Assembly: GCA_017608305.1 (NCBI GenBank)
Contig: JAFCGC010000009.1
Coordinates: 1-44,661, forward strand
Origin: Candidatus Pacearchaeota archaeon
Lineage (GTDB): Archaea > Nanobdellota > Nanobdellia > Pacearchaeales > GW2011-AR1
Reading direction: 5' to 3'
DNA length: 44,661 bases
Part shown: piece after piece, positions 1 to 44,661 of the stretch
Layout of the letters: the number at the start of each line of letters is the position of its first letter
How positions within the stretch are numbered: position 1 is the stretch's first letter
Position numbers and translations under genes: made by a program
The notes under the pieces: model-generated
Told to the model about the DNA's origin: nothing
What the model saw: the letters and a program-made list of their open reading frames with translations, nothing else
The model's database searches: none

Positions 1-708
1 TGTTTAGTGTGCAGTGTTTACTGCTAGGACTACACGGGTATCTAATCCGTTTTGCGCCCCTAGCCTTCATCCCTTACTGTCAGAACTGTCCTCGTAAGAT
101 GCCTTCGCTATTGTTAGTCTGTTCAAGATTAAAGAATTTTACCACTACTTTGAACATACTTCTTACGTCTTCCAGTCTCTAGTTTTGCAGTACCCCTTGC
201 ACGCTACATATTTGAGATATGAAATTTCACAAGAGACTTACAAAACAAGCTACGGATGTTTTAGACCCAATAAAAATGGCTGCGACTTGGACCGCTAGTA
301 TTACCGCGGCGGCTGGCACTAGTCTTACCCAGTCCTTATTCGTAAAACTTTTTACATTTTACATTTCACAAAAGCTCGCCAATTTGACAAGCACTCTGGC
401 TCAAACTATCACGCTTGCGCGCATTGTAGATTATTCCTAACTGCTGCACCCCGTAAGGCTGGGAATAGTGTCTCAGATTCCCTCTCAGGGCCTCTCCGCT
501 AAGAGCCCTTACAGATCATCGGCTTGGTGGGCTATTACCCCGCCAACAACCTAATCTGCCGCAGCCCCATCCTTAGGCACGAGTTTGAGAGATTCATCAT
601 TCCAGGGTAAATCTCCTATCAGGTATTAACCTCGAAGAATCAACAAAAAAACTTGCATGTCTAAACGCAAACCAGAGAGCCGCAGCCGCCAGCAGGATCA
701 ACTGGATT
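1..708 (-). rRNA. rrs: 16S rRNA, 5' portion (3' part lies outside the window)
   Basis: Reverse complement contains archaeal 16S signatures: 5' end TCCAGTTGATCCTGCTGGCGGCTGCGGCT (compl. ~680-708), GTGCCAGCCGCCGCGGTAA 519-region (compl. 300-318), GGATTAGATACCCGTGTAGTCC 785-806 region (compl. ~27-49). Confidence 0.97.
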
Positions 709-1040
709 TAAACATCATTGATCATATTTAATTAAAAAGATAATGATCTCAGCGCATTCTCGAATGTAAATTATCAAGAACACTTCACACAAAACTCATC
801 CTAACTATTGGCTACATTAATATTAAAGACTTATACAACTATGATAGTTTCTTCTAATTAAAGTAAATTAATTTTTCAAGAAATCTATCGATGACTGCTT
901 CTACATACTTCATACCTTAACGTATGGAATATAATCCTTTTTACGCAATTTTAAGGCACTCATCTTAGTTTTAAACAAACTAGGATGACTTGAAATTTTA
1001 CATTTCATTATCATCTTAGATAATACCTTGACAAAAAATT

Positions 1041-1051
1041 AGTTTATAAAT
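1041..1051 (-). promoter_or_regulatory. Candidate TATA box of the rRNA operon (ATTTATAAAC on minus strand)
   Basis: TATA-like element ~335 nt upstream of the 16S 5' end, followed by hairpin-forming leader sequence (e.g. 961-987 CATCTTAGTTT-loop-AAACTAGGATG). Confidence 0.4.
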
Positions 1052-1093
1052 GTTTCGCAGAAATATTTGATAATTTAGCGACGGAAATTAGAA

Positions 1094-1639
1094 TTAGTTT
1101 TTAATATAATGAGATTTAATCATTTTTTCCAATTGTTCCTTATCTTTTAAATTCTTAAACTCTTTTCCAATTCCATGAAAATCAGTTAAAAAATAATCTA
1201 GATTGTTTGGTTTTAAATTTACAACCTCGCTAAGATCTTTTTCTAATTTTTTATAAATTTTTGTTCTTTTGTCAAAACCAATAAGAGTTATATCTGCAAC
1301 AAAAGCTCCTATAGTGTGTGTCTTAATGTAACGGATCTTTCCTTCTTTTTTTATTTCATATTCTCTTTCTTCATTACCTAAAACCCCGTTATTTATAAAT
1401 GTTGAAATTCTGGCTCTTTCTTGAACTTGGTTTGTAAGGCTAGCAGAAGTATTTAAGTATTTTTCAATTTGGTCTTCTATGAGATGACTATGATCTCCTT
1501 TATCTCTTATTTCTATTACTGTTGAACCTTTTAATTTATTTAAGTCTTCCCACATTTTTTTCATGACTTTTATCATTTTTCTGTTTTTAGCAGTTTCTCT
1601 AGGCCATACTTCTCCAGTCCTAATAACTCTTCCAATCAT
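1094..1639 (-). CDS. Hypothetical protein, 181 aa
   Basis: Full-length ORF with ATG; no family recognised. Confidence 0.75.
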   Translation of the reverse strand: MIGRVIRTGEVWPRETAKNRKMIKVMKKMWEDLNKLKGSTVIEIRDKGDHSHLIEDQIEKYLNTSASLTNQVQERARISTFINNGVLGNEEREYEIKKEGKIRYIKTHTIGAFVADITLIGFDKRTKIYKKLEKDLSEVVNLKPNNLDYFLTDFHGIGKEFKNLKDKEQLEKMIKSHYIKN

Positions 1640-1690
1640 AATTTCTTATACTTCAACAATATTTATAAAAATAATTATCTTAGATAATAT

Positions 1691-2059
1691 ATGCCAATCT
1701 TTGTAGTTCACGAACATCATGCAAGCCACCATCATTGGGACTTAAGACTTGAGATAGGTGGAGTGTTAAAGTCTTGGGCTATTCCAAAACAACCTCCAAG
1801 AACAAAAGGAATTAAACGTCTTGCAATACAAGTTCCAGATCACCTAAGAAGTTATGCTAAATTTGAAGGTGAAATTCCAGAAGGACAATATGGTGCAGGA
1901 AAAGTAAAGATTTGGGACAAAGGCAAATTTCATTTAATTGAAAAAAAAAGAGATAAAATTGAGTTTGAATTAAAGGGAATTAAACTCAAAGGAAAATATG
2001 TTTTGATTAAAGCAAAACTTAGAGATGAAAAAAAGAATTGGCTTTTTATGAAGATTTAA
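1691..2059 (+). CDS. Stand-alone LigD-type 3'-phosphoesterase (PE) domain protein
   Basis: FVVHEHHASHHHWDLRLEIGGVLKSWAIPK...DHLRSYAKFEGEIPEGQYGAGKVKIWDKG matches the PE-domain pattern (HxxxxxHxDxRLE, DH, EGxIPEGxYGAG). Confidence 0.92.
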   Translation: MPIFVVHEHHASHHHWDLRLEIGGVLKSWAIPKQPPRTKGIKRLAIQVPDHLRSYAKFEGEIPEGQYGAGKVKIWDKGKFHLIEKKRDKIEFELKGIKLKGKYVLIKAKLRDEKKNWLFMKI

Positions 2060-2078
2060 TCTATTAAATAATCTATTA

Positions 2079-2321
2079 TTAATCCAGACTCATTCTAGTT
2101 AAACTATATCCTACTCCAACCAGTGCTCCTGTAAATGTTCCTATAGGAAATCCTCCAATAAGAGTACCAATCCCTGCTCCTGTAGTTAAATTTATGGCAC
2201 CAGCTGCTTCCATCCCTAGAGACTCATACCCACTTCCATTTGCAGGATCATAAACATATTCTTTTTCAGGACAAAATAGATTATATTTTACCCCTCTTCC
2301 TAAATTTTTAATTAATCCCAT
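2079..2321 (-). CDS. Small glycine-rich protein, possible glycine-zipper membrane peptide
   Basis: GAGIGTLIGGFPIGTFTGALVGVGY pattern. Confidence 0.6.
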   Translation of the reverse strand: MGLIKNLGRGVKYNLFCPEKEYVYDPANGSGYESLGMEAAGAINLTTGAGIGTLIGGFPIGTFTGALVGVGYSLTRMSLD

Positions 2322-2375
2322 AATTTTCTTTTATGTAGTATATTTATAAATTTTTATATAAAAAAAGACATATAT

Positions 2376-3230
2376 TCACTTCTCACCTGTCCAGTATTCT
2401 AAGTTAGGTATATTAACTTCAATTTTTTTTGCTTTGCAATATCCTCGTGTGAGTAGATAAAAAATAACTCCTAAACTTTTTGGGCTTTTGTTATTTCCAA
2501 TTATAATTTGATCTGCTCCTTTTGCAAAATTATTTGTGTCACAAACCATCAATACTTTTTTGTGGACTATTAGAGTATCCTTTAAGGCATTTTTATCAAG
2601 CCAATGATCTGTAATTATTGTAAGTTCATTTTCAAAAAAATCTGGGAGAGTAAGATTAGTTAAAACTCCTGCAGGATATTTTTTAGTAAATACTCTTATT
2701 CCAGTAAGTTCACTAAACATTTCAGCAGGTTTCCATCCTGCTTGTCTTTTGCACACAAGAATAATGTCTTTTACATCAAATTTACTCAAATATTCAATAG
2801 CTTCTTTTAATTTTTCATCAATTATATCTGTGTTAAAAATAGCCAATCCATCTGCTCTTCTCCTATAGACAAATTTCTTCATACTAGGGGTCACAACCCT
2901 TGTTCCAAGATAAATTCCTGCTTTGACATATTCTTCAAGAGGAACAAGCATATCTGTTTTTTTCTTGATCTTGACTTGCTCTTTAAGCTCTTTTGTTGTG
3001 GTAACATCAACTTTTTTAGATAATTTTTTAGCTTTTTCTAAAAGAATTTTTTTCAAATCTTCTTTAGAAGGTGTTTCTTTAGTTTGACTTTTAGGCGAAC
3101 TAGTAAGAATATCTATGTCTTCCTTTTTAGATTTCTCTCTTTTTGGTTTAGTCTCTGTTTCTAAAGATTCTTTTTCTGCTTTTTTCTCAAGCTCCTTATC
3201 TGGAATTTTTTCGATTTTATCTTCAACCAT
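2376..3230 (-). CDS. rpsB: 30S ribosomal protein uS2 with ~95-aa charged N-terminal extension
   Basis: LVPLEEYVKAGIYLGTRVVTPSMKKFVYRRRADGLAIFNTDIIDEKLKEA... typical archaeal S2 core. Confidence 0.93.
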   Translation of the reverse strand: MVEDKIEKIPDKELEKKAEKESLETETKPKREKSKKEDIDILTSSPKSQTKETPSKEDLKKILLEKAKKLSKKVDVTTTKELKEQVKIKKKTDMLVPLEEYVKAGIYLGTRVVTPSMKKFVYRRRADGLAIFNTDIIDEKLKEAIEYLSKFDVKDIILVCKRQAGWKPAEMFSELTGIRVFTKKYPAGVLTNLTLPDFFENELTIITDHWLDKNALKDTLIVHKKVLMVCDTNNFAKGADQIIIGNNKSPKSLGVIFYLLTRGYCKAKKIEVNIPNLEYWTGEK

Positions 3231-3283
3231 AAGAATTCAGATGAAAATTAATTTATAAAGTTTGCGATAAGAATTAATAGGGG

Positions 3284-3550
3284 TTAAAATATTTCTTCTT
3301 CTTCAATTACTCTTTTTAAAGTTCTAACCCTCAAAAATTTTCCCCTATTTGCTACTTCAATAAATTCTTTTGGAGTAAGTGTTATCTTTCTATCTCCTCC
3401 TATTTCTTTATAGGCTACATGAGATACTTGCCCTTTTTTCCCTTCTGGAGTAACATAAGCCCCATTAACATTCATTGTTTTTAACATATGATCTACACCA
3501 CATTCCACATCACTTCCAATTTGGTTAAATTCATATGTTCTTAATCCCAT
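3284..3550 (-). CDS. Hypothetical protein, 88 aa
   Basis: ORF between rpsB and the enolase gene, same strand; no family recognised. Confidence 0.7.
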   Translation of the reverse strand: MGLRTYEFNQIGSDVECGVDHMLKTMNVNGAYVTPEGKKGQVSHVAYKEIGGDRKITLTPKEFIEVANRGKFLRVRTLKRVIEEEEIF

Positions 3551-3584
3551 CCTTTTTTCTTAACCTTACTATACTTAAATCTTT

Positions 3585-4793
3585 CTATTTAAAATTTTTC
3601 TCAATCTCAATAAGTCTTTTTATCTTAACCTCTCTTTCTTTCCCACTTATGCCACACTTAAAAAAATCAGCTTGAAAGCCAAATGCCAAATCAGCTAAAA
3701 TTGTTTCCCCTGTTTCCCCACTTCTATGGGAAAAAACAATTTTAATATTGTTCTTTTTTGCTAATTCACAAACTCTTTTAACCTCTATCAAAGAACCACA
3801 CTGATTAGGTTTAACTATGATAGCATTAATACTTTTTTGTTTAATTGCTTTTTCAAGTCTTTTAGAATTTGTTACAGTTAGATCATCTCCCACAATAAAT
3901 TTTTTAGGAAATTCTTTTAAAATCACAGCAAAATTTTCAAAGTCTTCTTCACCAAAAGGGTCCTCTATATAAGTCAAATTAAAATTCTTAATTAAATTTT
4001 TTAAATACCCTATTTGCTCTTTGTCTGTTCTTTTTAGTAAAGGGTTTTCATAATGAAATTTTTTTCTCTTATAGAAAGTCGATGCAGCAACATCTAACCC
4101 TAAAGGCAATTTTGATTTTTTTAAAATTTCTAAAACTTCTTTTTCATTTAAGGCAGTTTCCCAGGCATTTTCATCATTTTTTTTAGATTTAAATTTTTTA
4201 TCTGTTTCCTTTAAATCTTGTTCAAGAATTTTTTGAGTTTTTTTGTTTATTTCAAATGCTTCTCTAACCGATTTTGTACTTGGAATTAATAAGAATTCTT
4301 GGAAGTCAGGTTTTTTTCCATCAGTTAAATCAGAATGTTTGCCTCCCCCAATACAATTTCCAACCAATCTAGGAAATTTTCTGGCATTAGGATTTATTAA
4401 TCTCCAAATGTCTTCTTTTTTGTTCTTTCGTTCTACATTCTTGGAGGATGAGTGAGAAGAATTAAACTTCTCGCTTGCCATGGCCTTTAAAATAGCAGAT
4501 TCTAAAGCAATAAAAGTATTGGCCCCAACATGTCTATCTAAAATATCTTCAACTCTTCGTAAATCATCAAATTTATCAAGAGACTCTTCAGAAAAATAAT
4601 CCTTGAATTTTTTTAGGGTTTTAATATCATTCTCAAGATTTTTTTTATAAGATTTTTGTTCATGTTTTCCTGTTGATTTCCCTGTGGGAGAACTAGCACT
4701 GAATTTGCCCACATTAGTATTAATAGTGACTTCAATTGTTTTTTCCTTACGAGAATCAAAAATAGCTTTTGCATCTACACTCTTTATCTTCAT
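3585..4793 (-). CDS. eno: Enolase (divergent)
   Basis: SPTGKSTGKHE, GGGKHSDLTDGKKPDFQEFLLIP, LGLDVAAS, YIEDPFGEED, GDDLTVTNSKRLEKAI, VKPNQCGSLIEV, SHRSGET motifs. Confidence 0.88.
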   Translation of the reverse strand: MKIKSVDAKAIFDSRKEKTIEVTINTNVGKFSASSPTGKSTGKHEQKSYKKNLENDIKTLKKFKDYFSEESLDKFDDLRRVEDILDRHVGANTFIALESAILKAMASEKFNSSHSSSKNVERKNKKEDIWRLINPNARKFPRLVGNCIGGGKHSDLTDGKKPDFQEFLLIPSTKSVREAFEINKKTQKILEQDLKETDKKFKSKKNDENAWETALNEKEVLEILKKSKLPLGLDVAASTFYKRKKFHYENPLLKRTDKEQIGYLKNLIKNFNLTYIEDPFGEEDFENFAVILKEFPKKFIVGDDLTVTNSKRLEKAIKQKSINAIIVKPNQCGSLIEVKRVCELAKKNNIKIVFSHRSGETGETILADLAFGFQADFFKCGISGKEREVKIKRLIEIEKNFK

Positions 4794-4889
4794 TAAAAGA
4801 GATATGAATTATGATATAAAAACTTAATTGATTTTGATTATAATAGAAAGTTTTAAACGCCAAGTTACCATTATTTATGTGTATGAAAA

Positions 4890-5096
4890 ATGCGATCAGA
4901 TGAAATTAAAAAAATATTGAAAGAGAATAAAGAGTTTTTTGAAGTTCTAGAAAATTATGATAAAACTAGAGAACTCCCTTTTCAAAGAAAAAGAATTGAC
5001 ATAACTTTATCAGTAGAAACTATTAATAAATTAAAGAAAATTAGAGATAAAACAGGAAAACCAATTTCAAGAATTATTGAAGAATGTGTTAATTAA
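4890..5096 (+). CDS. Small ribbon-helix-helix-like DNA-binding protein
   Basis: KRIDITLSVETINKLKKIRDKTGKPISRIIEECVN resembles a CopG/Arc-type RHH core. Confidence 0.65.
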   Translation: MRSDEIKKILKENKEFFEVLENYDKTRELPFQRKRIDITLSVETINKLKKIRDKTGKPISRIIEECVN

Positions 5097-5099
5097 ATC

Positions 5100-5477
5100 T
5101 TACTCGGTCTCTTCTTCTCCAGGCCCCACACTTTCTTCATTTTCATCATCTGGATTAGCAAGTGCCATGATCTCTCCTTCTTTTGCGATTTCCTCCTCCT
5201 CTGCAACTTCTTTTTCTTCTATTTCTTTTTCACTAATTTTTTTCTCTTTAGCTCTTTTTAAGGGTTCTTTCTTTTTTTCAGGATAAGGTTTCTTAATAGA
5301 AATAGGGAGAGTATCTGAATTAAATTCAACTTCTGCTATCTTTAGGGCATCAAATTTGATCTTTTCTAGATCTTCTTGACTAAATTTAATCAATAATGGA
5401 GCATTCATAGCAATTTGTAAAGCCCTGGCCCCAAGAATTCTTGCACGCTCATATTTTGAAAAATCTTGTGAGTTCAT
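5100..5477 (-). CDS. rpoK: DNA-directed RNA polymerase subunit K (Rpb6-like) with acidic C-terminal extension
   Basis: KYERARILGARALQIAMNAPLLI signature; C-terminal ~60 aa rich in K/E. Confidence 0.88.
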   Translation of the reverse strand: MNSQDFSKYERARILGARALQIAMNAPLLIKFSQEDLEKIKFDALKIAEVEFNSDTLPISIKKPYPEKKKEPLKRAKEKKISEKEIEEKEVAEEEEIAKEGEIMALANPDDENEESVGPGEEETE

Positions 5478-6283
5478 TTTAAATGTTTTTCAATTTTTTT
5501 AAATACTTCAGTATATGTTTTGTCTATTAGATCAAGTATCTTACTCATTTCTTCTGTTTTTAGAGCACAAAGATTTCCTTTTTGCATAGAACTAATAATT
5601 CCATTTGAACTTCCTATTGTGACTCTTGTTTCACTAATATCTTCTTCTTCAAGTGTTGGATCTACAATAAAATTATTTCCAATCTTATGGGCAGTAATTG
5701 AAATTGGAGTATTCTTTGATAGGGGAATCTTTTTGTCTGTTAGTTCTCCAAATAATACTTTATCTTCTTTTTCATCATACTTTGGAATTTTTGTATTTTT
5801 TAATGCAACTAGTGCTCCGATTTCTGCAGCATCAAATAAATTACCGTCGTCATTTATGGAATAAATATCAATAAAAACAGTCCATACTTTTTCTCCTTTT
5901 TTTATGCATAATTTTTCAACATCAATAAGCTTACTTTCTCTTATTGCCCTGTCAATCACTCTTCCCATCTCAATTGCAGGAAATTTAGGAGGGCCATTTT
6001 CAAATCTAGGAGAACTTAAAGGAAGTAATTCTGCAGTAACCATAAGATTGCCTTTATCGGGTGAATCAGGATAAGGTTCAGAAGTGTTCATTTTAACCCC
6101 AACTAAAACTTCTGTGTTTCCTATTTTTACTCTCGCAGAACCCTCAGCATTTTTTGAAACACCTGTTTCAATACTAATCTCTCTGAATTCATCTAATTTT
6201 CTTCCATCAAATCTTTTTCCTTGTTCTAAATATTTTTTTATTCTTTCTCCTGTTATGTTTGAAGTTTTCATTGTTGTATTCAT
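5474..6283 (-). CDS. rrp42: Exosome complex protein Rrp42
   Basis: RNase PH-fold: RFDGRKLDEFREISIETGVSKNAEGSARVKIGNTEVLVGVK; next to Rrp41. Confidence 0.93.
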   Translation of the reverse strand: MNTTMKTSNITGERIKKYLEQGKRFDGRKLDEFREISIETGVSKNAEGSARVKIGNTEVLVGVKMNTSEPYPDSPDKGNLMVTAELLPLSSPRFENGPPKFPAIEMGRVIDRAIRESKLIDVEKLCIKKGEKVWTVFIDIYSINDDGNLFDAAEIGALVALKNTKIPKYDEKEDKVLFGELTDKKIPLSKNTPISITAHKIGNNFIVDPTLEEEDISETRVTIGSSNGIISSMQKGNLCALKTEEMSKILDLIDKTYTEVFKKIEKHLK

Positions 6284-6323
6284 TTTTCTATTTCCTTTAA
6301 GACGATCACGCTTGGGCGTTTTT

Positions 6324-7025
6324 TCATTTTTCTATTTCCTTTAAAGCTTTTTCCTGAACTTCATAGATTTTTCCAGAAGCTTTTTTAGCCATTTCAATTG
6401 CTTGTTTTAATTGTTCTTTTGAAATATATCCATCAACTTGAATATGAGTTAATTTTCCATCATCTGTAAAGCTCATGGGAATATCTGTTGATCCTTCTCC
6501 CTCTTCAAAATCAGAATCTTCATATTTATCTAAATCCAATACAACTGTTTTATCTAATTTTCCTGCAGCAATACTTGAAACCATGTTTTTCATTGGGATT
6601 CCTGCATGTGCCAAAGCCATTGCAGCAGCATTTATTCCAGCACACCTAGTCCCAGCATCAGCTTGGGTCATATGAATATGAACATCAACAACCATGTTTG
6701 GGTAATTGTCTAACATCACAACAGGGTCTAAAGCCCATTCTATTATTTTACTGATCTCAGTGCTTCTCCTATTTGGTCCAGGCCGTATTCTATCTGTTAC
6801 AGAAAAACTAAGCATGCTATAAGTACATCTTAGAGTTCCTTTTGCAGGATTTTGAGAATGTTGTGGATGCATTTTTTTAGGCCCATAAACAGCAGCAATT
6901 GCTATTGTTTCTCCTGATTTATACATTGCACTCCCATCGGCATTTGGGATGATTCCAACTTTAGCACTAATAGGTCTCATTTCATCTGCCTTTCTTCCAC
7001 TTTTTCTTTTAATTTCTTTTACCAT
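6324..7025 (-). CDS. rrp41: Exosome complex exonuclease Rrp41
   Basis: RPISAKVGIIPNADGSAMYKSGETIAIAAVYGPKK, GPNRRSTEISKIIEWALDPVV, QADAGTRCAGINAAAMALAHAGIPM. Confidence 0.96.
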   Translation of the reverse strand: MVKEIKRKSGRKADEMRPISAKVGIIPNADGSAMYKSGETIAIAAVYGPKKMHPQHSQNPAKGTLRCTYSMLSFSVTDRIRPGPNRRSTEISKIIEWALDPVVMLDNYPNMVVDVHIHMTQADAGTRCAGINAAAMALAHAGIPMKNMVSSIAAGKLDKTVVLDLDKYEDSDFEEGEGSTDIPMSFTDDGKLTHIQVDGYISKEQLKQAIEMAKKASGKIYEVQEKALKEIEK

Positions 7026-7697
7026 TTATTTTTTCCTTCCATTTTTCCCAAACCATTTTTCAACTTCGTCTGTTAAACCAGATACAAAAGATTTTTTTGC
7101 TACAAACAAAATTGCTTTTTTTGCATAAAGTTCGTCCTCAACTTTGTCTCCTTTAATCCAGATTAATCCGTTTTGACCGACTGTGATATTACAATTTGTA
7201 TTGTCTTTTATCATTTTTATCATGCTCCCTTCTTTTCCAATTATTCTTGGAACTTTATTTGGATTTACTTTTAAAATTAATCCTTCTTCTATTTTTCCTA
7301 ATCCTCTTGATTTAACACTTAAATCTGTGCCTCTTTTATTTATTGCCCAAATTTTTGCAACAAGCATGTCTCCGATGTCCATTACTTCATCTAATCCATC
7401 TTTATTAACATATCTTGGGACTTCCATTAGAGATAAAAAAGCATTTTCAGGTGCGCCTATACTTATTACCCACCCATTAAGAGTTATGTTTTCGACTTTT
7501 CCTATAACAATATTTCCTCTTCTAGGTTGATAGGTTCCTGACAAAGGAATAACCTTTACAAGCTTATTTGATTCTTCTGCTAGTCCAAATCTAAGTGCGA
7601 CTATGTCTTTTCCTCTTTTTTCTGTTCCTTCTCCTAAAAGAAGATCGTCTCCACTAGCAATTACTTCTCCAGGTATTACTATTTTTCGTTCACTCAT
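7026..7697 (-). CDS. rrp4: Exosome RNA-binding protein Rrp4 (S1 and KH domains)
   Basis: VIPGEVIASGDDLLLGEGTEKRG; KVPRIIGKEGSMIKMIKDNTNC KH motif. Confidence 0.94.
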   Translation of the reverse strand: MSERKIVIPGEVIASGDDLLLGEGTEKRGKDIVALRFGLAEESNKLVKVIPLSGTYQPRRGNIVIGKVENITLNGWVISIGAPENAFLSLMEVPRYVNKDGLDEVMDIGDMLVAKIWAINKRGTDLSVKSRGLGKIEEGLILKVNPNKVPRIIGKEGSMIKMIKDNTNCNITVGQNGLIWIKGDKVEDELYAKKAILFVAKKSFVSGLTDEVEKWFGKNGRKK

Positions 7698-8364
7698 TTT
7701 TAATCTCTTCAGTTATAGCACTTCCATGCGTGATGTCATTTAATTTATCGTAAAAATCCATTATCATTCCAGACGGAATCTTTGCAATAACTTCTAAACT
7801 CCCATCATTTAACCAATTTTCGGATTCTTTGTGTTGATTAACTACTCCATAAGCTTTTCCTGTGTGTGTAGCGGGAATTGTAATTTTTACTTTTTTAGTG
7901 TCTAATTTTATAGGAAGAACAGTACTTAAGGATTCAATAATTTCACTAATTTGATTTTCTATTGAAGTGTTTTTAATATTTACTCCTGCTTGTTCTAAGG
8001 CTGTTTGGATTCTTTCAGGAGTGTGAGGGTTTTCTGTTTGAGGGTCAATAGCATTTGTAGATAAAAAATCAACTACTTGTTTGAATTTTTTTTCTTGTTC
8101 AGCACCCCGATGTTCTTGAGTTGTTTGTATTTCTCCTTCTCTGACAATCTTTGCAACAACTTCATTAGTATCTGCTGTTCCAAATGCTTCTTGCAAATCA
8201 GAACTAGAAGCAACTTGTCCTTTTTTTGAATCAGTAAATATTTTATCTCCTTCTGATTCTATTGAACTTATTTCTCCTTTTTTGAATTTAAGAGCATTAT
8301 CTAGATCAACAATAATCTCAAAATTCTTTCCTGCCTTTTTTATTCTTGCTAATGTATTTGTCAT
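7690..8364 (-). CDS. sbds: SBDS family ribosome maturation protein
   Basis: ARIKKAGKNFEIIVDLDNALKFKKGE; FGTADTNEVVAKIVREGEIQTTQEHR; location in the exosome superoperon. Confidence 0.93.
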   Translation of the reverse strand: MTNTLARIKKAGKNFEIIVDLDNALKFKKGEISSIESEGDKIFTDSKKGQVASSSDLQEAFGTADTNEVVAKIVREGEIQTTQEHRGAEQEKKFKQVVDFLSTNAIDPQTENPHTPERIQTALEQAGVNIKNTSIENQISEIIESLSTVLPIKLDTKKVKITIPATHTGKAYGVVNQHKESENWLNDGSLEVIAKIPSGMIMDFYDKLNDITHGSAITEEIKNE

Positions 8365-9086
8365 TTTACAAACTCCTGAATTTCTTCACACTCTAATTTT
8401 TCTAATTTCACTGTATCAGTTTTAATATATGTCATTTCAAAATTATTTGGTGAAAATTTTTTCCCTTGAATTTCGTGCAAAATATCTAAGGCAAGTTTCA
8501 CACCTTTTTTCAAATTTAATGTAGGAGTATATTTTTCTCTTAGTTTTTCTTTTATTTTTTCGTCATTTTCTCCAATAGCATTTGCATAATAAGGAAAATA
8601 ATTTCCTGTTACATCGCTTGTATAAAGTTCTGGCTTTTTTCCATTAATTCCAGCCAACATCATTGAAACCCCAAAAGGTCTTGCTCCGCCATACTGGGTA
8701 AAATATTGTTTTATGTTTGAAATATCTTTAATTATCAATTCAGGTTCTATTGATGATCCATAAGTCACTCTATGTTGTTGAGCTAAAACCTGCGCTTTTT
8801 CAACAAGGACTCTTGCATCTGAAGTTATTCCAGCAACACTCGCAATAAGATGGGAGTCAATTTCATGAATTCTGTTTGCAAATTTTTGAACTATTAATTT
8901 CTCTTGAATTCTTTTATCTGCAATTATAAAGATTCCATCAGAACAAACTATTCCAATGCTTGAGACTCCAAGTCTAACTGTCTTTTCAGCATATTCTACT
9001 TGCAATAGATGACCTTCAGGCGAAAACATAGTCGCTGTCCGATCATAGCCCATTGCTTGATGTTGCATGTCTATTGACATATCCAT
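8361..9086 (-). CDS. psmA: Proteasome subunit alpha
   Basis: GYDRTATMFSPEGHLLQVEYAEKTVRLGVSSIGIVCSDGIFIIADKR. Confidence 0.96.
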   Translation of the reverse strand: MDMSIDMQHQAMGYDRTATMFSPEGHLLQVEYAEKTVRLGVSSIGIVCSDGIFIIADKRIQEKLIVQKFANRIHEIDSHLIASVAGITSDARVLVEKAQVLAQQHRVTYGSSIEPELIIKDISNIKQYFTQYGGARPFGVSMMLAGINGKKPELYTSDVTGNYFPYYANAIGENDEKIKEKLREKYTPTLNLKKGVKLALDILHEIQGKKFSPNNFEMTYIKTDTVKLEKLECEEIQEFVK

Positions 9087-9187
9087 TTTCTATTTTGAGA
9101 GAATTTTATAATAAATTTAACCTTTTTCTATTCTCCTTACGCTATTTAGAAAAAGCACCTATTTATAAGTTTTTCGGATGAAAGGGT

Positions 9188-9278
9188 TTTTTGAATTATT
9201 CTTGGTAAACAATCTACCCCTTTACAACCATCTTTGAGATGACAAAGGAGATAATTAGATGAATAATTACCTGGTTTT
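9188..9278 (+). ncRNA. Candidate promoter-driven small structured RNA
   Basis: TATA-like ATTTATAAG (9161-9169) with purine-rich upstream element; ~20 nt downstream a potential stem AAAGGGT(9181-)...ACCCCTTT(-9223) followed by ACA; T-run at ~9274-9281. Secondary structure judged by eye only. Confidence 0.2.
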
Positions 9279-9366
9279 TTTAGGAAGAGGGAGATTTAAA
9301 AATAGAGATTTAGTACGTATTTTAGTATAATAATGTTTAAATAATTAAGGCAACTTAATTTTTTTT

Positions 9367-9627
9367 ATGAAAAATAAAATGGGTCTTGGAAAATTTTTGA
9401 AGATTTATGCTCTTTGTTTTGGGCTTGTGAATATTCCTCAATTTGCCATTACTTATACTACTCCAAGAGAAGAGCTAAAGCCAACCCTCTCAGAACATCT
9501 TAGTGAAGAAATGAGTGAACTTAGAGATTTTTCTGGTGGTAATTTCTATGCTCATTTTCAATTGCTTGGTTCTACTACAGGGTATTTAGCAAAAAGATTA
9601 GCTGTAAATATAGAAAATAGATTATAA
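9367..9627 (+). CDS. Hypothetical protein, 86 aa, hydrophobic N-terminus
   Basis: KIYALCFGLVNIPQFAI possible signal/anchor. Confidence 0.6.
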   Translation: MKNKMGLGKFLKIYALCFGLVNIPQFAITYTTPREELKPTLSEHLSEEMSELRDFSGGNFYAHFQLLGSTTGYLAKRLAVNIENRL

Positions 9628-9663
9628 TTCTTTATTTAAACCCAAAAACAAAAAACCAGATGA

Positions 9664-9984
9664 TTATTTTCCCAACCCTTTAGTTTGGCCACGCTTGGAC
9701 GAACTAGGGGAATCTTTAATTCCTCTTAGTGTCCCACTAACCTTTTCAACACTCATTTTATCAGGCCAAATAGTCAAAGCCCCACGAACATCATTAATAG
9801 ATTCTCTATTAATAGCCAGTATTAACCAGTTTTTTCCTGTCTTAATTATATTTGGACTAGCTTTAGAATATCCAAGAGTTCCTATATAATCTAATATTGC
9901 TTTCTCCACATTTGATTTTAGGTTTTTTCCAGTTACTAACAAATATCTTTTATTTTCTTTATGTGATGGAATTAATGGTTTCAT
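9664..9984 (-). CDS. rnp2: Ribonuclease P protein component 2 (Pop5/Rpp14-like)
   Basis: MKPLIPSHKENKRYLLV N-terminus and GYSKASPNIIKTGKNWLILAINRESINDVRGAL match the archaeal Pop5 pattern. Confidence 0.78.
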   Translation of the reverse strand: MKPLIPSHKENKRYLLVTGKNLKSNVEKAILDYIGTLGYSKASPNIIKTGKNWLILAINRESINDVRGALTIWPDKMSVEKVSGTLRGIKDSPSSSKRGQTKGLGK

Positions 9985-10029
9985 TTTAAATTATAAATGA
10001 ACAAGAGTTTATATTTCTAACGGAGAATT

Positions 10030-10641
10030 TTAAGAAAAAGAGATTGCTGGACCTTTAAAAGAATTTCTATACCAAGATCCTCTTTTATGTGTTCTAGAGT
10101 ATAATTCTTTTTCATCTAATCCAAGGTTCATTTCCAAAATAGTGATATTTTTATCTATTGCTAAACTTTCATTTGCTTCTGCTATTTTTCTTGTTAATCC
10201 TTTCCCTCCTAACTCTAATCCCTGCGCATCTGGATCCCAGACACCTATTAATCCATCTACAAAACCCCTATATTCTGGAGTATACATTATTTCTGGTGGA
10301 ATTCTTTCCCAATAAAGATTAATTTTCATTTGGTCTGTCTGGGAAATATTATCTTTAATAGAAAGTCTTTTAATTAAATCACCATATACTTCACGCCCTT
10401 TGTAATTAAAATCAATACAAAATAATTTATCTTCTTCAGGAGTTTTTTCTGGAAAATTATGTTGATTCTCTATTAATGCTAAAAGAACTTGAGTAATAAA
10501 TTCTCCAGGATATTTTTTTCTATTTTTTAATCCTATCAAAAGTTCTTTGTAGAGAATGTTAGCTTCATTGACCAAATTACTAATTCCCATGATTTTTTTA
10601 CAAGTTATTAAATTTATAAATGTTTTCTTTATTCTAAACAA
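10030..10641 (-). CDS. Hypothetical protein, 203 aa
   Basis: Long ORF; translation may start at an internal Met (MGISNLVNEA...). Confidence 0.65.
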   Translation of the reverse strand: MFRIKKTFINLITCKKIMGISNLVNEANILYKELLIGLKNRKKYPGEFITQVLLALIENQHNFPEKTPEEDKLFCIDFNYKGREVYGDLIKRLSIKDNISQTDQMKINLYWERIPPEIMYTPEYRGFVDGLIGVWDPDAQGLELGGKGLTRKIAEANESLAIDKNITILEMNLGLDEKELYSRTHKRGSWYRNSFKGPAISFS

Positions 10642-10647
10642 GCATTT

Positions 10648-10989
10648 TTAAACAGGTGCAATTAAATTTTCATTAGTAGCATATTTAACATATTTTCTTT
10701 TTGTACTATTAATTGTTCGGTTTTTATCATTTACAATTGATTTTTCAAGTAAAGAGATTTTACTGGAATCTAAAGGCCTAATTTCTGGAATTTTATTTCT
10801 CTGCACTCCTGGAATTTTTCTATATTTTTCTAAAACTTGTTTTATTGAATCTCCCCAAATATAAATTACCTGATCTGCTTTTTTATGTTTCTTTTTCTTT
10901 TTTGGGCAATGAGTTTCAGGACTTGTAATCTTATACCAATTCATAAATCTTCTTGAATTCTGTTTATTTAATAATCTTTCTACAAGCAT
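10648..10989 (-). CDS. Hypothetical protein, 113 aa, lysine-rich
   Basis: ORF; no family recognised. Confidence 0.6.
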   Translation of the reverse strand: MLVERLLNKQNSRRFMNWYKITSPETHCPKKKKKHKKADQVIYIWGDSIKQVLEKYRKIPGVQRNKIPEIRPLDSSKISLLEKSIVNDKNRTINSTKRKYVKYATNENLIAPV

Positions 10990-11017
10990 TTTTAAACTAT
11001 TTTATCTTTTTTTTATC

Positions 11018-12355
11018 ATGGAGATATGTACAATAGGAGGATATGAAGAAGTAGGAAAAAACATGACTGCTGTTAAAATGGGTGAAGATGTCATAATTTT
11101 TGATGCAGGACTTTTTATACCAGGAGTTGTAGAACTTCAAGATGAGGGTTTTGAGTACACTGATAAAGATTTAAGGAAATTTGGGGCAATACCTAATGAT
11201 AAAGTATTAGATAAACTAGGTTGGACAGACAAGGTCAGAGCTATTGTTATAAGTCATGCACATTTAGATCATGTTGGGGGGGTTCCTTATGTAGCAAATA
11301 GATATCCAAGAGTCCCTATTTATGGTACTGCTTTTACAATGAAAGTCTTAGAAGCTGTTTTAAGAGATGAAAAAATTAGGATTACTAATCCTATAAATAT
11401 AGTAAAATCAGACTCTAGTATTCTTGTTAAGGGAAAAAACACAAAATACAAGATTGATTTTGTTCATACAACTCATTCAACAATACAATGTGTTTTCCCT
11501 GTTTTACATACCAAGGAAGGTGCTTTTTTTTATGCTTTAGATTTAAAATTTGATGATTATCCCACTCTTGGCCCACACCCTAATTATAAAAAACTTAGAG
11601 AACTTGGAAAAAAAGGGGTAAAAGTCCTTGTTGTTGATGCACTTTATTCAGGAACAGAAAAAAAACATGGGGGGGAAAGAATTGCAAAAAATTTATTGGA
11701 AGAGGCTTTTTCAAAGGCAAGAGATAGAAAAGCAGCATTATTTGTAACTACTTTTTCTTCTCATATAGAGAGACTTGCCAACATAGTAGAATTTGCTAAA
11801 AAAACTAGAAGACAAATTATTTTTTTAGGTAGGAGTCTTAACAAATACATAAACGCCGCAATAGAAGCAAAACAATGTCCTTTTAGTAAAAATATAGTGC
11901 TTATTAAATATAGAAATCAGATTAATTCTATGTTAAGGAAAATAGAAAAAGATAGAGGAAAATATATTGTGGTGTGCACAGGACATCAAGCAGAAGAAAA
12001 TTCTATTTTAGATAGAATTACAAAAGGAGAAACTCCTTTTAATTTTAAAATAGGAGATCATTTAATTTTTTCTTCGAGTGTTATTCCTACTCCTGTAAAT
12101 ATTTTAGCACGTGAAAGATTAGATAGCAAATTAAGAAAAAAAGGAGTAAAAATCCAGACAGATGTTCATGTTCATGGACATGGAAGTCGAGAAGATTTAA
12201 GAGAAATAATACAACTTTTAAAGCCTAAACACGTTATACCTGCACATGGGACTTTACAACAAGAAGCCCCTTTTATTGAACTCGCAAAAGATTTGGGATA
12301 CAAGTTTGGAGAAACATCACATTTGACTACAAATGGAAAAGTCTTAAAATTATAA
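11018..12355 (+). CDS. rnj: Archaeal RNase J (MBL/beta-CASP ribonuclease)
   Basis: GGYEEVGKNMTAVK, SHAHLDHVGGVPYV, TTHSTIQ, HVHGHGSREDLREIIQLLKPKHVIPAHGT. Confidence 0.93.
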   Translation: MEICTIGGYEEVGKNMTAVKMGEDVIIFDAGLFIPGVVELQDEGFEYTDKDLRKFGAIPNDKVLDKLGWTDKVRAIVISHAHLDHVGGVPYVANRYPRVPIYGTAFTMKVLEAVLRDEKIRITNPINIVKSDSSILVKGKNTKYKIDFVHTTHSTIQCVFPVLHTKEGAFFYALDLKFDDYPTLGPHPNYKKLRELGKKGVKVLVVDALYSGTEKKHGGERIAKNLLEEAFSKARDRKAALFVTTFSSHIERLANIVEFAKKTRRQIIFLGRSLNKYINAAIEAKQCPFSKNIVLIKYRNQINSMLRKIEKDRGKYIVVCTGHQAEENSILDRITKGETPFNFKIGDHLIFSSSVIPTPVNILARERLDSKLRKKGVKIQTDVHVHGHGSREDLREIIQLLKPKHVIPAHGTLQQEAPFIELAKDLGYKFGETSHLTTNGKVLKL

Positions 12356-12356
12356 A

Positions 12357-12842
12357 ATGATAAATCAAGAAATTTTAGAGGGTTTGAAGTTTGCTTTATC
12401 TAAAGGGCAAACACTCTATCAAGCCATGTTGAGTTTTTATAATGCAGGATATAAAAAAGAGGAAATTGAAGAAGCTGCAAAAGTCCTACATCTTCAGCAA
12501 GAGGTACATCCTCCTCATGCTCAAACCCCTGTTAAAACAGAACAATCCAAGGCAATAGGACAACCTAAACCGACAGAACAACTCCAACCCGAAAAAAAAC
12601 AATCTCTGTCTCTTCTTAAAAGAATAAAACAAAAAACTCTTGGTTTAGATAAACCTAAAGTTACTCCTGGTTACAGACCCCACACAACTCAAGTTTCAGG
12701 TTATGATGAAAAAGAAAAGAAAACAAGTAAAAAATTAATGATTCTTTTAATAGTCTTATCTGCTTTATGTTTGTTAGGAGTTTTGGCAGCAATTATTTTC
12801 TTTAAACAAGAAGTAATAGATCTTTTTAGTAGCATATTTTAA
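12357..12842 (+). CDS. Membrane-anchored protein with N-terminal UBA-like helical motif
   Basis: N-term FYNAGYKKEEIEEAAKVL; Pro/Gln linker; C-terminal TM LMILLIVLSALCLLGVLAAIIFF; 1-nt gap after the RNase J gene. Confidence 0.75.
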   Translation: MINQEILEGLKFALSKGQTLYQAMLSFYNAGYKKEEIEEAAKVLHLQQEVHPPHAQTPVKTEQSKAIGQPKPTEQLQPEKKQSLSLLKRIKQKTLGLDKPKVTPGYRPHTTQVSGYDEKEKKTSKKLMILLIVLSALCLLGVLAAIIFFKQEVIDLFSSIF

Positions 12843-12843
12843 A

Positions 12844-13374
12844 ATGTATGGGGTTTATGAGCCTGCAGAAGATTCTTATTTTTTATCAGAAATTTTAAAA
12901 AAACAAATTAAAACCAAGGATATTAAGGTAATAGATATGGGATCAGGATCAGGTATTCAAAGCCAAACCCTAATTAATATTGGGATAGACCCTAAACAGA
13001 TCACATTAACAGATATTAATGAGAAAGTTATTAATTACTTAAAACAAAAATTTTCCAAATCTAAAATAATTAAATCAAATTTATTTTCAAATATTAAAGG
13101 AAAATATGATCTAATTATATTTAATCCTCCTTACCTCCCAGATAATAAACACAATAAACAAAAAGATACAAGTGGTGGAAAAAAAGGAAGTGAGATTATT
13201 AATAAATTTTTGATTCAAGCACACAAATATTTAAGTAAGAATGGAAAGATTTTATTATTAGCATCAAATTTAACAAAAGAAGTTAATTTTTTAAGCTATA
13301 AAAAGAGGCTAGTTGCAACTAAAAAACTCTTTTTTGAAGAACTTTATGTTTATGAACTATGGAAGACCAAATAA
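12844..13374 (+). CDS. HemK/PrmC/Mtq2-like SAM methyltransferase
   Basis: YEPAEDSYFL, VIDMGSGSGIQS, IIFNPPYLP. Confidence 0.9.
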   Translation: MYGVYEPAEDSYFLSEILKKQIKTKDIKVIDMGSGSGIQSQTLINIGIDPKQITLTDINEKVINYLKQKFSKSKIIKSNLFSNIKGKYDLIIFNPPYLPDNKHNKQKDTSGGKKGSEIINKFLIQAHKYLSKNGKILLLASNLTKEVNFLSYKKRLVATKKLFFEELYVYELWKTK

Positions 13375-14153
13375 ATAAATCAAAAAGAAAATTTTGTGAA
13401 GGATTAATTAAAAAAGTTCCTTTAATTCTTCTTGTTCCAGCAATAGGAACTCTTTTACCTACTGAAATAAAGCCATTTGATTTTCCTTCTCTTAAAGATT
13501 TTGGTTTTGGATATAAAGAATATAAACAATCAGAGGATGCTGTTGTGAGAAGAATTCTTAAAAAAAATGATTTTCCTAATTGGTATGATTTTGTTTTTCC
13601 TATTGTTGATAATAATGTTCTTGGTTATCCTGTTGAAGGAGAACTCGCAATTTCTAAAGATTATGATTACACAAGAATACAAATTAGAGGAATTCATCCT
13701 TTAGATGGAAAAATTATTGAATTAAAAGAAGAATTTGATGGGGAAAATATTATCTATACAGAAAAAGCCACAAATCCTGTAAAAGGATTTCAAGAATTTG
13801 ATAATCCCCCTATACTTATTTCTCCTAAAAATAGAAAACATACTCCCGTTAGTTTAGCAACTAAACTTGTAGAAGCAGATATAGGTGATCTTGAAGGATT
13901 GTCCTTTATATCTCAATGTAAATCACATAGCCCCAAAACATATACTTTGAAATTAGTAAAACAAGATTCTCTTTATGTTGAAGCAGAAGTGATTGATAAA
14001 GATGGAAATTCTCCAAAAACTAGAAATATCAGTGCAAAATATAGAGAAATTGATGGGAAAAAAATTCTTGTAGAAGCTAGTTTAACTTATGTTATAAATA
14101 TGAAAATTTGTAATTCTGAATTTCCTTTTATAGGGCTTTTAAAAGAAAAATAA
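13359..14153 (+). CDS. Hypothetical protein, 264 aa, hydrophobic N-terminal segment
   Basis: Overlaps the end of the methyltransferase gene; VPLILLVPAIGTLLP segment. Confidence 0.7.
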   Translation: MEDQINKSKRKFCEGLIKKVPLILLVPAIGTLLPTEIKPFDFPSLKDFGFGYKEYKQSEDAVVRRILKKNDFPNWYDFVFPIVDNNVLGYPVEGELAISKDYDYTRIQIRGIHPLDGKIIELKEEFDGENIIYTEKATNPVKGFQEFDNPPILISPKNRKHTPVSLATKLVEADIGDLEGLSFISQCKSHSPKTYTLKLVKQDSLYVEAEVIDKDGNSPKTRNISAKYREIDGKKILVEASLTYVINMKICNSEFPFIGLLKEK

Positions 14154-14975
14154 TCATCTCTTAATATCTTTCCAACTTTTTCCAGCTTTTTTTAATTTAG
14201 CCAATTGGGGAAGTTGGTCTTCAAAAACGGGTTTTTCAACTTGGTAAAAAATTCCTAAAGGAATTTTTTTTACTTCATTATAATCAAATTCTTGCGCTTT
14301 TTTCCATGCTTGATCAAAAGAAGATTTATCATGTTTTGTTTTTTCTAGAGAATATGTTTTTTCTTTATATCCTATGGATGGATGAAAAATTAAACATGGT
14401 TGTATAATCTCAATAAAAGAAAATCCTTTATGTTTTATTGCCTCTTTTAATACCCACTCAACTTGCTGAATATCTGCAAAAACTCTGGCAACAAAACTAG
14501 CACCACTTGCTAACATTAATTTAATTGGATTTAACGGTTGTGTTTTTACCCCCATAGGCATTGTTTTATCTGCAAATCCTTTTTCTGTTGTGGGTGTTGG
14601 TTGACCAACTGTTAATGAAAATACTTGATTATTATGAACTATATAATTCCAATTTGAATTATAACGAGCCGCATGAATCGTATGTTCCATTCCTTCTGCA
14701 TAAGCATCTCCATCACCCGAAAAACCTAAAACAGTTAGATTCGGATTTCCAACTTTTAATCCTAAACATACTGGAGCCACCCTCCCATGTAAACTATTTA
14801 ATCCAGGAAGATTAATATAATCAAATATTTTTGCATGGCACCCTATCCCAGAAACAATTGCCATTTCATTTTGTTTTTTCCCGCAAGTTTCTAAGGCTTT
14901 TTTCACACCAGCAAGTATCATGAAATTTGGGCATCCAGGACACCATGTTGGTTTAATAGGAGTATTTAAGTTCAT
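14154..14975 (-). CDS. korB: 2-oxoacid:ferredoxin oxidoreductase, beta subunit
   Basis: PTWCPGCPNFMILAGVKKALE; GFSGDGDAYAEGMEHTIHAARYN ThDP-binding region; GQPTPTTEKG. Confidence 0.93.
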   Translation of the reverse strand: MNLNTPIKPTWCPGCPNFMILAGVKKALETCGKKQNEMAIVSGIGCHAKIFDYINLPGLNSLHGRVAPVCLGLKVGNPNLTVLGFSGDGDAYAEGMEHTIHAARYNSNWNYIVHNNQVFSLTVGQPTPTTEKGFADKTMPMGVKTQPLNPIKLMLASGASFVARVFADIQQVEWVLKEAIKHKGFSFIEIIQPCLIFHPSIGYKEKTYSLEKTKHDKSSFDQAWKKAQEFDYNEVKKIPLGIFYQVEKPVFEDQLPQLAKLKKAGKSWKDIKR

Positions 14976-15427
14976 TTTAGTTTCTTCTTTATAATAAAAC
15001 CTTCTTCATTAGAAGAATATTTTAATTTATTATAAAGTTTCAAGACTTTTTTATTTTTTATTAAGACAAAACTTTGTACTGATTTACATCCCTTTCTTTT
15101 AAAATAACTTTCAAATTTTTTTAATAATGCTTTACCATATCCTTGTCCTCTATGGCCTTTAGTAATAATTAACTGGTGGATCTTACAATTTTTTCCCATT
15201 AAAGGTCTACCTTCTTCCCCACTAATAAATCCAATTATATTAGAATCAATTTCCAGAACGAAGGCAACAGCAATTTTACTCTTTAATAATTTATTAAAAA
15301 AACCTCTTAATTCTTTTATTGAATCTGGTTTGTGTCTTTTATCTAGTTTATATTCATATTTATCATATTCATTTAATAGTTTTATGACTTTTTTCTCATC
15401 TTTTTTTGTAGCTTTTCTTATTTTCAT
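14972..15427 (-). CDS. GNAT family N-acetyltransferase
   Basis: IHQLIITKGHRGQGYGKALLKKFESYFKRKGCKSVQSFV acetyl-CoA binding motif A. Confidence 0.9.
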   Translation of the reverse strand: MKIRKATKKDEKKVIKLLNEYDKYEYKLDKRHKPDSIKELRGFFNKLLKSKIAVAFVLEIDSNIIGFISGEEGRPLMGKNCKIHQLIITKGHRGQGYGKALLKKFESYFKRKGCKSVQSFVLIKNKKVLKLYNKLKYSSNEEGFIIKKKLK

Positions 15428-16887
15428 CTCAATCTCCTTTCAATTTCTTTTTTTAATTCATCATTTAAAAAAGGACGACCATCATATTTTAAAATCTTAT
15501 TTTTATCGTCGATAAAAATGCCTGTTTTTTCTGCAATTAAATTAGCTAGTTGGCCTGTGGCATTATTTTCAATCAAAATTATGTTTTTATTTTCTAGAAT
15601 ATCTTTTATTTTTTCTGAAAAAGGTTCAATATAAAGAATTTGTAAAAATTCACAATTCAAATCTTTAATTGAGTCAATTATGGCTCCCTTAGGAGATCCC
15701 CAAGAAACAATTAGATTTTTATTTTTCTTTCCATGTAGTTTATATTGGGTGAATTTTTTTGCTTCTTTTTTAATTTCTTGAACCTTTTTTAACCTATTTT
15801 CAATATTTTTTTTAATTATTTCAGGATTATCTGTACCAGCCCCTGTAGAATCTTTTTCATAAGTATTGTATCTTGCTAAACTCGTTGTTTTTTGAGATTT
15901 AGTGATTTGAATTTTTGAATCTAAAGAATAAAAACTTTCAGCAAGATGTTTATCACTCATGACTATTGAAGGAATTTTATATTTTTGTGAAAAATAAAAA
16001 GCCTGACTTGTTAATTCTTGACATTCTATTGGATCTCCTGGGGCCAAAACAATTCTAGGAAATTCTCCATGTCCACAATGTCTAGCCATACTTAAATCTC
16101 CTTGCCCAGTATATGTGGGAACACCAGATGCAGGTCCTGGCCTTTGAGCCAAATACATGACTACTGGAGCCTCAACTATTCCTGCAGAACTTAGAGCTTC
16201 TGTCATTAAATCAAAACCTCCACCACTTGTACCTACCATTGATTTTGCACCTGTAATAGAACTTCCAATAGCAGAATTCATTACAGCAATTTCATTTTCT
16301 AATTCAAGAACCAAAAAATTATTTTTCTCTTGTTTGTCAGCTAATTCAACTAAAACAGATGTTGCAGGAGTCATAGGATAAGCATAATAAACATCTAACC
16401 CTGATTTTATGGCTCCTTCAGAAATCCCTTTTCCTCCATTTGTAAAGTAAATTTGGTTTTTTTGTAATATTACTTTACAAACATTTTTTGTCTCTTCTTC
16501 ATAACCCTTTTTAGCTTCTTTTATATTTTCATCAAATCTTTTTTTAAGTTCTTTTAATTCTTGTTCTAAAATTTTAAAATCTAAACATAAAAGTTTAAAC
16601 AATTTTCCAGCAAAATACATATTGGGATGTTTACTATCTAAAATAACTCCTCCTTTTTTCAAGTTTTTTTCATGAATAGTTTTGGTATTTTCATCTAATG
16701 CAACCAAAATATCTATATTTGATTCATTACTATTAACAGGATTTTCTGAAAAAGTTAAGACATTAAAATTATGTCCCCCTCTTATCAGGGATTGATAATC
16801 TCTAGAATAAAATACATAATACCCTTGTTTAACTAAAGCTTCTCCTAATAATTCCCCTCCAAAAAGAATATTGTACCTCTTGTTCAT
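15424..16887 (-). CDS. korA: 2-oxoacid:ferredoxin oxidoreductase, alpha subunit with fused N-terminal gamma domain
   Basis: GGELLGEALVKQGYYVFYSRDYQSLIRGGHNFNVL (gamma); AYPMTPATSVL, GTSGGGFDLMTEALSSAGIVEAPVVMYLAQRPGPASGVPTYTGQGDL (alpha). Confidence 0.94.
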   Translation of the reverse strand: MNKRYNILFGGELLGEALVKQGYYVFYSRDYQSLIRGGHNFNVLTFSENPVNSNESNIDILVALDENTKTIHEKNLKKGGVILDSKHPNMYFAGKLFKLLCLDFKILEQELKELKKRFDENIKEAKKGYEEETKNVCKVILQKNQIYFTNGGKGISEGAIKSGLDVYYAYPMTPATSVLVELADKQEKNNFLVLELENEIAVMNSAIGSSITGAKSMVGTSGGGFDLMTEALSSAGIVEAPVVMYLAQRPGPASGVPTYTGQGDLSMARHCGHGEFPRIVLAPGDPIECQELTSQAFYFSQKYKIPSIVMSDKHLAESFYSLDSKIQITKSQKTTSLARYNTYEKDSTGAGTDNPEIIKKNIENRLKKVQEIKKEAKKFTQYKLHGKKNKNLIVSWGSPKGAIIDSIKDLNCEFLQILYIEPFSEKIKDILENKNIILIENNATGQLANLIAEKTGIFIDDKNKILKYDGRPFLNDELKKEIERRLR

Positions 16888-16908
16888 TTTATTTTTTGAA
16901 ATCGATAA

Positions 16909-16927
16909 GTAGGAACTTGATTCCTAC
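16909..16927 (-). promoter_or_regulatory. Perfect 7-bp inverted repeat GTAGGAA-N5-TTCCTAC next to the korA TATA box
   Basis: Minus strand reads ATAATTATAAAATG-GTAGGAATCAAGTTCCTAC-...-ATG(korA). Confidence 0.45.
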
Positions 16928-17004
16928 CATTTTATAATTATATCACAATCAACTTTATATATTCCCCTATTATTCAAAGGTTATAAACTTTTTTAATCTA
17001 AAAA

Positions 17005-17076
17005 ATGGTAAAATCCACATACTTAAGCAACCATATTGGCGAAGTAATCGTAAGAATTTGGAGTTGGAAATGGTGA
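17005..17076 (+). CDS. Candidate 23-aa micro-ORF overlapping the mre11 start (MVKSTYLSNHIGEVIVRIWSWKW)
   Basis: ATG 17005 lies ~20 nt after TATA-like TTATAAAC (16981-16988); its stop TGA overlaps the mre11 ATG (ATGGTGA). Confidence 0.25.
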   Translation: MVKSTYLSNHIGEVIVRIWSWKW

Positions 17077-18098
17077 AATTTGCACATATGGCAGATATCC
17101 ACCTTGGTGGATGGAAACAACCAGAACTTCAAAAACTTAATTTTGAATCTTTTAAAAAAGCATTAGATATTTGTATAAATGAAAAAGTTGATTTTGTTTT
17201 GATATCTGGAGATTTGTTTGATTCTGCTTACCCTTCAATAGAAGTTCTAAAAGTTGCAGATTTTGAAGAAAAAGAAAATGAAATTCTTTTAAATCCAATT
17301 ATTCATGAAGGAATTGCTCTTTATGGTTATCCTGGTAAAAAATCAGGATTAGAAATTAATGATTTAAGAAAAGTTAAACTAAATCAAGCCCCTGGAATGT
17401 TTAAGATTCTTATGCTTCATACAACTCTAGACAAGGCAAAAGGAACCCTTCCAATAGATGCTTTAGAAGCAGACCTCTTACCTAAAGTAGATTATTATGC
17501 CTTAGGCCATTTACATATGGATTTCCAGTATGAAAATTTTGTTTACCCTGGACCTTTATTTCCAAATAATTTTCAGGAGTTAGAGGATTTACAACACGGT
17601 GGCTTTTACATAGTTCACAATGGACCACATAATTCTTTCAACAGAATAAAAGTTCCCATAAAAGAAGTTGTTTCATTTAATATAGAGATTAATGATGCTC
17701 TTGCTGCAACAGAGAAGATAATCTCTGAATTGGAACAAAAGGATTTAGAAGACAAAATTGTTCTTTTGAGATTAAAGGGAGAATTAGAAAAAGGAAAAAA
17801 TTCAGATATAAGATTCAACCAAATAGAAGAATTTGTTAAACAAAAAAAAGTATATTTTTTATTGAAAAATACACGTGATTTAAAAACAAGAGAATTAGAA
17901 TTAGAAATTGATGTTGAAGATACAGGAAATATGGAAGAAGAAACAATAAAGATTTATTCAGAAGAAAATCCTTCTGGTTTTAATGATCTTATTTTCCAGT
18001 TAATAAATTCTTTTGCGATTGAAAAACAAGAAGGAGAAACAACCGACAATTTTTCAAATAGGTTGTTAGAGGAAGCAAAAAAAATTTTGAAGTTTTAA
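17070..18098 (+). CDS. mre11: Mre11-like DNA double-strand-break repair phosphoesterase, apparently lacking motif III
   Basis: MVKFAHMADIHLGG (motif I), ISGDLFDSAYPS (motif II), LMLHTTLD, YYALGHLH; followed by rad50. The ORF track starts at TTG 17058; ATG 17070 is more likely. Confidence 0.88.
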   Translation: MVKFAHMADIHLGGWKQPELQKLNFESFKKALDICINEKVDFVLISGDLFDSAYPSIEVLKVADFEEKENEILLNPIIHEGIALYGYPGKKSGLEINDLRKVKLNQAPGMFKILMLHTTLDKAKGTLPIDALEADLLPKVDYYALGHLHMDFQYENFVYPGPLFPNNFQELEDLQHGGFYIVHNGPHNSFNRIKVPIKEVVSFNIEINDALAATEKIISELEQKDLEDKIVLLRLKGELEKGKNSDIRFNQIEEFVKQKKVYFLLKNTRDLKTRELELEIDVEDTGNMEEETIKIYSEENPSGFNDLIFQLINSFAIEKQEGETTDNFSNRLLEEAKKILKF

Positions 18099-18099
18099 A

Positions 18100-20148
18100 A
18101 TGCTTTTTAAAAAAATTAAGCTAAATAATATTAGGAGTTATGAAAACGAAGAAATAGATTTTTCAAGAGGATCTACTTTACTTTCAGGAGATATTGGATC
18201 GGGTAAGACTTCAATTCTGTTAGCAATTGAATTTGCTTTATTTGGATTACAACCAGGTCAGAGGGGAACTTCCTTGTTAAGAAATGGGAAAAATAAAGGG
18301 GGAGTTGAGATGGTATTTGAGATAGAAGGAAAAGATGTTCTGATCGAGAGAAGTTTGAAAAAAGCAAAAACTGTCTCACAAGATTATTGTGCAATAACTA
18401 TTGAAAATGAAAAGAAAGAAGTATCTGTAACAGAATTAAAAAATAAAATTTTAGAATTATTAAATTATCCAAAAGAATTTACTAAAAAACAGAATTTATT
18501 ATACAAGTTTACAGTTTATACTCAACAAGAAGAAATGAAACAGATTATCTTACAAGACCCTGAAACAAGAATAAACACTCTTAGGCATGTTTTTGGAATA
18601 GATAAATACAAGAAAGTTCTAGAAAATGTTTCAATCGTTGCTTCAAAAATAAGAGAAGAAAAAAGAATGAAAGAAGGAATCACTGCTAATTTAGATCAAG
18701 ATAAGGCAGATATTGTTGTTAAAGAAGATGATCTTGAAACAAAACATTCTAATTTATCTTCAATTGAAAAAGAGTTCTTTTTAAGAAAGGAGGAAAGAAA
18801 AAAAATACAAGAAGAACAAAGTGGGATTTCAGAGAAAATACAAGAGAAAAAAGAATTAGAACAAGAAGTAGAAAAGATAAAAATAAGAGCTTTAAATAAA
18901 CAAGAATCAATCTCAAATAATTTAAAATTAATAGATCGATTGAATAAAGAAGTTGAAGAGATAGATGAAAAAAAATTTGAAGAATCTCAAATTCCTAGGC
19001 TAGAAGAAGATTTAGATTTGTTAAAAAAACAAAAAGAAGAATTAAATGAAAAAAATTTAAACCTAACAACACAAATTAATTCCCTAGCTCTTAAAAATCA
19101 AGAAAATGAATCTCTGAAAATGAAAATATCAACAATTGATATTTGTCCAACATGTTTGCAGGATGTTGATTCTGTTTATAAGAGTAATGTGGTTAACAAG
19201 TTTGATTCAGACACTTCAAATAATGTGAAACAAATTGAAGAATTAGCCCTTGAAAAAAAACTTGTGAGAGAAAATATAAATAAATTAGACAATGAATTGT
19301 TTGAAAAAGAAAAACAATTAGGAGATTCAAAAATCTTAAAAATAAGAATTCAAGGGATTCAGGAAAAAAAGAAACAAATAGAGGAAATAATAGAAACAAA
19401 TCAATTGTTTGAAAAAGACATCGCAAGTTTGACCCAACAAATTGATAGTCTAAAGAATTCTATTTTTGAATTAAGTAAATTTGATAATATTTTTGAAGTA
19501 AAACAAAGAGAATTAGATGAAGCCTTAAAGCAAGAAAGAATAGTTGAAATAAAAATAGCAGAATTAAAAAAGGAGATAGAAGTTTTTTCTAAACAAATAG
19601 AAGAATTAAAAGAAAGAATAAAAAAGACAGAAGAGGTTAGAAAACAACTAAATTATTTGAATGAATTAGAAAATTGGTTATCTAAAAAATTCTCTACTCT
19701 TATTTCCTTTATAGAAAAAAATGTTATGGTTAAACTTAAATCAGAATTTTCTAAACTCTTTGCAGAATGGTTTGCAATGCTTGTTTCAGATAATTTTAAT
19801 GTCATGCTCAGAGATGATTTCACTCCAGTAGTTGAACATCAAGATTATGAAATAGATTACTCTTATCTTTCAGGAGGAGAAAGAACTGCTATTGCTCTTG
19901 CTTATAGGTTAGCATTAAATCAAGTCATTAACTCTTTATTGAGTAAAATAATGACAAAAGGAATTGTGATATTAGATGAACCTACAGATGGATTTTCTGA
20001 ACAACAACTAGACAAAATGAGAGAAGTCTTAGAACAATTAAAAGTTGAACAATTAATAATCGTGAGTCATGAACCTAAAATTGAAGGGTTTGTGGAAAAT
20101 GTAGTAAGGTTTAAAAAAGAGGACGGGATTTCTAGGAAAGTGAGTTAG
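18100..20148 (+). CDS. rad50: Rad50 SMC-like ATPase with zinc hook
   Basis: LNNIRSYENEEIDFSRGSTLLSGDIGSGKTSIL Walker A; CPTC hook; YLSGGERTAIALAYRLALN signature; VILDEPTDGFS Walker B. Confidence 0.96.
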   Translation: MLFKKIKLNNIRSYENEEIDFSRGSTLLSGDIGSGKTSILLAIEFALFGLQPGQRGTSLLRNGKNKGGVEMVFEIEGKDVLIERSLKKAKTVSQDYCAITIENEKKEVSVTELKNKILELLNYPKEFTKKQNLLYKFTVYTQQEEMKQIILQDPETRINTLRHVFGIDKYKKVLENVSIVASKIREEKRMKEGITANLDQDKADIVVKEDDLETKHSNLSSIEKEFFLRKEERKKIQEEQSGISEKIQEKKELEQEVEKIKIRALNKQESISNNLKLIDRLNKEVEEIDEKKFEESQIPRLEEDLDLLKKQKEELNEKNLNLTTQINSLALKNQENESLKMKISTIDICPTCLQDVDSVYKSNVVNKFDSDTSNNVKQIEELALEKKLVRENINKLDNELFEKEKQLGDSKILKIRIQGIQEKKKQIEEIIETNQLFEKDIASLTQQIDSLKNSIFELSKFDNIFEVKQRELDEALKQERIVEIKIAELKKEIEVFSKQIEELKERIKKTEEVRKQLNYLNELENWLSKKFSTLISFIEKNVMVKLKSEFSKLFAEWFAMLVSDNFNVMLRDDFTPVVEHQDYEIDYSYLSGGERTAIALAYRLALNQVINSLLSKIMTKGIVILDEPTDGFSEQQLDKMREVLEQLKVEQLIIVSHEPKIEGFVENVVRFKKEDGISRKVS

Positions 20149-20149
20149 T

Positions 20150-20791
20150 ATGGGCTTAGAAAAAAGATTAAAGAATTCTAATAAGAATAATAGGAAAAGA
20201 ATAAGTTTCAAAAAAAGAAAAATTAAGACTTTGATTTGGTGTGCAAATGCTATAAGAGATAATCATAGACAAAAGAATTTTTATGAAAAAGCTATAAGAG
20301 AAGTAGCTCTGACTTTATTTTCAACTTTTTATGCAGGAAATCTAACCCCTAAAAGACAAAAACACTGGGAAAAGAAATTAGGTGTAGAATCAGGAACATT
20401 TACTAGATATAGTGCAACAAGAGGTTATGCAATTTTTACAGGTTTAGAATATCTTGGAATTTTAGAAATAGCACCTCTTTTGCTAGACTTAATTCCTGGT
20501 GTTGCTGAATCAAAACTTGTGGATAATGTTCTTGAATATGGATTTTTAGGAAATGCTGCAGTTTCTGGACTAATAAATCTTGGTATTAGATATCCTTTAT
20601 CAAAATTCTATGGAAAACGTATTCCTGCTATTTCAGCTTATTCTGGAGCAGTTAATACTCTTGATTTAATGGGAAGAGGAATTCTATTAGGAGTTAAACA
20701 AATTCCTGTGATGGGGAGAAAAACAAAATCAAAATGCCTTGAACTCAGAGATGACATTAAAAAAGATTACAATGAATTAATGACAACATAA
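20150..20791 (+). CDS. Hypothetical protein, 213 aa, basic N-terminus and hydrophobic segments
   Basis: Immediately follows rad50; no family recognised. Confidence 0.7.
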   Translation: MGLEKRLKNSNKNNRKRISFKKRKIKTLIWCANAIRDNHRQKNFYEKAIREVALTLFSTFYAGNLTPKRQKHWEKKLGVESGTFTRYSATRGYAIFTGLEYLGILEIAPLLLDLIPGVAESKLVDNVLEYGFLGNAAVSGLINLGIRYPLSKFYGKRIPAISAYSGAVNTLDLMGRGILLGVKQIPVMGRKTKSKCLELRDDIKKDYNELMTT

Positions 20792-20854
20792 CCAAAAACT
20801 TTAAATATACCCTATTTTAATATATTTTATATTAATCGTTCTATATGATTTAAA

Positions 20855-21517
20855 ATGGACGCTGACTTAAAAAATTCAATTTTAAAAACAGGTACAACTA
20901 TTTTAGGAATTGTTTGTAAAGACGGAGTTGTAATAGGAGCAGATACTCAGTCTACTGCAGGTACAATTGTAATGAACAAGGATTCTGAAAAAATACAAAA
21001 AGTAAATGATTATCTTTTATTTGCAGGAACAGGGATGGTTTCTGATATACAGAGATCTGTAAAGTTAGCTGCAGCAGAATTAAGACTTAAACAACTTCGG
21101 TCAAAATCTCGTCCTTCTGTTGAACAAGGAGCAAATCTTGTAGCTAATATAATTTATCAATCTATTAGACAACCACAAATGCTTCAATTCATGGTAGGAA
21201 GTTTAATCGCAGGAGTAAATGAAGACGGAACAACTGGAGTTTATTCTATAGATCCTTCTGGGGGAATTAAAGAAATAAAAGATTATGATGCTAATTTTGG
21301 GAGCGGTATGCCTTATGTTCTTGGACTTTTAGAAAGACAATATAACCCAAACATGTCTATAAAAGAAGTAATTGAATTAGCAAAAGAAGCCCTTAAATCT
21401 GCGACCCAAAGAGATGTTGGCTCAGGATATGGAATTGACATTTATACTATAACAAAAGAGGGAATAAAGAAGGTAATTGAACAAGAAATTAAACCAGAAT
21501 ATAAAGATCGAAAATAG
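20855..21517 (+). CDS. psmB: Proteasome subunit beta
   Basis: Short propeptide then TTILGIVCKDGVVIGADTQSTAG...NKDSEK; T1, D17 and K33 positions conserved. Confidence 0.95.
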   Translation: MDADLKNSILKTGTTILGIVCKDGVVIGADTQSTAGTIVMNKDSEKIQKVNDYLLFAGTGMVSDIQRSVKLAAAELRLKQLRSKSRPSVEQGANLVANIIYQSIRQPQMLQFMVGSLIAGVNEDGTTGVYSIDPSGGIKEIKDYDANFGSGMPYVLGLLERQYNPNMSIKEVIELAKEALKSATQRDVGSGYGIDIYTITKEGIKKVIEQEIKPEYKDRK

Positions 21518-21556
21518 ATTTTTAATTCATCTCGATTAAATCTGAAGAGTGTTAAA

Positions 21557-23440
21557 ATGGAAATTTTAGAAAATATAAAAAGTCAAATTAGAGGAGATAT
21601 AACTGACGCTAGTTTTGAAGGAGCAAATATAGTGCTCTATACTAATGATGAAAAATTTTTCAAAGAAGGTGGGTCTCAGATCAGAGAAGTCGTAGATAAG
21701 ATCAAAAAAAGAATTGAGTTAAGAGCAGATTCAAAGATTCTTCTTGAAAAAGAAAAAACAGAAGAGGAAATAAGAAAAATAGTTCCTAAAGAAGCAAAAA
21801 TAACAAATATTCTTTTTGATTTTCATAGAAGTATTGTCATGATTGAAGCGAAAAAACCAGGAATGGTTATTGGAAAACAAGGATCAATTCTAGAAGAAAT
21901 TAAAAAAACAACTTTTTGGACACCTCAAATTCAAAGATCTCCTGCAATAAAAAGTCAAATTACTGAAAACATAAGAGGAGTACTTTATGCAAATAATAAT
22001 TACAGAAGAAGATTCTTAAATTTGGTAGGAGAAAAAATATACAAGGAGTGGAATCCTGAAAAAACAGAAGAATGGATAAGACTTACTTTTTTAGGAGGAG
22101 CAAGACATGTTGGAAGAAGCTGTATTTTGCTACAAACCCCAAACTCAAAAGTTCTTTTAGATTGTGGAGTTGATGTTGCTTCAAAAGGATCAGACAAATT
22201 TCCTTATTTTAATGTTCCTGAATTTGATATTAATCAATTAGATGCAATAATAATTAGCCATAGCCACTTAGATCATGTTGGGTTACTGCCTTATCTGTAT
22301 AAGATGGGCTATAAAGGTCCAGTATACATGACTACTCCCACAAGAGACATTGCTTCTCTTCTTAATTTAGATTTTATTGGAGTTGCTTACAAACAAGCTG
22401 CTAAGCCATTATTTAGTTCAACAGATGTAAAGGAAATGGTCAAACATAGTATTTGTTTAAATTATAATGAAGTTACTGATGTTACTCCAGATGTTAGGCT
22501 GACTTTTTATAATTCAGGTCATGTTCTTGGAGGGGCATTGGTTCATTTAAACATAGGAAATGGAGCACATAATCTACTTTATACAGGGGATTATAAATAT
22601 GCTAGAACAAGACTTTTAGATCCAGCAGTAACAACTTTTCCTAGGGTTGAAACAGTAATAACAGAATCTACTTATGGTTCAAAATATGACATTTTGCCTC
22701 CAAGAGCAGAAACAGAGGCAACATTTCTAAAAATGGTCAAAGAGACAATAGAAAAAAAGGGAAAAGTTTTAATTCCAGAATTAGGATTAGGTCATGCTCA
22801 AGAAACTCTTTTAAGGGTTGAGGAATCCATGAGGCAAGGAGATTTACCCAAAGTTCCAATGTATGTAGATGGGATGATATGGGATATAGATGCTATTCAT
22901 ACTGCTTATCCTGATTTTTTAAGTAATAAAATAAGATCTCAAATTTTTCAAGATAATAATCCTTTTTTATCAGATGTTTTCACACGAGTAGGTTCTCCTC
23001 AAGAAAGAAAAAAAGTAATTGAAGGGGGCCCATGTATTATTATTGCTACTTCAGGAATGCTTCAAGGAGGAGCTTCAGTAGAATATTTTAAACATTTTGC
23101 AGATAACCCAAATAACCTCATGGTTTTAAGTTGTTATCAAGGACCTGGTTCTCTTGGAAGACAAATACAAGATGGAGAAAAAGAAGTAATGGTGGAAGAC
23201 GAAGACAGAAAAAGAAAAATAGAAGTTAAAATGAGAGTAGAAATTTTAACAGGTTTATCTCCTCATGCTGGAAGAAATGAGATCTTATCTTTTTTTAATA
23301 ATATGAGGCCTAAACCAAAAAGAATAATTGTAAATCACGGTGAGGTTTCAAAATCTTTAGATTTAGCTTCTGCACTTTATAAATTAAATAGAGTAGAAAC
23401 AAATGTTCCTAGAACCTTAGAAACAGTGAGATTGAGATAA
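21557..23440 (+). CDS. fttA: aCPSF1/FttA (KH, MBL, beta-CASP) transcription termination ribonuclease
   Basis: N-terminal KH (GMVIGKQGSILEEI), FLGGARHVGRSCILLQTPNSKVLLDCGVD, SHSHLDHVGLLPYL, LTGLSPHAGRNEILSF. Confidence 0.96.
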   Translation: MEILENIKSQIRGDITDASFEGANIVLYTNDEKFFKEGGSQIREVVDKIKKRIELRADSKILLEKEKTEEEIRKIVPKEAKITNILFDFHRSIVMIEAKKPGMVIGKQGSILEEIKKTTFWTPQIQRSPAIKSQITENIRGVLYANNNYRRRFLNLVGEKIYKEWNPEKTEEWIRLTFLGGARHVGRSCILLQTPNSKVLLDCGVDVASKGSDKFPYFNVPEFDINQLDAIIISHSHLDHVGLLPYLYKMGYKGPVYMTTPTRDIASLLNLDFIGVAYKQAAKPLFSSTDVKEMVKHSICLNYNEVTDVTPDVRLTFYNSGHVLGGALVHLNIGNGAHNLLYTGDYKYARTRLLDPAVTTFPRVETVITESTYGSKYDILPPRAETEATFLKMVKETIEKKGKVLIPELGLGHAQETLLRVEESMRQGDLPKVPMYVDGMIWDIDAIHTAYPDFLSNKIRSQIFQDNNPFLSDVFTRVGSPQERKKVIEGGPCIIIATSGMLQGGASVEYFKHFADNPNNLMVLSCYQGPGSLGRQIQDGEKEVMVEDEDRKRKIEVKMRVEILTGLSPHAGRNEILSFFNNMRPKPKRIIVNHGEVSKSLDLASALYKLNRVETNVPRTLETVRLR

Positions 23441-23481
23441 TTTTTATTAAGGTTTAAAAACTATATTGTACATTATATATT

Positions 23482-24435
23482 ATGAAGCATAATTTAAAGA
23501 TTACATTTATTTTGCTAGGAATGTTTCTAATAACACAATTTATTGGATTAACTGTGCTTCATGCAGATCCTTTTAATATGGTTGTTGTGATTGATGGAGA
23601 AGAACAAAAAATTTTAAATCCTGCTCTTTCTTGGCTCCACCCCCCAGAAGCTGAAAAAGAAACAGATTTTTTCACAAAGTTTTTACCTTCGATAATAATA
23701 GCATTCATAATCGCAGTTTCTCTCTTATTTTTACTGAGTAAATTTAAATTAGAATTTATTTTGAAAACATGGTTTTTTCTTGTTGTGGCTTTTGCTATGT
23801 GGTTAACAATCTATGCCTTTGAAATTTTAGTTCCTTGGACAATTTCTGCAACAACAGCTTTGATTATTCCTACAATTATTGTTCTTCCTTTAGCAGTTAT
23901 TAAAATTTTTGGAAGAAATTTTTTAATACATAATATAACTGAATTTTTAATTTATCCAGGAATTGCTGTTGTTTTTGTTCCTATCTTGAATTTTTGGTCT
24001 ATAATTGTACTCTTAATTATTATTTCTCTTTATGATATGTGGGCTGTTTGGAGGTCAAAACTCATGGAAAAAATGGCAAAATATCAAATAAACAAATTAA
24101 AGATTTTTTCAGGTTTTTTTGTGCCTTATGCTTCTGATAGTGTAAGGGCTAAATTAAAAAAAATGAAAAAACTAAAAAAATATAAGTTAAAAAAAGAAAA
24201 AATTAGGCTAGATGTAGCTATTTTAGGTGGAGGAGACATTGTTTTTCCAATAATCACTGCAGGAGTGGTTTTGGCTGCCTTTGGATTTATAGCTTCTTTA
24301 TTTGTAATAGCAGGAGCAACTCTTGGATTAGCTACTCTATTCTTTATGGCTGAAAAGAAAAAATTCTATCCTGCAATGCCTTTTATCACTGGAGGAATTT
24401 TCCTAGGAATTTTACTTAATTACCTGATTTTTTAA
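23482..24435 (+). CDS. Presenilin-like (A22 family) intramembrane aspartyl protease
   Basis: Multi-TM protein with IISLYDMWAVW (YD), AILGGGDIVFPI (GxGD) and C-terminal FYPAMPF (PAL-like). Confidence 0.85.
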   Translation: MKHNLKITFILLGMFLITQFIGLTVLHADPFNMVVVIDGEEQKILNPALSWLHPPEAEKETDFFTKFLPSIIIAFIIAVSLLFLLSKFKLEFILKTWFFLVVAFAMWLTIYAFEILVPWTISATTALIIPTIIVLPLAVIKIFGRNFLIHNITEFLIYPGIAVVFVPILNFWSIIVLLIIISLYDMWAVWRSKLMEKMAKYQINKLKIFSGFFVPYASDSVRAKLKKMKKLKKYKLKKEKIRLDVAILGGGDIVFPIITAGVVLAAFGFIASLFVIAGATLGLATLFFMAEKKKFYPAMPFITGGIFLGILLNYLIF

Positions 24436-24756
24436 AATCTTTTTTTCTTCCTCTTCTTCTTTTTTATTTTGATATTCACACCAATTCTCTAATTCCTCTC
24501 TTGTTGTGTCTTCAACATCATATACTTGGTGTGTATCTAGTTTATTATCTTTTTCTTGTAGAGCCCATTTTCTGCGTCCTCCTTTTTTATAACCAACAAT
24601 ACTTAGAGGATTTATTGTTACAATTCCATCTTCTAAATTTTTAATTTTTCCTCCAAAAGATTGTCCAGATAGAGCATATAAAATTTTATATTGACCTACA
24701 TCACTTTCATCTACTAATGTTTTAGTTTTTTTAGCTCCAAATTCATTATTTTCCAT
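24412..24756 (-). CDS. Hypothetical protein, 114 aa
   Basis: ORF convergent with and overlapping the presenilin-like gene. Confidence 0.6.
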   Translation of the reverse strand: MENNEFGAKKTKTLVDESDVGQYKILYALSGQSFGGKIKNLEDGIVTINPLSIVGYKKGGRRKWALQEKDNKLDTHQVYDVEDTTREELENWCEYQNKKEEEEEKKILKNQVIK

Positions 24757-24863
24757 AATTAGTTGATTTGATATTAGTTTAAAAATCTTTCTGTAATGTT
24801 CTTACTCCAAGAAGGTAACAAAACCATAAGCTTTATAAAGGGTTTTGGATATATTTGGATACT

Positions 24864-25181
24864 ATGGCAGAAAAGAAAAAACTAAATCTGAAGAGAAATG
24901 CAGAAGCTAAAAGAAAAATAACTGTAAAGATTGATAAACCAACCAGAAAATTCAAGGCTGTGGATCACGATCTTTCAACAATTAAAAATTTAGCAAGCAA
25001 AACCATTCATAATTTAAAAGATGAAGAAGGAGTGATTGTGTTTCCTAATAAAGGAAGAGGAGCATTTCAATATCTTTTACCTGTTGATGAATATAAAATA
25101 ACTCTTACTACAGAAGATTCAAGTTATGATTTAAGTGCTTTTTATACAGAATTAACTAAATCTGGATATATAATCAAGTAA
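24864..25181 (+). CDS. Hypothetical protein, ~105 aa
   Basis: MAEKKKLNLKRNAEAKRKITVKIDKPTRKFK...; ATG 24864 preferred over TTG 24855. Confidence 0.7.
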   Translation: MAEKKKLNLKRNAEAKRKITVKIDKPTRKFKAVDHDLSTIKNLASKTIHNLKDEEGVIVFPNKGRGAFQYLLPVDEYKITLTTEDSSYDLSAFYTELTKSGYIIK

Positions 25182-25182
25182 A

Positions 25183-25461
25183 ATGACAGAAAAATATAGT
25201 TTTTTTGCAATTATAAGTGAAGATAAAGGTGGAAAAATAAAAGTGGGGATTGGATATACGAGTGATCAAATATATAGGACCTCTTCAGTTGTAACTAAAA
25301 ATGTTTCTGAAATGGTTTTATATGATAAAAAAATAAATTCAGAGCAATTTGACCTAGTAAGTGCGGAAAGAGAAAAACTTGAAGGAAAACCATTTAATGA
25401 GGTTGAGGGTAGAGTTAATTCTCTTATAAATAAATTAGATGAGATAAATAAAAAATGTTAG
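25183..25461 (+). CDS. Hypothetical protein, 92 aa
   Basis: Operon-like position, overlaps the TrmB gene start. Confidence 0.65.
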   Translation: MTEKYSFFAIISEDKGGKIKVGIGYTSDQIYRTSSVVTKNVSEMVLYDKKINSEQFDLVSAEREKLEGKPFNEVEGRVNSLINKLDEINKKC

Positions 25462-26234
25462 TAAAACAAGAGCTTATCAATAAAATCAAAGATTATTTTG
25501 ATTTGAATGTTTATGAAACAAAAGTTTGGTTAGCTTTGCTTGGAAAAGGAGTTGCTTCTGCTGGTGAAGTTGCTGAAATTTCAAGAGTTCCTAGAAGTAG
25601 AACCTATGATGTTCTTGAAAGCTTAGAGAAAAAAGGATTTGCAATTATTAAATTAGGTAAACCGGTTAAATATCTTGGTGTTAAACCCCACATGATTTTA
25701 GAAAAACTAAAAAATAATGTTAAAAAAAATGCAGAAGAAAAAATAGACAGTCTTTCAAATATCAAAGAAACACAAGAATTTACACAACTTGAAAATCTTT
25801 ACAAGCAAGGAATAGATCCTGTTAAAAGAGAAGATATTTCTGCAGCATTAAAAGGAAGATCAAATATTTCAAATCATCTTAGAGAAGTCTTACAAAATGC
25901 TAACAAAGAAATTATAGTTTGTACAAATGCTGAGGAAATGAATCTTAAAATTAAACTTTTTCAACAAACTTTTGATCTTTTGAAAAAACAAAATGTAAGA
26001 ATAAAACTAGCTTTATCTGGGGAGAATGATTTAATAAAGAAAATTGCTGATAGATTAAATTTAAAAATAAAACAAGTTAATATTGATGCAAAGTTTTTTA
26101 TTGTAGATAAAAAAGAAATTATGTTTTATCTATCAAAAGATGGGGGCAATGAAGATGTTGCAATCTGGTTAAATTCAGAATTTTTTGTACAAGCTTTTGC
26201 AGCTTTGTTCGAGAAAGCAATGGGGGGCAAATAA
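25455..26234 (+). CDS. TrmB family transcriptional regulator
   Basis: N-terminal wHTH: YFDLNVYETKVWLALLGKGVASAGEVAEISRVPRSRTYDVLESLEKKGFAIIKLGKPVKYLGVKP. Confidence 0.9.
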   Translation: MLVKQELINKIKDYFDLNVYETKVWLALLGKGVASAGEVAEISRVPRSRTYDVLESLEKKGFAIIKLGKPVKYLGVKPHMILEKLKNNVKKNAEEKIDSLSNIKETQEFTQLENLYKQGIDPVKREDISAALKGRSNISNHLREVLQNANKEIIVCTNAEEMNLKIKLFQQTFDLLKKQNVRIKLALSGENDLIKKIADRLNLKIKQVNIDAKFFIVDKKEIMFYLSKDGGNEDVAIWLNSEFFVQAFAALFEKAMGGK

Positions 26235-26235
26235 A

Positions 26236-26439
26236 ATGCCAATAGAATATAAGCAACAAATAACTGTAGAAAAAGCCATAGAAAATGAGTTTGATGAGGG
26301 GCCTAAATGTGAATATAGAAGTCTTCAGTCTATTATTCCTTCTTTAAAATTATCACCTAGTCAGAGAATTTGTCCTCTTGAAAATACACCATGTATCTTA
26401 GGAGATGAATATATTGGGGTTTGTAAGTGCCTAAAATAA
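26236..26439 (+). CDS. Small cysteine-containing protein, 67 aa
   Basis: MPIEYKQQITVEKAIENEFDEGPKCEYRSL...CPLENTPCILGDEYIGVCKCLK; follows the TrmB gene. Confidence 0.65.
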   Translation: MPIEYKQQITVEKAIENEFDEGPKCEYRSLQSIIPSLKLSPSQRICPLENTPCILGDEYIGVCKCLK

Positions 26440-26564
26440 AATCTCAAGTAAATTACTAAAAATAGTAGGATTAACAACTCTCCTTCTTTTATTGCCTTTT
26501 TCAGTTAAGTTTAGGGCAGAAAATAATTATAGTGCAGATAAACAAAAATATGAAAGCAAAATTC

Positions 26565-27851
26565 CTACTTCAGAATATTTAGACTAGTTATGTGCATTTC
26601 TTTTAGTTTTTTCTTGTTTTTTTTTGACCACTCTTTTAGAAATTCTTCGAGTGTAAAGTCAACAATCTCTTTTGAATAAATCTTTCCTTTTTTTGTAAAA
26701 TATATTGGATGTTTTTTCTTAAATGCCTGCACATTATCACTATCTTTCATCAAGGGACCTCCAATTAATACTTCTTTTTTAGGTTTAGTTACAAAATAAT
26801 ATCTAGCGGCCTTTTTTTCATTGTAGTTAAATCCTTTATCTTTAATATTAAAATATTTTTCAATTTCCTTAGTTAAATGATTATAGAACTTGAATAACTT
26901 GCTTCCAGCAACATCTCCTTCTTGTTTATCTGTGCTAGTTTCTATTAAAATAAACTCGCATTTTTTGCTCTCAGCTTCTTTTTTTATTTTGTCTAGATCT
27001 GTTTTTTTAGGCTGAAATGCTTCTTCACTAGGATTTGCAAGAAAACCCTTACAGTCTTCTTTGAATTTTTCAAAAGTTTCTTTTGAAAGAGCAGCTAAGG
27101 CATTTCTTTGTTTATAGGTAGGATCGATTAAAATTATTGGAGAAATTAATTTAGATGAATTTAAATCCATTAACACTGTTTTTTTATTTTTATAATGTCT
27201 TTCACTATCCACTATTATTTTTTCTTCTTTTGATTTGGTAACGGCTTTGATGAATTTCAAAAAGCCTTTATAGTGATAGACTAATAATTCTAGCGCATAT
27301 CCTGAAAATCCATTAATATAAGATTCTGCCCCATAACAATGGTTAGCATAACAAAAAGCTTTTGCTAACATTATTTCATCAAGGATTTTTTTTGATTTTA
27401 CTTTTCTTTTAATATAGTTTACATGGGAGTAAGATAAATCAGTAATGTTTTCAGCTTCTTTTGGAGTCTTGATTTTAATTACAGGCACAATTTCAATAAA
27501 GACATTTTCTTTAATTTTAATTTGAAAATAATCCCTAGACCCATGAACCATTATAGTCTCCCCTATATCTTTAATTATCTTTTCAGTTATACTAGAAATT
27601 TCATTTGTATCATATTTTTTATCAAATCTAATAAAAACATCAATATCATATTTATTTTTTTTAATAACTGTTTTTTTTGCAAAACTTCCCCCGACAAAAA
27701 TTTCTGCATTTATTCCAGATTTTTTTATTCTATCCTCAATTTTTTGAATAAAATTATCTACAAAATTTTGAATATCTTGAAACTCTTGCTCAGATGGCTT
27801 AACACTCTTAAGAACTTGTTTTAAAATAGAATTAAAGGAGAGTTTTTTCAT
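26565..27851 (-). CDS. cca: CCA-adding enzyme (archaeal class I tRNA nucleotidyltransferase)
   Basis: VGGSFAKKTVIKKNKYDIDVFIRF nucleotidyltransferase motif; YSHVNYIKRKVKSKKILDEIMLAKAFCYANHCYGAESYINGFSGYALELLVYHY. Confidence 0.93.
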   Translation of the reverse strand: MKKLSFNSILKQVLKSVKPSEQEFQDIQNFVDNFIQKIEDRIKKSGINAEIFVGGSFAKKTVIKKNKYDIDVFIRFDKKYDTNEISSITEKIIKDIGETIMVHGSRDYFQIKIKENVFIEIVPVIKIKTPKEAENITDLSYSHVNYIKRKVKSKKILDEIMLAKAFCYANHCYGAESYINGFSGYALELLVYHYKGFLKFIKAVTKSKEEKIIVDSERHYKNKKTVLMDLNSSKLISPIILIDPTYKQRNALAALSKETFEKFKEDCKGFLANPSEEAFQPKKTDLDKIKKEAESKKCEFILIETSTDKQEGDVAGSKLFKFYNHLTKEIEKYFNIKDKGFNYNEKKAARYYFVTKPKKEVLIGGPLMKDSDNVQAFKKKHPIYFTKKGKIYSKEIVDFTLEEFLKEWSKKNKKKLKEMHITSLNILK

Positions 27852-27893
27852 AAAAATATAAATAGAATAGGATTTATATATTTTTGTTAATAA

Positions 27894-28310
27894 TTATTCA
27901 ATCTTTTTACCGGGCTCTTGGATATCTTCTATTTCTTTCATACTCTTATTGAGGGTGGTGGCCAAATCAATGATGTATTTTCCCTCTTCTAATTTATAGA
28001 TTAAAGGCCTATCTTTTCTAAATAAATTAACAAGATCAATTTCGAATTTTCCTTCCCCAGTTGACCTTACAGACTCTAAATCTAAGATAACTGGTGCATC
28101 TTCTTCAGGAATTCCTGCTATTTCTCTAATATCTTTTTCAATTGTTCCTTTTTGTGCTTCAGGTATCTCAATAGGAGTTTCTTTTATTTTTTCTAATTGA
28201 TCGTCCCTTAAGTAAAAAAAAAAATGTCCATTACATTCAGCACATCCTTCTAATAATTCTTTACTCCCTGCAGGAATAATTCGTGAGCATTTTACACATT
28301 GGTGTGGCAT
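27894..28310 (-). CDS. oapC: OapC-like zinc-ribbon protein (former DUF2072)
   Basis: MPHQCVKCSRIIPAGSKELLEGCAECNGHFFFYL; near the OapB and OapA genes. Confidence 0.75.
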   Translation of the reverse strand: MPHQCVKCSRIIPAGSKELLEGCAECNGHFFFYLRDDQLEKIKETPIEIPEAQKGTIEKDIREIAGIPEEDAPVILDLESVRSTGEGKFEIDLVNLFRKDRPLIYKLEEGKYIIDLATTLNKSMKEIEDIQEPGKKIE

Positions 28311-28353
28311 TTTTCAATTTTGCAAATTTATTATACCAATAACAATATTGGAG

Positions 28354-28368
28354 GATGCCATTGGCATC
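28354..28368. promoter_or_regulatory. Palindrome GATGCC-ATT-GGCATC upstream of oapC
   Basis: Perfect 6-bp inverted repeat with 3-nt spacer, 44 nt upstream of the oapC start. Confidence 0.35.
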
Positions 28369-28422
28369 TTTTAAATTGACAAATTTTATAATGAAAAAAA
28401 GTAGTTTAACTTAATAAATTTA

Positions 28423-28563
28423 ATGGTGTTTATTGGTGTGTTTTATTTTTCTCTTTATCTGAATCCATCAGAGGCATTAAAAGATTCAGCTTCACAGAAT
28501 AAAAAAAGGAAGATTCATAAGACAAAAAGTAAACTTTTAGCTCATTTGCATAAATCCAAATGA
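28423..28563 (+). CDS. Candidate 46-aa small ORF (MVFIGVFYFSLYLNPSEALKDSASQNKKRKIHKTKSKLLAHLHKSK)
   Basis: Hydrophobic N-terminus, basic C-terminus; stop abuts hairpin 28563-28582; AT-rich promoter-like sequence upstream. Confidence 0.4.
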   Translation: MVFIGVFYFSLYLNPSEALKDSASQNKKRKIHKTKSKLLAHLHKSK

Positions 28564-28582
28564 AAGAAACCTTGGTTTCTTT
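28563..28582. terminator. Hairpin AAAGAAACC-TT-GGTTTCTTT between convergent genes
   Basis: Perfect 9-bp inverted repeat between the small ORF stop and the oapB stop. Confidence 0.5.
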
Positions 28583-28584
28583 TA

Positions 28585-28992
28585 TCAATTCAACATTAAT
28601 TCAATCTTCTTAGGATTTCTTTTAATTTCCTTAACAATAGTCGCAGGACCAATAATTGTGATTGCTCCAAGATCTCCTCCTGCTAGAGCATTAGCAATTC
28701 CTTGTTTCATTTTTGTAAAATAACTTTGATTGTTTCCATTTCCAGAAATAACTGCAAGTTCTATTCCACTAAAATTTTTTACATGCCCGATCATGGCCAT
28801 TGTGTCTTCAATAAGCCTTGTTTCTTCATCTGGTTTTAATTTTCCTTGAAGAATTAAAATATTTTGTCCAAATATAATTGTTAAAATTTTTTTTATTCTT
28901 TCAGTACTATTAAGATCTCTAATTTCTGAATAAGGGAGAAATTGAATTGCGAATCCCTTTATCTTCCTTAATTTTTTCTTTTTTTTCACCAT
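28585..28992 (-). CDS. oapB: OapB-like protein (former DUF2073)
   Basis: GFAIQFLPYSEIRDLNSTERIKKIL...GDLGAITIIGPATIVKEIKRNP; adjacent to an Era-like GTPase. Confidence 0.75.
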   Translation of the reverse strand: MVKKKKKLRKIKGFAIQFLPYSEIRDLNSTERIKKILTIIFGQNILILQGKLKPDEETRLIEDTMAMIGHVKNFSGIELAVISGNGNNQSYFTKMKQGIANALAGGDLGAITIIGPATIVKEIKRNPKKIELMLN

Positions 28993-29091
28993 CTTTTTCC
29001 CCTGATATTATATAATATATTTAATCCTTTTTAACTTTTACTTTTGGATTTTTTGTAAAGTTTGGTTTGGGAACCTTTTCAAAAGGTTCAT

Positions 29092-29736
29092 TTATTTTAC
29101 CTTTTTGGATAATTTAAATATTGACTCATAAAACTCTTCTAAATTTTTTCCATGTTTTGCACTTATACCCACAACTTCATATTCTGGAAATGCAACTTCA
29201 ATTTTTTTAACTTCTGCTTTTTTCAAATCTATTTTATTAGCCACAATTAATACTGGAATTTTTCTTGCCACTAAATTTCCTATTATTGTGATATTAACTT
29301 GATTATAAGGATTTTCAGTAGCATCTAAAACAATGACTACCACATCCATATCATCTAACCATTTAATACTCTCAACAACTCCTTGAGTTGCCTCTTTTGC
29401 TCTTTTTTTGGCTTCTTTTTTCTTCATTTTATATTTTAAAAAATCTTCATAATCTATTTTTGTAGCAATTCCTGGAGTATCAATCATTTTAAATACCATT
29501 TTTTTACCCTTGTAGTCTATTTCAACTTTTTCTTTAAATTGAATTGTTCTTGTTTCATGTGGGATTTTACTGACACTTCCTATTTCTTCTCCTGTAAAAT
29601 CTTTACAAATTCTATTTGCCAAACTTGTTTTTCCAGCATTTGGAGGTCCATAAAATCCTAATTTTATGCTCTTTTTCTCTCTGAACATATTAGAAAAAAT
29701 CTTCTTAAAGAAATTTTTTACTATTTTGATTACCAT
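29092..29736 (-). CDS. oapA: Era-like GTPase (OapA-like)
   Basis: GPPNAGKTSLANRI (G1), DTPG (G3), NKID (G4). Confidence 0.85.
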   Translation of the reverse strand: MVIKIVKNFFKKIFSNMFREKKSIKLGFYGPPNAGKTSLANRICKDFTGEEIGSVSKIPHETRTIQFKEKVEIDYKGKKMVFKMIDTPGIATKIDYEDFLKYKMKKKEAKKRAKEATQGVVESIKWLDDMDVVVIVLDATENPYNQVNITIIGNLVARKIPVLIVANKIDLKKAEVKKIEVAFPEYEVVGISAKHGKNLEEFYESIFKLSKKVK

Positions 29737-29794
29737 AATATAATTTCACCTTCCAGCTTTATAAATATTTCATCACTTTTTTATAACTATTGGA

Positions 29795-32449
29795 TTAAAA
29801 TCTTTTTTTTGAGAATTTTCTTTGGAGATCCCCTCTTCTAGGATGGGTCATATTTCTTGGAAATTGATTTTTTTTCTTCCAAAATTTAAAAGGAAGTTCA
29901 GCCATTCCTGTTCTTTTTCCAGCATGCTTTTTTAGGGCATAGGAAATTTGTTCTGAGTTCCATCCGGCTTTTTTTAATTTAGATGTAATCTCTTTGTTTG
30001 TCAAACCCTTTCTTTTTACTCCCTCAATATAGTTGATTAAATTAAAAAGATTATTTCTATTCTTGAATAAATGTTCTTCATATTTCTTTTTATACCATTC
30101 TTGTAATATTACATAAGTCACAATTCCTCCTATAACTAACAAACCCAAAACAAGAGTAAAGATCACCCATTTTGAAGTTTTTGGTTTTTCTTCTATTCCT
30201 TCTGCTATTGTGGTTAATTCTTTAATTTCTGGGGCAATAAATGCGGGCAAATCAACAAAATTAATATCTTCTGTAGTTGAAAATAAAATTGTTTTTGATC
30301 CTTCTAATTCAATATATTTATATCCTAAAACTTCTTGTTCCCCATAATTTTCTTTAAATTTTAAATTTTCAAGTTTTTCTACCACAAAATAAGGATTTGT
30401 AGATAAAGTCTCTTTTTCAGTTATTTTTATCTCAAATATTCTTAAAATAGATTCTTCTTCTCCATCATATTTACCAGATATTTTTTTAGATCTTATTTTA
30501 GCATCAAGATATTGTTGTTCCCATCCCAGAACTGCTTCAGTATATCCATATTCTTGATCAGAATCATATTCTTCTCCTGTGATTTCAATTAATGCCTCTA
30601 AATCAATGTTAGATATTTTTGGAAAAAAAGGAAGAGGCGCGACAATCTCACTTATTCTAACTGATTCTGGAACATCGAGTTTAACAAGATTTGTGATTAT
30701 GGAATTATATTCTTCTTCAGAACTTGCTTGTAGAAAATCTTTTTGAAGATCTGTTAAAGCAGTTTCAAGATATGTAAGGTTTAACACAGACTTTAAACTT
30801 TCTTGAGTAAATAATTCAAATTTATCAATTTGAGAGTCCAGATTCTTTAAATTATTTAATTTTTTTTCTAAACTTTCATTTATTTCGTTTTCTGGAGTGC
30901 TAACCTCTATGCTAAAACTTTTAGTGGCTTTTTTATTATTGGTATCTGTAACTGTTATTTCTAATTCATAGGTTCCTGTGGATTCATAAGTGTGAACTGC
31001 TTTATTTTTAGTAGTTGTTGAAGTTTTATTATCTCCAAAATCCCATTCATATTTTGTAATATTTGCAGAGGAATCAATTTTTACTTCAAATTCTGTTGGA
31101 AATGCAGAAGCAGTAGTCATTGGGATTAATCTTTCTATTAGGGGGATTTTTTCAATATCAATTTCTTCTGAAAATATCTTTGTTTCATCTAAATCTAACC
31201 TGTAATCTGTTTCACCATATTCATCTGGGAGTGTGAAATTTCCTTTATCTAGAAATATTTGAATAAAATCAGAACTAACAAGAGAAGCAGTTTCATCTAA
31301 TTCATAAAAATTTGCATTTGATTCTGTTATTTCTCCAGAACTTTCTCGATACACTAATTCTAGGTTTTGAAGAGTTATTGTTTGGCTTACTCCTGAAATT
31401 ATTTTTATAGGGACATAACAATCGTCACTACAATCAAGACTCCCATATTTTTCTAAAATATAATTTTGAATATTTGCTGTTATGGAATGAGGAACATACA
31501 AATCAACAACACTTCCAAATTGTTTTCCTTCTGCAAAAATTTGATAAGCTCCAGGTGTGTTTGAAGGGACAGGATGTCCATAAAATCCACATCCTGTGGT
31601 TGGATTTGAGTTTCCCCTTATTTTATAGTTTCCACTTCCACCATCAGATTTAATACAAATATAATAATCCTCTGAGCCCATAGTAGAATAATTTATTTCA
31701 CAAGAAATTTCCCCTTCTCCAGGAGATTTGACTAGTTCACAGCTCTCTTTTTCTTCACCATAAGATGTATAAAGAGACATTGTCAATTCTGCATTTCCTG
31801 AACTTTCTTCTTTTACCCAGGCTCCGATTTTAAATCCTGGATATTCTCCAAGCTCTATTCCCTGACAATAATAAGTTGTTCCAAGATTATACTTTTTATT
31901 AGTCTTAGCATCATCATAACACCCATAATCTTTAGAATCTGAACAATAATTTGTTCCAGAATTTTCATTTTTTAGATCTATATTGTCATCATTTAGAAAG
32001 TCTATTTTTAATTGGTTCTCACAAGACTCTCCTGCAGCACTATTAATTGAAAAGTTAACAGAAGTTATGCTTGTAATTTCTCCAGAAAATTTAATTCCAA
32101 GGATGCTTGATTCCTGGTTTAAAATAATGAGTTTGGTTGATTGTCCTGAATCACTGGCATCATAGTCTGATTCACACCCAATTATACTGCATGTATAATC
32201 TGTTCCCTTTTCTAAGTCTGTATTAAGTCCTAATAAACTAATCAAGCTAATTGAGTTTTCTTCTGAATCTTCAAAAACAGAATTTGTAGATTCATCATCT
32301 AGACTAATATTTATCCACCCTTGAATTGTTTCTTCTGGGCCATAAGCAGTTTTTGTTAGTTGATGAGATAAATTTCCAACCTCAAAATCTGCAGCAGCAA
32401 AGCTGATTAAGAACATAAATAAAAATATTCCAACCACCCCTCTCTTCAT
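29795..32449 (-). CDS. Large membrane-anchored surface protein with PKD-like domain and cytoplasmic C-terminal UBA-like motif
   Basis: Signal peptide; YEWDFGDNKTSTTTKNKAVHTYESTGTYELEITVTD (PKD); TM WVIFTLVLGLLVIGGIVTYVIL; C-terminal KAGWNSEQISYALKKH. Confidence 0.85.
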   Translation of the reverse strand: MKRGVVGIFLFMFLISFAAADFEVGNLSHQLTKTAYGPEETIQGWINISLDDESTNSVFEDSEENSISLISLLGLNTDLEKGTDYTCSIIGCESDYDASDSGQSTKLIILNQESSILGIKFSGEITSITSVNFSINSAAGESCENQLKIDFLNDDNIDLKNENSGTNYCSDSKDYGCYDDAKTNKKYNLGTTYYCQGIELGEYPGFKIGAWVKEESSGNAELTMSLYTSYGEEKESCELVKSPGEGEISCEINYSTMGSEDYYICIKSDGGSGNYKIRGNSNPTTGCGFYGHPVPSNTPGAYQIFAEGKQFGSVVDLYVPHSITANIQNYILEKYGSLDCSDDCYVPIKIISGVSQTITLQNLELVYRESSGEITESNANFYELDETASLVSSDFIQIFLDKGNFTLPDEYGETDYRLDLDETKIFSEEIDIEKIPLIERLIPMTTASAFPTEFEVKIDSSANITKYEWDFGDNKTSTTTKNKAVHTYESTGTYELEITVTDTNNKKATKSFSIEVSTPENEINESLEKKLNNLKNLDSQIDKFELFTQESLKSVLNLTYLETALTDLQKDFLQASSEEEYNSIITNLVKLDVPESVRISEIVAPLPFFPKISNIDLEALIEITGEEYDSDQEYGYTEAVLGWEQQYLDAKIRSKKISGKYDGEEESILRIFEIKITEKETLSTNPYFVVEKLENLKFKENYGEQEVLGYKYIELEGSKTILFSTTEDINFVDLPAFIAPEIKELTTIAEGIEEKPKTSKWVIFTLVLGLLVIGGIVTYVILQEWYKKKYEEHLFKNRNNLFNLINYIEGVKRKGLTNKEITSKLKKAGWNSEQISYALKKHAGKRTGMAELPFKFWKKKNQFPRNMTHPRRGDLQRKFSKKRF

Positions 32450-32479
32450 GTTTTATAAAAAGAAAACAAATTTATAAAA

Positions 32480-33895
32480 CTAACCTTTAATGACTGTTAA
32501 AGGCTTTAATCTTACTACTTTTTTGCTAATTCCTAATTCATCAACAACTTTTACCACTTCATCAATGTCTTTGTAAACTTCAGGTGATTCTTCTGCTAAA
32601 GATTTCCAACTCCCTGATTTAACTTCAATTCCTTTTTTACTTAATGTTTTTTTTACTTCTTCTCCCCTTATGCTCTGTAAGGCTTTACTCCTGCTTTTTA
32701 CTCTTCCTGCCCCATGAACAGTGCTACCAAAAGTTAATTCTTCTGCTTTTTTCATTCCAACTAAAATATATGAAGAGGTTCCCATGGTTCCAGGGATTAT
32801 CACTGGCTGACCAATTTTTCTATATGCTAAGGGGATTTCAATTCTCCCTGGACCAAAACTTCTTGTGGCTCCTTTTCGATGAACACACACTTTTTTCTTT
32901 TTACCGTCGACAAGATGCTCCTCAAATTTTGCAATATTATGACAAATATCATAAACAACATCTATTTTTATTTTGGGAAAAAGAGTTTTCATTTCTTCTC
33001 TAATCCAATGAGTAATTAATTGTTTGTTTGCAAATGCAAAATTTGCAGCAGCAGACATTGCGCCAAAATAATCTTTTCCAAGTTGGCTTTTTATTGGAGC
33101 ATTTATCAGTTCTCTATCAGGCAAATTTTTAATCCCATATTTCTCTTCCATTTTTTTAATATAATCTGAAGCGACTTGATGCCCTAACCCACGCGAACCA
33201 CAATGGACCATGATTGTTACTTGATCTTTTTTTAATCCAAGAACTTTTGCAATTTTTTCATCAAAAATTTCATCTACAACTTGGACTTCTAAAAAATGAT
33301 TTCCTGCCCCTAAAGTTCCTAATTGCCCAATCCCTCTTTTAATTGCTCTTTCAGATACTTTGCTAGCATCAGCAGATTTCATACAACCTTCTTCCTCCAT
33401 GTGAAGATAATCTTCTTTTACTCCATATCCTTGCCCAACCATGTATTGGGCTCCTTTTTCAAGAACTTGGTTTAATTTTTCTCTAGTAATGTTGAATTTA
33501 CTCCCTCTTCCAACACCAGAAGGAATTTTTCCATAAAGCCCTTCAATAACTTGTTTTTGTTTTGTCAAAATATCTCTTTTTGTTAAATTAGTCTTTAACA
33601 ATCTAACAGAGCAGTTAATGTCATAACCAACCCCCCCAGGAGAAATAATCCCTTTATCCATATCAAATGCAGCTACTCCTCCTATACTAAAACCGTAACC
33701 CTGGTGAGCATCTGCCAGCGCAATAGAGTATTTTAAAATTCCAGGAAGTTGAGCTACATTTTGAACTTGTTCTAGAGTTTTATCTTGTTTAATTGCAGAA
33801 ATTATTTTTTCAGATGCAAAAATTCTTCCTGGAACTAACATTTTTCCTATTTTTTGAACTTCATAAATATTCTTTGATATTTTTTTCATTGTCAT
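32480..33895 (-). CDS. rtcB: RtcB tRNA-splicing ligase
   Basis: ALADAHQGYGFSIGGVAAFD, GGVGYDINCSVRLL, GAGNHFLEVQ, MVHCGSRGLGHQV; internal Met (MTMKKISK) is the likely start; no intein seen. Confidence 0.95.
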   Translation of the reverse strand: MTMKKISKNIYEVQKIGKMLVPGRIFASEKIISAIKQDKTLEQVQNVAQLPGILKYSIALADAHQGYGFSIGGVAAFDMDKGIISPGGVGYDINCSVRLLKTNLTKRDILTKQKQVIEGLYGKIPSGVGRGSKFNITREKLNQVLEKGAQYMVGQGYGVKEDYLHMEEEGCMKSADASKVSERAIKRGIGQLGTLGAGNHFLEVQVVDEIFDEKIAKVLGLKKDQVTIMVHCGSRGLGHQVASDYIKKMEEKYGIKNLPDRELINAPIKSQLGKDYFGAMSAAANFAFANKQLITHWIREEMKTLFPKIKIDVVYDICHNIAKFEEHLVDGKKKKVCVHRKGATRSFGPGRIEIPLAYRKIGQPVIIPGTMGTSSYILVGMKKAEELTFGSTVHGAGRVKSRSKALQSIRGEEVKKTLSKKGIEVKSGSWKSLAEESPEVYKDIDEVVKVVDELGISKKVVRLKPLTVIKG

Positions 33896-33994
33896 TTTAT
33901 ATCCTCTTTTACATACATAACTTTTTATATTTATCATTTTAATCCATGAAGTAAACTATCTAAATATTTATAAATCATCATTCTACCTTTTTTT

Positions 33995-34339
33995 ATGAGT
34001 TACTATGGTTTGTTAGGTAATGTTGGGGAAGGAGTAGATCTTAACACTGTTGAACAGAATGCTTTTGAAAAAATAATTTCTGATACTCAAGCTAGAAAAC
34101 TTAATTGGAGAATAACTGGTGAAGAAGAATATACTTCTATGGCAACTGTTAAAAATAATTTAGGACAAGAAATAACAATTCCTGTATTTTTTTACACAAG
34201 TATGACTGATATGTCAAAATCAGGATATCTTGCTTTAGGCAACAAAAAAGGCCCTTGTATAAACACTCATGATTCTAGAGTTAAAGATTTGGCTGATAAT
34301 TTCTTTAAAGTAAAAATAGGAAAAGATTTCTGGGATTAA
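33995..34339 (+). CDS. Hypothetical protein, 114 aa
   Basis: ORF preceded by TATA-like ATTTATAAATC. Confidence 0.65.
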   Translation: MSYYGLLGNVGEGVDLNTVEQNAFEKIISDTQARKLNWRITGEEEYTSMATVKNNLGQEITIPVFFYTSMTDMSKSGYLALGNKKGPCINTHDSRVKDLADNFFKVKIGKDFWD

Positions 34340-34355
34340 AAAATTCTATATTCTT

Positions 34356-34772
34356 TTATACATCCAATACAACTTGAACAACCCATTTATTTCCTTGTTT
34401 CTTCACAAACATCTCATGATAAGTAATTGCTTTTATATCAATATGTATTTCATAGTTTTCAGCATTATCCCCTGTTATTTCTGCAGTTAATTTATTATTT
34501 TTAATTTTTATGTTTTTTACTTTATTCAAGAAAAAATGCTTACTGTCAAATAAAAAAAGCAATTCTTCTAAAAAATTATATAATAAAGCTTCATTATCTT
34601 TTCCTTGAACTTTTATTTTAAAGTCCTTGTTTTCCTTAATTTTACCGTCGTGCATTGAGTTAAACATAGCTAGAGCTGAGTTCTTGAAAGCTTCTTCAAT
34701 TGTTTTTCCAAATGCTTGAAATTTTATATCTGCTGTGTGTTCTAAATATTTATATTGTTGTGCATTTTTCAT
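34356..34772 (-). CDS. Archease
   Basis: YKYLEHTADIKFQAFGKTIEEAFKNSALAMFNSM; start at internal Met MKNAQQ. Near rtcB. Confidence 0.92.
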   Translation of the reverse strand: MKNAQQYKYLEHTADIKFQAFGKTIEEAFKNSALAMFNSMHDGKIKENKDFKIKVQGKDNEALLYNFLEELLFLFDSKHFFLNKVKNIKIKNNKLTAEITGDNAENYEIHIDIKAITYHEMFVKKQGNKWVVQVVLDV

Positions 34773-34794
34773 ATTTAATAGAATTAATTTGAAT

Positions 34795-36654
34795 TTAAAT
34801 ATTATATCTTTTTCTTGATATAAAATAAATACCAAATATTAGTGAGACTGTTATAATTAATTGATAAATTCCAAAAAATCCAAGTTTAACTTGTGCAGGA
34901 CAAGGAACAGTATTGGATCCAGGAGCACAAGAAACTTCATCACTATTTGGATCATAATGGCAACATGATTCACCTGAATCATAAACATATCCTTCACCTA
35001 TGTCATCACAAGCTGGTTGATCATTTCCTGGAAAAGTATTATCTTCATCCCATTCCCAAGTAGCACCCCAAGAATAAGTAAGATAGCCATCATCACAATC
35101 ATCATCAAAACTACTCTCATTATAAGAACAAATTCCAATATCTATTGATTCAGTATCTCCTGGTGAAACACATCTTGAGATATTTTCTAAAACACATGAA
35201 GTTGTGTCTGTGTCCCATGCACATCTTTCTGTTAAAGTACAATCTCCTTCATCATAAGTGTTTCCTGCAACCACACATAAATCATCTGTACAATTTGTTG
35301 AATCAGAATAATGTCCACAAATTGAAATTCCACTACAAAAAGGGGGAGGTCCTGATCCTTCGTCAACATAAAGAGTATTACTATATTCCATTTCTCCACT
35401 TCCACTAATCCAGCCCACAAAAAAGAAATCAGTTGAACTTCCAGATCCCCTCATACTATTATTATATGTTGTTGTCCATGTTATAGTTAAAGGACTATTA
35501 TCAAATCCAAAAGTTCCTAATGCAGCTCTTGAAACCGGATTTCCTGTTGTGTTTTCAAAAACAAAAAACCAAATCTCATCTGAACTTGTGCAACCTGTTC
35601 CATCAAGAGTCATCTCTACAACATCTCCTTCTGTTGCTGTTGTTTGATTCCAATCAGCATTTGTTAGATCGCATTTTCCACATCCTGTTGTGTCTAACAT
35701 ACAATTAGAACATGTTAAGCTTCCAGCACTAAAACTAGAATCAAAATCTTGACAATCAACTCCTGAAGGTATTGTATTTCCATCACACTGTTCACCAGGA
35801 TGATTTATTGAATCATCTCCACAATATCCATCAATACCATTATTACACCCATTTGTATTTATTTTACAACCAGTACAACTCAGAGTTCCTCCTGTAAAAC
35901 CAAAATCACTACAACCCCACCCTACTGGTGCAGTTCCTTCTCCTTCACATTGTTCTCCTTCACTAATATTAACATAACCATCTCCACAATTAGGGGGTGG
36001 ACTGCAAGTTATTAGATCTGCAAAACAATCAGGATCTAAACAATCTCCTAAACCATCACAATCATTATCATAAGTATCATTACAACCAACAACCGATATA
36101 GGAAAAGAATTTTCTAAATTAGGGTTACTTTCTTGAATTAAATTATCTCCTTGAACCCACCACCCCCATCCAAGAGGATTTGTTGAATAATCTATGGTAT
36201 TGTCTGGACCATAATTATAAGCACAAATAACATTTTGAATTCCACAATAATCATACTCACATCTATATGGATTTGTTCCTATAGGAGGAGAGTCTATTTT
36301 TTGATAAAAACTTAAGTTATAACAATTATAATTATTTCTTATGCAAGCAAGAGAAGCATCACAAGTAATTTCATCACTTCCACAATTTCGCGATGGACAA
36401 CTCCCTCCTTCAGGATAACAAAAAGTAGTATCAAAGAAATAAGGAACATAAAGTTCTTTTAAAAAACTTGTTTGGCCTAATACAGGACAGATTTTTCCCT
36501 CATTATAGGGTATAGAAGTAGGGCAATTAACCCCTACATTTAATTCACAATTTACAATATCAGTACAATCAGCACTAACATTACTAATAAAAAAGATTAA
36601 TATTCCAAAAACAAACAACAAAATTATCCCCCTTTTCATCTTAAAATTAAGCAA
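34795..36654 (-). CDS. Cysteine-rich surface protein with two Myxococcus-type disulfide repeats and C-terminal TM
   Basis: CGDGYVNISEGEQCEGEG...GGTLSCTGCKINTNGC and CGDDSINHPGEQCDG...AGSLTCSNCMLDTTGC; signal peptide; C-terminal IITVSLIFGIYFISRKR. Confidence 0.85.
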   Translation of the reverse strand: MLNFKMKRGIILLFVFGILIFFISNVSADCTDIVNCELNVGVNCPTSIPYNEGKICPVLGQTSFLKELYVPYFFDTTFCYPEGGSCPSRNCGSDEITCDASLACIRNNYNCYNLSFYQKIDSPPIGTNPYRCEYDYCGIQNVICAYNYGPDNTIDYSTNPLGWGWWVQGDNLIQESNPNLENSFPISVVGCNDTYDNDCDGLGDCLDPDCFADLITCSPPPNCGDGYVNISEGEQCEGEGTAPVGWGCSDFGFTGGTLSCTGCKINTNGCNNGIDGYCGDDSINHPGEQCDGNTIPSGVDCQDFDSSFSAGSLTCSNCMLDTTGCGKCDLTNADWNQTTATEGDVVEMTLDGTGCTSSDEIWFFVFENTTGNPVSRAALGTFGFDNSPLTITWTTTYNNSMRGSGSSTDFFFVGWISGSGEMEYSNTLYVDEGSGPPPFCSGISICGHYSDSTNCTDDLCVVAGNTYDEGDCTLTERCAWDTDTTSCVLENISRCVSPGDTESIDIGICSYNESSFDDDCDDGYLTYSWGATWEWDEDNTFPGNDQPACDDIGEGYVYDSGESCCHYDPNSDEVSCAPGSNTVPCPAQVKLGFFGIYQLIITVSLIFGIYFISRKRYNI

Positions 36655-36678
36655 ATTATATTTATAAATATTCTTATA

Positions 36679-37083
36679 TTATTTTTGCCAACAAAATAAT
36701 CTAAGTTGTTTTGGATTATAAGTATCTAGGTTTGCAGAAATTATTATTGACCTAGTGTAAATATCTTTTTCAGGTAAATTTTCTGGTTCGCAAAACTCAT
36801 CCATTTGACAAACTTCTAACTCACAATCAAGATAATTGGGAATTTTTTCATTGACTTTAGTCTCAGCACTCAGAGTATTTTCATTTAAAATATCGTTCCT
36901 TATTGTATTATTTAACTGAATTCCTCTTAAAATAGAATTTTCAACAGAATAAATTTTACCAGAAGTATCTTGGATTTTCACATATCCTTGACTTATAATT
37001 GTAATTGCCACCCCCACTATTAGTAGAATTGCTACAATTGCTTCAATAATTTTGATCCATGCTTTACGATTCATTGTCACCAA
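36679..37083 (-). CDS. Pilin-like protein
   Basis: N-terminal KAWIKIIEAIVAILLIVGVAITIISQGYVKIQ; pilus locus. Confidence 0.7.
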   Translation of the reverse strand: MVTMNRKAWIKIIEAIVAILLIVGVAITIISQGYVKIQDTSGKIYSVENSILRGIQLNNTIRNDILNENTLSAETKVNEKIPNYLDCELEVCQMDEFCEPENLPEKDIYTRSIIISANLDTYNPKQLRLFCWQK

Positions 37084-37772
37084 ACTTTTATATTTATAAA
37101 TCCAGGTAAAATATTTGCATTTTTGTCTATATACTGAATTGGAATTTCTTGAATATAAATATTTGTAGAATGTTCTTGTTCACTTGTTTTTATAATTATT
37201 CCTTCACTATTAACAAAGCTAAAACCAAATCCTTTTCCAGGAGCAAGATTTAAAGATGCTTTAAAATTTTCATAATTAGCTGGTTCTGTTAAATTTCCAA
37301 TACTTTCTTCAAAAACATAAGTGTTTGTTTTTACTAATCCTATTACATAATTTTCTTCAAGAATTGGTTGACAATTCTCTAAATTAATTCCTAAATCAAG
37401 AAATTTATCTGAACTATAAATTTTAAAAAAATCTTTATTAGAGTCTATTTCTAATCTCCCTATTGCATAATCATAATTTTGAGAAACTTCAAGATTATCT
37501 TTTATTACTAATTTAGAATTATCAATAACATTGTTTATATTTTCTAATTCTATACAACTCTCAGTTATAGTATCTGTTATAGAGACTGTGATGCTTGTTA
37601 AATTAACAGAAACATTTTTTAGTAATTCAAATTCCAGATGATCTATTAAAAATTGTTCGTCTTCTTTTGTTTTTGTTGTAGGTGCCAGTATCGAATATAA
37701 GAAAATTAAAAAACCAATAAATATAATAAAAGAGAGCATAACTCCAAGATGTGAACCTCTTTTATTTCTCAT
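37077..37772 (-). CDS. Pilin-like/minor pilin protein
   Basis: RNKRGSHLGVMLSFIIFIGFLIFLYSILAP N-terminal hydrophobic helix after a basic segment. Confidence 0.7.
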   Translation of the reverse strand: MRNKRGSHLGVMLSFIIFIGFLIFLYSILAPTTKTKEDEQFLIDHLEFELLKNVSVNLTSITVSITDTITESCIELENINNVIDNSKLVIKDNLEVSQNYDYAIGRLEIDSNKDFFKIYSSDKFLDLGINLENCQPILEENYVIGLVKTNTYVFEESIGNLTEPANYENFKASLNLAPGKGFGFSFVNSEGIIIKTSEQEHSTNIYIQEIPIQYIDKNANILPGFINIKVW

Positions 37773-37814
37773 AAAAATTAAAAGTAAATTATATTTATTA
37801 ACTTATGTTTTAAA

Positions 37815-38639
37815 TTACCCAAAGAATAAACTAGCTCCTGCAGAGATTAAAAAAGAAATTAACATTAAAGCAAAAGAATGTTTGATTCCAGACTTTAAAC
37901 TTCCTTCTGCTAGCTTACCTATTGTTAATCCACTAAAAAAACCTTGAATTAAAAGTAAATATAAAAATGAGCTAGAAATTGCTTCTTGATCTATTGTAGT
38001 TGTATTTGCTCCTATTTCTCCGCTTATACCTGAAATACCACTCACCATTGGAAGAATCTTAAATTGCATTACTAAAATAATAACTAGAAATACTAAAAAT
38101 ATAATATAGCCTTGAACAACGAGTGTAGAAATAGTTGCTTTTCTTTCTTTTTTTAGTTTATCTGACATATTTACTGCTCCTGCAACAGATTCTAGGATTT
38201 CCCCAATGTCTCCTCCTGCTTTTTCTGCTTGCCCTATTAGAGTCAAGGCTCTTGAAATTGTTTTATTATTCACATCTCTTGAAAATACTTGTAGAGAAAA
38301 ACTTAGAGGAATACCCAGGGAAATTTGATTACTTAGTTTTTTGATATTCTCAGTTAATACCCCATAAGACTTGTGTCTCAGATTAATAATACTCTTACTT
38401 ATTGAAACCCCTGTTTTAACACTCTCAACTAAATTTCTAGCAAATTCTAGAAACATTTCTTCTTTTTCAGCAGCTATTTTAGTCTCATTAATTACAGAGA
38501 CTACAAAAGGAGAAACTCCAACCAAAACCCCCATTCCCATTAAGAGAAAGAAAAATTTAGTTCCCATTAAAAACAGAGAACAAATTATTATTAGTGCTGC
38601 CAATCCAATTCCAATCAGATGTGTTTTTCTAATTTCCAT
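37815..38639 (-). CDS. TadC/GspF-type pilus assembly membrane protein
   Basis: FARNLVESVKTGVSISKSIINL; ALTLIGQAEKAGGDIGEILESVA. Confidence 0.88.
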   Translation of the reverse strand: MEIRKTHLIGIGLAALIIICSLFLMGTKFFFLLMGMGVLVGVSPFVVSVINETKIAAEKEEMFLEFARNLVESVKTGVSISKSIINLRHKSYGVLTENIKKLSNQISLGIPLSFSLQVFSRDVNNKTISRALTLIGQAEKAGGDIGEILESVAGAVNMSDKLKKERKATISTLVVQGYIIFLVFLVIILVMQFKILPMVSGISGISGEIGANTTTIDQEAISSSFLYLLLIQGFFSGLTIGKLAEGSLKSGIKHSFALMLISFLISAGASLFFG

Positions 38640-38640
38640 T

Positions 38641-39951
38641 TTATTCTGAAGATTGTTTTATGTGTAAAAAAGTTAAAAAAATGACATTTGCCAATGATAC
38701 CCCCAAAATCATTATTAGAGTGATCATTGAAGTGCTTAACCAGCTTAATCCACTTATGCTCATCATCATCAATAATAACATTAAAATCATAGGGGATGCA
38801 ATTACAACACTAATGTAAATATCCATAAAAGTTTCAGCAGATTTTGTATTTTTTTCTTTTTCAATTCTGTGTTCAAAAAGAAGGGTTTGAGATCTTTTAT
38901 CAAAAAATTCTGGAAGATCTCCACCAGAATTAATAGTAGTAGCTAGACCATTTAAGAGTTCTGCAAGTTTTGTGCTAGGAGTATTAAAAGCAACATTTCT
39001 CAATGCAGTCGATAAATCATTCCCATAAATATTAATCTCATTTATTATTTTGATAAATTCTTTTTCAAGATTAGGATATTCTCCTGTAGAGATTATTATG
39101 CTAAATATTTTATTGGGTTCTATCATTGAGCCTGAAATTGCAGCCATGTGTATTGTTGCAAAAGGTAATTCTTGATTTATTTTTATTGCAGCAGTTTTTT
39201 TTTCTAAAGAAGGATAAAAATACATTATTAAAAAAGTTGCAATAGGAACTGCAAACAAAATCCAAAAAACCTTAGCAACTCTTTCTCCTGCACTCTCAAT
39301 AGCCTTGGTTACAATAGGTAAAGTAGAACCAATATTAAAAAATAAAAAAAACAAGAAGATAAGAGCTCCTGCAATTATAGATAAAAAAGTTGTGAATAAA
39401 ATTACAGAAATATAACTAGAAGGAGTAAATTGCATTTTGGATTTTACTAAGTCTCTTTCTAGAGTCCTGAAAAAGGATTTTTTGAGTAGTTTAGTAGAAA
39501 ATTTATAACAGCATCTATTTGCTATTTTAACATAAGGATTTGGTTTTCTTACTTTTTTCTTTGCAACCTTTTTCTTTTTCTTTTTTATTCTTTTTAGAGT
39601 TTCTTTATCAAGACTCGAGATTTTGGGGTTCTTTTTTTGCATAGACTCTAGAGAAGGTAATTTTTTAGTTTTTGGTTTTAAACTAGTTATAGATTTTTTT
39701 TCTATTTTTGGTTGGCTTTTTGTAATTAAAGGTCTTGATATATTGATGCCTTCTAAGGCCCTTAACCCCTCCATATTTGTTTTTTTCAAAGAAGTCTTTA
39801 GAGAATTTATCTGGCTTTCAATTATTTTATTCTCTTCTGGATTTCTTGTATGTTGAAGAGAGTTAAATAGGTTATTCAATTCCTTAACAATTTTTTTCTC
39901 CTTTGATATACTGTGTTTCAACTTAGTTAAACCATCTATTCTGTTTATCAT
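38641..39951 (-). CDS. TadC/GspF-type pilus assembly membrane protein with charged N-terminal extension
   Basis: ELPFATIHMAAISGSMIEPNKIFSIIISTGEY; NSGGDLPEFFDKRSQTLL. Confidence 0.88.
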   Translation of the reverse strand: MINRIDGLTKLKHSISKEKKIVKELNNLFNSLQHTRNPEENKIIESQINSLKTSLKKTNMEGLRALEGINISRPLITKSQPKIEKKSITSLKPKTKKLPSLESMQKKNPKISSLDKETLKRIKKKKKKVAKKKVRKPNPYVKIANRCCYKFSTKLLKKSFFRTLERDLVKSKMQFTPSSYISVILFTTFLSIIAGALIFLFFLFFNIGSTLPIVTKAIESAGERVAKVFWILFAVPIATFLIMYFYPSLEKKTAAIKINQELPFATIHMAAISGSMIEPNKIFSIIISTGEYPNLEKEFIKIINEINIYGNDLSTALRNVAFNTPSTKLAELLNGLATTINSGGDLPEFFDKRSQTLLFEHRIEKEKNTKSAETFMDIYISVVIASPMILMLLLMMMSISGLSWLSTSMITLIMILGVSLANVIFLTFLHIKQSSE

Positions 39952-40112
39952 CTTAATATCTCATTTATTCTTTTTTGGATCTGAAGAATGAATTTTTTTA
40001 TTTTGTTAAAATTAGTAGAATCTCTTTTTTCATAAGCATTACTTAATTTTATTTCTGCTTCTTCTAAAGAGTTTATTAATTGGTTTAAAAATTCTATTTC
40101 CCCTCTTTTCAT
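39948..40112 (-). CDS. Small coiled-coil-like ORF, 54 aa (MKRGEIEFLNQLINSLEEAEIKLSNAYEKRDSTNFNKIKKFILQIQKRINEILR)
   Basis: Manual translation; stop overlaps the next gene's start (ATGA); fills the gap between ATPase and TadC-type genes. Confidence 0.65.
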   Translation of the reverse strand: MKRGEIEFLNQLINSLEEAEIKLSNAYEKRDSTNFNKIKKFILQIQKRINEILR

Positions 40113-40150
40113 AGCCAGGAGAAGTAATTTAGATTATTAAATATTTTGAT

Positions 40151-41710
40151 TTATTCAATTCCAAATTTTTTCAGAGTTTCTTGAGGTTTTTTATAATATT
40201 GATTTATTATGTCTTGTACCTTATTAAAATCAAAAACTTTTTTTCTGTACATGGAGTAGATTAAATGAACCCTTTTTCTAAACTCTAGTTCTAATTTTTC
40301 CATGCTAATACCATATCTTCTTGAAATTTTTTCAAATACCTTGCTATTTTTCTTAAAATAAAATTGATTGTCTTGAGGATTCCAAGTAAAAGGAGTGTTT
40401 GTTATGGCCACACCATTAGAATTTACATTGACTATCTCTACAATGTCTTTTAACTTTCTTGTGCTTTGCTTATTGACTATTGCATGGCTCATTATACAGA
40501 CACAATCAAGAATATTTAACAGAGTTGGAGGTAATTCAATTGGAGGAGTTTCTAGTCTTTTTATTACAGTATCAACAGAATCTGCATGCATGGTGCTCAA
40601 AGAAGAATGTCCAGATGCCATGCCCTGAAATAAAACATATGTTTCTTTTCCCCTTACTTCCCCAACAATCACATAATCTGGATTTTGACGAAATGAACTT
40701 TTTAATAGTGTGAATAAGTTAACTTCACCTATTTTTTCTAATCCAGTAGCTCCCCTGACAACACTCGGAAGCCAATTTTCTCTAGGAAGATTCAATTCTC
40801 GAGTATCTTCTATACTCACAACCCTAGCTTCAGGAGGAATAAAAAATATCACTGCATTTAACAGGGTTGTTTTACCTGAAGAAGTACCTCCTGTGATCAA
40901 AACATTCATTTTATGTTCAACCAACATCCATAAGTATGCAATCATTTCTGGACTCAGAGTCCCAAAAGAAATTAATTGAATTGGAGTCCAAGGATTTTTA
41001 GTGAATTTTCTTATAGTGAATGTTGGTCCTCTACTAGTAATGTCTTTTGTATATGTAGCATTTACTCTGCTTCCATCAGGAAGACTCCCATCTAAAATAG
41101 GAGAAGAATAAGAAATATATTTTCCACATCTCTGTGCAAGCTTTTCAACAAAATTCGTTAGTTTATTTAAATCTTTTAAAATAACATTTGTTTTAATATT
41201 TCTATAGATCCTGTGGACAATGTACAAAGGAGTATTACCTCCATTACATTCAATATCTTCCACATAATAATCTTTTAATAAAGGATCTATTTCATTAAAT
41301 CCGATAAAATCTCTAACTAAATAATAAAATATTTTTTTATAGGTCTCATAAGAAATATTTAATCCAAGTTCAGTTGCCAATAATTTAAATCGTTTATCAA
41401 TATAATCTAGTAAAACTTCTGTATTTTTCTGGATCACTGTATCAAAATTAATCATATCTCTCATAGCAGAAATTATTTGATTCTTGTATTTTATTTCTGT
41501 ATCATTTAAATGTGGTTCTTCAACTTCATATACTAACTCATATATTTTTGGATCCCAATAAATATGCACATATGCAAAAGGAGAAATCAAAGCATATCTT
41601 ACATTGATTTTTGTTTTATCTTTTGTTTTTTTTAATTTAGGCGTTTTTGGAGAAAAAGTTATTTTTACTCTTTCATAATCTTGTATACCTAATTCTTTTT
41701 TTCTAGACAT
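40151..41710 (-). CDS. Type IV pilus/type II secretion ATPase (GspE/TadA/VirB11-like)
   Basis: MNVLITGGTSSGKTTLLNAVIFFIPPEARVVSIEDTRELNLP; DYVIVGEVRGKETYVLFQGMASGHSSLSTMHADS. Confidence 0.95.
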   Translation of the reverse strand: MSRKKELGIQDYERVKITFSPKTPKLKKTKDKTKINVRYALISPFAYVHIYWDPKIYELVYEVEEPHLNDTEIKYKNQIISAMRDMINFDTVIQKNTEVLLDYIDKRFKLLATELGLNISYETYKKIFYYLVRDFIGFNEIDPLLKDYYVEDIECNGGNTPLYIVHRIYRNIKTNVILKDLNKLTNFVEKLAQRCGKYISYSSPILDGSLPDGSRVNATYTKDITSRGPTFTIRKFTKNPWTPIQLISFGTLSPEMIAYLWMLVEHKMNVLITGGTSSGKTTLLNAVIFFIPPEARVVSIEDTRELNLPRENWLPSVVRGATGLEKIGEVNLFTLLKSSFRQNPDYVIVGEVRGKETYVLFQGMASGHSSLSTMHADSVDTVIKRLETPPIELPPTLLNILDCVCIMSHAIVNKQSTRKLKDIVEIVNVNSNGVAITNTPFTWNPQDNQFYFKKNSKVFEKISRRYGISMEKLELEFRKRVHLIYSMYRKKVFDFNKVQDIINQYYKKPQETLKKFGIE

Positions 41711-41711
41711 T

Positions 41712-42227
41712 TTAGCTCATTTCCACATCAATTGTTGTTGGATTTCCTCCTTTATTTGAAAAAAATAATTTATAAGGCGTTGAAGATTTTGTGAAAGATT
41801 TTAATTCATCATTTCCTTGATAAGTTATATTGTATCTTCCAGTATAGTCTCTTGTTAGAGTCACTATGTTGTATCCTGCTCTTTTTTCAGTATATACAAT
41901 CAAGTCTCCATAATAAACTTTTCTTCCTGGTTCACTATAAATCTCTTTGCTCTCCATCTCAAATATTATTTTATTGTTTTCCCCATCTAGGTTTAAAACT
42001 CCTTTTTTTATTCCAATTTCTACTAATCTTTTATTTCCCTGGCCTCCTTCTTCAAGAGACAAAATAATCAAATCCATATTTTCTATCATCCCTATAGATT
42101 GTTCAATAATTCCTCTATCTTGAATTTGTTCTATTTTTGGTTTTACAAAAGATAAAACTAGTCCAATCATAATAAAAGCAATTAAAGTATAGATGACTGT
42201 CTCTACCCAAACCTGACCTCTTTTCAT
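41712..42227 (-). CDS. Pilin-like protein
   Basis: MKRGQVWVETVIYTLIAFIMIGLVLSFVKPKIEQIQ. Confidence 0.75.
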   Translation of the reverse strand: MKRGQVWVETVIYTLIAFIMIGLVLSFVKPKIEQIQDRGIIEQSIGMIENMDLIILSLEEGGQGNKRLVEIGIKKGVLNLDGENNKIIFEMESKEIYSEPGRKVYYGDLIVYTEKRAGYNIVTLTRDYTGRYNITYQGNDELKSFTKSSTPYKLFFSNKGGNPTTIDVEMS

Positions 42228-42276
42228 ATATCTCTAAATGAGAATTAGTTTATAATGTTTTTCCTAGAAGTAAAAT

Positions 42277-42786
42277 TCAGCTTAATAATGCCATACAATT
42301 ATCAATATTTATTAATTCGTCAGAAATCTCACATTGTTTTTTATTTAAAATAGGGGCTATTTTTATAGAATCAGGATTTTCTAAACTCCCACTCATGTCA
42401 AGAACATATGTTTTACCTTCATTTTTTCCAGGAACATTTATATTTTCATTATAATTTCCATTGAATTCTCTAATGTTTGTATAACTTGTACCATCAACAA
42501 CTTTAATACTCTCAGACCCACCTTCATTAGACAAGCCCACTAAAAATTCTGTTATTTCTATGTTCCCAATTTCTACTGAGAACCTTAATTCTTTACTTGT
42601 ACTGTTATAACAAGTATATCTATTGTTTAGACTTAGTTTGTTAAGAGTATCTATGCACTCCATTTCTTCAATTTTTTTATTTATGAGATTCTTTACAATA
42701 CTCCAAACAAGTCCAACTGCAACCAGAGCTAAAAGAATTAAAATTACTACAGTAACAACCATTGATAAACCTCTTTTATTTTTCAT
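42277..42786 (-). CDS. Pilin-like protein, class III signal peptide
   Basis: MKNKRGLSMVVTVVILILLALVAVGLVWSIVKNLI. Confidence 0.8.
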   Translation of the reverse strand: MKNKRGLSMVVTVVILILLALVAVGLVWSIVKNLINKKIEEMECIDTLNKLSLNNRYTCYNSTSKELRFSVEIGNIEITEFLVGLSNEGGSESIKVVDGTSYTNIREFNGNYNENINVPGKNEGKTYVLDMSGSLENPDSIKIAPILNKKQCEISDELINIDNCMALLS

Positions 42787-42788
42787 AT

Positions 42789-43220
42789 TTAAAAAATTTC
42801 ATGTCCGTATATTTCTTCACAAGTATAACTCTTATAACCTTCTTTAGAATTACCTAATAAAACAGGAATAAGTATTATTTTATCTGCACTCCCAGCACCT
42901 ATACTTCCTGAAAATACTCCTCCTTGATTTATGGCTGAATTTAAATCTATTGTAGAATATCCTCCACCTTCAAATATTTTAATTTTCATTGCATAAATTG
43001 GAACATTTCCTATATTTGAAACATACAACATGTCTGCACTAAAATCATAACTTGCTTCAAATTCTACATCTTCACACGCAAGTTTTATATTTTGACCAAA
43101 TTTTATTCCTTGTTCTTCTACCATTCCCCTAAACCAGAGAAAAATTATTAACCCAATTATTATTACCATAGCAATTAATAGAACAGTTGCAATTACTGGT
43201 GACAATCCTCTTTTTTTCAT
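42789..43220 (-). CDS. Archaeal type IV pilin-like protein
   Basis: MKKRGLSPVIATVLLIAMVIIIGLIIFLWFRGMV, canonical SPVIATVLLIA motif. Confidence 0.85.
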   Translation of the reverse strand: MKKRGLSPVIATVLLIAMVIIIGLIIFLWFRGMVEEQGIKFGQNIKLACEDVEFEASYDFSADMLYVSNIGNVPIYAMKIKIFEGGGYSTIDLNSAINQGGVFSGSIGAGSADKIILIPVLLGNSKEGYKSYTCEEIYGHEIF

Positions 43221-43254
43221 TTTAATATTAATGTATTCTTACTTTTAAATTTTG

Positions 43255-43773
43255 TTATGTTATTATACATCCAATTAATTTTTCTTTAATTTTTGCATTC
43301 CCACAACTAAGAATTCTCTGCCTATTGTTTTCTTCTTGCCATCTCATAGGAATTATTTCAATTGACTTTATTTGACTATAAAAAGTTCCACTAAGATTAA
43401 ATTTGTGGATTACTCTCTGGCCTGATTTAAAAGAATTTAAAGGTCCTGCAAATTTTATTCCAGGATCTAATAGTTGAAGGCCATCTGCATAATTTGAAAG
43501 TTTGATTGTGGCAACATCTTGGGAAGAAGTATTTGAAGCATAAATATAATACCCTCCAATATCAAATCTTCCATTATTTTCTAATTCAAGGATTATCTCT
43601 GAATCTTGGCAACTTTTATCTTTAATAAAAAGTGAGACTCCATCAGGGCAATCCAAGCCTTCTTTAGGCACATATGTTTTTAATTGCTGATAAACCACAG
43701 CAGAAATAATAATCACAAATGTTATTAACAAAACATATCCAATCATTGGGCTTATTCCAAATTTATTTTTCAT
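43255..43773 (-). CDS. Archaeal type IV pilin-like protein
   Basis: MKNKFGISPMIGYVLLITFVIIISAVVYQQLKTYV. Confidence 0.8.
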   Translation of the reverse strand: MKNKFGISPMIGYVLLITFVIIISAVVYQQLKTYVPKEGLDCPDGVSLFIKDKSCQDSEIILELENNGRFDIGGYYIYASNTSSQDVATIKLSNYADGLQLLDPGIKFAGPLNSFKSGQRVIHKFNLSGTFYSQIKSIEIIPMRWQEENNRQRILSCGNAKIKEKLIGCIIT

Positions 43774-43775
43774 TT

Positions 43776-44240
43776 TTATCCTGTTAAAATGTACTTTTCA
43801 TCACCAATATTTTTAGAAAGTATAAAATAAAAGTTTTTCCCTGGTTTTAGATCAAATCTATAAACATTATCTTCTAGATTAACTTCAATAATAGGATCAT
43901 TTTCAGTTAGTTTATCACTATGGTCTTCTTTAATCTTATTTTCATCGTATTTATACATCTCTATGCTACCTTTTTCTCCCACAATATAATAAACATCAAC
44001 ACCTTTTCCAATATAAGATGAATAATTCTGAGTAAAATCCCCTATTTTGTTTTGAGTATTATAAGTGTCATAATCTAATACTCTTTGAGCTTCTATTTTT
44101 AATTCTTCCCTAACTTCTTCTAGTTGAGTAGGAGTTTGTTTTCTTGAATAATTTGTAATTGAAGCAAAACCAATTATCATCGCAATTATTATTAAAGCAG
44201 ACACTAAATAAAATTGTCCAGACTTATCACCCAGTTTCAT
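43776..44240 (-). CDS. Pilin-like protein, first gene of the pilus locus
   Basis: MKLGDKSGQFYLVSALIIIAMIIGFASITNYSRKQ. Confidence 0.7.
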   Translation of the reverse strand: MKLGDKSGQFYLVSALIIIAMIIGFASITNYSRKQTPTQLEEVREELKIEAQRVLDYDTYNTQNKIGDFTQNYSSYIGKGVDVYYIVGEKGSIEMYKYDENKIKEDHSDKLTENDPIIEVNLEDNVYRFDLKPGKNFYFILSKNIGDEKYILTG

Positions 44241-44275
44241 AAAAAAATAAAGAGAAATATGTTTATTAAACTTAG

Positions 44276-44304
44276 GGTTATAACCTTATGTCGGTTACTT
44301 AACC
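44276..44304. promoter_or_regulatory. Tandem palindromes GGTTATAACC and GGTTACTTAACC upstream of the pilus operon
   Basis: Two perfect GGTTA-N(0/2)-TAACC inverted repeats 7 nt apart, just upstream of a TATA-like GTTTAATAAAC (compl. 44261-44271) that sits ~26 nt before the ATG at 44240. Confidence 0.5.
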
Positions 44305-44314
44305 TTTAGGAGAT

Positions 44315-44659
44315 TTATCGTTTCTTAGAAATTCCCAAAAACCCATGGAGTCTATCTCTAGTCCTAGAGTTTGAACCTCCACTATCTCTTATTGCATACA
44401 TATACTCAGGATTCCCTCCCGAATAGCCGCTACCCCCTATATAAATATAAAAATCATCCCATGGTTTTCCATAATGTACTTGATGAAGATAAGGTCTTTT
44501 TTTCTTTTCAGCTTCGTCCCATCTAAATGCACAGTGAACAGCAATGGAATCTATAGAAGAATCATTTAAAATACATCCATAAGAATTTGCAATTTTTTCA
44601 TCTCCTGCCCCAAAAGCCCAAATTGCTAATTTATTTTTGCCAAAATCTCTTGTTCGAAT
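44315..44659 (-). CDS. Partial hypothetical protein (N-terminus outside window)
   Basis: Open frame to the window edge: IRTRDFGKNKLAIWAFGAGDEKIANSYGCILNDSSIDSIAVHCAFRWDEAEKKKRPYLHQVHYGKPWDDFYIYIGGSGYSGG...GISKKR*. Not in the ORF track. Confidence 0.55.
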   Translation of the reverse strand: MRTRDFGKNKLAIWAFGAGDEKIANSYGCILNDSSIDSIAVHCAFRWDEAEKKKRPYLHQVHYGKPWDDFYIYIGGSGYSGGNPEYMYAIRDSGGSNSRTRDRLHGFLGISKKR

Positions 44660-44661
44660 AC

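Follow-up and report, generated by a model that had tools for sequence, protein, structure and literature searches.

An in-frame deletion of the motif III segment in the mre11 gene of an archaeal MAG, a candidate recent nuclease-null allele

The stretch of DNA examined here, referred to as the window, spans 44,661 nt and belongs to an archaeal MAG (G000; 720 kb in 40 contigs, 84% complete) whose related records are mostly labeled Candidatus Pacearchaeota or Nanoarchaeota. An mre11 gene encoding 342 aa occupies positions 17070-18098 of the forward strand and carries an internal in-frame deletion of 132 bp. Its ATG lies at 17070 (MVKFAHMADIHLGG) and its stop codon at 18098, as had been proposed in an earlier, sequence-only reading that described this open frame as Mre11. 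The ORF and its start (MVKFAH) are common to the window and its relatives, the protein matches the NCBIfam model Mre11_Pyroc (E 1.1e-17), and identity to Pacearchaeota orthologs reaches up to 74% outside the gap. The orthologs in two of these genomes, G110 and G002, are located in the same gene neighborhood. The match to the Pfam Metallophos profile is confined to profile positions 2-53.

A full-length rad50 gene (18100-20148, forward strand; 682 aa) begins 1 nt past the mre11 stop codon. Its product carries Walker A and the zinc-hook motif CPTC and matches NCBIfam Rad50 models, and the Rad50 proteins of relatives are 677-695 aa long, mostly 681-683. Mre11 is conserved through to its C terminus in the family alignment, where it retains a helical segment (18042-18095, forward strand; helix 325-340 in the structure model) that we take to be the Rad50-binding region. 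The ~84% complete genome was searched for another Mre11 or SbcD, and none was found. The other PF00149 matches in the genome were named by inspection as a small YfcE-like phosphoesterase (L031), an Icc-like protein (L032), DP1 of DNA polymerase D (L033), and a secreted phosphatase-like protein (L034). RadA has one match in this genome, and no match to NurA was found in the part that is available. A few relatives carry a second, divergent Mre11/SbcD-like gene (G007:C14:325-906, G129:C37, G183:C5, G011:C2). A separate oddity is a contig of G141 (C19, L193) that has a full-length rad50 without an adjoining mre11, in a neighborhood unlike that of other family members; chimerism of the contig or a rearrangement may account for it.

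Most of the Mre11 active site can be recognized in the window. Motif I (D9 and H11 in DIH; 17094-17102, forward strand) is invariant in the family alignment and aligns with the N-terminal DIH of P. furiosus Mre11. Motif II (GDLFD, with metal ligand D48; 17208-17222, forward strand) falls in columns of which G47, D48, F50, and D51 are invariant, and the same holds for H117 and T118 of the HTT motif (17418-17426, forward strand) and for H147 and H149 of the GHLH motif (17505-17516, forward strand). Motif III, G[N/S]HD, is not found in the window's Mre11; the segment that carries it, present in all relatives, has been deleted. Thus, the alignment bore out the initial impression that motif III is absent and the other four motifs are kept, and all six other active-site residues are still present. 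Motif III reads GNHD in P. furiosus Mre11, whereas it is GSHD in the window's archaeal family; to judge from the aligned family members, having serine where P. furiosus has asparagine is normal for this group. The deleted segment contains the histidine that aligns with P. furiosus H85.

Intact family members, represented by the reference P0001 from G007, are 386 aa long, and the gap in the window's protein covers reference residues 62-105, or exactly 44 codons. In relatives these codons read ETF...IPCFIIAGSHDYSVSGKTFLDVLEKAGFCKN. The join lies at 17252/17253 (forward strand), between IEVLK and VADFEE, where alignments were made to 93 distinct relatives. The window reads IEVLK/VADFEEKENEILLN where L036 reads IEILKETFAEFRRLKRAGIPCFIIAGSHDYSVSGKTFLDVLEKAGFCKNVADFEEIGDKIILN, and on the right flank CKN-VADFEE in L036 corresponds to VADFEE in the window, so that both flanks remain in register. 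Every one of the 93 relatives aligns through the deleted region except G054, which nevertheless keeps GSHD. This means that the gap is neither a chance finding nor an effect of alignment.

The junction had originally been placed near 17250-17253, which proved accurate, and the loss had been put at about 45-50 aa, which was slightly high. An AAGTT repeat proposed to flank the junction fared less well. The first of its copies sits in sequence that has been kept, the second exists only through the join (aaa/gtt), and we therefore reject this pair as a repeat of the deletion-generating type. In relatives, microhomology at the join amounts to at most ~1 nt (TTAAAAG/AA... versus ...AAAAAT/GTTGCA), and the longest other match is a 5-nt TAAAA that is out of register. 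Slippage between repeats found in relatives (LKE...LKE or VL.K) was also considered, but its products would not match the join. A search of the ~84% complete genome for the missing segment did not find it; the best match (E 0.06) falls in an unrelated ORF resembling GTPases and translation factors and was attributed to chance.

Structure models indicate what the protein would lose. In the model of an intact relative (L109; pLDDT 88.9), the elements lying within the deleted region or reaching across its edge are a helix (57-72), a strand (77-81), the GSHD motif (82-85), and a second helix (93-99). The greater part of helix α2, the strand β3 that bears motif III, and helix α3 fall within the deletion, and this unit is absent from the model of the window's protein. 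The latter has a pLDDT of 87.3 and keeps the remaining elements, with a mean of 47 over residues 51-60; such high confidence partly reflects the input alignment and is no proof of folding. The fit to P. furiosus Mre11 (3dsd) is poorer for the window's protein (TMt 0.57, E 6.9e-11) than for the intact one (TMt 0.72, E 1.5e-18), and the fold is probably impaired as well.

The Mre11 proteins of P. furiosus (1ii7/3dsd) and M. jannaschii (3auz/3av0) share with the window's protein the calcineurin-like phosphoesterase domain with motifs I, II, HTT, and GHLH, the capping and C-terminal regions, and the position of rad50 directly downstream. Unlike them, the window's protein lacks the α-β-α unit bearing motif III. 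The closest functional parallels are point mutants of the motif III histidine. P. furiosus Mre11 H85S has neither exonuclease nor endonuclease activity (PMC8824468), and the H84Q form of E. coli SbcD is deficient as a nuclease (PMC6265447). Because such mutants are inactive or deficient, the window's Mre11 has almost certainly lost nuclease activity, provided that the sequence is correct, and its Mn2+-dependent endo- and exonuclease activity is predicted to be absent. The likeness has a limit, in that H85S and H84Q each change one side chain, whereas the window's protein is without 44 core residues and its folding may fail too.

Despite this loss, the remainder of the gene bears no mark of decay. 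Constraint was assessed among 63 genomes with both mre11 and rad50, using columns whose residue is conserved in 95% or more of the remaining genomes. Outside the gap, the window's Mre11 departs at none of 74 conserved positions (family mean 2.4%), and its Mre11/Rad50 terminal-branch ratio is 0.98 against a median of 0.96. These values indicate that selection on mre11 was normal for almost the whole length of its branch. Accordingly, a long-standing pseudogene was rejected. The pattern would be expected if the deletion is young, if the sequence is wrong, or if the protein has been conserved for other reasons since the deletion.

Losses of this kind appear to be rare. In a survey of the family, the deleted region was matched in 168 of 181 genomes and Mre11 in 169 of 180. 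Low-scoring cases were inspected, and most end at contig ends while some carry insertions; the only deletions among them are in G054 and G015. Seven genomes whose mre11 is cut by contig ends (G045, G052, G078, G093, G170, G186, G190) were left out, as was G122, which has frameshifts in both mre11 and rad50 that could reflect poor sequence or decay. Motif III is present in every other family genome of the survey whose contig spans the region intact, and an order-level search of 132 genomes, mostly of the same family, revealed no further in-frame loss of the motif among the matches listed. Likewise, when the 93 distinct sequences are compared with P0001, only the window and G054 show deletions of 4 aa or more, with G015 read in two frames.

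The two other cases resemble the window in that their deletions affect overlapping residues of Mre11 and their rad50 genes are intact as far as sequenced, which in G015 means readable to residue 635, where the contig ends. They differ in what was lost. The G054 protein (JAFCFX010000003.1; L085/L116) is missing 15 aa in frame (residues 64-78, IEILKEN/IIAGSHD) but keeps GSHD. In G015 (L106, G015:C16 1501-2584), ~20 aa are missing after GDL (about residues 50-69), and the gene is also frameshifted. Both proteins are similarly unrelaxed at conserved positions (1/95 and 2/89 departures). No Mre11 or Rad50 match was found in G103 or G124, which belong to the genus of G015. Insertions of 16-30 aa occur at position ~111-116 of Mre11 in G013 (L088/L164; e.g., GSPESSFEEGSAESPALAGSRALSGVSLGEAPE) and G042 (L084/L125), in a loop just to the right of the site of the window's deletion.

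On balance, we consider it marginally probable that the window's mre11 is a recent nuclease-null or null allele produced by deletion. According to this proposal, the loss of 132 bp from mre11 would be a recent in-frame event private to one Pacearchaeota-type MAG, taking one α-β-α unit from the phosphoesterase core. The di-metal center would then not be built and nuclease activity would be lost, while the downstream rad50 would stay in frame and translatable. Such a loss-of-function or nuclease-null allele could have reached fixation in the sampled population or still be polymorphic there, and it would be too young to carry marks of relaxed constraint. What we observe is the deletion as assembled, with its exact extent, its restriction to this genome among the relatives, the intact rad50, and the lack of relaxed constraint; nuclease loss, presence in a living population, and the youth of the deletion are what we infer.

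Several results favor this recent deletion: the exact 44-codon gap with both flanks in register, its absence from the other surveyed genomes, the structural unit missing from only one of the two models, the lack of relaxed constraint, and a join without a collapsible repeat. That the motif III histidine is essential (PMC8824468) is in keeping with the proposed effect. Mutants of H. volcanii in mre11 rad50 are viable, with a growth cost of ~1% per generation in competition (PMC2700283), so a null mre11 allele could persist for a time. Against the proposal, the frame is kept, which would happen by chance in one case of three, and everything outside the gap is fully conserved, as would also be expected of a protein still in use. 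Furthermore, the overlapping deletions in two other MAGs might mean a shared artefact or a hotspot. If real, the locus offers a naturally occurring nuclease-null form of mre11 next to an intact rad50 in a minimal archaeon, and it would bear on the need for Mre11 catalysis, as opposed to a structural role, in reduced archaeal genomes.

The chief alternative is that the organism's mre11 is intact and that 132 bp were lost through a chimeric read, gap-closing, or a path through a strain mixture. We regard such an assembly or library artefact as a real possibility, although an unlikely one. The MAG is fragmentary, the remainder of the gene looks fully functional, and two other fragmented drafts, G015 and G054, are missing residues at overlapping positions, out of frame in one case. 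However, the loss in the window is exactly in frame, and no repeat spans the join, which makes a repeat-collapse (k-mer/de Bruijn) error unlikely. In addition, the window is colinear with one G110 contig over ~49 kb, and among its other well-conserved genes (at least 50% identity) none has a deletion of at least 15 aa. No split matches betraying frameshifts were found among the well-conserved window genes either. The absence of comparable losses indicates that general assembly decay is not responsible. If the sequence proves to be an artefact or merely a young null allele, then it offers only a caution for reading single MAGs.

It is improbable that the locus encodes a nuclease-free Mre11-Rad50 complex in which Mre11 is kept by selection as a structural partner of Rad50 for end binding or tethering and ATPase coupling. 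The in-frame loss, the intact Rad50 with its normal evolutionary rate, and the conserved N- and C-terminal regions are all compatible with such a role, and what is left of the domain is for the most part modeled at high pLDDT. There is also precedent, in that nuclease-deficient SbcCD H84Q retains other activities, with ATPase only ~15% lower (PMC6265447). Nevertheless, retention of all six other active-site residues and of every conserved column is unexpected if catalysis has long been dispensable. The deletion also goes beyond the ligands to take two helices and a strand out of the core, worsens the model's fit, and is found in no relative. The sequence-only reading had left a choice between a structural-only complex and a strain-level deletion or assembly collapse. 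Its description of an in-frame loss of motif III from an otherwise intact gene holds, as does, by inference, nuclease loss. Between the options, the lack of relaxed constraint favors a young event or an artefact over a long-established structural-only complex, with collapse at a repeat unlikely.

The least probable account is that Pacearchaeota mre11 repeatedly loses the segment after motif II, by local mutation or by selection for a switched-off nuclease. Deletions of 4 aa or more were found in just three of the surveyed family Mre11 proteins, and these do share residues; random placement of three deletions with these lengths was simulated to give P = 0.014, a post hoc figure based on small numbers. 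The three nonetheless come from different genera, have different breakpoints, and share no repeat; G015 may be a pseudogene or a sequencing error, and G054 keeps GSHD. The broader proposal that Pacearchaeota repeatedly and independently delete the helix 2-strand 3 segment surrounding motif III while keeping Rad50 is highly improbable. If true, repeated deletions would provide Mre11-Rad50 complexes whose nuclease has been switched off in nature and which may retain binding or tethering of DNA ends, and three family members with losses at overlapping residues would make the question of Mre11's role testable.

Two other genes in the window differ from their counterparts in relatives. The product of the enolase gene (3585-4793, reverse strand) has 16 aa inserted near residue 110, where its N- and C-terminal domains meet, and both relatives compared lack this insertion. 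The ORF for ribosomal protein S2 (2376-3230, reverse strand) begins with ~90 N-terminal residues that are without a counterpart in two relatives, representing either a real extension or a wrong start.
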